Positions 1-42,173 of a stretch of 42,173 nucleotides of DNA are shown piece by piece (position 1 is the first letter of the stretch; every line of letters begins with the position of its first letter). The position numbers and the translations under genes were made by a program. This stretch comes from an uncultured Pseudomonadota bacterium (GTDB lineage Bacteria; Pseudomonadota; Gammaproteobacteria; Burkholderiales; CAIKXV01), in the NCBI GenBank assembly GCA_903831455.1, contig CAIKXV010000199.1, positions 1 through 42,173 of the forward strand, written 5' to 3'. The notes beneath the pieces are model-generated. The model saw only the letters and a program-made list of their open reading frames with translations. It made no database searches and was not told where the DNA came from.

Positions 1-689
1 AGTTCGCGGGTGCCGCCCAGCGGCGTGATGTTCTTCAGCTCGAAGGCGCGCTTCGCATCGGTGAGCGGCTGCCCCTGCTCGTCCACGGCCCATCCCACCG
101 GCAGGGGCTTGTCGTTCAGCCACTTCAGCTTGAGCTTGCCCGCTGCAACCGTCGTGGTCGCCATGTCGAGGTTGAACGGCGCGTTGCGCCCCGCCGGCGC
201 CGCCACCGAGATCGGGTTGGTGCCAAACACCGGCTCGGCCGCGAAGGTGGGCACCAGCGCGAGCCCGCGGGCCGATGTCGTCGCGATGCCCAGCAGGCCG
301 GCCCTCGCCGCCATGTCCGAGTAGTAGCCCGCCGCGCCGAAGTGGGCGGAGCGCCGCACCACCACCACGCCGACGCCGGCGCGCTTCGCCTTGTCGATGG
401 CCAGCGTCATGCCCTGGTGCGCGGGCACGTGGCCGAGCCCGCCGTCGGCGTCGATGAGCGCGGAGACCGGGGTCTCGCGGACCACCCGGATGTCGGGCCG
501 CATGTTGAGCTTGGTGGCGAGCTGCTCCTGGTAGACCGGCAGCATCGAGAGCCCGTGGGAATCGATGCCCCGCAGGTCGGTCTCGGTCAGGATGTCGGCC
601 GTGGTGTTCGCGTGCTCGTCGCTCTGGCCCCAGGCACGCAGGATGTTGTAGCTCTGCCGGCGCACCCGCTCGGCGGCGATGTACAGCAT
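1..689 (-). CDS. Ldh-family (malate/lactate-type) NAD(P)-dependent dehydrogenase, C-terminus outside window
   Basis: This is the N-terminal 229 residues or so of a malate/L-lactate/ureidoglycolate/sulfolactate dehydrogenase-like protein; the rest lies left of the window. Seen directly: the family signatures LRGIDSHG near residue 42, SAHFGAAGYYSDMA near 110 (the HFG-AGYY block carrying the active-site His), FGTNPISVAAPAG near 155, and NLDMATT near 175. These enzymes oxidise a 2-hydroxy acid with NAD(P) using a non-Rossmann fold and act in the cytoplasm. The start is fixed by a strong AGGAGG five to six bases upstream. The gene is 59 bases downstream of the gamma-glutamyltranspeptidase-like gene on the same strand and probably shares its operon. 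The exact substrate is unknown. Family assignment is secure. Confidence 0.9.
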   Translation of the reverse strand, partial: MLYIAAERVRRQSYNILRAWGQSDEHANTTADILTETDLRGIDSHGLSMLPVYQEQLATKLNMRPDIRVVRETPVSALIDADGGLGHVPAHQGMTLAIDKAKRAGVGVVVVRRSAHFGAAGYYSDMAARAGLLGIATTSARGLALVPTFAAEPVFGTNPISVAAPAGRNAPFNLDMATTTVAAGKLKLKWLNDKPLPVGWAVDEQGQPLTDAKRAFELKNITPLGGTRE

Positions 690-748
690 GGTTCCTCCTC
701 GATCGGTCTTGTCGGCGGTCGGCGGTGGATCCCGCCGTACCGCCTAGG

Positions 749-2470
749 CTACCAGCCCAGCGCGTAGGCGGGTCGCCGTGGATCGGCTCCCGCGCTGCGC
801 ACGCCGCTGTGCGGGTCGACCGCGATCGCGCAGGGCGCGCCCGCGAGCCATGTCCAGTCGGGCCACCAGAACACGCGGTGCCCGAGCGCCTGGAGGGCCT
901 CTCCGGTCTCGCGCGCCACCCGCCCCTCGAGGGCCAGTTGCCCGGGGAAGTACGCGTGCGGTTCGAACGATCCGGGGAAGCTGTAGCTCGAGAAGCGTGG
1001 CGCCTCGATCGCGGCCTGCGGGTCCATGCCGAACAGCACGACGTTCAGGAACACCTGCGCCATCGCCTGGCACTGCACGTCGCCGCCGGGCGAGCCCAGC
1101 GGCATGAACACCCGCCCCTCGCGCAGCACGATGGCCGGGTTGGGCGTGAGGCGCGGACGTACCCCCGGCGCCACGCTCGCGCGGTAGCGCGGATCGGCCC
1201 AGGACTGCGTGCCGCGCCCCGAGCAGACGAAGCCCAGTCCCGGCACCAGCGGCGAGTTGTTCGAGCCATCCGAGGGCGTGACCGAGAACGCGTTGCCGTG
1301 GCGATCGACCACGCAGGCGTAGGAGGTGTCGCCCAGCGGGGTCTTGTCCGCCGGCTCGGGCACCGGCATCGGCGCGAGCCTCGCGTCGCCCTCCCCGCGC
1401 GGGTCGCCAGGCGGGGGCATCTCGGGCCAGGCCACGTCCGGCCGGATCAGGGCGGCGCGCTCGCGCGCGTAGTCCATGGACATCAGCGCATCGATCGGCA
1501 CGTCCACCACGCGCGGGTCGCCGAAGAAATGATGCCGGTCGGAGAAGGCGAGCTTGAGCGCCTCGGTGACGGTATGGATGTACTGCGGCGAGTTGTGGCC
1601 CATCGCCGCGAGGTCGTGCCCTTTCAGCAGGTTGAGCGTCATCGGGAACACCGGGCCCTGGCACCACGGCCCGCAGGCGTGGACCTCGTAGCCGGCAAAG
1701 GTGGTGCTGACCGTGGGTTCGATGCGCACGCGGTAGCGGGCGAGGTCTTCGGCGTCGAGCAGCCCCCCGGACTCGGCCTGGAAGCGCACGATCGCCGCGG
1801 CGATGTCGCCCCGATAGAAGGCATCGCGGGCCGCCTGCAGCCCGGCCACGCGTCCGCCGCGGGCGGCGGCGGCGCGCTCCTCGTCGGCCAGGTACTGCAT
1901 CGAGCGGGCCAGGTTGGGCTGCCGGAACACCTCGCCGGGTCGCGGCGGGCGCCCCTCGGGAAAGAACACCGGCCAGCTGGACGGATAGCGCCGGTAGGAC
2001 GCCTCGTTCTCGGCGAGGAACTCGCACATCAGGGCGTGCAGCGGGAAGCCCTCGCGCGCGAACCGGATCGACGCGGCGGCCACCTCGCCGAAACTCATCG
2101 TCCCGTGCAGTTCGAGGGCGGTGAGCCAGGCGTCCGGCGCCGCGGGAACGATCGAGCGCAGCGCGGTGGCCGGAATGCGCCCGCCGTGATGGCGCATGAA
2201 GTAGTCCGGCGTGATGCGCGCGGGCCAGGTGCCCAGCCCGTCGATCGACGTGATCGCGCCGGTGTCGGCGCGGTAGATCATGATGGGGGCAACCCCGCCG
2301 AAACTCACCTTGTCCGGCTGGGTCACGCCCAGCACGATGCCCGCGGCCACGCCGGCGTCGATCGCGTTGCCGCCCGCCTCCAGCACCTCGAAGGCGGCCT
2401 GCGCCGCCAGGTAGTGACCGGCGGCCACCGCGTGGCGGGTACCCATCACCGGGGGTCGGGTCGTCTGCAT
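749..2470 (-). CDS. gamma-glutamyltranspeptidase-family (Ntn) hydrolase
   Basis: A 573-residue GGT-family protein, normal length for an unprocessed precursor. Members cleave themselves before a Thr that becomes the N-terminal nucleophile of the small subunit, then hydrolyse or transfer gamma-glutamyl or related amides. Seen: the GDTSYACVVD motif, where the nucleophile should be Thr382, giving a small subunit of 192 residues; GSPGGD near residue 455, matching the oxyanion-hole GSPGG of the family; and the early GGNAIDAGVA block. There is no signal peptide, so a cytoplasmic catabolic enzyme is more likely than the periplasmic glutathione-processing Ggt of enterics. The start has AGGAGG at good spacing within CCGATCGAGGAGG. 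It lies between a membrane-protein gene (48 bases) and the Ldh-family gene. The substrate is unknown; a cephalosporin- or glutaryl-acylase-like role cannot be excluded. Confidence 0.9.
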   Translation of the reverse strand: MQTTRPPVMGTRHAVAAGHYLAAQAAFEVLEAGGNAIDAGVAAGIVLGVTQPDKVSFGGVAPIMIYRADTGAITSIDGLGTWPARITPDYFMRHHGGRIPATALRSIVPAAPDAWLTALELHGTMSFGEVAAASIRFAREGFPLHALMCEFLAENEASYRRYPSSWPVFFPEGRPPRPGEVFRQPNLARSMQYLADEERAAAARGGRVAGLQAARDAFYRGDIAAAIVRFQAESGGLLDAEDLARYRVRIEPTVSTTFAGYEVHACGPWCQGPVFPMTLNLLKGHDLAAMGHNSPQYIHTVTEALKLAFSDRHHFFGDPRVVDVPIDALMSMDYARERAALIRPDVAWPEMPPPGDPRGEGDARLAPMPVPEPADKTPLGDTSYACVVDRHGNAFSVTPSDGSNNSPLVPGLGFVCSGRGTQSWADPRYRASVAPGVRPRLTPNPAIVLREGRVFMPLGSPGGDVQCQAMAQVFLNVVLFGMDPQAAIEAPRFSSYSFPGSFEPHAYFPGQLALEGRVARETGEALQALGHRVFWWPDWTWLAGAPCAIAVDPHSGVRSAGADPRRPAYALGW

Positions 2471-2518
2471 CGGCTCCTCCTCGATCGGCGCACTCCATCC
2501 GGCACGCCCGCGGACGCA

Positions 2519-3286
2519 TTATCCCGCCGCCGAGTCCGGTCGGGCAGGGCCCTTGTCGTCGGGCAGCGGGCAACCGGGGCCGGCACCGGCGGTCGCCCCG
2601 GCGCAGGTCGACCGCCGGCCGCCGATCGCCGCCACGGCGGCGAGCACCAGCAGGTCGAGCACCGCGTAGAAGGCCCCTGCGGCGAACGGCGGGTTGGCGG
2701 CCGACACGCCGAGACCGGGGACTTCGGGCCGCCAGGTCCAGGCCCCCACCGCGGTGCCGTAGATCTCCATCGCCAGGGCCAGCGCGAACATCACCGCGTA
2801 CAACGGGCGGTCACGCCCGAAGGCCATGCACAAGGCAAACAGCCCGAACAGCGCCACGCCCAGTCCGTCGGCTCCTCGCGCGAAACAGATCACGGCCCAG
2901 GCGGCCCCGAGCACGCATACCCAAGGCGCGGTCGCGCGGGCTGCAGGCGCACGCAACGCGAGCAACCCCAGGGTCATCAGCAGCGCGTGCCCGGGCGGCA
3001 CGTACAGGGGCAGGTTGCCGTAGCGATAGTCGTACAGTCCCCACACGAGTGCGAGCACCGCCTCTCCCGAGCCCGCGATGAGGGTGCACAGGACGAGCGA
3101 GCGACGCTCGGCGGAGCCGCCGGACCGATAGAGCCAGGCCCACAGCAGCCATGCCCAGAGGGTGGCGGCATGCTGCCCGGGGCGCCCCAGCACGGCCTCG
3201 AGCGCAAGGCCGCCCACGATCACCGCGACGATCTGCAGCGCAGCCCCGCGGGGAGCATGGTCCCACAAGGCCTGCACGCCGGGCAT
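2519..3286 (-). CDS. multi-pass membrane protein of unknown function
   Basis: I do not recognise a named function. From Met at 3286 the protein is 255 residues with about six or seven hydrophobic segments, for example around VAVIVGGLALEAVLG, LLMTLGLLALRA, LGVALFGLFALCMAF, YAVMFALALAMEIYG and FYAVLDLLVLAAVAAI. Conserved-looking polar motifs sit between them: GLYDYRYGNLPLYVPPGHA (a loop with Asp and two Tyr) and TAVGAWTWRPEVPGLGVSAANPP. These Trp/Pro/Asn-rich loops suggest a real family rather than a chance frame. The C-terminal tail is Gly/Pro-rich and polar. No clear ribosome binding site marks the start; a GTG at 3376 in frame would lengthen it by 30 residues. It is first of three minus-strand genes and could be cotranscribed with the GGT-like gene 48 bases downstream. 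Confidence 0.6.
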   Translation of the reverse strand: MPGVQALWDHAPRGAALQIVAVIVGGLALEAVLGRPGQHAATLWAWLLWAWLYRSGGSAERRSLVLCTLIAGSGEAVLALVWGLYDYRYGNLPLYVPPGHALLMTLGLLALRAPAARATAPWVCVLGAAWAVICFARGADGLGVALFGLFALCMAFGRDRPLYAVMFALALAMEIYGTAVGAWTWRPEVPGLGVSAANPPFAAGAFYAVLDLLVLAAVAAIGGRRSTCAGATAGAGPGCPLPDDKGPARPDSAAG

Positions 3287-3742
3287 CGCGGCACGCGGCG
3301 CGAAAGCCGTCGGCAGCGCCTGCGCGCAGGCGGGCGCCGCCTCGTCCGCCCGCGCCGTCTCGACCGGCGGATTCACCGCCGGGCCGTGCGGACCGGGCAC
3401 GGGCGCAACCGATCCGGGCTGCCGACGCGCCGACGCGCCGCTCGCGGCCCTGCGCCGTCCACCCTGCCGACCCGGCAGGCCGCGTGCGTCCCCGCCCGGG
3501 GCCACGACCACCGACGGCGGGTCGACGCGTGGAGGGCACTGGAGGCGCGCGGATCGGACATCGTCGGCAGGTAGGATCGAGGAGGATTCTCGCGCCTGCG
3601 CCGGGACCACAGGGAGGGCGCGCGGAGCCGGCGCAGTATAGCCGCGGGCCGCGCGTTGCCCGCGACAGGCCGATTGGCTAGGATGCGCCGGCCGCGCAAG
3701 GCCACGATGCGAACGCCCGACCGACCCGCCAGGAGCCTCCCG
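3287..3742. other. divergent intergenic region
   Basis: This 456-base gap separates the minus-strand membrane-protein gene from the plus-strand receptor gene. It holds a plausible sigma70-type promoter for the receptor (3656-3684) and an orphan GGATCGAGGAGG at 3574-3585 that looks like a ribosome binding site but has no start codon at usable distance. Long frames cross it on both strands, but their translations are Arg/Pro-rich and lack domain features, as expected for GC-rich non-coding DNA. I see no RNA gene. The left end may belong to the membrane-protein gene if that gene starts at the upstream GTG. Confidence 0.5.
3656..3684 (+). promoter_or_regulatory. putative sigma70-type promoter of the receptor gene
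   Basis: TTGCCC (3656-3661) and TAGGAT (3679-3684) are separated by exactly 17 bases. Each matches four of six consensus positions. Transcription would begin near 3691, giving a leader of about 50 bases before the ATG at 3743. This is inferred from sequence only. Confidence 0.45.
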
Positions 3743-4750
3743 ATGATCCCGAACCGTCCACGCCACTCCCCGGCCCGCCGCACCGCGGTGACCTCAGCGC
3801 TGGCCGCGGGCTCGCTCGCTGCCCTGGGCGCCGGACCCGCGCGAGCGCAGGCCTACCCCGCACGCCCGATCACGATGATCGTGCCGGTGCAGGCCGGCAG
3901 CGGCGCCGACGCGATCCTGCGCATCGTCGCGCAGCGCATGGCGGACAACCTCCGCCAGCCGATCGTGCTCGAGAACCTGCCCGGTGCGGCGGGCATCCTG
4001 GGCGCGGAGCGCGCGGCCCGTGCGCCCGCCGATGGCTACACCATCTTCGGCAGCAACGACGGCACCTTGTACATGACGCCGCACCTGCGCAAGAAGGTGA
4101 ACTACGACCCGGTGGACGGCTTCGAGCCGGTCAGCCTGATCGCCAACATCACCTGGGTGCTGATCGCCAACCCCAGCCTGCCGGTGAAATCGGTGAAGGA
4201 ACTGCTCGCGCTCGCGCGCGCCAACCCCGGCAAGATCGACTACGCCTCGGGCGGTGTCGGCTCGCCCCAGCACATCGCGATGGAACTGTTCGCCTCGCGC
4301 GCCGGCGTGCGCCTGAATCATGTCCCCTACAAGGGCGCCACCGGCGCAGCCCAGGACGTGGTCAGCGGCCATGTGCCGGTCATGTTCACCGCGCTCTCCA
4401 TCGTGCTGTCGCAGATCCAGGCAGGCAAGGTGCGCGCGCTGGCCGTGGGCGGCTCGCGGCGCTTCCCGCAGGTGCCCGACGTGCCGACGGTCGCCGAGTC
4501 CGGCCTGCCGGACTTCCAGTTCACCACCTGGGCCGGCCTGTTCATGCCACGTGGCACCCCGAGGCCGATCGTCGACCGCCTGCACGCCGAGGCCACCCGT
4601 GCGCTGGCGGATGCGGACATCCGCGAAAAACTGCTCGCGCTCGGGCTGGAGCCAGTGGGCTCCTCGCCGGAGGAGTTGCGCCGTCTCACCCGCGAAGGCT
4701 TCGAGCGGATGGGCCAGGTGATCCGCAAGGCGGGCATCCAGCCCGAGTGA
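3743..4750 (+). CDS. tripartite tricarboxylate transporter (TctC/Bug) solute receptor
   Basis: A 335-residue periplasmic binding protein of the TctC family (PF03401 type). A signal peptide with a basic start (RPRHSPARR) and hydrophobic core ends at ARAQA, followed by the mature start YPARPITMIVPVQAG. Family marks: SGADAILRIVAQRM, the ENLPGAAG loop, PADGYTI and HVPYKGATGA, all parts of the ligand cleft in known Bug structures. Such receptors bind small carboxylates or related metabolites and deliver them to a TctAB permease, which is absent here. The ATG at 3743 is chosen over upstream in-frame starts because AGGAG lies seven bases before it and the signal peptide then begins correctly. The mandelate-racemase-like gene follows after 167 bases, so the ligand may be its substrate. 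Confidence 0.93.
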   Translation: MIPNRPRHSPARRTAVTSALAAGSLAALGAGPARAQAYPARPITMIVPVQAGSGADAILRIVAQRMADNLRQPIVLENLPGAAGILGAERAARAPADGYTIFGSNDGTLYMTPHLRKKVNYDPVDGFEPVSLIANITWVLIANPSLPVKSVKELLALARANPGKIDYASGGVGSPQHIAMELFASRAGVRLNHVPYKGATGAAQDVVSGHVPVMFTALSIVLSQIQAGKVRALAVGGSRRFPQVPDVPTVAESGLPDFQFTTWAGLFMPRGTPRPIVDRLHAEATRALADADIREKLLALGLEPVGSSPEELRRLTREGFERMGQVIRKAGIQPE

Positions 4751-4917
4751 GCACGAGTGCGCGCGCCGACCCGGATGCGCCGCGGCGCGCCGGCCCCTGC
4801 GTTCTCTGCGAGCGGTTCACCCACCCGCCTGCGAACCGGGGCGCGCGCATCCGCCTCGACCACGCCCGCGCACGCCTGCACGGGCGTACCCGCTGAACCC
4901 GACCGATGGAGCGCGCG

Positions 4918-6069
4918 ATGACCCGCGTCTCGAAGGTTCGCGCGCATCCGCTCTCGGTCGCGCTCGCCGAACCGCTCTACACCGCCCACGAGTGCCACAC
5001 CCACGCCCACCTGATCGTCGTGGAGGTTCGTACCGACGACGGGCGGGTCGGCACCGGCGAAGTGCATGCCGGCCCGCTTCCGCTGGTGTGCGAGTGGATC
5101 GAACGCCTCGGCGCCCTGCTCCAGGGCCATGACGCGCTCGATACCACCGGCGCCTGGGAGCGCCTGTTCGCGCTCACCTCGCCGCGCCCGGGTGGCATGT
5201 TCGAGGCCGACGGGCTGCCACGTCCGATCGCGCGCGCGGCGCGCGGCGCGGTGATGGCCGCCATCGGCGGCATCGACCTCGCCCTCTGGGACATCCGGGG
5301 CAAGGCCGCGGGGCTGCCGGTGTGGAGACTGCTGGGCGGCAACGACCAGCCGATCAACAGCTACGCCACCGGGGGGTTCTACCGGAAGGGCGCGCCGCTG
5401 GATGCGTGCGCGCACGAGCTCGCCGCCTTCGTGGACGCCGGCTTTCGCGCGGTCAAGCTCAAGACCGGCGGCCTGTCGATCGCCGAGGAGGTGGTCCGCG
5501 TGCGCGAGACGCGCGCGGCGATCGGTCCGGACATCCCGCTGATGCTCGACATGAACGCGGCCTACGACCTCTCCGCCTGCATCGAGTTCTCGCGCGCGGT
5601 CGAGCCGTTCGACGTGTTCTGGCTGGAGGAGCCCCTGCACTGGTACCTCACGCCGGCCGATTTCGCGCGGCTCGCGCGCGCCACCCACATCCCGCTCGGC
5701 CATGGCGAGCGGGAACTCACTCGCCACGCGGTTCGCGACTTCATCATCGAGGGCGGCATCCGCTACGTGCAGTTCGACGCCACGCGCGCGGGCGGCCTCA
5801 CCGAAGCGGTGCGCATCGCCCACCTTGCCGAGCAGCACGGCGTGTCGATCGCCCCGCACCTGGCCCCGGAGATCCACGCCCACCTGGTGGCGGCGTTCCG
5901 GCAGGCCGCCTACGGCGTGGAGACGATGGGCGGTGCCGATCGCAACCCCCTGTCCTGGGGACTCTACGGGCAGCGGATCGCGCTGGTGAACGGTCAGGTC
6001 CGTCCCCCCGCCGGCCCCGGCTTCGGCGCCGAGGTCGACTGGTCGTTCGTCGAGCGACATCGCGCCTGA
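4918..6069 (+). CDS. mandelate racemase/muconate lactonizing enzyme-family protein (MR-like subgroup)
   Basis: A 383-residue enolase-superfamily enzyme. These Mg-dependent barrel enzymes abstract a proton alpha to a carboxylate, giving racemisation, dehydration or cycloisomerisation. Seen in order: capping domain; K180-L-K182 in FRAVKLKTGG; the first metal ligand in MLDMNAA; the second in VFWLEEP; GHGERE for the third; then QFDATRAGG and PHLAPEIH, which look like the Asp-His dyad of the mandelate racemase/sugar-acid dehydratase subgroup. This differs from the lactonizing-type paralogue at 7938. The ATG at 4918 is preferred over one 12 bases upstream because GGAG precedes it at seven bases. 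The end overlaps the convergent regulator gene by 76 bases. The substrate, probably a hydroxy- or sugar acid, is not determinable. Confidence 0.9.
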   Translation: MTRVSKVRAHPLSVALAEPLYTAHECHTHAHLIVVEVRTDDGRVGTGEVHAGPLPLVCEWIERLGALLQGHDALDTTGAWERLFALTSPRPGGMFEADGLPRPIARAARGAVMAAIGGIDLALWDIRGKAAGLPVWRLLGGNDQPINSYATGGFYRKGAPLDACAHELAAFVDAGFRAVKLKTGGLSIAEEVVRVRETRAAIGPDIPLMLDMNAAYDLSACIEFSRAVEPFDVFWLEEPLHWYLTPADFARLARATHIPLGHGERELTRHAVRDFIIEGGIRYVQFDATRAGGLTEAVRIAHLAEQHGVSIAPHLAPEIHAHLVAAFRQAAYGVETMGGADRNPLSWGLYGQRIALVNGQVRPPAGPGFGAEVDWSFVERHRA

Positions 6070-6791
6070 AGGGCTCGCACCGTGGCATCGCGGGTCTCGA
6101 GCGAGTTCGCGCGCGCGATACGCTCGGCACGTGCCGCCTGCCCGGACGCGACGGCTGCAAGCAGCGCGGCCCAGGCACGCGCCGAGGCCATCCGGCGCGC
6201 GCGACCGGTCATCGCGAGGCGGGTGTAGCGCGCGGTCTGCATCGACAGCGATTCGAGCATGCCGCGCAACCATGGGTTGGCGACCGACTCGGTGAAGGCG
6301 CGATTGACCGCGAGCGCAGCCTCGGCATACGCGGCGGCATCCCCGCCCGAGGCGAGTCGGGCCAGCTGGTCGACCTGCGGCGCCAGCCGGCGCGCGAACT
6401 CGGCGCGCCGTGCGTCGCGGGCGATCCAGCGCGCGCGCAACCCGACGAGGGCGGCACGCACCTCGTAGAGTTCGGTCACCTCGCGCACCGACTGCTCGCG
6501 TACGCGCGCGCCGCGGTACGGCGCGATCTCGACCAGGCCGGCGCGCTCCAGCATCCGCAGCGCTTCGCGCACCGGGGCATGGCTCGTGCCGAATTCGGAG
6601 GCGACCGCAGTCTCGGTGACGCGCGCGCCCGGCGGGAGTTGCCCGGCGACGATCCGCGCGGCGAGCGCCTGCATGATGCGCGCGGGTTGACGGGCGGCCT
6701 CGACAGCCGAGGCGCCCGCCCGGGCGCGCACCGCGCCCGGACCCGTGGCCGGGGGCGCGGCGGTGCGGCGTCGGGACGGCGGCGTGTCCAT
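5994..6791 (-). CDS. GntR-family transcriptional regulator, FCD (FadR-like) subfamily
   Basis: A 265-residue regulator. A low-complexity Arg/Ala/Pro N-terminus precedes a winged helix-turn-helix (about residues 45-115: IMQALAARIVAGQLPPG, TETAVASEFGTS, APVREALRMLERAGLV, APYRGARV), the canonical GntR layout. An all-helical FCD effector domain follows. Its usual metal-binding positions look altered: the D-x-x-F-H pattern reads NRAFT, and later His positions read Ala and Asn, so the effector site may be metal-free. It is divergent from the dioxygenase operon, whose promoter carries a perfect palindrome, so it most likely controls that operon and possibly itself and the convergent receptor/racemase genes. 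The start at 6791 is a guess; upstream in-frame codons add only Arg/Pro-rich sequence. Confidence 0.88.
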   Translation of the reverse strand: MDTPPSRRRTAAPPATGPGAVRARAGASAVEAARQPARIMQALAARIVAGQLPPGARVTETAVASEFGTSHAPVREALRMLERAGLVEIAPYRGARVREQSVREVTELYEVRAALVGLRARWIARDARRAEFARRLAPQVDQLARLASGGDAAAYAEAALAVNRAFTESVANPWLRGMLESLSMQTARYTRLAMTGRARRMASARAWAALLAAVASGQAARAERIARANSLETRDATVRALQARCRSTNDQSTSAPKPGPAGGRT

Positions 6792-6935
6792 CGGGCGATC
6801 GGGGCGGGCCGGTCGGGCGGCTTCGCGAGGGGCGGGGGGCTGCAGGGGCTGGCCGCGCGATGCGGGGGGCGGATGTCGCCGGTGGGTGCCAGGCGACGGG
6901 CCGCACGCCGCGGCGGCGCGGGCGGCAGGCTTCGG

Positions 6936-6965
6936 TTGCGGATTATCGATAATCCGCCTTACACT
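6936..6965 (+). promoter_or_regulatory. promoter of the dioxygenase/hydro-lyase operon
   Basis: TTGCGG (6936-6941) and TACACT (6960-6965) lie 18 bases apart, in the only AT-rich patch of the regulator-dioxygenase gap. Transcription would start near 6972, about 54 bases before the ATG at 7026. A perfect palindrome fills most of the promoter, which suggests repression by the divergent GntR protein. Confidence 0.55.
6938..6957. promoter_or_regulatory. perfect 20-bp palindrome, putative GntR operator
   Basis: GCGGATTATC is followed immediately by its exact reverse complement, with the dyad axis between 6947 and 6948. The ATTATCGATAAT core resembles operators of FCD-type GntR regulators, which are short AT-rich dyads. 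It overlaps the -35 and spacer of the operon promoter, the classic position for a repressor. The exact protein binding it is inferred from the adjacent GntR gene. Confidence 0.65.
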
Positions 6966-7025
6966 GGTTCTCCGCAATCGTCACGCCGACCGCCCTTTGC
7001 ATCCGGGCCCAGACAGGAAGCCGCC

Positions 7026-7925
7026 ATGGACCAGCAGCCCGTCCCCTCGACCTCCGCCGAGGCCCACGCCGTGCCGATCACCGTCACCCCGCTCTCGCGC
7101 GCGATCGGGGCCGACATCTCCGGCGTGGATCTCTCGCAGCCGCTGCACCCGGACACCGTCGCCGCGATCCGCGAGGCCTGGCTTGACCACATGGTCGTTC
7201 GCTTTCGCGGCCAGCAGCTCTCCCGCGACCAGCTGCTCGCCTTCAGCCGTCACTTCGGCAAGCTCGACCGCGCCCCGATCAACACCCGCGGGCGCAACTG
7301 GATCGACGGGTATCCCGAGCTGGCCGTGATGTCCAACATCAAGGTGGACGGCGAACCGGTCGGCAGCCTCGGCTTCGGCGAAGCCGTCTGGCACACCGAC
7401 ATGTCCTACCAGGACATCACGCCTTCGGCCGCCCTGCTCTACGGCATCGAGGTCACCACCGAGGGCGGCGAGACCGGCTTCATGAACATGGCCCTCGCGC
7501 TCGCGAACATGCCCGCCGACCTGCGCGCGCAGATCGAGGGCCGCTCCATCAAGCACGATGCGAGTTACAACAGCGCCGGGCAGTTGCGCAAGGGCTTCCA
7601 GCCAGTCACCGATCCCAGCGTCTCGCCCGGCGCGGTGCACCCGGCGATCATCCGTCACCCCGAGACCGGACAGCAGGCGCTGTTCCTCGGGCGTCGTCCC
7701 AACGCCTACGTGATAGGCCTCCCGGTGCCCGAGAGCGAGGCGCTGCTCGACCGGCTGTGGGCCCACTGCCACGCGCAGACCGACCTCTGGTACCAGAAGT
7801 GGCAGGTCGGCGACCTGGTCATGTGGGACAACCGCTGCACCATGCACCGGCGCACCGCGTTCGACGAATCCGCCCGCCGCTATCTGCTGCGCACCACCGT
7901 GGTCTCCGGTCGTCCCGCGGCCTGA
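7026..7925 (+). CDS. TauD/TfdA-family Fe(II)/2-oxoglutarate-dependent dioxygenase
   Basis: A 299-residue dioxygenase, normal for the family. It carries the facial triad: His123 and Asp125 in VWHTDMSYQ and His274 in MWDNRCTMHRR, with the Arg for the 2-oxoglutarate carboxylate in SARRYLLRTTV. These enzymes couple decarboxylation of 2-oxoglutarate to hydroxylation of a substrate, often splitting off sulfite, phenol or another leaving group. The N-terminal strand IGADISGVDLSQPL is typical. There is no signal peptide, so it is cytoplasmic. AGGAAG before the ATG supports the start. It is first in a five-gene operon, with the next gene 12 bases downstream, under a palindrome-bearing promoter next to a GntR gene. 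The substrate is unknown but probably links to the receptor and hydro-lyase of the same operon. Confidence 0.92.
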   Translation: MDQQPVPSTSAEAHAVPITVTPLSRAIGADISGVDLSQPLHPDTVAAIREAWLDHMVVRFRGQQLSRDQLLAFSRHFGKLDRAPINTRGRNWIDGYPELAVMSNIKVDGEPVGSLGFGEAVWHTDMSYQDITPSAALLYGIEVTTEGGETGFMNMALALANMPADLRAQIEGRSIKHDASYNSAGQLRKGFQPVTDPSVSPGAVHPAIIRHPETGQQALFLGRRPNAYVIGLPVPESEALLDRLWAHCHAQTDLWYQKWQVGDLVMWDNRCTMHRRTAFDESARRYLLRTTVVSGRPAA

Positions 7926-7937
7926 GCCCTCGCCCGC

Positions 7938-9062
7938 GTGCAGATCACCTCCGTCGAGGTCGTGCGCGTCGGCGTGCCGCTGGTCGCGCCGTTCCGGACC
8001 GCCCACAGCACCAAGGACGTCCAGCGAAGCCTGGTGGTCGTGGTGCACGACCGCGACGGCGCACGCGGCATCGGCAACGTGGACCCCTCGCCCGGCTACT
8101 CGCGCGAGTCGATCGACGATCACTACGCGATCGTGCGGGACCGGTTCGCCCCTGCGCTGCTCGGCCTGCCTGCGGCGAACATCCATCGGGTACTCGCCAC
8201 CCTGTCGGCCCTCGATGCCCACCACCTCGACGCCCGCGCGGCGATCGAAATGGCCTGCATGGATCTCACCGCCCGGCGCGCCGGCCTCTCCGTGGCCACG
8301 CTGCTGGGAGGAGCGGTACGCGATGAGCTTCGCTTCAATGCCTGGATCGGCATGCTGCCGCCCGAGGAGGCGGGGCGAGAGGCCCTGCGCTGGCGCGACG
8401 CGGGCTTCCGCTCGTGCAAGGTCAAGGTCGGCGGCGAGGTGGCCGCCGATGTCGCGCGCGTGCGCGCCGTGCGCGAGGCGACCGGCCCCGGGTTCGCGAT
8501 CCGTGCCGACGGCAACGAGGGCTACGCCGAATCCGATGCGATCGCCTTCGTCGAAGGGGCGAGGGACGTCGGGCTGCAACTCTACGAGCAGCCGGTGCCG
8601 GGCGACGACCTCGCCGCGATGGCGCGCGTGCGCGCGCGCGCCAACGCGGTCGGCGTACCGCTGATGGCCGACGAAGCCCTGCTCGACCACGCCAGCCTGA
8701 TCGCGATCATCCGGGCGAACGCCGCGGACATCGTCAAGGTCAAGGTGATGAAGCAGGGCGGACTGCTCGCCACCCGCCGCATGATCGCCACCGCCGAGGC
8801 CGCGGGGCTGCCCTGCGTGATCGGACACGGCTTCGGCCTGGGCGTGTGCACGATGGCCGAGGTGCTGGTGGCCGCCACCTCCGCGAACGTGATGGAGGGC
8901 CTCGAATGCGTGGGCCCGCTCAAGACCCGCGACGACATCGTCGAACACAAGCCCGACCTCTCCGGTGGCGTGCTCGCCCGGCCGCAGGCGCCCGGGCTGG
9001 GGGTCGACCTCGACCCCGCGCGCATGGCACGCTGGCGGGAGGACTCGGTCCTGATCCGTTGA
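7938..9062 (+). CDS. mandelate racemase/muconate lactonizing enzyme-family protein (MLE-like subgroup)
   Basis: A 374-residue enolase-superfamily enzyme starting at a GTG 12 bases after the dioxygenase stop. No Shine-Dalgarno sequence is visible, so translation is probably coupled. Seen: the first catalytic pair K161-V-K163 in SCKVKVGGE, metal ligands in RADGNEGY, LYEQPVPG and LMADEAL, and the second catalytic Lys at about 269 in DIVKVKVMKQGG. A Lys on each side of the cleft marks the muconate-lactonizing/epimerase/o-succinylbenzoate synthase subgroup, unlike the MR-type gene at 4918. The reaction could be cycloisomerisation, dehydration or epimerisation of a carboxylate. The neighbours (dioxygenase, receptor, aconitase-like hydro-lyase) suggest an acid-degrading route. 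Specificity cannot be read from the sequence. Confidence 0.9.
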   Translation: MQITSVEVVRVGVPLVAPFRTAHSTKDVQRSLVVVVHDRDGARGIGNVDPSPGYSRESIDDHYAIVRDRFAPALLGLPAANIHRVLATLSALDAHHLDARAAIEMACMDLTARRAGLSVATLLGGAVRDELRFNAWIGMLPPEEAGREALRWRDAGFRSCKVKVGGEVAADVARVRAVREATGPGFAIRADGNEGYAESDAIAFVEGARDVGLQLYEQPVPGDDLAAMARVRARANAVGVPLMADEALLDHASLIAIIRANAADIVKVKVMKQGGLLATRRMIATAEAAGLPCVIGHGFGLGVCTMAEVLVAATSANVMEGLECVGPLKTRDDIVEHKPDLSGGVLARPQAPGLGVDLDPARMARWREDSVLIR

Positions 9063-9175
9063 GCGTCGCACCGTCGTTCCGTTTTCGCCTGCACGCAGGA
9101 CACGCCGCCTGCGGGTCGCCCCTTCCACGCCCGGGGCGCGAACGGCAGGCTGCACCGCCCGCAGGAGACCCCGCA

Positions 9176-10198
9176 ATGCCCGCGACAGAAGCCCCCGCCG
9201 CACCGCGCACGCTGCCGATCGCATGGTTCGCCACCACTGCCCTCGTCCTCGCCTCGACGACGGGGCTGGCGGTCCGGGGCATCGCGCCGGCGCAGGCCCA
9301 GGCCTGGCCGGTCAAGCCGGTCCGCGTGATCGTCGCCTTCCCGCCGGGGGGCATCTCCGATTTCGCCACCCGCGCGCTGGCCCCGGGGCTGCAGGAGGCG
9401 CTGCGCCAGTCGATCGTCATCGAGAACCGCGGGGGCGCCTCGGGCATGGTGGGGGCCGAGGTCGTCGCGAAGTCCGCGCCCGACGGCTACACCCTGCTCG
9501 CGCACACCGTCTCGTTCTCGGTGGCCCCCCACCTGCAGTCGCGCATCAACGTCGACCCGCTGCGCGACTTCGCCCCCGTCACGCAGGTCATCGACGCGCC
9601 GAACCTGCTGGTGGTCACGAACGCGTTGCCGGTGCGATCGGTGAAGGAACTCACCGCGCTCGCGCAGCGGCGTCGCGGCGAACTCACCTACGCGTCGTCC
9701 GGACAGGGCTCGGGCACCCACCTGTCGGGCGAACTCTACAAGGTGATTGCCGGCGTGGACATCGTGCACGTGGCCTACAAGGGCGGCGGCCCGGCGGTGG
9801 CCGACCTGCTCGGCGGTCACGTTCCGATGATGTTCTCCACGCTGCCCTCGGTGCTGCCGCACGTGCGCAGCGGGCGGCTGCGCGCCCTCGCCGTCACCGG
9901 CGACCGTCGCTTCCCGGGGCTGGAGTCCATCCCCACCATGGCGGAGGCCGGCGCGACCGGCTACTCGTTCAGCGGATGGGCCGGGCTGTTCGCGCCGGCC
10001 GGCACGCCGCGCGAGGTGGTCGCACGCATCTCCGAGGAGTCCGCGCGGGTGCTGCGGGCACCCGGCATCCGCGAAAAGCTGCTCGCGCAGGGCGCCGATC
10101 CGGTCGGCAGCACGCCCGAGGAGTTCGCGGCCTTCTTCCGCAACGAACTGACCCGCTGGGGCCGCCTCGTCGAGCAGGCGCGAATCAAGCCGGAGTGA
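9176..10198 (+). CDS. TctC/Bug-type solute receptor of the dioxygenase operon
   Basis: A 340-residue periplasmic receptor. A long N-terminus leads to a hydrophobic core (WFATTALVLASTTGLAV) and a cleavage region near APAQAQA; the mature protein starts WPVKPVRVIVAFPPGG. Cleft motifs are GGISDFATRAL, ENRGGASG, APDGYTL and HVAYKGGGPAVADLL. The Arg-Gly-Gly in the ENRGGASG loop differs from the Arg-Pro-Gly of several paralogues here, consistent with a different ligand. AGGAG eight bases before the ATG at 9176 fixes the start over far-upstream in-frame codons. It lies 113 bases after the MLE-like gene and only two bases before the LeuC-like gene, so the ligand is probably the pathway substrate or a close relative. 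Confidence 0.93.
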   Translation: MPATEAPAAPRTLPIAWFATTALVLASTTGLAVRGIAPAQAQAWPVKPVRVIVAFPPGGISDFATRALAPGLQEALRQSIVIENRGGASGMVGAEVVAKSAPDGYTLLAHTVSFSVAPHLQSRINVDPLRDFAPVTQVIDAPNLLVVTNALPVRSVKELTALAQRRRGELTYASSGQGSGTHLSGELYKVIAGVDIVHVAYKGGGPAVADLLGGHVPMMFSTLPSVLPHVRSGRLRALAVTGDRRFPGLESIPTMAEAGATGYSFSGWAGLFAPAGTPREVVARISEESARVLRAPGIREKLLAQGADPVGSTPEEFAAFFRNELTRWGRLVEQARIKPE

Positions 10199-10200
10199 CG

Positions 10201-11610
10201 ATGCAGGCTGAAACCCTCTTCTCGAAGATCTGGCAGCGCCACCACATCCTCACCGACGAGGACGAGTCGCTGCTCTACATCGACCGTGCGATCGCGCAGG
10301 AGAACACCTACCACGCGTTCGTCGCGCTGGAGGCGGCCGGCCGCCGCGTGCTGAGGCCGCGGCAGGTGTGGTGCTTCACCGACCACTACGTGCCCACCAC
10401 CGGGCGCGCGCAGGGCCTCGCCGGCATCCCGGTGGCCGAGATCCGCGGCATGGTCGAGAAGCTGCAGGACTACGCGCGCCGCCACGGCACCCACCTCTAC
10501 GGCATCGACCACGCGCAACAGGGCATCATGCATGTCGTGCCGCCCGAACTCGGGCTGGTGCAGCCCGGCATGGCGCTGATCGGCAACGACTCGCATACAT
10601 CGACCCACGGCGCGTTCGGCTGCCTCGCCTTCGGCGTCGGGGCCTCGGAGTTCGCGCACGTGATGGCGACGCAGACGCTCTGGCAGCGCCGCCCGTCCAC
10701 CCTGCGCATCCGGGTCGATGGCCGGCTGGGGTTCGGCGTATCGGCCAAGGATCTCATCCTGTCGATCATCGCCACCATCGGGGCCGACGGCGCCAACGAC
10801 CACGCGATCGAATACGCCGGCACCGCGATCGAGGCGCTGTCGATGGAAGGGCGCATGACCGTGTGCAACATGTCGATCGAGGCCGGCGGGCGCGCCGGAC
10901 TGGTGGCCTCCGACGACACGACCTTCGCCTATCTCGAGGGCCGCGAGCAGTCCCCGCGGGGCGCCGCCTGGGAGCGAGCACTCGATCGCTGGCGCGCGCT
11001 GCGCAGCGACGGGCCGGCGGTGTTCGACCGCGAGGTGCGCCTCGACGCGGCAACCATCCCGCCCACCGTGACCTGGGGCGTCAGCCCGGAGCACGCGCTG
11101 CCGGTCGACGGCTGCGTGCCCGATCCGTCACGGGCAGGCGACGAGCGACGCGAGGCGCAGTGGCGCACGGCCATCGACTACATGGGGCTGGTGCCGGGCA
11201 TGGCCCTCACCGACATCGCGGTCGATCGCGTCTTCATCGGCTCGTGCACGAACGCGCGGATCGAGGACCTGCGCGCCGCGGCCGCCGTGGCCCGGCTCGG
11301 CAAGGCGCAGGTTCCGACCTGGGTGGTCCCCGGCTCGCAGGGCGTGCGCCGCCAGGCCGAAGCCGAAGGGCTCGACCGGATCTTCACCGCGGCCGGCTTC
11401 GAATGGCGGGATCCGGGCTGCTCGCTGTGCACCGCGATCAACGGCGACCAGCTCGCCCCGGGCGAGCGCTGCGTGTCCACGTCGAACCGCAACTTCCGCA
11501 ACCGCCAGGGGCCGGGGGGGCGCACCCACCTCGCCAGCCCGGCGATGGCTGCGGCCGCCGCGCTCCACGGGCGGCTGGTGGACGTGCGCCGGCTCGGCGC
11601 ACCCGACTGA
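10201..11610 (+). CDS. leuC: 3-isopropylmalate dehydratase large subunit-like hydro-lyase (aconitase family)
   Basis: A 469-residue protein of proteobacterial LeuC type. The three [4Fe-4S] cysteines are present: Cys349 in GSCTNAR, and Cys407 and Cys410 in DPGCSLC. GNDSHTSTHG near 130 and the C-terminal STSNRNFRNRQGPGG substrate-binding region are also intact. The family isomerises hydroxy-acids by removing and re-adding water, and needs a small swivelling subunit, encoded nine bases downstream. The ATG is two bases after the receptor stop with a GGAG overlapping the end of that gene. Because it is embedded in a regulated catabolic operon without leuB or leuA, a degradative hydro-lyase (for example for a methyl-malate, citraconate-like or alkylated dicarboxylate) is more likely than leucine synthesis. 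Confidence 0.9.
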   Translation: MQAETLFSKIWQRHHILTDEDESLLYIDRAIAQENTYHAFVALEAAGRRVLRPRQVWCFTDHYVPTTGRAQGLAGIPVAEIRGMVEKLQDYARRHGTHLYGIDHAQQGIMHVVPPELGLVQPGMALIGNDSHTSTHGAFGCLAFGVGASEFAHVMATQTLWQRRPSTLRIRVDGRLGFGVSAKDLILSIIATIGADGANDHAIEYAGTAIEALSMEGRMTVCNMSIEAGGRAGLVASDDTTFAYLEGREQSPRGAAWERALDRWRALRSDGPAVFDREVRLDAATIPPTVTWGVSPEHALPVDGCVPDPSRAGDERREAQWRTAIDYMGLVPGMALTDIAVDRVFIGSCTNARIEDLRAAAAVARLGKAQVPTWVVPGSQGVRRQAEAEGLDRIFTAAGFEWRDPGCSLCTAINGDQLAPGERCVSTSNRNFRNRQGPGGRTHLASPAMAAAAALHGRLVDVRRLGAPD

Positions 11611-11619
11611 GGCCCGACC

Positions 11620-12243
11620 ATGCAGCCCTTCACCACCGTCACCGGCATCGCCGCCCCGATCGACGAAGCCAACGTCGATACCAACCAGTTGTGCCCGACG
11701 CGGTTCAACAAGGTCCCGCGAGGTCCGCGCTACCGGGAGATCCTCTTCTACGACCAGCGCGTCGATCCCCAGGGCCAGCGCACCGGCTTCCTGCTCGACC
11801 GCGAACCGTGGAACCGCGCGCAGATCCTGGTCGCCGATGCCAACTTCGGATGCGGCTCCTCGCGCGAGACCGCGGTCTATGCGCTCGACGAATTCGGCAT
11901 CCGTTGCGTGATCGCACCCTCGTTCGGGGACATCTTCGATGCGAACTGCGCGAAGAACGGCCTGCTCACGGTCGTGCTCCCCGCCCCGGTCTGCGCGCGG
12001 CTCCGGGAACGGCTGCACGCAAATCCCGCCGCGCCGGTCACGGTCGACCTCGCCGAGCAGGTCGTCGTCGATCCGGAGGGCGGGCGCCACGCCTTCACGA
12101 TCGCGCCCATCCGCAAGCGCTGCCTGCTCAACGGCTTCGACGACATCGCGCGCACCGGCGAGTACGCCTCGCGCATCGAGGCCTTCGAGGCCGCGCACCG
12201 CGCAGCCCATCCGGAGATGTTCCCCGACGAAACCTCGGCCTGA
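11620..12243 (+). CDS. leuD: 3-isopropylmalate dehydratase small subunit-like protein
   Basis: A 207-residue swivelling-domain subunit, the expected partner of the LeuC-like protein just upstream. Seen: VDTNQLCPTRF near residue 19, ANFGCGSSRE near 83 (the substrate-binding loop of the family) and APSFGDIFDANCAKNG near 105. The length matches proteobacterial LeuD. In this family the residues around the loop preceding the GCGSSRE block set substrate specificity; here the corresponding stretch is not one I can assign to isopropylmalate or any other compound. It is the last gene of the operon; the convergent glycosyltransferase gene ends 37 bases downstream, with only a weak GGCTC/GAGCC hairpin between them. 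Confidence 0.9.
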   Translation: MQPFTTVTGIAAPIDEANVDTNQLCPTRFNKVPRGPRYREILFYDQRVDPQGQRTGFLLDREPWNRAQILVADANFGCGSSRETAVYALDEFGIRCVIAPSFGDIFDANCAKNGLLTVVLPAPVCARLRERLHANPAAPVTVDLAEQVVVDPEGGRHAFTIAPIRKRCLLNGFDDIARTGEYASRIEAFEAAHRAAHPEMFPDETSA

Positions 12244-12280
12244 GGGACGGCGTCGTCGCGCCGGCTCGCCGAGCCCGCGT

Positions 12281-13456
12281 TCAACCCCCGCGCAGCACCC
12301 GCGCCAGCCGTTCGCAGACGCTCGCCCAGGCATGCCCGGCGTGGATGCGCGGCACGGCGGCCGCGGGATCGAGCCCGGGCACGCGCGCCTCGAGCATGTC
12401 CTCCAGCCGCGCGAGCGTGGCGTCGGGATCGGGTTCCAGCCAGGCGCGAATACCCTCTGCCCGCCTGCGCGATTCGACCTGCACGGCGAAGTCGGGCTCG
12501 GCGTAGTCGTCGGTCGGGCCGCCCTGCGTGACCAGCACCGGCGTGCCGCACGCGGCAGCCTCGAGCGGGGGCAGGTTGAAACCCTCGGCGCGATAGGTCG
12601 ACGCATAGCAGTCGGCCGCACCGTAGAGTTCGCGAAGGCCGTCCTGGCTCAGGTTCTCGGCGATCACGGTGATCGAGGCCAGCGTCGCCTCGTCGAGTTC
12701 GGCAGGATGCGCCTGCCGCAGCCCGGCGAGTACCCCTTCGGCACCGATGCCGTACAGGTTGCTCTGGTCCTTGAGCAGCAGGCGCGCGTGCGGATGGCGC
12801 CGGCGCAGGCGGGCGAAGGCGAGGACCAGGACATCCACCCCCTTGTTCGCCGTCATCGCACCCACCGAAAGGACGGCCCAGGCATCCTCGGGTAGCCCCA
12901 GCCGGGCGCGTACCGCTGCGCGCGTCCCGCGATCGATCGGATGGAAGCGGGCCGGATCGATCCCGTGGGGGACCACATGCACCCGGGCGTCCTCGAACCC
13001 GGCGTTGAGGAAGCCCGCCCGCGACCAGCGCGAGGGCGTGACGATCGACAGGCTCCTGTCGCGCAGGCCTCGCCTCAGCCCGTTGTCGTGCACGAAGCCG
13101 TTGATGTTCTGCCACTCGGAGGTCCCGAACACGTAGAGCCGATCGGCCGCGGCGGGCCCCATGCGCAGCGGAAAGCCGATCCGGTAGCAGACCTGCTGGC
13201 GGGTGTCGGGCGCGGGGGCGGGAATGCGGCCGATCGCCTGCGCATCGGGTTCGTCGAAGCCCGCGGAACTGCGCTGCGCGCTCCACTGGGCGTTGTAGTA
13301 CGGCAGGTCGCGGTGATACAGCCGGAACCAGCGCCCCAGGTGAAGCAGCTGGTGCTGGTTGACCATCGCATACGAGTGGTTGATGCCGCGCCAGCCCTCC
13401 ACGAGCAGCGTGGGGCGCTCGTCACCGCCACCGGCTGCCGTCCCGAGCGTCGACAT
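12281..13456 (-). CDS. GT4-type glycosyltransferase
   Basis: A 391-residue GT-B glycosyltransferase. Seen: an N-terminal half with EGWRGINHSYAMVNQ, the linker VVPHGIDPARFHP, then the nucleotide-sugar half with SVGAMTANKGVDVL, GAADCYASTYRAEGFNLPPLEAAACGTPVLV. The E-G-F-x-x-P-x-L-E signature with two Glu is the sugar-nucleotide site of GT4 enzymes. There is no signal peptide or membrane segment, so it is cytoplasmic. The start ATG at 13456 is ten bases after the stop of the ABC-type binding protein, so the two are cotranscribed. Pairing with solute receptors rather than polysaccharide genes is unusual. Donor and acceptor are unknown. Confidence 0.87.
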   Translation of the reverse strand: MSTLGTAAGGGDERPTLLVEGWRGINHSYAMVNQHQLLHLGRWFRLYHRDLPYYNAQWSAQRSSAGFDEPDAQAIGRIPAPAPDTRQQVCYRIGFPLRMGPAAADRLYVFGTSEWQNINGFVHDNGLRRGLRDRSLSIVTPSRWSRAGFLNAGFEDARVHVVPHGIDPARFHPIDRGTRAAVRARLGLPEDAWAVLSVGAMTANKGVDVLVLAFARLRRRHPHARLLLKDQSNLYGIGAEGVLAGLRQAHPAELDEATLASITVIAENLSQDGLRELYGAADCYASTYRAEGFNLPPLEAAACGTPVLVTQGGPTDDYAEPDFAVQVESRRRAEGIRAWLEPDPDATLARLEDMLEARVPGLDPAAAVPRIHAGHAWASVCERLARVLRGG

Positions 13457-13466
13457 CGGCGCCGTC

Positions 13467-15071
13467 CTACTGGCCTGCGCGGAACTGGTGCGCGTAGGTG
13501 TATTCGTCGAGCCGGGCAGCGTAGCGCAGGCCCCGCCGCATGGCCCACGAGGCGACCTGGTGGTGCAGCGGCAGCGCCGCATGGTCGCGGAGGGCCTCGC
13601 CCATCGCCTCGCGCGCGGCCGCCTCGCGACGACGCGGGTCCACGCTCGAGAGCGCCGCCTGCACCTGCGCGTCGAGCTTGGGGTTCGAGTAGCGGCCCCA
13701 GTTCCAGGTGCCCCAGCCGGTCTCCGGATTGACCGTGCCCAGCAGGGTGCGCAGCGCGAAATCGCCGGCGTTCGAGCCCCAGCCGAGCAGCGCGCAGCTG
13801 AATTCGTGGCGACGCGCGCGGGCGAAGTACACCGCCACCGGCATCGTCTCGACCTTCGCGGCCACGCCGACCCGCGCGAGCATCTGGGCGACGGTCTGCA
13901 CCACCTGCTCGTCGTTGATGTACCGGTCGTTCGGTCCGTGCAGCGTGAGGCCGAAGCCCTCGGGCAGCCCGGCGTCGGCCAGCAGCCGGCGCGCCGCCGC
14001 CGGGTCGGCGGCCAGAGGCTTGAACCCCTCGTGATGACCGAGGATGCCGGGCGCCACCAGGTTGGAGGCGGGGGTCGCCAGCCCGTCGAGCGTGCGCTCG
14101 CACAGCGCCCGGCGATCGACCGCGAGCGACAGCGCCTCGCGCACGCGAGGGTCGCGCAGCGGATTGCGGTCGAGCGGCCGGCCCGAGCGGTCGGTGATGA
14201 ACGGCGAGCGGTCGCGGTACTGGTCGAGCTGGAAGAACAGCGTGCGCCACGAGGGACGCTGCTCGACCGCGAGCTTCGCGTTCGACCGCAACCGACCCAT
14301 GTCGGCCGGCGGCACGGATTCGATCGCATCGACCTCGCCCGCCAGCAACGCTGCAAGGCGGGTGGGATCGCCGGGGATCACGCGCAACTGCACCCGCTCG
14401 AACGCCGGCGTCGGCCCCCACCACGCGTCGTTGCGCAGCAGTTCCACGCCCTCGCCGCGCCGCCAGCTCGCGAACCGCCACGGGCCGGTTCCGATCGCCG
14501 CCCGGCCGGCATTGAAGTCGTCGGTGCTGGCGCCGGCGGCGAGTCGTCGCGGCACGATGAAGATGTTCGACAGGTCGAGCGCGAGCGGTCCGTACGGGGT
14601 GGCCGTACGCAGGCGCACCGTGTGCGCGTCGGGCGCCTCGCGCGAGACCACCGGCCGGGTGAAGGCGGTGAACGGACCCGGACTCTTCACCAGCGCCGCA
14701 GGACGCTCCAGCGAGGCGATCACGTCCTCGGCAGTGAGGGGCTGCCCGTCGTGGAAGCGCACGCCGCGGCGCAGCCGGAACTCCCAGGTGAGCGGGTCGA
14801 GCGTGCGCCAGGACTCGGCCAGCGCCGGCTGCAGGCGGCCGTCGGCGTCCACCTGCACCAGCGAATCGTAGAGATGCCGGGCGACGGTGTTGTTGGGCGC
14901 CGCGTTGAGGAAGTGCGGGTCGAGGGAGGTCACCTCCCCGGAGAGCGCGATGCGCAGCACCGCGCCGGGGTCGGACGCCTTCTGGGCGCGCGAGGGCACG
15001 GCCACCGACAGCGGCAGCGCGCTTGCGGCAGCCAGCAGGGAGCGCCGACGCGAGTCGGGGATGAGGCGCAT
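13467..15071 (-). CDS. ABC transporter substrate-binding protein, family 5 (oligopeptide/DppA-OppA type)
   Basis: A 534-residue periplasmic binding protein of solute-binding family 5 (SBP_bac_5). A signal peptide with RRRSLLAAASALPLSVAVPSRAQ is followed by the typical opening LRIALSGEVTSLDPHF and AESWRTLDPLTWEFRLRRGVRFHDGQPLT, the hallmark strand of this family. The RRR-S-L-L start resembles but does not fully match a Tat motif. Ligands of the family are peptides, nickel chelates, glutathione or other amphipathic molecules. No permease or ATPase gene is nearby. It starts five bases after the upstream receptor stop and ends ten bases before the glycosyltransferase, so all three are one transcript. 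Confidence 0.93.
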   Translation of the reverse strand: MRLIPDSRRRSLLAAASALPLSVAVPSRAQKASDPGAVLRIALSGEVTSLDPHFLNAAPNNTVARHLYDSLVQVDADGRLQPALAESWRTLDPLTWEFRLRRGVRFHDGQPLTAEDVIASLERPAALVKSPGPFTAFTRPVVSREAPDAHTVRLRTATPYGPLALDLSNIFIVPRRLAAGASTDDFNAGRAAIGTGPWRFASWRRGEGVELLRNDAWWGPTPAFERVQLRVIPGDPTRLAALLAGEVDAIESVPPADMGRLRSNAKLAVEQRPSWRTLFFQLDQYRDRSPFITDRSGRPLDRNPLRDPRVREALSLAVDRRALCERTLDGLATPASNLVAPGILGHHEGFKPLAADPAAARRLLADAGLPEGFGLTLHGPNDRYINDEQVVQTVAQMLARVGVAAKVETMPVAVYFARARRHEFSCALLGWGSNAGDFALRTLLGTVNPETGWGTWNWGRYSNPKLDAQVQAALSSVDPRRREAAAREAMGEALRDHAALPLHHQVASWAMRRGLRYAARLDEYTYAHQFRAGQ

Positions 15072-15076
15072 CGGGG

Positions 15077-16108
15077 TCAGTCGGCCTTGACGCCGGCCGT
15101 GCGCAGGATGCGGTCCCAGCGCGCCGCTTCGCGCTGGATGTACTCCGCAGCCTGCTCGGGAGTGGTGGGTGCGGCCTCGATGCCCAGCGCCGCGAGCCGC
15201 TCCTGGACTTCAGGCGAACGCAACGCGGCGCCGATCTGCTTCGACAACTGGGCGACGATCGTCCTGGGCGTGGCCGCCGGGGCAAGCACCGCGAACCAGG
15301 CCTCCATGTCGTAGCCGGGCACGCCGCCTTCGGCGAGGGTGGGCAGTTCCGGCAGGGCGCTGGCTCGCCGGGCGGAGGTGACCGCGAGCATCCGCAGCTT
15401 GCCCTGGCGGGCCAGCGGCACCGCGTTGAGCGGACTGGCGAACACCACGGAGATCCGCCCGCCCAGCAGGTCGTTGATCATGTCCGCGCTGCCCTTGTAG
15501 GGGATGTGCGTGATCGCAGCGCCGCTCTGGGCCTTGAACAGTTCCCCGGCAAGATGCAGCGACGAGCCGTTGCCGCCCGAGCCGTAGTTGATCGAGCCGG
15601 GCCGGGCGCGGGCGAGCGCGAGGAACTCCTTCACGCTGTTGGCCGGCACCGACGGGTGTACCGTCATCACCAGCGGGCCCCGGGCCACCAGCGTGACCGG
15701 CGCAAGCTCGGACAGCTTGTAGGGCACCGCATCGCCGTAGAGCGTCGGGTTCACCGCCACTGCCATCGCGTGCAGCACCACCGTGTGGCCGTCGGGGTTG
15801 GCACGGGTCACCGTGACCGTGCCGATGTTGCCCCCGGCCCCCGGACGATTGTCGATGACCACCGGCTGGTTCCAGCCGTCCCCCAGTCGGGCGCCGAGCA
15901 TGCGCGCGAGGATGTCGTTCGGGCCCCCGGGCGGATAGGGCACGACCACCCGGACCGGGCGCGAAGGATAGGCGCCGCCCTGGGCCACGGCCGGGGCCGC
16001 GTGAAGCACCAGGGGCGCCACGGCCGCCAGCGCTGCGACAGCCCGCCTGCGGACCGGGGAGGAGGCGCGGCCGGGGCCGCCACGCGTGGACAGGGGTCGG
16101 AAGGTCAT
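15077..16108 (-). CDS. TctC/Bug-type solute receptor, first gene of the binding-protein/glycosyltransferase operon
   Basis: A 343-residue periplasmic receptor. The signal peptide (VRRRAVAALAAVAPLVLHAAPAVAQ) precedes YPSRPVRVVVPYPPGG. Cleft motifs are PNDILARML, DNRPGAGGNIG, NPDGHTV (His in place of the usual Tyr) and ITHIPYKGSADMINDLLGG. ATG at 16108 is preferred to a TTG one codon upstream, with GGAGA about nine bases before it. It is divergent from the D-aminoacylase-like gene across 122 bases, so the two transcripts may be co-regulated, and five bases upstream of an ABC-type peptide-binding protein. A shared theme of acyl-amino-acid or peptide uptake is plausible but inferred. Confidence 0.93.
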   Translation of the reverse strand: MTFRPLSTRGGPGRASSPVRRRAVAALAAVAPLVLHAAPAVAQGGAYPSRPVRVVVPYPPGGPNDILARMLGARLGDGWNQPVVIDNRPGAGGNIGTVTVTRANPDGHTVVLHAMAVAVNPTLYGDAVPYKLSELAPVTLVARGPLVMTVHPSVPANSVKEFLALARARPGSINYGSGGNGSSLHLAGELFKAQSGAAITHIPYKGSADMINDLLGGRISVVFASPLNAVPLARQGKLRMLAVTSARRASALPELPTLAEGGVPGYDMEAWFAVLAPAATPRTIVAQLSKQIGAALRSPEVQERLAALGIEAAPTTPEQAAEYIQREAARWDRILRTAGVKAD

Positions 16109-16230
16109 CAACGGGGTCTCCGCGCGATCAGAAGGCAGAAGGCGAGCCCTCGGCCCGGTCGGGGCCCGCGACTCGCGTCGGATGGTAGCCGATACAATGC
16201 CGGCTCCCTCCCTTCGCCACGAGTGCCCCG

Positions 16231-17844
16231 ATGCCCGACCATGACCTGATGCTTCGCAATGGACGGGTGATCGACGGTTCCGGGGCGCCCGGCCGACGCG
16301 CCGACGTGGCGATCGCCGGCGACCGGATCGCGGCGATCGGCGAAGGTCTCCCGGGCTCCGCGAGCCGGGTCATCGACGCCGACGGACTGGTGGTCGCGCC
16401 GGGGTTCATCGACATCAAGACCCACTCCGACTTCACCCTGCCGATCAACCCGAAGGCGGAGAGCAAGTTGCGCCAGGGCGTGACCACCGAACTCATCGGC
16501 CACTGCGGCTTTTCCGTCGCGCCGGTCCTGCCGGGCAAGGTCGACCTGCTGCGCGACTATCTCTCGCCCAGCGCCCCGTGGCTGCCGTTCCGAGAGATGG
16601 GGTTCGCCGAATACCTGGACAGTTTCCCGGCGACGGCCGTCAATGCAGGCATGCTGGTGGGACACAACACGCTGCGCCTGATGGCGATGGGCATGGACCA
16701 GCGAGCGCCCACCGAAGGCGAGATGGCGCACATGGCGGCCATGCTCGAGGACGGGTTGCAGGCCGGGGCACTGGGCCTGTCCTCGGGGCTGTTCACCTCG
16801 CCGGGATCGTACGCCTCGCGCGACGAGATGGTCGCCCTGTGCGAGGTCGTGCGCCGTCATCGCGGCGGCTATTTCACGCACATCCGCGACGAGTCGAACG
16901 GCGTGCTGGAGGCGGTCGACGAGGCGATCGACATCGCGCGCACCTGCCGCATCCCGGTGGAGATCGTGCACTTCAAGACGTCCGGGATGGACAACTGGGG
17001 CAAGGCGGCCGTCGCGCTCGAACGCATGGCGCACGCCCGCGCCGAAGGCCTGGCGGTCAACTGCGACTCGCACCCCTACACCGCGGGCAGCAATCCGCTG
17101 AAGAACCTGATGCCGCAGTGGGTGCAGGCCGGCGGCGTGGAGGCGATGCTCGCGCGCCTGCCGCTGCCCGAGACCCGCGCGCGCATCCGCGAGGACATCG
17201 CGCGCGACGGCCTGAACAACTGGGGACGCATCCCCGACTGGGACTGCGTGCAGGTGTCCATTTCGCCGCACCTGCCCCAGCACTGCGGCAAGACCATCGC
17301 CACCCTGGCGCGCGAGCGCGGCGCCGATCCGATCGACGTGGTCTGCGACTACCTGGTCGAGGACCGCGGTGCCACCCGCGTACTGGTGATCTCGATCGCC
17401 GAGGAGGACATCCGCGCGATCGTCTGCTGCCCCGACGCGCTGGTGGGTTCCGACGGCAACTGCGTGGCGACCTACGGCATCACCAGCCAGGGCATGCCCC
17501 ACCCGCGCTTCTACGGCACCTTCCCCCGCGTGATCTCCCGCTACGTCGGCGAGCAGCGACTGCTGCCGCTCGAGACGGCCATCCGCAAGATGACCGGCGC
17601 GACCGCCCGGGCACTGGGGCTGCGCGACCGCGGGACCCTCGCGCCGGGGCAGCGCGCCGACGTGGTGCTGTTCGACCCGGACGACTTCCGCGACCAGGCG
17701 ACCTACGACGATCCGCACCGCTACCCGACCGGCGCGCGCACCACGGTGCTGGTCAACGGCACGGTCGTGATCGACCACGCCGTGCACACCGGCGCGCTGC
17801 CAGGCCGGGTGCTGCGGCGGGCCGCGGACGGATCGGTCGGCTGA
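16231..17844 (+). CDS. N-acyl-D-amino-acid deacylase-like amidohydrolase
   Basis: A 537-residue member of the D-aminoacylase group of the amidohydrolase superfamily, which releases D-amino acids from N-acyl derivatives. Seen: PGFIDIKTHSD around residue 58-67, Cys92 in IGHCGFS, the metal His in YFTHIRDES and in EIVHFKTSG, HPYTAGSN, and the catalytic Asp in LVGSDGN. The classical H-x-H is K63-T-H65, so the first His is replaced by Lys, while the ligands of the tightly bound zinc (Cys, two His) and the catalytic Asp are kept. No signal peptide, so it is cytoplasmic. A TACAAT at 16193-16198 may be its -10 element, though no good -35 is visible. It is divergent from the receptor operon, which may import its substrate. 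Confidence 0.88.
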   Translation: MPDHDLMLRNGRVIDGSGAPGRRADVAIAGDRIAAIGEGLPGSASRVIDADGLVVAPGFIDIKTHSDFTLPINPKAESKLRQGVTTELIGHCGFSVAPVLPGKVDLLRDYLSPSAPWLPFREMGFAEYLDSFPATAVNAGMLVGHNTLRLMAMGMDQRAPTEGEMAHMAAMLEDGLQAGALGLSSGLFTSPGSYASRDEMVALCEVVRRHRGGYFTHIRDESNGVLEAVDEAIDIARTCRIPVEIVHFKTSGMDNWGKAAVALERMAHARAEGLAVNCDSHPYTAGSNPLKNLMPQWVQAGGVEAMLARLPLPETRARIREDIARDGLNNWGRIPDWDCVQVSISPHLPQHCGKTIATLARERGADPIDVVCDYLVEDRGATRVLVISIAEEDIRAIVCCPDALVGSDGNCVATYGITSQGMPHPRFYGTFPRVISRYVGEQRLLPLETAIRKMTGATARALGLRDRGTLAPGQRADVVLFDPDDFRDQATYDDPHRYPTGARTTVLVNGTVVIDHAVHTGALPGRVLRRAADGSVG

Positions 17845-17890
17845 TCCTGCGGCCGAGCCGCGCGGGCACGGACCTGCGACGCTGCGCGAC

Positions 17891-17923
17891 CGGCGGGTGC
17901 GCGGCCGGCGGGTGCGCGGCCGG
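17891..17923. repeat. short tandem repeat, 15-bp unit, 2.2 copies
   Basis: The unit CGGCGGGTGCGCGGC occurs twice in a row (17891-17905, 17906-17920) plus three bases of a third. It lies in the 198-base gap between the convergent D-aminoacylase-like and exported amidohydrolase genes, a region otherwise only GC-rich. Replication slippage is the simplest origin; no function is apparent. Confidence 0.8.
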
Positions 17924-18042
17924 TCGCCCCACCCGCGGCGCCACCGGGCCCGGAGGGTGCCGACCCACCCGCGAAGTCCGGGCGGACGGCTACGGCCCCG
18001 GGCGCTGGGCGAGACCGTCCGGACCCACCCGGCGCCCCGGCG

Positions 18043-19542
18043 CTACCACCAGTTCGCGCGCTTGCGCAGCGCGGCCAGCGACTCTCGCGCATCGGCCACC
18101 ACCCGCGCCGGGTCGAGCGCGGTCAGCCGGCCCCCGCTCTTGAGGAGGCGCCCGTCGACCATCACGGTGTCGACGTTGCCCGGTTGCGCCGCTTCGACCA
18201 GCAGGTGGGCCGGGTCGGTGAAGACGCCGAGGTTGATCGCCCGCGTGTCCACCATGATCAGGTCGGCACGCTTTCCCGCCGCCAGCGACCCGATGCGGTC
18301 GGCCATGCCCATCGAACGCGCGCCCTCGATCGTGGCCAGTTCGAGCACGCGCCGCGCAGGCAACTGGAACTCGTTCTCGGTGCGGGCGTTCTCGGCATTC
18401 TGCGTCACCTTCATGATGCCGAACATGTCCGCGTTGCCCGATAGCGCCGTGGTGTCCACCGACAATCCCAGCGGGATGCCGGCCTGCAGGAAGGTGCTGG
18501 TGGGCGGCACGCCGAAGCCGATGCGCAGTTCGGTGAACGGCGAGATGCTCACGGCCGCGCGCGAGTCGACCAGCGCGCGTACCTCCTCGGGGGTCACCCA
18601 GACGGCGTGGATCGCCTGCAGGTCGGGGCCGAGGAGACCGTCCTTCGCCACCTGCGCGATGCCGCCCGCGCGGGCGCGCGAGTTGTTCAGGTGCACGGAC
18701 ACCGGCAGGCCGAGCCGACGGGCCTCGGCGATGTCGCGGCGCGACGCCTCGGCCTTGATCGCACCGGTCCCACCGGTGGCCACGCCGCGCCAGGCGATCC
18801 CCAGCGCCAGCCGGCCGCCGGCATCGTGCCGCGACCAGTCCGCGCGCAGGCGTTCGAGGTCGGCGAGGTCCATCGTCTGGTCGACCGGGTGCCCCTGCAT
18901 GGTGCCGTAGGAGAATCGGCCCCGCAGGCCGGACTCGGACAGCGCACGCAGGTTCTCGCGCGCATGCGTCGGCGTGCGGATGTTGTGGCACCAGTCGTGC
19001 ACGAAGGTGATGCCCGAGTGGATCGCCTCGGCGCAGGCGAGCCGGGTGCCCGCGTACATGTCGCCTGGCACGTAGTGGCGCCCCAGCCCCAGTGCGGTCG
19101 GGAAATAGCCGAACTTCTTCTCGTCGAGCGACATGCTGCGCAGCAGGGTATTCCACATGTGCCAGTGCGTCTCGACCATGCCCGGCATCACGATCATGTC
19201 GCGTGCATCGATCACGCGCGCGCCCGGCGCCTGCAGCGCGCGCCCCACCGCCACGATCACGCCGTCGCGGACATGCACGTCGGCACCGGCGAGGTCGCCG
19301 ACCGAGCGCTCCATCGTCATCACGTAGCCGCCGCGCAGCAGCCACTCGCCCCGAGCGGGGCCCGCCCCCGGAAGGTTCGCGCCCGGATCCGGGATGGCCG
19401 CGCACCCGCCGATGGCGAGCGCCCCCAGGGCTGCGCCGCCCCCGACCAGTCGCCGTCGCCGCGCATCCACCCGCGCATGCAGGCCGTCGCCACCCATGCG
19501 GCCCTCGACGTCGTGCCCACCCCCGATCCCGACCTGCGCCAT
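18043..19542 (-). CDS. exported amidohydrolase (cytosine deaminase/chlorohydrolase-like), probable Tat lipoprotein
   Basis: A 499-residue metal-dependent hydrolase of the subtype III amidohydrolase group. Metal-site motifs: the H-x-H in GMVETHWHMWNT, a His in PVSVHLNNS, another in QAIHAVWVTPEE, and an Asp in LSVDTTALSG. The N-terminus has four Arg (DARRRRLVGGG), a hydrophobic stretch and AIGGCAAIPDPG, which fits a Tat-type signal ending in a lipobox Cys near residue 51; most relatives are cytoplasmic. The ATG at 19542 is supported by GGGGGAGA seven bases upstream. Deamination or hydrolysis of a ring or guanidine-like substrate is expected, but the substrate is unknown. It is divergent from the receptor/M81 operon. 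Confidence 0.85.
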   Translation of the reverse strand: MAQVGIGGGHDVEGRMGGDGLHARVDARRRRLVGGGAALGALAIGGCAAIPDPGANLPGAGPARGEWLLRGGYVMTMERSVGDLAGADVHVRDGVIVAVGRALQAPGARVIDARDMIVMPGMVETHWHMWNTLLRSMSLDEKKFGYFPTALGLGRHYVPGDMYAGTRLACAEAIHSGITFVHDWCHNIRTPTHARENLRALSESGLRGRFSYGTMQGHPVDQTMDLADLERLRADWSRHDAGGRLALGIAWRGVATGGTGAIKAEASRRDIAEARRLGLPVSVHLNNSRARAGGIAQVAKDGLLGPDLQAIHAVWVTPEEVRALVDSRAAVSISPFTELRIGFGVPPTSTFLQAGIPLGLSVDTTALSGNADMFGIMKVTQNAENARTENEFQLPARRVLELATIEGARSMGMADRIGSLAAGKRADLIMVDTRAINLGVFTDPAHLLVEAAQPGNVDTVMVDGRLLKSGGRLTALDPARVVADARESLAALRKRANWW

Positions 19543-19630
19543 GCTCGTCTCCCCCGTGCTGTTGTCGTGTGCGCGTTCGACGTCGCGCACGTCGGTCGAC
19601 GCGGACGACACCGGCGCCGCCCGCCACGGC

Positions 19631-19650
19631 CGACCGTCGACCGTCGACCG
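19631..19650. repeat. short tandem repeat, 7-bp unit CGACCGT
   Basis: Two full copies of CGACCGT and a third lacking the last base lie in tandem within the divergent intergenic region. The unit creates overlapping GTCGAC dyads. Function unknown; it may simply be slippage. Confidence 0.7.
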
Positions 19651-19742
19651 CACCACGGCGGGGCTGGACCCGCCGGCGTGCGCGGCCGGTGCATTGTGCG
19701 CCGTCCGGCGCGCGCGTGCAGCAGGATCCCCGCGCGGGTTCG

Positions 19743-19752
19743 CGTGATCACA
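19743..19752. promoter_or_regulatory. CGTGATCACA dyad, copy 1
   Basis: One of three exact intergenic copies of CGTGATCACA in the window. Here it lies between divergent genes, upstream of the possible minus-strand promoter of the exported amidohydrolase. A regulator site is possible but unproven. Confidence 0.3.
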
Positions 19753-19936
19753 CCGGCCGTCCCGTTCGCGCGGCGGGTTCCATGCCGAGGGCTCGCGGAG
19801 CATCCAGGCCGCGCGCAGCCCGCGCCCACCGGGTGCCAGCCTTCGACTCGCCTCCGCGGGCATCGGCGCCGGCGCGAGCGCGCGTTGACCCGTACCGACG
19901 GTCGTGGAAACATGGCCCACCCGAAGCGGAGGAGCC

Positions 19937-21019
19937 ATGAGTCGAGCCGAGATCCCTGCCTGCCACCGGCCCCTGCGCACCGCGGACGGGATGGCCTGCG
20001 GGCGCGCACGGCCGGACGCGCGGGCGCAGCCGCGCCCCTGCCGAGCGCATGCCCGACGGCTCGCGGCGCTCTGCGCGGCCGGCCTGGTGGTGCTCGCCGA
20101 TGCCGTTCCCGCGCAGGTCTTCCCGGCCAAGCCGCTGCGCCTCATCGTGCGTGCGCCGCCGGGTGGGGGCGACGACCTGCACGCGCGCCTGCTGGCCACC
20201 CCGCTGGCCAAGGCACTCGCCCAGCCGGTCGTGCTGGACTACCGACCCGGCGCCGGCGGACTGGTCGCCTGGGAGATCACCGCGAAGTCGCAACCCGACG
20301 GCTACACCCTGCTGCTGGCCGCCTCCGGGCTCGCGGGTGTCCGCGCCCTGCGTCCGGAGATGCCGGTCGACCCCTGGCGCGACTTCGCGTGGGTATCGCA
20401 GGTCGCCACCTTCCCGCTCATCCTCACCGCCAACAACGCGCTGCCCGCACGCTCGCTGAAGGACGTCGTGGCCCTCGCCCGCCGCCGCCCGGGCGAACTC
20501 AACTACGGGTCGTCGGGGATCGGCGCGACGCCGCACCTGGCCGCGGAATACTTCCGCGGGGCCGCAGGCATCGACATCAACCACGTGCCGTTCAAGGGAT
20601 CGAGCGCCATGTATCTCGACCTGATGGCCGGACGCATCGAACTCGGGACCTCGGTGCTCGGGGGCGCGATTCCGTTCGTGAGGAGCGGACGACTGCGCGC
20701 GCTTGCGGTGACCTCGGCGACCCGTTCCCCGCAATTGCCCGACGTGCCCACCGTCGCCGAGGCGCTGGGGCTGAAGGACTTCGAGTTCACCCCCTTCTAC
20801 GCGATCGTGACCCAGGGCCAGACGCCTCGCGACACCGTGCAGGTGCTGTCCGCCGCGGTGGGTCGCGCGGTCGCCAACGCCGAACTGCGCGAGGGCATGC
20901 TGGCCGCCGGGTCGGTGCCCTCGGCCAGCACGCCGGAGCAGATGCTCGCGACCGCGCGGCGGGCAGCCGACCAGATCGAGCGCATCGTGAAGGCCACGGG
21001 TATCAAGGGAGGGGACTGA
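19937..21019 (+). CDS. TctC/Bug-type solute receptor, cotranscribed with M81 peptidase
   Basis: A 360-residue receptor with an unusually long, Arg-rich N-terminus before the hydrophobic segment LAALCAAGLVVLADAVPAQ; mature start FPAKPLRLIVRAPPGGG. Cleft motifs: DDLHARLLATP, DYRPGAGGLV (Tyr where paralogues have Asn), QPDGYTL and INHVPFKGSSAMYLDLMAG. The GGAGGAG just before the ATG at 19937 decides the start against an upstream GTG. The M81 metallopeptidase gene begins three bases after its stop, so uptake of an amide or peptide that the M81 enzyme degrades is a reasonable inference. Confidence 0.92.
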   Translation: MSRAEIPACHRPLRTADGMACGRARPDARAQPRPCRAHARRLAALCAAGLVVLADAVPAQVFPAKPLRLIVRAPPGGGDDLHARLLATPLAKALAQPVVLDYRPGAGGLVAWEITAKSQPDGYTLLLAASGLAGVRALRPEMPVDPWRDFAWVSQVATFPLILTANNALPARSLKDVVALARRRPGELNYGSSGIGATPHLAAEYFRGAAGIDINHVPFKGSSAMYLDLMAGRIELGTSVLGGAIPFVRSGRLRALAVTSATRSPQLPDVPTVAEALGLKDFEFTPFYAIVTQGQTPRDTVQVLSAAVGRAVANAELREGMLAAGSVPSASTPEQMLATARRAADQIERIVKATGIKGGD

Positions 21020-21022
21020 GTC

Positions 21023-22570
21023 ATGGCGCGCATCGCCGTCGGCGGCTTCCAGCACGAGACGAACTGCTTCGTGCCCACCCGCACCGATTACGAGTACTTC
21101 GCCGCGCACCGCGACCGCCCGCCGCTGGTGCGCGGTGCCGCGGTGCTCGAGTGGCTCGGGGACACCAGTTTCGCGCTGTCGGGCTTCCTGCGCGAGATGG
21201 GTTGGCGTGCGGCGCCCGGCGGCGCCGGCGAGCACGAGTGGGTGCCGCTGGTCTGGACCAGCGGCGGGGCGGGTGGCCTGGTCACACGCGATGCGTTCGA
21301 GCGGATCACGGCCGAACTCACCGGCCGCCTGTCCGAGGCCATGCCGGTCGATGCCGTCTATCTCGACCTCCATGGGGCGATGGTCTGCGAGGACTTCGAG
21401 GATGCCGAGGGCGAGCTGCTTCGCCGCGTGCGAGCGATCGTCGGCGAGTCCGTCCCGGTGGTCTACAGCCTCGACTACCACGCGAACGTCACCCCCGCGA
21501 TGGTCGCCCTGGGCGACGGCGTCCAGGCCTACCGCACCTACCCCCACATCGACAGGGTGGACACCGGCGTTCGCGCCGCGCGCGTGCTGCGCCAGGTGCT
21601 CGCGGAGGGCAGGCCGGCGGGACGGGCGCTGCGCAAGCCCGGCTTCCTGCTGCCGCTGAACGACCAGTGCACCCAGATCGACCCGTCTCGCGCGATCGTT
21701 GCCCTGTCGGCGTCGCTCGAAGGCGGCCCGGTGTTCAGCGTGGCCTACCTGGCAGGCTTCGCCCCCGCCGACCTGCACGACACGGGGCCTTCGGTCGTCG
21801 TCTACGCGCGCACCCAGGCCGACGCCGACGCGGCCGCCGACACGCTGGCCTCGGCAATCGAGGCGCGCGAGGCCGAGTTCGCGCAACCGATGCTCGATCC
21901 GGACACGGCCGTGCGCGAGGCGATGCGCATCGCCGACCGGGCGACACGCCCGGTCGTGATCGCCGACACCCAGGACAACCCCGGCGCCGGCGGCACCGGG
22001 GACACCACCGGCATGCTGGCAGCCCTCGTGCGCAACGGCGCGCGCGATGCGGTGCTGGGATTCCTGTTCGACCCCGACGCCGCGCGGGCCGCGCACGCCG
22101 CCGGCGAGGGCGCCACGATCGAACTCGCGCTCGGTGGCCGGCACGGCCCCGAGGGCTGCGAGCCCTGCCTGGCGCGCTATCGGGTCGCGCGACTGGGCGA
22201 CGGACGCATGACGACGACCGGTCCCTCCGTGGGTGGGCGTCGCATCGACCTGGGCCCGATGGCGCTGCTGGCCATCGACGGGGTGAGCGTAGTGGTCACC
22301 AGCAAGCGGATGCAGGCGCACGACCAGGCGCCCTTCCGTCACCTGGGCATCGAACCGGCCGCCCAACGCATCCTCGTGCTCAAGAGCACCGTGCACTTCC
22401 GCGCCGACTTCCAGCCGATCGCCGACACCGTGCTGGTCGCGCTCGCCCCCGGCGGACATGTCGTCGACCCCACCCGCTACCCGTACCGGCGCCTGCGCGC
22501 GAACGTGCGACTGTATCCGCTGGGTCCGGCGCACTCGCCGCGCCCAGCGAGCGAGACCGCACTGGCATGA
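21023..22570 (+). CDS. M81-family metallopeptidase (MlrC-like)
   Basis: A 515-residue member of the M81 family (MlrC/DUF1485), named for the enzyme that completes degradation of linear microcystin, but widespread in Burkholderiales beside orphan receptors. Seen: an opening IAVGGFQHETNCFVPT, the zinc-site regions YLDLHGAMVCEDFEDAEGE and SLDYHANVTPAM, YRTYPHIDRVDTG and the C-terminal block ADTQDNPGAGGTGDTTGM, all family hallmarks. No signal peptide. It is three bases downstream of its receptor gene, so almost certainly coupled. True substrates of most family members are unknown, and a microcystin role should not be assumed. Confidence 0.92.
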   Translation: MARIAVGGFQHETNCFVPTRTDYEYFAAHRDRPPLVRGAAVLEWLGDTSFALSGFLREMGWRAAPGGAGEHEWVPLVWTSGGAGGLVTRDAFERITAELTGRLSEAMPVDAVYLDLHGAMVCEDFEDAEGELLRRVRAIVGESVPVVYSLDYHANVTPAMVALGDGVQAYRTYPHIDRVDTGVRAARVLRQVLAEGRPAGRALRKPGFLLPLNDQCTQIDPSRAIVALSASLEGGPVFSVAYLAGFAPADLHDTGPSVVVYARTQADADAAADTLASAIEAREAEFAQPMLDPDTAVREAMRIADRATRPVVIADTQDNPGAGGTGDTTGMLAALVRNGARDAVLGFLFDPDAARAAHAAGEGATIELALGGRHGPEGCEPCLARYRVARLGDGRMTTTGPSVGGRRIDLGPMALLAIDGVSVVVTSKRMQAHDQAPFRHLGIEPAAQRILVLKSTVHFRADFQPIADTVLVALAPGGHVVDPTRYPYRRLRANVRLYPLGPAHSPRPASETALA

Positions 22571-22591
22571 AGGCGCCGGCGCCCGGAGCTC

Positions 22592-22620
22592 GCGACAAGC
22601 AGGCCCCGTGATCACATAAT
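22592..22620 (+). promoter_or_regulatory. putative promoter of the lone receptor gene
   Basis: GCGACA (22592-22597) and CATAAT (22615-22620) are separated by 17 bases; the -10 matches five of six consensus bases. Start of transcription would be near 22627, about 60 bases before the ATG. The dyad at 22607-22616 lies in the spacer and touches the -10, a position suited to repression. Confidence 0.5.
22607..22616. promoter_or_regulatory. CGTGATCACA dyad, copy 2, overlapping a promoter
   Basis: This copy sits between the -35 and -10 of the putative promoter of the receptor at 22688, overlapping the -10 by two bases. Of the three copies it has the best regulatory placement. Confidence 0.4.
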
Positions 22621-22687
22621 GGGGCGACACGACTCCCTGCGGTCCTTTCAGGCCGCGCCTCGCCAACCCGCTCGACGGAGGTGCCTC

Positions 22688-23743
22688 ATGACTCAGCGCG
22701 CCACTTTCCCGGCCCCGGACTGCCACGCCGCGAAAACGGTCCGACCGCCCTGTTCGCGCATGCGGCCGCTCGCCGTCGCGCTCGCCGGCGCCTTCACCCT
22801 CGGCACGCTGGCCGCGGCACCCATGGCCATCGCCCAGGGCCAGAAGTTTCCGACCCGGCCGCTGCGCATCCTCGTGACCATCGGCCCCGGGTCGGTCGGG
22901 GACATCATCTCCCGCGTGATGGCCGATCCACTGTCGCGGCAGATGGGCCAGCCGGTGGTCGTGGACAACCGGCCCGGCGCCGGCGGCAACGTCGCGGCCG
23001 AGATCGCCGCCAAGTCACCGGCTGACGGCTACACGCTGTTTCTCACCACCATCAGCACCCACGGCATCAACCCCTCGCTCTACAGCAAGTTGGCCTTCGA
23101 TCCCATCCGCGACTTCGCGCCGGTGATCCTGCTCGCCACCAACCCGAACATGCTGGTGGTGCATCCGTCGATGCCGGTGCGCAACGTGAAGGAGCTGGTC
23201 GCGCTCGCCCGCAAGCGCCCCGGCGAGGTCACCTTCTCCTCCGCGGGCTCGGGAACCTCGCAGCACATGGCCGGCGAACTGTTCGCCATGATGACCGGAA
23301 CGAAGATGGTCCACGTGCCGTACAAGAGCACGCCACTGTCGGCCAACGCAGTGGTCTCGGGCGAGACCATGCTCGCATTCGCCAGCGTGCCGGTGGTTCT
23401 GGACCTCGTGCGCTCGGGCCGACTGCGCTCGCTGGGCGTGACCTCCGCCCAGCGCATGGCGTCGCTGCCCGACATGCCCACCGTGGCCGAGGGCGGCATC
23501 GCCGGCTTCGATGTCGGCGGCTGGTTCGGGTTCTCGGCCACCGGCGGAACGCCCGAGCCGATCGTCAATCAGCTCAACGGCGAATTCCGCAAGGCCATCG
23601 CGGACCCGGGCGTGCGCCAGAAGCTGATGGCGCAGGGCATGGACCTGACCGAATCCTCCCCGGCCGAGTTCTCGGCCTTCATCAAGAGCGAGATCGCCCG
23701 CTGGGCGAAGGTCGTGAAGGCCACCGGCGCACGGGTGGAGTGA
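22688..23743 (+). CDS. TctC/Bug-type solute receptor, monocistronic
   Basis: A 351-residue receptor. The signal region MRPLAVALAGAFTLGTLAAAPMAIAQ precedes FPTRPLRILVTIGPGSVGD. The usual PPGG loop is replaced by GPGS, and the usual PYKG block reads VHVPYKSTPLSANAV with Ser for Gly, so its ligand pocket probably differs from the others. VDNRPGAGGNVA and PADGYTL are standard. GGAGG six bases before the ATG at 22688 sets the start. It has its own promoter and a strong hairpin after its stop, so it appears to be a single-gene transcript. The M20 peptidase gene converges on it from the right. Confidence 0.92.
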   Translation: MTQRATFPAPDCHAAKTVRPPCSRMRPLAVALAGAFTLGTLAAAPMAIAQGQKFPTRPLRILVTIGPGSVGDIISRVMADPLSRQMGQPVVVDNRPGAGGNVAAEIAAKSPADGYTLFLTTISTHGINPSLYSKLAFDPIRDFAPVILLATNPNMLVVHPSMPVRNVKELVALARKRPGEVTFSSAGSGTSQHMAGELFAMMTGTKMVHVPYKSTPLSANAVVSGETMLAFASVPVVLDLVRSGRLRSLGVTSAQRMASLPDMPTVAEGGIAGFDVGGWFGFSATGGTPEPIVNQLNGEFRKAIADPGVRQKLMAQGMDLTESSPAEFSAFIKSEIARWAKVVKATGARVE

Positions 23744-23749
23744 CCCCCG

Positions 23750-23781
23750 GGCGGGCGGGCCCGCAACGGGGCCCGCCCGCC
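23750..23781. terminator. strong GC hairpin between convergent genes, likely bidirectional terminator
   Basis: A perfect 13-bp stem (GGCGGGCGGGCCC and its complement) with a six-base loop GCAACG begins six bases after the receptor stop at 23743. The convergent M20 peptidase gene ends at 23818. There is no T tract on either side, so termination efficiency is uncertain. Confidence 0.6.
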
Positions 23782-23817
23782 GCCTCGGGACGGACCCCGG
23801 GTTGTCCACCGCGGCCC

Positions 23818-25089
23818 TCAGTCGGCGGCGCGCCCGCAGACCGCGAAGGCTGCCGCCAGGTAGACCTTCGCCGCGGTGAGCAGGTCGTCGATGCTCACGT
23901 GCTCGCCGACCGCGTGCATCTGCCGCCCGCGGCTGTCCGGGTGGGATCGCCCTCCCGGCCCGTAGCACAGCGTCGGGACGTCGTACCGGTTGAGGTGAGT
24001 CGCATCGGCGCCCGGACGCCGGATGGAGCCCACCGCCGCCTCGCCGGTCACGAACCGGTGCGCATCGCACATCACCTTCGCCACCGGGGCCTCGAGGCCG
24101 ATATCGGTGGGCGGGTCGCTCACGTAGCAGTCGAGTACCGGCTCCTCGCATCCCTGTTCGGCGGCGAACTCGCGGAGCACCGCGCGCAGGCTGCGCCGGA
24201 TCGACTCGGTGGTCGTGCCCGGGACGGTGCGCACGTCGAGGTACAGGCTGCACTCGAAGGGATTGCGCGACAGCCGCCAGGGCATGCCGCCACGGATCGC
24301 GGCCACGGTGACGTTCGGCCGCTCGCCCATGTACTCGTGCGCGGCGGTGTAGGCCTCCGACCACTGCGCGATCCGCGTCTGCAGCAGGTGCATGCGCGCG
24401 ATCGCATTGACCACGCCGGGCCGAGCCGACCACGCGGAGTGCGCGACCGTGCCACCGAGCGTGATGCGGAACCAGCTCACGCCCATGTTGGCGGTGCACA
24501 CCTGGAGCGTGGTGGGTTCGCACAGCACCGCGCAGTCGGCCGTGACGCCGTGGGTGACCATGTAACGGGTGCCGACCCCGTAGCCCGCCTGCGCATCGGA
24601 CTGGAATTCCTCGATCGGCGCCTTCTCGGTCTCGCCGACCACGCCACCGAGCAGCAGGTCGCCCGGGAGGCGCACGCCCGCGCGGGCGATCGCCTCGATG
24701 GCCACCGCCGCCGAGGCGAGCCCGCTCTTCATGTTGTTCGCGCCCAGCCCCCAGATCCAGCCATCGCGCACCACGGCCTTCGGCTTGAACCCCTCGCCCT
24801 GCAGGTAGTCCTCGTCGCCGTCGTAGGAGGTGTCCATGTGCCCGGTGAACAGGAGGCTGCGCCCGGAACCCTCTCCGGGCAGCACCGCGATCGCGTTGGG
24901 GCGACCGGGACTCACGTCCTGCAGCCACGCGCGGCAGCCCGCTCGACGCATGCGCTCGACCAGGTATCGGGCGAAGTCCGCTTCCCGCCCGGTCGGGCTC
25001 GCGATGTCGACCATCTCCACGAGCGCATCGCGTACCGCCTCGCGCGTGACGAACGCGGCTGCCCGCGCGTGATCCGCATGCTCCACCAC
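23818..25089 (-). CDS. M20-family metallopeptidase (ArgE/DapE-like)
   Basis: A 423-residue M20 peptidase/deacylase. Ligands: His84 and Asp86 in FTGHMDTS; the position of the metal-bridging Asp reads Asn119 in GANNMKSG instead of the usual DMKG; Glu153 and Glu155 in VGETEK; a later Glu in LCEPTTL; and the C-terminal His in RQMHAVGEH. A dimerisation insert (about 200-320, with VAHSAW) is present. These enzymes hydrolyse N-acyl amino acids or dipeptides in the cytoplasm. The GTG at 25089 is chosen because AGGAGG lies seven bases upstream; a second GTG follows directly. It is 23 bases downstream of the frameshifted receptor gene, with which it forms an operon. The Asn substitution may alter or lower activity, though some M20 subfamilies carry it naturally. 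Confidence 0.88.
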   Translation of the reverse strand: MVEHADHARAAAFVTREAVRDALVEMVDIASPTGREADFARYLVERMRRAGCRAWLQDVSPGRPNAIAVLPGEGSGRSLLFTGHMDTSYDGDEDYLQGEGFKPKAVVRDGWIWGLGANNMKSGLASAAVAIEAIARAGVRLPGDLLLGGVVGETEKAPIEEFQSDAQAGYGVGTRYMVTHGVTADCAVLCEPTTLQVCTANMGVSWFRITLGGTVAHSAWSARPGVVNAIARMHLLQTRIAQWSEAYTAAHEYMGERPNVTVAAIRGGMPWRLSRNPFECSLYLDVRTVPGTTTESIRRSLRAVLREFAAEQGCEEPVLDCYVSDPPTDIGLEAPVAKVMCDAHRFVTGEAAVGSIRRPGADATHLNRYDVPTLCYGPGGRSHPDSRGRQMHAVGEHVSIDDLLTAAKVYLAAAFAVCGRAAD

Positions 25090-25112
25090 CGTGCACTCCT
25101 CCTGTTGGCGGA

Positions 25113-26139
25113 TCAGCCCTCCGGCTTGATCCCGATCGCCTCGCCCAGCTTGCGCATGCGCGAGACGTAGTCCCGGACGAAGACCTCCATCTCCTGCGGG
25201 CCGGAGGTCATCGGCTCCGCACCCAGCGCGGCGAGCCGATCGCGAACATCGGGCAGCCCGAGGATGCGGTTCATCTCGCGCGCGACCCGCGCACGCAGGG
25301 GCAACGGCGTGCCGGCCGGCGCGAGCACGCCGAACCAGTCGTCCCCTTCGTAGCCCCTGCACGCCCGCCTGCGCCAGAGAAGGGGTGCCTGGAAGGAACC
25401 GCGCCCCGGCCGCGGAACTGGCCGCGAGGATCTGCAGCTTGCCTTCCCGGGCCAGGGGAATCGCGTTCGGTCCGGGCGCGAACGCGTAGAGCACGCGGCC
25501 CGCCATCGCGTCGTTGACCGCCTGCGGCGTGCCCTTGAACGCGACGTGCTCGGCCTGTATCCCGGCCAGATGGGCCGTGGCCGCCGCGTGCAGGTGCGCG
25601 GTGCTGCCCACGCCTGCGGACCCGTAGACGATGCCCTTGGGCTGGGCGCGCGCGTACGCGATCAGGTCCTTGAGCGTCTTGAAGCCCGCGGCAGGCGACA
25701 CGACCATGAAGCTGGGCGAACGGGCCATCATGCCCACGCCCGAGAAGTCGCGCGTCGCATCGAAGGGCAGCTTGGGGTCGATGGCCGCGCGCACGCCGAA
25801 GGCGCTGGGCACGGCGAGGTAGGTATAGCCGTCCGGCTTCTGGGTCGTCACGTACTGCGCGCCGAGCACGCCGCCCGCGCCCGCCCGGTTGTCGACGATC
25901 ACGCTCGCGTTCCACGCCTCGGAGAGATACTTGCCGACGATCCGGATGATGACGTCCGTACCCCCGCCGGCGGCCGCCGGCACCACGAACCGGATCGGTT
26001 GCGCGGGATAGCCCGCCGCGGGGTCCGTCCCCTGGGCGAGCGCGAGGGGTGCGAAGCCAAGACCGGCGGCCAGCAGGAACCCGCGGTGCAGCGCGGCACG
26101 CCGGGGGGCACGGCTGCGGGGGGTACAAACATCAGGCAT
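25113..26139 (-). pseudogene. TctC/Bug-type solute receptor with a one-base frameshift
   Basis: The span encodes a recognisable receptor in two frames. From ATG 26139 (GAGGAG eight bases upstream) runs a signal peptide (LHRGFLLAAGLGFAPLALAQ) and YPAQPIRFVVPAAAGGGTDV, VDNRAGAGGVLG, KPDGYTY, EHVAFKGTPQAVNDAMAG and LAQAGVQG. After that the frame turns to nonsense, while the expected continuation (YEGDDWFGVLAPAGTPLP to IGIKPEG, ending at 25113) is found one base out of phase. Total length is 1027 bases, one more than a multiple of three. The extra base lies in a run of four C on the plus strand (25354-25357); three would restore a 341-residue receptor. A true mutation and an assembly error are both possible. 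Without correction the first frame reads on through the M20 gene. Confidence 0.88.
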
Positions 26140-26255
26140 GGACGGACTCCTCGATCGGAAACGGGTCGAACCCGCACGGTGCCACAGCCCTGCGGCTGCG
26201 GTCCCCGGCGCGCGTTCGTCCGGCACCGGTGCCCGGCGCCGCCAGGCGGCGCATT

Positions 26256-27620
26256 TCAGGGCACATGGACCCAGAGGTCGAGCATCACCACCGCGCCCGG
26301 CACCGGCAGGGCGGGCACCTCGATCGCCGAGAGCGGCAGGTAATGGGACGGCAGCCGCCGATCCCACGCCCGCCACGCACCGTGGAATCCGCCCAGGTGG
26401 GTATGGAACTGCTGCGCCCGCACCACGTTGCCCAGCGAGGTGCCGGCACGACGGCAGATCGCCTCGGCCTGCTCGAGGATGCGGGCCATCTGAAGCTCGG
26501 CCGCGTCCCCGAACCAGGGCTGGCGCGGATCGATGCGCACGTCCGGGGCGAGCGCACCGCGCTCGTCGACGGCCATCAGGCCCGAGAGGAACAGCAGGTC
26601 GCCCGCCCGGATCGCCTGCGGGTGGCCGGCGAACACGGTGGGCACGCCGGCGTCGATGGCGGTGCGCCGCGCCGTACCGCCCGGGCGCAGCGCGATGGTG
26701 TTGATCTCGATGCGACCGGTCTCGCAGATGAATCCAGGGGTCGCCGTGCTGATCACCGTGGTGGCCGGGACATCGCGGCCGAAATGCCGGGCCCACACCT
26801 CGTTGAACGCCGGCACGTCGGCCATGTCGCGCAGGTAGACCTGCGACTTGACGACATCGGCCAGCGTGCAGCCCACGCTCGCCAGCGCGGGGCGCAGCTT
26901 GCGCTCGATCACGAACTCGGTCTCGAGCTTGATCGGCGTCCCCTTCCAGAGGTGTCCGGCGGGCATGCGCGCCGCGGGATCGAGCGGCCCATCCTCGGTG
27001 ACCAGCGCCTCGGAGGTCTGGCCGGCCACGAACGCATAGTCGCCGCAGGTGAGCACCGGGCTGTAGCCCGAGGTCGCATGCACCGGCAGGCCGGAGGGCC
27101 TGTGCTGGGCGGGCCTGAAACCCGGACCGGGGACCACGGCGATCATCTGCACTTCCATCGACTGCCCGGCGAGCAGGAAGCGCTGGTGCAGGTTGGACGT
27201 GCTGGGCGGCACGTGTCCGGCGAACCAGGCTCGGCGCGCGTCGTGGTAGGGATCGACCACGCCCGGCGCGGTGTAGTACTGGTCGATGCGCACCACCGCG
27301 TCGCGACGGCTGCCGCCAGCCTCGAGCACATGCCCGAGGTTGGCGAAGATCCGGTCCGCCTCCTTGCGATGGCGGGGCACGCCATGCAGCGGAGCCTCCT
27401 CGTCGGTGACCTCGGGGGCCATCCCCGAGACGAAGTCGGCGGTACCCTTGTGCCCGGTGGCGAACACCCAGCGACCGGCACGAATGCCGGGCGCGTAGCG
27501 CACGCCCCCGGGTGCAAGGCTCACGGGCAGCAGCGCGGTGACCTCGCCCTGCGCGCGGCGCGACGCGCCTCGACCAGCGGCGGAACGAACCGGACGGGAA
27601 GAACGACGGGTGGCGGGCAT
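26256..27620 (-). CDS. three-domain RidA (YjgF/YER057c/UK114) fusion protein
   Basis: A 454-residue protein of three tandem RidA-like domains: about 41-165 (YAPGIRAGRWVFATGHKG to MEVQMIAV), 180-312 (SPVLTCGDYAFVAGQTS to RIEINTIAL) and 326-454 (AGHPQAIRAGDLLFLSG to VVMLDLWVHV). Ordinary RidA proteins are 120-150-residue homotrimers that hydrolyse reactive enamines or imines in the cytoplasm. The catalytic Arg that normally lies in a PARS-like motif before a Leu-Pro is missing from each domain (for example PATTVIST in domain 2), so imine deamination by the usual mechanism is unlikely. The start is placed at ATG 27620 although no clear ribosome site is visible. It is divergent from a glycosyltransferase gene that is followed by a single-domain RidA gene. 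Confidence 0.85.
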   Translation of the reverse strand: MPATRRSSRPVRSAAGRGASRRAQGEVTALLPVSLAPGGVRYAPGIRAGRWVFATGHKGTADFVSGMAPEVTDEEAPLHGVPRHRKEADRIFANLGHVLEAGGSRRDAVVRIDQYYTAPGVVDPYHDARRAWFAGHVPPSTSNLHQRFLLAGQSMEVQMIAVVPGPGFRPAQHRPSGLPVHATSGYSPVLTCGDYAFVAGQTSEALVTEDGPLDPAARMPAGHLWKGTPIKLETEFVIERKLRPALASVGCTLADVVKSQVYLRDMADVPAFNEVWARHFGRDVPATTVISTATPGFICETGRIEINTIALRPGGTARRTAIDAGVPTVFAGHPQAIRAGDLLFLSGLMAVDERGALAPDVRIDPRQPWFGDAAELQMARILEQAEAICRRAGTSLGNVVRAQQFHTHLGGFHGAWRAWDRRLPSHYLPLSAIEVPALPVPGAVVMLDLWVHVP

Positions 27621-28013
27621 TGGATACTCGGGAGTGTTCGGGACGGTCGGCGAGGATCGCGCGGCGGGGCCACTGCAGCACGGCCGACGCGCGCACCCCG
27701 CGGGCCGATCGATTGTAGCGGCCGCGGCGCAGGCCCGGGGTGGGGCCGTGATCACAGCGCTCCGCGGGGGGACGGAGGCGGCGCGCGAACCCCGCGCCCG
27801 CGAGCGCCCCGCCCGATCGCCGTCGGCGGCGCCCCCCGGCCCGGGCGCGGGTAGCCCCCGCGTCGATGGGCAGCGGCGCGTCCGGTGCCCCGCGCGCGGC
27901 GGGCGCCGGGGCACCGCAGGCTGGACCGACGCGAGCCGCACGGGGGCCAGGCGGCAAGGTCGCGGACAGACCGCGTGCGCACGCAACGCCCACGCCTGCC
28001 CGGCGGGTTCGAC
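27621..28013. other. divergent intergenic region between RidA-fusion and glycosyltransferase genes
   Basis: No gene is supported in these 393 bases. A minus-strand TACAAT (27717-27712) could be the -10 for the RidA-fusion gene, but its -35 is poor. The dyad CGTGATCACA is at 27747-27756, some 35-45 bases upstream of that -10. The rest is extremely GC-rich with Arg/Ala/Pro translations only. Confidence 0.45.
27747..27756. promoter_or_regulatory. CGTGATCACA dyad, copy 3
   Basis: Third intergenic copy of the ten-base dyad, between two divergent genes and upstream of a possible minus-strand -10 element. Regulator unknown. Confidence 0.3.
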
Positions 28014-29264
28014 ATGAAGCGCGTGCTGCTGCACTGCGTCGGCAGCGCGGGCGACGTGCTGCCGTTCATCGCGATCGCCCGAGCCCTGCAGGCGCGCGGG
28101 GCCGCGCCGGCGATCGCCACCAGCGCCTGGTTCGCCCCGCTGATCGAACAGGCCGGCGTGACGGCGATCGCGCTGGGCAGCCGCGAGGACTACCTCGCCG
28201 CTGTGCACCGGCCGGGACTGTGGCACCCGTGGCGAGGTCCGCGGGCGCTATGGTCGATCGTGATGGACCAGTTGCCCCGCGCCGTGCTCGCACTCGATGA
28301 CTGGCTCGCGGATCCCGACGCGATCCTGGTGGGCTCGACGCTCGCCCTGGCGGTACGCATCGCGGCCGAGCGCGGGCATCCGGATACGGCCACCGTCCAC
28401 CTGTCGCCCGCGTGCCTGCTCTGCGCGGAGCGCCCGCCTCGACTGCCCGGGCTTCCCCGGCTCGACGCGCTGCCGCGCTGGCTGCGGCGCCAGGCCATGG
28501 ACCTCGTCGAACGGGCGGCATGGCACGCATTGGCGCCGGACCTGCAGTCCGCGCGCGCCGCTGCGAACCTGCCGCCGCTGGCCTCGCCGCTCACCGCCTG
28601 GATGCACTCCCCTCACCGGGTGGTCGCCGCCTTCCCGGAGTGGTTCGCGCCCGCCGCCGGCGACTGGCCGGCGCGCACCGTCCAGGCGGGGTTCCCTCAA
28701 TGGAGATCAGACGCGACGCTGTCCCCGGAACTCGAGGCCTTCCTGGACGACGGCGATCCACCGGTGGTGATCACCGGCGGCACCGGATACGCGCAAGCAG
28801 GGCCATTCCTCGCCAGTGGCCTGGACGCCGCCACCTCCGCGGGCGCGCGCGCCGTCCTCGTCTGCGCGTTCCGGGATGCCCTGCCCCCGCTGCCGGCCGG
28901 TCGGGCGCTCGCGGTCGGCCACGCCCCTTTCCCGGCGCTCCTGCCACGCGCATCCGCGGTAGTCCATCACGGCGGGATCGGCACCACGGCCGCCGCCTTC
29001 GCCGCCGGCGTTCCCCAGTGCATCTCGCCGCTGGCCTTCGACCAGTTCGACAACGCCGCGAGGGTGGTGGCACTGGGCGCCGGCGTCGAGTTGCCACGCC
29101 CGGGGCGCGACGCTGCCCGCTGGGCGCGAGGCCTGGAGCGCGCGCTGCGCGACGCCCGCCTGCGCGCGGCGGCGGATGCCTGCGGGGTGCGCATGCGCAC
29201 CGGCGGATCGTCCGCCTCGGACATCGCCGACATCCTGCTCGCAGGCTACGATCGAAGCCCCTGA
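28014..29264 (+). CDS. GT1-family glycosyltransferase (UDP-glycosyltransferase-like)
   Basis: A 416-residue GT-B enzyme of the GT1 type that glycosylates lipids, sterols or small acceptors. The N-terminus has the Rossmann opening VLLHCVGSAGDVLPFIAIARAL with the G-x-x-G-D-V loop. The C-terminal half has the donor-binding signature VVHHGGIGTTAAAFAAGVPQCISPLAFDQFDNA, in which HGG, G-x-x and the DQ pair contact the nucleotide sugar. There is no signal peptide. The ATG at 28014 begins at the natural strand edge, though the upstream ribosome site is weak. A RidA-family gene follows 73 bases later on the same strand. It might modify a hydrophobic acceptor; donor and acceptor are unknown. Confidence 0.85.
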   Translation: MKRVLLHCVGSAGDVLPFIAIARALQARGAAPAIATSAWFAPLIEQAGVTAIALGSREDYLAAVHRPGLWHPWRGPRALWSIVMDQLPRAVLALDDWLADPDAILVGSTLALAVRIAAERGHPDTATVHLSPACLLCAERPPRLPGLPRLDALPRWLRRQAMDLVERAAWHALAPDLQSARAAANLPPLASPLTAWMHSPHRVVAAFPEWFAPAAGDWPARTVQAGFPQWRSDATLSPELEAFLDDGDPPVVITGGTGYAQAGPFLASGLDAATSAGARAVLVCAFRDALPPLPAGRALAVGHAPFPALLPRASAVVHHGGIGTTAAAFAAGVPQCISPLAFDQFDNAARVVALGAGVELPRPGRDAARWARGLERALRDARLRAAADACGVRMRTGGSSASDIADILLAGYDRSP

Positions 29265-29337
29265 ACCCGCCCGGTGGCCGGCGGACACCGGAGCGTTCCG
29301 GTCGCGCGGCCCTCGGCACGACGGAGAGCGCATCACC

Positions 29338-29817
29338 ATGGAACACGCGACCGAGGCGCGACTGCGCGCGATGGGATTCGAACTGCCGCCACCGTTCACC
29401 TTCCCGAAGGCCAACCGGACCGGCTGCACCCGCTCCGGGCGCGTGCTCTATCTCTCGGGGCACGGCCTCGACCTGCCCGCCTTGCCCGGCGTGCGCCAGC
29501 GCGGCCGGTTCGGCGCGGACATCACGCTCGAGGAGGGCTACGCCACCGCTCGTGCCGTGGCGCTCACCATGCTCGCTACCGTGAAGGCCCACTGCGGATC
29601 GCTCGACCGGGTGACGCGGGTGCTTCGCCTGTTCGGCATGGTCAACTGCACGCCGGAGTTCGACCAGCCGCCGCAGGTCATCGACGGTGCGTCGGACCTC
29701 CTCTACGAACTGTTCGGCCCCGATCGCGGCTGCCACGCGCGCTCGGCGGTAGGGCACATCAGCCTGCCGCGGGGCATCGCGGTCGAGATCAACGGCGAGT
29801 TCGAGATCGCCGGGTAA
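29338..29817 (+). CDS. single-domain RidA-family protein
   Basis: A 159-residue RidA/YjgF protein, slightly longer than the usual 125-130. Seen: SGRVLYLSGHG, EEGYATARAVALTMLATVKAHCGSLDRVTRVLRLFGMVN, and the C-terminal CHARSAVGHISLPRGIAVEI. Arg135 in HARSAVG occupies the place of the catalytic Arg of RidA, and the SLPRG-VEI block is typical, so unlike the triple-domain neighbour this protein keeps the residue needed for 2-iminoacid hydrolysis. The ATG at 29338 has GGAGAG at a long spacing. It is downstream of and probably cotranscribed with the GT1 gene, and a strong hairpin follows its stop. Confidence 0.87.
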   Translation: MEHATEARLRAMGFELPPPFTFPKANRTGCTRSGRVLYLSGHGLDLPALPGVRQRGRFGADITLEEGYATARAVALTMLATVKAHCGSLDRVTRVLRLFGMVNCTPEFDQPPQVIDGASDLLYELFGPDRGCHARSAVGHISLPRGIAVEINGEFEIAG

Positions 29818-29872
29818 TCCCGCTGCCGGGCGCTGCGCACGCGGCGTGCACCAGGCGCGCCGCGCGGCGCCC

Positions 29873-29900
29873 GGGGGCGGTCGCCGTCGCGACTGCCCCC
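29873..29900. terminator. GC hairpin between convergent RidA and DoxX genes
   Basis: A 12-bp stem (GGGGGCGGTCGC with GCGACTGCCCCC, one G-U pair) closes a four-base loop CGTC. It lies between the plus-strand RidA stop (29817) and the end of the minus-strand DoxX gene (29943). No T tract is present. Probably a bidirectional terminator. Confidence 0.6.
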
Positions 29901-29942
29901 GTCGAGGCTCGCGCCACCCCGATCAGGCGGCGCCGGGGGCGC

Positions 29943-30389
29943 TCAGAGCGGGGCGCGCCGGGCACGCCACGCATCGAGGCTGAGCGAGCCCGCGCCGTGC
30001 AGCGCGACCAGCACCAGCCCGCCCGCGATCGCGGTGTTCTTCAGCATCTGGTCGAAGTACGAGGCGGCGCCGTCGCCGCCGCTCAGCGCGTAGGGCAGCA
30101 TGAGCAGCGTGAGCGTGACGAAGAACCCGGCCAGCACGCCCGCCACGATGCGCGTGTACAGGCCCAGCACCAGCAGCACGCCCCCGCACAGTTCCAGCAA
30201 CACCGTGAGGTAGAGGACGAACTGCGCGAGGCTGAAATGCTGCAGCATGTCGGCGGTCACGCCCCCCGAGAGCGCGCGGATCTTGAGGGCGGCATACGTG
30301 AGCAGCAGTGGCGCGAACGCAAGGCGGGCGATGAGGGGAATCCAGCGCTCGCGCGCACCGCGCCCGTGGCTCGTGTATTCCGTCGACAT
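29943..30389 (-). CDS. DoxX-family membrane protein
   Basis: A 148-residue protein with four hydrophobic segments: IARLAFAPLLLTYAALKI, FVLYLTVLLELCGGVLLVLGL, IVAGVLAGFFVTLTLLMLPYAL and NTAIAGGLVLVALHGAG. The order, length and motifs (LELCGGVLLVLGLYTRIVAGVLAGFF, FxKNxAIAGGL-like ending) are those of DoxX/YphA proteins, inner-membrane proteins linked to quinone or thiol redox and oxidative stress in a few studied cases. Start at ATG 30389 with GGGAG seven bases upstream. A minus-strand TACCAT at 30444-30439 may be its -10. It has its own spacing (138 bases) from the thioredoxin operon upstream. The function in this organism is unknown. Confidence 0.85.
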   Translation of the reverse strand: MSTEYTSHGRGARERWIPLIARLAFAPLLLTYAALKIRALSGGVTADMLQHFSLAQFVLYLTVLLELCGGVLLVLGLYTRIVAGVLAGFFVTLTLLMLPYALSGGDGAASYFDQMLKNTAIAGGLVLVALHGAGSLSLDAWRARRAPL

Positions 30390-30527
30390 CCTCGACTCCC
30401 GTTGGCCGCGAAATCCGCACCGACTTCGATCCGGGCGCATGGTAGCGCAGCGCCGCGCGAGCACCACCGGCCCGAACGGCGGACGGCACCGCGCGCGCGA
30501 CGAACGGACGCCCCGTCGTGCCGGCGC

Positions 30528-32177
30528 TCAGCGGGTGCGACCCGGGTAGGGTGGCAGTCGATCCACGCTGGAGCCCGGTGGCAGTCGTGCAAGGCTCGCG
30601 GGCGCGAACTCCGCGAACGGGCCGTCGGCCCAGGTCACCCGCCCGCCCGCCACCGTCAGCCGCGAGGCCTGGCGGGCCGGCGAGGCGACGAACGGATCGT
30701 GGTCCAGGATCGCAAAGTCGGCCGGTCGACCCGGCGCCAGCGCCCCGGCCACCCCCTCGGCGTCGAGCGCCCAGGCGTTTCCAGCGGCCACCCTCGCCAG
30801 CGCGGCCAGCCTTGCCTCGCGCAGCCGGTCCGCATCGCCGCCCTGCAGTGTCGGGGCGAGCCAGTCGACCATGCGCCAGGGGTCGAGTCCCGCGCGACGG
30901 CTGCCGCCCCCGCCCAGGCCGATCGGGACGCCGTGTTCGACCAGCCGATCGACCAGGCCCGGCGCGGCATCCCCAGGTAACCGGACCGGGCTGAGACAGA
31001 CCCCGCCTCCGAGCCGACGCAGCGCGTTCATCGCGGTCGTGTCCGGCTCCCGGGCGATATCGACCACCCAGCGCAGGCGATCGATCGACTGGCGTTCACG
31101 CAGGCGGTCGACGGCCAGCAGCACCCCGTCGAGGGCCTGCGCATCGGCGGCTTCGATCCGCCAGGCCCAGCGGGCACGGGCCAACGCGAGCAGTGCCGAG
31201 TCGATGGCGCCGGCTTCGGTCGCGCGGATCCGGGCCCCGAGCAGTTGCAGCCACCGATCCCCCTGTCCGGCAAAGGGGACCGAACTCCACTGCGCGAGGT
31301 CGGCCGCCTCGCGACGGGCGTCGTTCGTCGCGAGGAAACAGGCGACCCGCACCGGCAGCCGCCCCGCGGCATTGAGACGCACCAGGCTCGCGTAATCATC
31401 CGGATAGGCCGCCTCGCCGATATCCACCAGCGTGGTCACGCCGAACCGCGCGTACTGCCGCCCCAGCCGCTCGACCGAGGCGTCGCGCTCGGCAGAGTCG
31501 CGTGCGGCTCCCAGCGCGTGCGCGTGCGCCGCCTGCGCGGCCATGCCCGACAGCGCCAGGCCCGCACCGGGATCCAGGCCAAGCCTGCGCGCGGCCGGCG
31601 GGTTGATCCGGCCCTGCCCCGGCGCGGTCACCACCAGCACCGGTCGTCCCCCGGCCGCGATATCGATCGCCCCGTCATCGAGCCCCGACAACCAGGCATC
31701 GACGCGAGGGCTCGCGCCCTCGACCACCACCCAGGCACCGGCGGGCAGGCCCGCGGCGTGCTCGCGCAGTCGGGCGAGCGCCACTGGGAGCGACCCCGCG
31801 CCATCCCAGCGCAGGGTCCGGGTGTAGGCGAGACCGGCCGAGAGCAGGTCCGCTTCGAGGTCGCACAGTCCGGGCACGAGCCACCGGCCCCCGGCATCGA
31901 TCACGCGCGCGCCGGCCGGCCTCAGCCCGAGCAGGGCTGCATCGCTGCCGAGCATCGAGATGCGCCCCGCCTCGACCGCGAGCGCGGTCGCGCCGTTGCC
32001 GGCCGGGTGCGCCGCGTGCACGCGGGCGTTCACCACGACCAGCGGACGACCCGGATCCCGCCCCGGCTGGCCGCGCAACGGCAGCGGTGCGGTCGCAGCG
32101 AGGCTCGCGGCGAGCTTGAGCCAGCGCCTGCGCGAGTCGCCGGACCTCACGGCCGATGCCGTTCGCCGCGCACGCAT
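30528..32177 (-). CDS. Tat-exported amidohydrolase-fold protein lacking the metal site (probable pseudoenzyme)
   Basis: A 549-residue protein of the amidohydrolase 3 (YtcJ-like) layout. The signal SRRRWLKLAAS is a good twin-arginine motif, so export of a folded protein is predicted. The fold is recognisable: VVVNARVHAAHPAGNGATALAVEAGRI, ARVIDAGGRWLVPGL, then the C-terminal NAWALDAEGVAGALAPGRPADFAILDHDPF. But the catalytic positions are replaced: IDSHAH reads D106-L-E108-A-D110, the barrel His-Ala-Gly-Asp motif reads IEAADAQAL, the Glu-His strand reads WVVDIA, and the Gly-Ser-Asp loop reads GLGGGGS. No metal site remains. It is 30 bases downstream of the CDGSH gene and in its operon. A binding or scaffold role is possible; decay is less likely because the frame is intact. 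Confidence 0.8.
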   Translation of the reverse strand: MRARRTASAVRSGDSRRRWLKLAASLAATAPLPLRGQPGRDPGRPLVVVNARVHAAHPAGNGATALAVEAGRISMLGSDAALLGLRPAGARVIDAGGRWLVPGLCDLEADLLSAGLAYTRTLRWDGAGSLPVALARLREHAAGLPAGAWVVVEGASPRVDAWLSGLDDGAIDIAAGGRPVLVVTAPGQGRINPPAARRLGLDPGAGLALSGMAAQAAHAHALGAARDSAERDASVERLGRQYARFGVTTLVDIGEAAYPDDYASLVRLNAAGRLPVRVACFLATNDARREAADLAQWSSVPFAGQGDRWLQLLGARIRATEAGAIDSALLALARARWAWRIEAADAQALDGVLLAVDRLRERQSIDRLRWVVDIAREPDTTAMNALRRLGGGVCLSPVRLPGDAAPGLVDRLVEHGVPIGLGGGGSRRAGLDPWRMVDWLAPTLQGGDADRLREARLAALARVAAGNAWALDAEGVAGALAPGRPADFAILDHDPFVASPARQASRLTVAGGRVTWADGPFAEFAPASLARLPPGSSVDRLPPYPGRTR

Positions 32178-32207
32178 GGCGCAACGCGCACCATCGGCGC
32201 GGGATCC

Positions 32208-32918
32208 TCAGGACTCGTCGCGAAAACCGCTGACCCGGTGCGAGCCATCACAGTAGGGCTTGTTGGCCGACGCGCCGCAGCGACACAGCGTGAAGCGCAT
32301 CGGATCGCCGGGTGGACGCGGATGCTCGAGCTGCACCGGGCCACTCACGCAGAACGGCCCGTCGCGCAGCACCTGGAGCCCCGGTTGCGCCGCCGGGTGG
32401 CGACCCATCTTCTCCTGCGCGGCGCTCCAGGCGAGGGCACCGGAGGGGCACAGTTCGACGGCCTGTTTCAGTGCCTGCTCGTCGACCCCATTCGGGTCTA
32501 TCCACGGTTCGCGCCCCCGCACGAAGGCCTCGGGTGCCCGTTCGGTGCAGAACCCGGTGCTCGCGCACAGGGGGCGCCGGTCGTGCACCGCGAAGCCGCG
32601 GCCCTCGTAGCGGCGGGTACCCGCCTGCGAGGGGGCGGGCTGGGCCGGCTCCTCGCCGGTGAATCCGTTGCGATTGTGCGTGCCATCGCAGAACGGCTTC
32701 TGCGCGGAGCCACCGCAGCGGCACAGGTGGACCGTGCCACGGATCGGGATCCGGGTGCCATCGGCCAGCATGCACTCGCTCAAGCCGGAGACCACGAGCG
32801 GTCCGGCCTCCACCGGCCGCAGCGAGATGACCTCGGCGCGGGCGGGCGGATCGCCGCCGGCTGCGCGGGCTCCGGGGGCGCGCGGCGCCCCGCTCGACGG
32901 ATCAGGCCTGGCCGCCAT
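32208..32918 (-). CDS. double-CDGSH iron-sulfur protein with a central ferredoxin-like module
   Basis: A 236-residue protein with three predicted iron-sulfur modules. CDGSH module 1: Cys66, Cys68, Cys77, His81 (CRCGGSAQKPFCDGTH). Centre: a divergent 4Fe-4S mono-cluster motif with Cys118, Cys124 and Cys157 (PLCASTGFC, ELCPSGAL). CDGSH module 2: Cys212, Cys214, Cys223, His227 (CRCGASANKPYCDGSH). CDGSH domains hold [2Fe-2S] clusters with three Cys and one His ligand. No signal or membrane segment is present. Its ATG overlaps the last 17 bases of the thioredoxin gene, so translation is coupled. Electron transfer or cluster delivery is likely; partner unknown. Confidence 0.88.
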   Translation of the reverse strand: MAARPDPSSGAPRAPGARAAGGDPPARAEVISLRPVEAGPLVVSGLSECMLADGTRIPIRGTVHLCRCGGSAQKPFCDGTHNRNGFTGEEPAQPAPSQAGTRRYEGRGFAVHDRRPLCASTGFCTERAPEAFVRGREPWIDPNGVDEQALKQAVELCPSGALAWSAAQEKMGRHPAAQPGLQVLRDGPFCVSGPVQLEHPRPPGDPMRFTLCRCGASANKPYCDGSHRVSGFRDES

Positions 32919-33282
32919 CTTCGCGACGGTCCGCCTCGATCTGTCGTCGCACCTCGTCCATGTCGAGGGCGCGCGCCTGCTCGAGCAGCCGATCGAGCGC
33001 CGGGCCGGGTAACGCCCCGGCCTCGTTGAACACGATGACCTGGTCGCGAAAGAGCATCAGGGTCGGGATGGAACGAATGCCGAGCGCGGCGGCGAGCGAC
33101 TGCGCCTCGTCGGAGTTGACCTTCGCGAACACGAAGTCGGGATGGCGCCCGGACGCCGCCTCGAACACCGGGGCGAACTGACGGCAGGGACCGCACCACG
33201 GCGCCCAGAAGTCGACGATCACCTGCGCGTTACCCGTGATCGTCGCCTCGAACTCTGCCTCGCCTACCTCGACCGTCGCCAT
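32902..33282 (-). CDS. thioredoxin-like protein
   Basis: A 126-residue thioredoxin-fold protein with FWAPWCGPCRQFAPVF and the cis-Pro strand GIRSIPTLMLFRD. The WCGPC active site is that of classical thioredoxins, so it probably reduces disulfides in the cytoplasm; there is no signal peptide. The C-terminus carries about 20 extra charged residues (MDEVRRQIEADRREDGG) beyond the normal end. AGGAGG nine bases before the ATG supports the start. It is first in the operon with the double-CDGSH protein and the metal-less amidohydrolase, suggesting a redox or iron-sulfur maintenance role. The divergent gene at 33533 encodes a signalling protein, with a 250-base gap between them. Confidence 0.92.
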   Translation of the reverse strand: MATVEVGEAEFEATITGNAQVIVDFWAPWCGPCRQFAPVFEAASGRHPDFVFAKVNSDEAQSLAAALGIRSIPTLMLFRDQVIVFNEAGALPGPALDRLLEQARALDMDEVRRQIEADRREDGGQA

Positions 33283-33532
33283 CGCGCTCGTCCTCCTGGC
33301 AGCGTCGGGAGGCGACGCCTCCGACCCGTCCGGTCGGCGGCCCGCATGCCCCGTGCTGCGAACAGCGCCCCGGATCATGCACTGACCCCTCGGGTCCGGC
33401 AAGCGCCGGCCCCCGGCGCGCCGGGCAGCGCGTCGCGCGCGGACCGGCGCACGATTCACGGCTACAGAATCACTGCGTCCGGCCGATATTCGTCACACTC
33501 ATGTTGCGTCGACTCCGCTTGCGCTGATCCAG

Positions 33533-36500
33533 ATGTCCTCCGTCCCGCCCGCCCCTCCCGTCCCGGATTCCCGGCAGCGACCCCATGCGGGTCCGAAGGT
33601 CAGGGGCGGATCGCTGCGGGCGCGCATGGTCGGCGTCCTGCTGCTCGCGTCGCTCCCGGTCGCGGGTGTTGCGCTGCACCAGCACGTGACGGGCCGCGCC
33701 CACCTCGTGGCAGATCTTCACCAGGAGGCGCTGGCGCTGGCGCGCAAGGCTGCATCGACGCCCGGTGTCGCGACCGGAGCCGGCAACCTGCTGGCCTGGC
33801 GGCTGCAGTCCGCGCCGGCCGGCACGGTTGCCGTGCTGATCGACCCCGACGGCCGACCTCGATTCACCTATCCGCCCGAACTGCCCGGAGGAGTCCGGCT
33901 ACCCGTCCCCGCGGGCCTGGTGCCGGACGAGGAAGGCTCGGGGGGCAGCGTGCACCCCGACGGCGAGGGCCGACGCCGCGCCTGGGCGGCAGTGGCCGCG
34001 CCGGAAGCGCCGGCCGGCACGCTGCTGGCCGTGGCCGTGCCGGCCGAATCCGCGCTGATCGACGGCGAGGCCCGGCTTCGCCGCGATCTGGCGCTGGTCT
34101 GGCTGGCCACGGTGCTGGCGATGATTGCCGCCTGGGCCAGCCTCGACCTGCTGCTGCTGCGCGACGTGAACCGGCTGGCCACCGTTGCACGCCGGATCGG
34201 CGACGGCCACCTCGACGCGGCCAGCGGCATCCGGGGCGGTGCCAACGAGGTGCGGGAACTCGCCTCCGCGCTCGACCAGATGGCGGACAAGCTCGGACGC
34301 CGCGAGCACGAGTGGCGCGTGGCGGAGTCGCGCCTGCGCGAGAGCGAGGCCAACCTGCGCCTTGCGCAGCGCGTGGGCAACGTGGGCAGCTGGCACTACG
34401 ACCTCGTCGAAGACACGCTCGACTGGTCGGAGGAACTCTATCGGATCTTCCGCGTCGATCCCGCCACGTTCCGGCCGACCGCCGCCTCCGCACCGCATTT
34501 CGTGCATCCCGACGACCGGGACCTGGTGATCTCGGCGCGCCACGAGGCCCTGCACGCAGGGCGCGAATTCAGGGTCGACTATCGCGTGGTGCTGCCCGAT
34601 GGCAGCGAGCGCATCGTGTCCTCGCGCGCGCTGGTGCAGCACGACGCCAATGGCCGGCCGGTGGCCATGATCGGCACCGTGCACGACATCACCGACCGGA
34701 TCGCCGCGGAGAAGGCCATCGCCGACAGCGAGCAGCGCGAGCGCGCGAGGGCGGCCGAACTCTCGGCGGTGCTCGACGCGGTGCCGGCAGCGGTATGGAT
34801 CGCCCACGACACCCAGGGTACCCGCCTCACCGGCAACCGGGCTGCCCACGCCCTGCTCGACACCACGGTGCAGCCGACCGACGAGCAGGCGCCGGGCGGC
34901 TCGGAACTGTTCCCGGTCGACACCGCGGTCTTCAAGGACCAGATCGAGATCCCGCCCTACGAATTGCCGATCCAGGTCGCCGCCGGCCTGGGCATCGAGG
35001 TGCGGGACTTCGAACAGCAACTCGTGTTCCGGGACGGACGCACGCGGACGGTGTTCGGCAACGCCACCCCGCTGCTCGACCGCGAATCCCGGGCCCGGGG
35101 CGCGGTCGCGGCCTTCATGGACATCACCGACTTCAAGAAGACCGAGGAGGCGTTGCGCGCGGAGAAGCGCCGTGCCGAGGTCACGCTCGCCTCGATCGCC
35201 GACGCGGTCATCGTGACCGACGACCGCGGGCAGGTCGAATACCTGAACCCGGTGGCCGAATCGCTGCTCGGCATTCCCGCCGCCCAGGCCGAGGGGCGAC
35301 CGTTTTCCACGCTCTGTCGAATCCGGCACGAGATCCACGGCGCCGACCCTGTGGATCTCGCCACCGCGTGCATCTCGCGCAACGGCCGGGTGGAACTCAA
35401 CGACCAGCACGTGCTCGAGCGGGTCGACGGCACGGAGGTGTTCGTCGATGCATCCGCCGCGCCCCTGCGCGATGCCGCCGGCACGGCCACCGGCTGCGTG
35501 CTGGTGCTGCACGACATGACCCAGCAGCGCACCATTGCGCTGCAGATCTCCTGGCAGGCCACGCACGATGCGCTGACCGGCCTGATCAACCGCGTCGAAT
35601 TCGAACGCCGCCTCGCCCGGGTGCTCGACAGCGCACGCGAGGATCCGGGTCGGGTCCATGCGGTGGCGTACCTCGACCTCGACCAGTTCAAGGTCGTCAA
35701 CGACAGCTGCGGCCACGCGGCGGGCGATGAACTGCTGCGCCAGCTCGCCGGTCGCCTGCACGAGCGCCTGCGCAAGCGCGACACCATCGCCCGGTTGGGT
35801 GGCGACGAGTTCGGACTGCTGCTCGAGGATTGCCCGCCCGAGCAGGCGATGCGCATCGCCGGCTCGCTGGTGAAGGCGGTCGCCGACTACCGCTTCAACT
35901 GGCAGGGCAAGTTCTTCTCGCTGGGCGTGAGCATCGGGCTGGTCGTGATCGACAGCGACGCCGGTTCGGCCGCCGCGGTGATGTCGGCGGCCGACGCCGC
36001 CTGCTACGAGGCCAAGGAGCGGGGCCGCAACCGCGTGCATGCCTGGCACCCGGACGATGCCGAACTGTCGCGGCGCCAGGGCGAGGCGCAGTGGGTGGAG
36101 CGGTTGCGCGGAGCGATCGAGAGCAACCGGCTCCAGGTCGACGCCCAGCCGATCGTGCCACTCGGACCTTCCGTCCCGGGCGTCACGCCCAGACGCCGGC
36201 TCGAGTTGCTGCTGCGCGTGATCGACGAACAGGGCGGCGTGGTGCCGCCGGGGGCCTTCATCCCCGCCGCCGAGCGTTTCCGCCTGATGCCGCAGTTCGA
36301 CCGCTGGATGGTGCGGCGCGCGCTGCAGTGGCTCGCGGCCGAGCAGGCGGCCTCGGGCAGCGCCTCGCTGCCGGTCTGCAGCATCAATCTCTCCGGAACG
36401 ACGATCGCCGACGACACCCTGATCCCGTACATCCGCGACCAGTTCCGAAGCGCGGGGGTACCCGCATCCTGCCTCTGCTTCGAAATCACCGAAACCGTCG

Positions 36501-36871
36501 CGGTCACCAACCTGCCGCAGGCCTCGCACGTGATCGCCGAACTGCGCGCGATGGGCTGCAGTTTCGCGCTCGACGATTTCGGCAGCGGCATGTCCTCCTT
36601 CGCCTACCTGAAGCACCTGCGGGTCGACTTCCTGAAGATCGACGGCAGCTTCGTGCGGGACATGGTCGACGACCCGATCGACTGCGCGATGGTCGAGGCC
36701 ATCAACAGGGTCGGGCAGGTGATGGGCATTCGCACGATCGCCGAGCACGCGGAGGACGAGCGCATCGTCCAGAAGCTGCGCGAACTGGGCGTCGACTACG
36801 CCCAGGGCACCGGGATCTGCGCGCCGCAGCCGCTGCCTTCGCTGCTCAGCGCCGCGGCACAGGTCAACTGA
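33533..36871 (+). CDS. membrane PAS-GGDEF-EAL cyclic-di-GMP signalling protein
   Basis: A 1112-residue sensor. Order: N-terminal helix (about 32-50), extracytoplasmic segment of about 130 residues, second helix (about 186-210), HAMP-like linker, three PAS-like modules (about 275-385, 400-540, 545-675), a GGDEF domain with intact G756-G-D-E-F760 and the inhibitory RxxD (RKRD) just before it, then an EAL domain. The EAL core reads E891-L-L-L-R; other catalytic marks (NLSG, FEITETV, DDFGSG, the Lys in FLKIDGSF, Glu in EHAED, and Gln in DYAQG) are kept. Both synthesis and hydrolysis of c-di-GMP are therefore possible. The ATG at 33533 lacks a strong ribosome site. It overlaps the convergent pabB gene by eight bases. 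Confidence 0.9.
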   Translation: MSSVPPAPPVPDSRQRPHAGPKVRGGSLRARMVGVLLLASLPVAGVALHQHVTGRAHLVADLHQEALALARKAASTPGVATGAGNLLAWRLQSAPAGTVAVLIDPDGRPRFTYPPELPGGVRLPVPAGLVPDEEGSGGSVHPDGEGRRRAWAAVAAPEAPAGTLLAVAVPAESALIDGEARLRRDLALVWLATVLAMIAAWASLDLLLLRDVNRLATVARRIGDGHLDAASGIRGGANEVRELASALDQMADKLGRREHEWRVAESRLRESEANLRLAQRVGNVGSWHYDLVEDTLDWSEELYRIFRVDPATFRPTAASAPHFVHPDDRDLVISARHEALHAGREFRVDYRVVLPDGSERIVSSRALVQHDANGRPVAMIGTVHDITDRIAAEKAIADSEQRERARAAELSAVLDAVPAAVWIAHDTQGTRLTGNRAAHALLDTTVQPTDEQAPGGSELFPVDTAVFKDQIEIPPYELPIQVAAGLGIEVRDFEQQLVFRDGRTRTVFGNATPLLDRESRARGAVAAFMDITDFKKTEEALRAEKRRAEVTLASIADAVIVTDDRGQVEYLNPVAESLLGIPAAQAEGRPFSTLCRIRHEIHGADPVDLATACISRNGRVELNDQHVLERVDGTEVFVDASAAPLRDAAGTATGCVLVLHDMTQQRTIALQISWQATHDALTGLINRVEFERRLARVLDSAREDPGRVHAVAYLDLDQFKVVNDSCGHAAGDELLRQLAGRLHERLRKRDTIARLGGDEFGLLLEDCPPEQAMRIAGSLVKAVADYRFNWQGKFFSLGVSIGLVVIDSDAGSAAAVMSAADAACYEAKERGRNRVHAWHPDDAELSRRQGEAQWVERLRGAIESNRLQVDAQPIVPLGPSVPGVTPRRRLELLLRVIDEQGGVVPPGAFIPAAERFRLMPQFDRWMVRRALQWLAAEQAASGSASLPVCSINLSGTTIADDTLIPYIRDQFRSAGVPASCLCFEITETVAVTNLPQASHVIAELRAMGCSFALDDFGSGMSSFAYLKHLRVDFLKIDGSFVRDMVDDPIDCAMVEAINRVGQVMGIRTIAEHAEDERIVQKLRELGVDYAQGTGICAPQPLPSLLSAAAQVN

Positions 36872-38309
36872 CGGGCGTCGCGCACAGCGCGAGGAACGGA
36901 CTCGCCTTGCCCACTGATTCCGAGTACTCGAACTCCGGCTCGGAGTCGTGGACGATGCCGCCGCCCGCCCAGTAGTCGGCGTTCCCGTCGCGGACCATCG
37001 CCGTGCGGATCGCGATGTTGAGGTCCATCGAGCCGTCGAATCCCACGTGGCCGATCGAACCGCAGTACACCCCTCGCCGATGGGGCTCCAGCGACTCGAT
37101 GATGCGCATCGCCTGCAGCTTGGGGGCACCGGTGATCGACCCCCCGGGGAAGCAGGCGCGCAGCAGGTCGAAGGCGTCGGTACCGGGTGACAGTTCGGCC
37201 GTGACGGTGCTGACCAGGTGGTGTACGGACGGGAAGCTCTCCACCTCGAACCGCCGCGGCACGCGCACCGTGCCGGGCCGCGCGCATTGCCCGAGATCGT
37301 TGCGCAGCAGGTCGACGATCATCACGTTCTCCGCCAGCTCCTTCGCGCTCGTCGCCAGTTCGCGCGCGAGCCGCGCATCGACGGCCGGGTCCGGATCGCG
37401 CGGGCGCGTCCCCTTGATGGGGCGCGTCTCGACCACCCCGTCGCGCAGGCCGAGAAAACGCTCGGGGGACACCGAAGCCACCTGGCCGAACGGCAGATCA
37501 AGGAAGGCGCCGAACGGTCCCGGGGCGCGCGCGCGCAGCGCCGCGTGCAGGGCGAGCGGGTCGCCCGAGAAGGGCGCCCGGAAGCGCTGCGCGAGGTTGA
37601 CCTGGTAGACCTCGCCGTCGCGCAGGGCACGGGATACCCGGGCCAGCGCCGCGAGATAGCCCTCGCGCCCGAGGTTCGACAGCGCCTCGCCCAGGACGAA
37701 GGTCCCCGGTGCTCCCGCCTGCACCGGCCGCGCATAGTGTTCGCGCAACGATTCGAGCAGCCCGGCGTCGTGGGCCACGAGCAGCGAGCGGCGGCGGCGG
37801 TGGTCGGTGAGCGCCGCCCAGCGGTAGATGCCTACGGCCATCTCGGGCCAGTGGCTATCGTCGGCCGCCGTCTCGGGCAGCCGGCGATAGCGGCGCGCGA
37901 GGTCGTAGCCGAAGTAGCCGACCAGCCCCCCCGTGAACGGCAGCACGCCGTCGGGGTCGCCGTCGTCGCCCGACGAGCCGGTGGCCGTCGGCCCCCCGGC
38001 CGCGGGGGCCTCGGGCCTTGCCCGCTCCAGTTCACGCCGGGCCACCGACAGCGGATCGCCCTGCAGCAGGTCGTAGGCCGGACGGCCGGGCGCGGGCTCC
38101 GATCGGGCGACTTCGGTCACCGACCCACGGGTGACCAGGGTCGTCACCGGCGAGGCCACCACGATGTCCCATCGCGCGAGCGGATGCCCTGCGCCGGCGC
38201 CGGTGGCACCGCTGTCGAGCAGGAGCGCCCACGGCTCGCCCGCGACCGGCGCGTACAAGTCGAGCGGCGATGCGCAATACGGGATATCGGCAATCAGGGG
38301 AGCGTGCAT
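36864..38309 (-). CDS. pabB: aminodeoxychorismate synthase component I
   Basis: A 481-residue chorismate-binding enzyme that aminates chorismate to 4-amino-4-deoxychorismate in folate synthesis, using ammonia from a PabA glutaminase. PabB rather than TrpE is indicated by VETRPIKGTRPRD: the Lys in PIKGT is the PabB nucleophile, where anthranilate synthases have Ala. Also seen: GLVGYFGYDLARRY, EVYQVNLAQRF, SPERFLGL, MIVDLLRNDLG, GGSITGAPK and CGSIGHVGFDG. The start is uncertain: MHAPLIADIPYC at 38309 fits the usual start, MSDNEG at 38411 would add 34 residues, and neither has a clear ribosome site. A low-complexity Gly/Pro insert lies near residues 125-140. It is convergent with, and overlaps by eight bases, the signalling gene. 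Confidence 0.9.
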   Translation of the reverse strand: MHAPLIADIPYCASPLDLYAPVAGEPWALLLDSGATGAGAGHPLARWDIVVASPVTTLVTRGSVTEVARSEPAPGRPAYDLLQGDPLSVARRELERARPEAPAAGGPTATGSSGDDGDPDGVLPFTGGLVGYFGYDLARRYRRLPETAADDSHWPEMAVGIYRWAALTDHRRRRSLLVAHDAGLLESLREHYARPVQAGAPGTFVLGEALSNLGREGYLAALARVSRALRDGEVYQVNLAQRFRAPFSGDPLALHAALRARAPGPFGAFLDLPFGQVASVSPERFLGLRDGVVETRPIKGTRPRDPDPAVDARLARELATSAKELAENVMIVDLLRNDLGQCARPGTVRVPRRFEVESFPSVHHLVSTVTAELSPGTDAFDLLRACFPGGSITGAPKLQAMRIIESLEPHRRGVYCGSIGHVGFDGSMDLNIAIRTAMVRDGNADYWAGGGIVHDSEPEFEYSESVGKASPFLALCATPVS

Positions 38310-38478
38310 CGGCGCCGGCAGAAGCACGTGCCGCGGCTTTCCAAGGCGTACCACGCCATGCCGCGTCCTGCCTCCGGACCCGCGAGTCGGGGAACCCTCA
38401 TTATCGGACATGCGGGCATGATCGCCCCGGCCGTCGCGGCGTGATCGCGGCCGATGCCACCCGAGCCCGTGCCGGTAC

Positions 38479-38501
38479 AGCCCCCCGGCATGCGGGGGGC
38501 T
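38479..38501. terminator. terminator-like hairpin in the pabB-gluQ divergent region
   Basis: AGCCCCCCG and its complement form a nine-bp stem around a five-base loop GCATG, followed by TTT on the plus strand. It sits about 100 bases before gluQ and 170 bases upstream of pabB, so it would stop plus-strand transcripts before gluQ. No promoter is visible left of it. It may protect gluQ from antisense transcription or act as a leader element. Confidence 0.5.
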
Positions 38502-38601
38502 TTCGACGACCGTCCGCGGACCGGCGGCAGGCGGTCGGCGCCGGCGCCTGCTCAACGCCCCGGCACTGGCCCTCGCCCGGAGCGCGGGGCAGAATGGCCG
38601 C

Positions 38602-39510
38602 GTGGAGTACCGTGGACGATTCGCGCCGTCGCCGACCGGCGATCTTCACTTCGGCTCGCTCGTGAGCGCGCTGGCCAGCTGGCTCGACGCGCGCGCGCAC
38701 CGGGGTCGCTGGCTGCTGCGCATCGAAGACCTGGACACCGCGCGCTGCGTGCCCGGTGCTGCGCCGGCGATCATCGGCGCGCTCGAACGACTGGGCCTGG
38801 TCCACGACGGGACGGCCGAGTGGCAGAGCGCGCGCACGGCCCACTACGCGCGGGCGCTCGAGCGCCTGCGGCTCGCCGGCCTCGCGTTCCCCTGCGGTTG
38901 CTCGCGCAGCGAACTGGCCGCCGCAGCCCCCGGGGTGGACGGACCGGTCTATCCCGGCACCTGCCGCGAAGGGCTGGGCGAGGGGCGCCTTGCGCGCGCC
39001 TGGCGGGTACGCGTCGACGCCGGGGATATCGTCGTCGACGATGCGATCCAGGGACCGATCAGGCAGCGCCTCGGCACCGATGTCGGCGATTTCGTCGTAC
39101 GCCGTGCCGATGGGCCCTGGGCCTACCAGCTGGCCGTGGTCGTCGACGACGCCGCCCAGGGCGTCACGCACGTGGTGCGGGGCGCCGACCTGCTCGACTC
39201 CACTCCGCGGCAGTGCTACCTGCAGCGCCTGCTCGGCTTCGAGTCTCCGCGCTACGCGCATGTTCCGGTCGCGGTCGACCGGCAGGGGAACAAGCTCTCC
39301 AAGCAGGGGCTCGCGCCTGCGGTCGACCCGCAGTCCGCGGTGCGCTGGCTGCGCGCCGCGCTGGAGTTCCTCGGCCAACCCGCGCCGCCGGCGTCGGCCA
39401 CGGACGTTCGCACCCTGCTCGACCGGGCCGTGGCGCGCTGGGATGTGCGGCGGATACCGGCTCGGCGCACGCAGCCGGCACCGGAGTTCGTGCTGCGGTC
39501 GGTGCAATGA
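38602..39510 (+). CDS. gluQ: glutamyl-Q tRNA(Asp) synthetase
   Basis: A 302-residue truncated glutamyl-tRNA synthetase paralogue that attaches glutamate to queuosine in the anticodon of tRNA(Asp). Seen: FAPSPTGDLHFGSL (HIGH-type signature), RIEDLDT, the zinc set CGCS plus YPGTC (three Cys and a Tyr), and GNKLSKQ, the KMSKS-type loop. It lacks the anticodon-binding domain of GluRS, as expected. The start is a GTG at 38602, matching the normal beginning YRGRFAPSPTG. No Shine-Dalgarno sequence precedes it; instead CAGAAT lies six bases before the GTG, where a -10 element would make the mRNA leaderless. Confidence 0.93.
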   Translation: MEYRGRFAPSPTGDLHFGSLVSALASWLDARAHRGRWLLRIEDLDTARCVPGAAPAIIGALERLGLVHDGTAEWQSARTAHYARALERLRLAGLAFPCGCSRSELAAAAPGVDGPVYPGTCREGLGEGRLARAWRVRVDAGDIVVDDAIQGPIRQRLGTDVGDFVVRRADGPWAYQLAVVVDDAAQGVTHVVRGADLLDSTPRQCYLQRLLGFESPRYAHVPVAVDRQGNKLSKQGLAPAVDPQSAVRWLRAALEFLGQPAPPASATDVRTLLDRAVARWDVRRIPARRTQPAPEFVLRSVQ

Positions 39511-39550
39511 CCGGTGCGCGCGGGGCGCGATGCCGGCGCGAGCCGCCCGG

Positions 39551-40810
39551 TCACACGACCCCGGCCTCCCGCAGCACCCGCAGCTGCTCCTCGTCGATGC
39601 CCAGTCGCGCCAGCACCCGGGCCGTGTCGGCGCCGACCGGGCGCGGCGCGCTGTGGATGGCCCCGCGGTCGCCATCGACCATGAACGGGGCCAGCGGCAG
39701 CTTCATCCGTCCACTCGCCTCCCCGGCCGTGACCGGCACGTCGGCGAAGAGCCCCCTGGAGGCGAACTGGGGATGGGAAGTGATCTCGCCCAGGCTGTTC
39801 ACGCGTCCGCCCGGGGCGCCCGCCCCATTCAGCAGCCGCTCCCAGTGCGCGGCGTCCTGCGTCTCGAACACAGCCTGCAGCCGGGCACGCAACGCCTCGC
39901 GATGCTCGATGCGCGCGGCCACGGTGTTGTAGCGCGGGTCGTCGTTGAAGTGCGCGAGCCCCATCGCCTCGAACAGATGGCGGTACTGGTGGTCCTCGTT
40001 GATCGCGATCGCGAACAGCCCGTCGCGAACCCGGTACGTGGTCGAGACCGGCGCACGACTGGCCGCATCGTTGCCCGGGGGCGCGGGCTGGCGCCCGGTG
40101 TTCATGAACTGGGTGAGCGCGGAGGCCATCAGCGCGAAGTTCGAATCGAGCATCGACAGGTCGATGTGATGGCCGCGGCCGGTGCGATCCCGGTCGACGA
40201 CCGCGCAGGCGACGGCCAGCGCGGCGTTGAGTCCGGTCACGTAATCGATGATCGGCGGCCCGGCCTTCAGCGGTCCGCTCTGCTCGGTGCCGGTGAGCGC
40301 CATCAGCCCGGAGACGGCCTGGATCACGCTGTCGTAGGCAGGGTCCGCCGCGCGAGGCCCGGTGCGCCCGTACGCGGTGATCGAGCAGTAGATCACCTTC
40401 GGGTTGATCGCGCTGATCTGCTCGTAGCCAATGCCGCGACGCTCCGCCGAACCGGTGCGCAGGTTCTGCACGACCACGTCGGCCCCGCGGGCGAGTTCCC
40501 GGAAGATCTCCTGCCCGCGCGGCTGGTCGAGGTCGAGCGTGACGCACTGCTTGTTGGCCGACTGCGTCGCCCAGGCCACCGACACGCCCGCCTCGGTGAG
40601 CGCGGGGTCGCCCCCCGGGCGACGCCGGATGGTCTCGCCGCGGCCCGGCGGCTCGACCTTGATGACCTCGGCCCCGAGCAGCCCGAGCAGGTAGCTGCAG
40701 TAGGGCCCCGCCAGCACGCGCGTGAGGTCGATCACGCGCAAGCCTGCGAACGGGCGAAAGGCGGCGGGGGTGGCGGAGGCTGCGGCGGCAGCCGTCATGG
40801 TGTCGGACAT
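39551..40810 (-). CDS. CaiB/BaiF (class III) CoA-transferase
   Basis: A 419-residue family III CoA-transferase. These enzymes move CoA between carboxylates through an aspartyl-acyl intermediate. Seen: LRVIDLTRVLAGPYCSYLLGLLGAEVIKVEPP, SANKQCVTLDL, PAYDSVIQAVSGLM with the catalytic Asp, and GRGHHIDLSMLD. A TACCAT at 40864-40859 on the minus strand may be its -10. AGGAGGAGG before the ATG at 40810 fixes the start. The ends converge with gluQ, 40 bases away. It is divergent from the receptor gene at 40963 across 152 bases, so activation of the imported acid as a CoA thioester is a natural inference; formyl-, succinyl- or other CoA donors cannot be told apart. Confidence 0.92.
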   Translation of the reverse strand: MSDTMTAAAAASATPAAFRPFAGLRVIDLTRVLAGPYCSYLLGLLGAEVIKVEPPGRGETIRRRPGGDPALTEAGVSVAWATQSANKQCVTLDLDQPRGQEIFRELARGADVVVQNLRTGSAERRGIGYEQISAINPKVIYCSITAYGRTGPRAADPAYDSVIQAVSGLMALTGTEQSGPLKAGPPIIDYVTGLNAALAVACAVVDRDRTGRGHHIDLSMLDSNFALMASALTQFMNTGRQPAPPGNDAASRAPVSTTYRVRDGLFAIAINEDHQYRHLFEAMGLAHFNDDPRYNTVAARIEHREALRARLQAVFETQDAAHWERLLNGAGAPGGRVNSLGEITSHPQFASRGLFADVPVTAGEASGRMKLPLAPFMVDGDRGAIHSAPRPVGADTARVLARLGIDEEQLRVLREAGVV

Positions 40811-40962
40811 GGAGTACCTCCTCCTGGGGCCGACGCGATACGCGCAGGCGCGGACGGGATGGTAACCGTCCCCGCGCGACTGTCCGATCGGCCGCGTCCG
40901 CCTTACAATCGCGGCGACTCGAGCCCGGGAACCGACCCGTGCCGCCTCCGGAGGAGATCGCG

Positions 40963-41970
40963 ATGCATCAGTACACCCGACAGTTCCCGCACGGTGCCAT
41001 GCTCGTGCTGGGTGCGGCCATTGCCGCCTTGCCGCTCGCCTCCGTCCCCGACGCCCTTGCCCAGGGTGCGTGGCCGAACCGCCCGATCCGGCTCGTCCTG
41101 CCCAATGCCCCGGGCAGTTCGAACGACGTGCTCTCGCGTATCGTCGCCGCCCGGATGAGCGAGGCCCTCGGGCAGCAGATGGTGCTCGACAACCGCGCCG
41201 GTGCCGGCGGCACGCTGGGCGTGGAGATCGCGGCCCGTGCCACACCCGACGGCTATACGCTGGTGGCCGCCTCCAGCGCCACGCACTCCATCGCGCCCTT
41301 CGTCTACAAGCGCCTGCCCTACGATCCGGTGAAGGACTTCACGCCGGTGTCGCTGTTCGTCCTCACCCAGAACCTGCTCGCGGTCAATCCGTCGGTGCCG
41401 GCCAAATCGGTGGCCGAACTGATCGCGCTCGCGCGCTCGCGTCCGGGCCAGCTCAACATGGCCTCGGCCGGCAACGCCTCGACCAGCCACATTGCGGGCG
41501 CGCTGTTCGCAAGCCTCGCCGGCGTGAACGTGGTCCACGTGCCCTACAAGGGCGCCGGGCCGTCGATCGCCTCGGTGGTGGCCGGGGAATCGCAGTTCGT
41601 GTTCACCCCGATCGCCGGTCCGATCGGCCAGGTGCGGTCCGGCAAGTTGCGGGCGCTGGCCGTCGGTGGCCGCGAGCGCACGCCGATCCTGCCCGACGTG
41701 CCCACTGCGGCCGAAAGCGGCCTGCCGGGCTACGACTTCACCGGCTGGAACGGCTTCATGGGTCCGGCCGGCATGCCCCGGCCGGTGGTCGATCGCCTGT
41801 TCGTGGCCATGAACAAGGTGCTCTCCTCCCCCGAACTGCGCGAGCAGTTCGCCCTGCAGGGCGCGGAGCCGTCGATATCGAAGACGCCGGAGGCCTTCGC
41901 CGCGCATGTGCGCGACGAGGTCGCGCGCTACGGCAAGCTGGTCAGGGCCGCGGGCATCCAGGCCGAGTGA
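40963..41970 (+). CDS. TctC/Bug-type solute receptor beside CoA-transferase
   Basis: A 335-residue receptor with a signal peptide (MLVLGAAIAALPLASVPDALAQ) and mature start WPNRPIRLVLPNAPG. Cleft motifs: SSNDVLSRIVAARM, LDNRAGAGGTLG, TPDGYTL and VHVPYKGAGPSIASVV. The PGSS replacing PPGG in the first loop is shared only with the receptor at 22688 (PGSV). GGAGGAG six bases before the ATG at 40963 sets the start over an upstream GTG. TACAAT at 40904-40909 is a likely -10. The divergent partner is a class III CoA-transferase gene. Confidence 0.93.
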   Translation: MHQYTRQFPHGAMLVLGAAIAALPLASVPDALAQGAWPNRPIRLVLPNAPGSSNDVLSRIVAARMSEALGQQMVLDNRAGAGGTLGVEIAARATPDGYTLVAASSATHSIAPFVYKRLPYDPVKDFTPVSLFVLTQNLLAVNPSVPAKSVAELIALARSRPGQLNMASAGNASTSHIAGALFASLAGVNVVHVPYKGAGPSIASVVAGESQFVFTPIAGPIGQVRSGKLRALAVGGRERTPILPDVPTAAESGLPGYDFTGWNGFMGPAGMPRPVVDRLFVAMNKVLSSPELREQFALQGAEPSISKTPEAFAAHVRDEVARYGKLVRAAGIQAE

Positions 41971-42000
41971 CCCGGAGCGCGTGCGGCCTGCGCCGCACTG

Positions 42001-42018
42001 CGGCCCGGGCCCGGGCCG
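42001..42018. repeat. perfect 18-bp GC palindrome downstream of the receptor gene
   Basis: CGGCCCGGG is followed directly by its reverse complement, 31 bases after the receptor stop and before the convergent gene end at 42106. With no loop and a pure GC make-up it is easily produced by base composition; a transcription-terminating role is possible but weakly supported. Confidence 0.4.
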
Positions 42019-42105
42019 GGCGGTCGCGGCCCACGCGCCGCCCTCGTCGCGCGGGCCCGGCGGAGTCGGGAAGCCTCGCGACGCCGCCGTGGCACCCGCC
42101 CGGGA

Positions 42106-42173
42106 TCAGTCCTCGTGCGGCACCAGGCGCAGGATGAACCCGCCCGATTTCTCGTCGCGGGTGAGATCGAGCA
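42106..42173 (-). CDS. C-terminal fragment of an unidentified protein
   Basis: The last 22 residues of a minus-strand frame that continues beyond the right edge: LDLTRDEKSGGFILRLVPHED followed by a TGA at 42108-42106. The composition is varied, unlike the Arg/Pro-rich chance frames around it, and it ends after a convergent receptor gene. Too short to name a family. Confidence 0.5.
   Translation of the reverse strand, partial: LDLTRDEKSGGFILRLVPHED

Follow-up and report, generated by a model that had tools for sequence, protein, structure and literature searches.

A putative Amidohydro_3 pseudoenzyme without its canonical metal ligands at a thioredoxin-DoxX locus of an uncultured Burkholderiales bacterium

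Proteins of the amidohydrolase fold that lack a functional metal site are known in other subfamilies; examples are the CRMP/DRP proteins and the bacterial PyrC'. The DHO-like domain of a fungal CAD-like protein also belongs to another subfamily and is not known to have a Tat signal. Catalytic parents of the protein described here are found among the YtcJ-like Amidohydro_3 proteins, for example L063 of Pseudomonas donghuensis. They share its profile, fold and motif order, and in some cases a twin-arginine start, but they keep the complete set of metal ligands and the stretches that are missing here. The fungal DHO-like domain lacks the active site and keeps the homodimer form, and a structural role was proposed for it (PMC9863657); unlike the present protein, it sits in a large fusion. 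A precedent for export comes from P. aeruginosa, whose PF07969 protein PA2699, described as YtcJ-like, has been reported as a Tat substrate (PMC4899797). No ligand-free Amidohydro_3 protein was found among the open-access papers listed on inactive amidohydrolases and YtcJ (including PMC10754289 and PMC4899797).

We analyzed a stretch of 42,173 nucleotides (hereafter the window) from an uncultured bacterium of the Burkholderiales. A first-pass annotation, made from the letters, had placed a Tat-exported amidohydrolase fold stripped of every metal ligand at 30528‒32177, and had suggested gathering homologues, estimating selection and predicting the structure. The ORF list bears out these coordinates and adds the strand, which the annotation had not given: the gene runs on the minus strand from an ATG at 32177 to a stop at 30528‒30530 and encodes 549 amino acids. 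Residues 91‒515 match Amidohydro_3 (PF07969) with an E value of 9e-32, and the score of 111.6 bits against a curated cut-off of 29.7 places the protein within the profile; no NCBIfam model matched at its own cut-off. Automatic annotation based on Pfam would name this ORF an amidohydrolase, very likely misstating its chemistry. The gene and its altered sites are as follows.

30528‒32177, minus strand: pseudo-amidohydrolase (Amidohydro_3 fold), 549 aa (ORF, Pfam, predicted model and structure match)
32115‒32135, minus strand: Tat-type motif SRRRWLK (residues 15‒21), then a weak hydrophobic stretch (residues 19‒34)
31848‒31856, minus strand: E108-A-D110 replacing the H-x-H metal motif (alignments)
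31227‒31232, minus strand: R316-I317, at or next to the position of the lost bridging Glu (GAGE motif), with 19 residues absent after residue 319 (I317 in one alignment, gap in the other)
31152‒31154, minus strand: E342 replacing a metal-ligand His (alignments)
31056‒31058, minus strand: I374 replacing a metal-ligand His (DH motif; alignments)
30906‒30908, minus strand: G424 replacing the catalytic Asp, with Gly in the G008 fragment too (alignments)

The canonical ligand set of catalytic Amidohydro_3 enzymes (H-x-H, Glu, His, His and Asp) is absent from the pseudo-amidohydrolase, in which the six sites H, H, E, H, H and D are occupied by E108, D110, a gap (or I317), E342, I374 and G424. HHEHHD was present in all 37 aligned parent-type rows, and none of these rows had lost all ligands, whereas the pseudo-amidohydrolase reads ED-EIG. 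The 37 rows stem from 27 loci of the order sample, nine of the phylum sample and L063, some of which also stand in the wider alignment, and they represent 35 different genes (L180 repeats L089, and L182 repeats L086). Among the 42 other rows of the wider alignment, where L081 repeats L005, all five His/Asp columns are filled in 38; 36 of these read H, H, H, H, D; the third His alone is missing from the other two, the distant rows L032 and L066. The reading of E108-A-D110 in the first-pass annotation is thus confirmed, with the codons GAA and GAC aligned at the H-x-H of the family, and so is its claim that the later His, Glu-His and Asp motifs are replaced. Since the five His/Asp codons require at least eight nucleotide changes (2+1+2+2+1), sequencing error is an unlikely cause of the ligand loss.

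Conserved catalytic motifs are gone from the protein while its relatives keep them, which is the motif pattern of a pseudoenzyme. Judged from these alignments, the loss of canonical binuclear-metal chemistry is well supported: a member of a common family has indeed lost its whole canonical metal site. With no metal-holding residues left, the protein has very likely gone from enzyme to non-enzyme. A second pair of His residues, H218-A-H220 (31518‒31526, minus strand), lies between two shortened stretches of the protein; because the predicted model puts the pair in a helix, it is probably not a relocated metal motif.

The remainder of the sequence has changed unevenly. Across 212 columns that are near-invariant in 23 parent-type rows, the pseudo-amidohydrolase keeps 79, changes 104 and has gaps in 29. 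Gly (20/34), Trp (6/7) and Leu (12/24) are the near-invariant residues kept best, and the polar residues His (0/4), Glu (1/14), Gln (0/8) and Thr (2/13) are mostly gone, suggesting that the fold was kept and the polar pocket lost. The structure prediction bears out the amidohydrolase fold. An AlphaFold2 model built on an alignment of nine rows has a mean pLDDT of 70.4 and a pTM of 0.71, with residues 1‒61 below 50, and the former ligand sites lie on or next to its strands 104‒106, 338‒343, 370‒374 and 419‒421. The nearest solved structures to the model are 3igh (Z 28.6, rmsd 3.3 over 414 aligned residues) and 3icj (Z 28.1, rmsd 3.1 over 396 aligned residues). Both are Pyrococcus proteins that superpose on the predicted fold, but they were deposited as metal-dependent hydrolases and are only 16‒18% identical to it; phmmer of PDB sequences found no relative at E 0.001.

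Three of the four former His sites are now acidic, and D106 and D373 are retained. These residues could be taken as a rebuilt pocket, in which E108, D110 and E342 would form a carboxylate site that binds a different cation or a basic ligand and might support new chemistry. Since neither the bridging Glu nor the catalytic Asp remains, we regard such a pocket as quite unlikely.

The first-pass annotation had called the frame full length and had argued from its intact length for selection on a non-catalytic role. The frame is indeed open over 549 codons, but the description as full length needs correcting, because 47 residues in four stretches are missing relative to the parent protein L063 (654 aa from its first Met): 12, 6, 19 and 10 residues are absent after positions 209, 222, 319 and 397, respectively. 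The absence of stops is also weak evidence, since the DNA is GC-rich and a 594-codon frame (31245‒33029) is likewise open on the strand opposite to the pseudo-amidohydrolase gene. The argument from length is accordingly not borne out: stretches have been deleted, and open frames are cheap in the GC-rich DNA of the window.

The search for homologues yielded a small clade of three members. The pseudo-amidohydrolase type is carried by three of the 11 genomes of the genus, namely the source genome, G008 and G004, all of them draft genomes that are 83‒98% complete. Several of the eight non-carriers are 84‒89% complete, and the region between thioredoxin and DoxX is readable in seven of the eight. 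Both other copies are fragments (139 aa in G008 and 113 aa in G004) cut by contig ends inside the gene. In a tree of 132 columns covering the C-terminal part only, from which L007_3280, L028_3 and L081 had been removed, the three sequences form one clade with 100/100 support; the tip branch of the pseudo-amidohydrolase is long (2.28 vs 0.11 and 0.21 for the two fragments), which calls for a long-branch warning. Among the ligand sites, only that of Asp424 is readable in the fragments, and in G008 alone, as the G004 fragment covers none. The G008 fragment begins with GGARRGGFNP, and its first Gly falls on the Asp ligand site in a gap-free alignment, as G424 does. The loss of at least the Asp ligand is therefore common to two species.

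A search of the G004 and G008 genomes for the missing N-terminal parts of their genes found no match of the pseudo-amidohydrolase type; the best matches in G004 were other homologues. The source genome also contains other homologues, and the protein might assemble as an inactive partner with a catalytic one, as the inactive fungal DHO-like domain keeps its dihydroorotase-type dimer (PMC9863657). However, these homologues are only about 25‒30% identical to the pseudo-amidohydrolase over their best frames, and none of those placed in the tree groups with the parent branch. We consider this kind of pairing very unlikely.

Wider searches brought up the same two fragments. A scan of the GTDB 220 contigs with the single protein confirmed no relative, and a scan with a three-row alignment gave eight loci, two of which are clade members on contigs G008:C230 and G004:C223; the two contigs are titled Betaproteobacteria bacterium RE-15aug16-108 and Burkholderiales bacterium ES-bin-91. 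No relative was found in two scans of viral contigs. Partial samples of 399 genomes of the order, 369 of the class and 398 of the phylum were searched, with the best few candidates per genome scored, and there were no further clade members among the aligned matches. In these samples, matches below the E cut-offs, 12 of 41 order-sample places and 40 of 50 phylum-sample places were judged from a table row, some of those genes being aligned otherwise.

Selection was estimated on the last quarter of the protein, where the orthologue fragments overlap it. NG86 dN/dS was 0.35 between the pseudo-amidohydrolase and G008 (125 codons), 0.45 against G004 (103 codons; YN00 0.24) and 0.22 between the G008 and G004 fragments (107 codons), with dS above 1 in each comparison. 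In a custom-made three-taxon codon model, a neutral branch for the pseudo-amidohydrolase was rejected (2dlnL 15.7, nominal p 8e-5), with synonymous change saturated and branch lengths at their bound in each of the three fits. A two-ratio model did not fit significantly better than a one-ratio model (p 0.36). The pseudo-amidohydrolase has 22 private changes vs 11 and 9 in its orthologues, and the neighboring DoxX protein has 25 vs 13 and 16; given this similar excess, its speed looks largely lineage- or locus-wide. The proposed dN/dS estimate thus shows signs of constraint, although only in the last quarter and at saturated dS, and we see modest evidence that the gene is under constraint.

These results bear on whether the gene is simply decaying, that is, an unused homologue that lost its ligands and stretches under relaxed selection and whose frame stays open owing to the scarcity of stops in DNA of such GC content. 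The long tip branch, the deleted stretches, the presence in just three of 11 genomes and the chance open frames nearby are all compatible with decay. On the other hand, the rejected neutral branch (with its saturation caveats), dN/dS below 0.5 and the equal rate excess in DoxX speak against it, as do the selective retention of fold residues over polar ones and the Gly already present at the Asp site of G008. Third-position GC also resembles that of the neighbors, at 0.855 in the pseudo-amidohydrolase gene vs 0.849‒0.897 in the thioredoxin, CDGSH and DoxX genes. Taken together, decay seems unlikely.

The N-terminus carries a Tat-type motif. The Tat consensus is (S/T)RRxFLK, and the SRRRWLK noted in the first-pass annotation, confirmed here at residues 15‒21, fits it with Trp for Phe. 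The hydrophobic part that follows is weak, with hydropathy peaking at only 1.31 over 12 residues. Twin-arginine starts were recognized by eye in four parent frames (L005, L050, L052 and L063), and many other parent frames have none. From this motif, the pseudo-amidohydrolase is probably exported by Tat.

The gene lies in a row of genes of one direction, with the following neighbors.

32902‒33282, minus strand: thioredoxin (WCGPC; Pfam), near DoxX also in seven of the eight non-carriers
32208‒32918, minus strand: CDGSH-Fer4_19-CDGSH protein, 30 bp upstream of the pseudo-amidohydrolase gene (Pfam), in one of the 11 genus genomes
29943‒30389, minus strand: DoxX membrane protein, 138 bp downstream of the pseudo-amidohydrolase gene (Pfam), in all 11 genus genomes
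33533‒36871, plus strand: GGDEF/EAL-type gene, divergent flank marker of the locus (named by eye)

The thioredoxin, CDGSH, pseudo-amidohydrolase and DoxX genes all run on the minus strand, and the first two overlap. An operon with thioredoxin and the double-CDGSH protein had been proposed in the first-pass annotation as a link to redox or iron-sulfur biology. The thioredoxin-DoxX setting is seen genus-wide, but the CDGSH link finds no support, as the CDGSH gene was found in one of the 11 genomes, the source genome. In each of the three carriers, at most two genes away from the pseudo-amidohydrolase gene lies DoxX; as DoxX occurs in all 11 genomes of the genus, this nearness may be due to chance. 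The G004 locus reads pseudo-amidohydrolase, VTT-rhodanese, Dps and DoxX, and the G008 locus pseudo-amidohydrolase, Dps and DoxX, both contigs ending before any thioredoxin gene. In seven of the eight non-carriers, the outer neighbors of thioredoxin and DoxX are largely the same as well; for the eighth (G006), the contig fetched begins just before DoxX.

Within the genus, the slot between thioredoxin and DoxX (29943‒33282 in the window; L166‒L172) holds a pirin gene, almost nothing, or CDGSH and the pseudo-amidohydrolase. A pirin-type ORF fills it in six of the seven readable non-carriers, and almost nothing in G010; Pfam was run on two of the six, both matching Pirin, and the others were assigned by likeness of their translations. 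The pirin-type ORF of G009 appears truncated at its start, and the G003 slot also contains a reverse ORF that by eye resembles a LysR regulator. Such variable contents between conserved neighbors indicate that the pseudo-amidohydrolase gene is an accessory part of the thioredoxin-DoxX locus. From gene order alone, a redox link of the protein may be inferred.

Remnants of the pseudo-amidohydrolase gene in the non-carrier slots were considered and rejected, as no amidohydrolase query matched better than E 0.086 in the seven slots. The idea that parent-type genes are widely linked to redox genes was likewise rejected: among 36 parent-type or related loci, searched over unequal flanks and with the two clade loci set aside, CDGSH was found twice, VTT-rhodanese twice, DoxX once and thioredoxin once, counts that come without a base rate.

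We consider it slightly favored, on the sequence evidence as a whole, that the protein is a pseudo-amidohydrolase which is exported and has a binding or scaffolding role at a thiol-redox locus, and that it does not perform metal-dependent hydrolysis. A folded, exported barrel that binds a ligand or a partner appears to be the most economical reading. Its ancestor would have come from the GLNYNLELRW-bearing branch of YtcJ/Amidohydro_3 proteins, in which some members have twin-arginine signals, and the ancestral gene would have entered the variable slot between the thioredoxin and DoxX genes. The binuclear metal site may then have been lost, at least its Asp before the split from G008, and stretches around the active site also in the source lineage; this order of events is itself an inference. 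The folded barrel, probably exported by Tat, might bind a small molecule or a partner protein, or serve as a scaffold beside DoxX and thiol-redox partners. A more specific version, in which the exported protein has a rebuilt acidic pocket (E108, D110 and E342) and has come to function in an envelope redox locus with thioredoxin and DoxX, in the place that pirin takes in sister species, seems doubtful to us. If functional, the protein would be a pseudoenzyme with a clear catalytic parent and a likely export signal, and the locus would offer a natural replacement series, in which the slot holds pirin, nothing or the pseudo-amidohydrolase in sister species.

Several minor observations concern neighboring genes. 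VTT(DedA)-rhodanese fusions lie near amidohydrolase genes in three families, at 440‒1423 (plus strand) of L037 (G004), 10961‒11863 (minus strand) of L136 (G602) and 4091‒5122 (minus strand) of L039 (G017). An in-frame TGA (1244‒1246 of L037; also in G602) takes the exact position of the second Cys in the CxCPNEAS rhodanese motif of G017, and the TGA-bearing proteins are possibly selenocysteine rhodaneses fused to a membrane domain. The nearest model for the G004 protein is NCBIfam rhodanese_LYCAU, below its cut-off, and a selenoprotein rhodanese had no match in the open-access literature. The VTT-rhodanese gene of G009 (L169, 7854‒8381, minus strand) lacks query residues 53‒171, most of the membrane part, and immediately follows the pirin-type frame. 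In the window itself, a TctC-like gene at about 25116‒26131 (minus strand) seems to be split across two frames, and its counterpart in L037 (3892‒5013) is one frame; the split seems to be either an assembly error or a real break.
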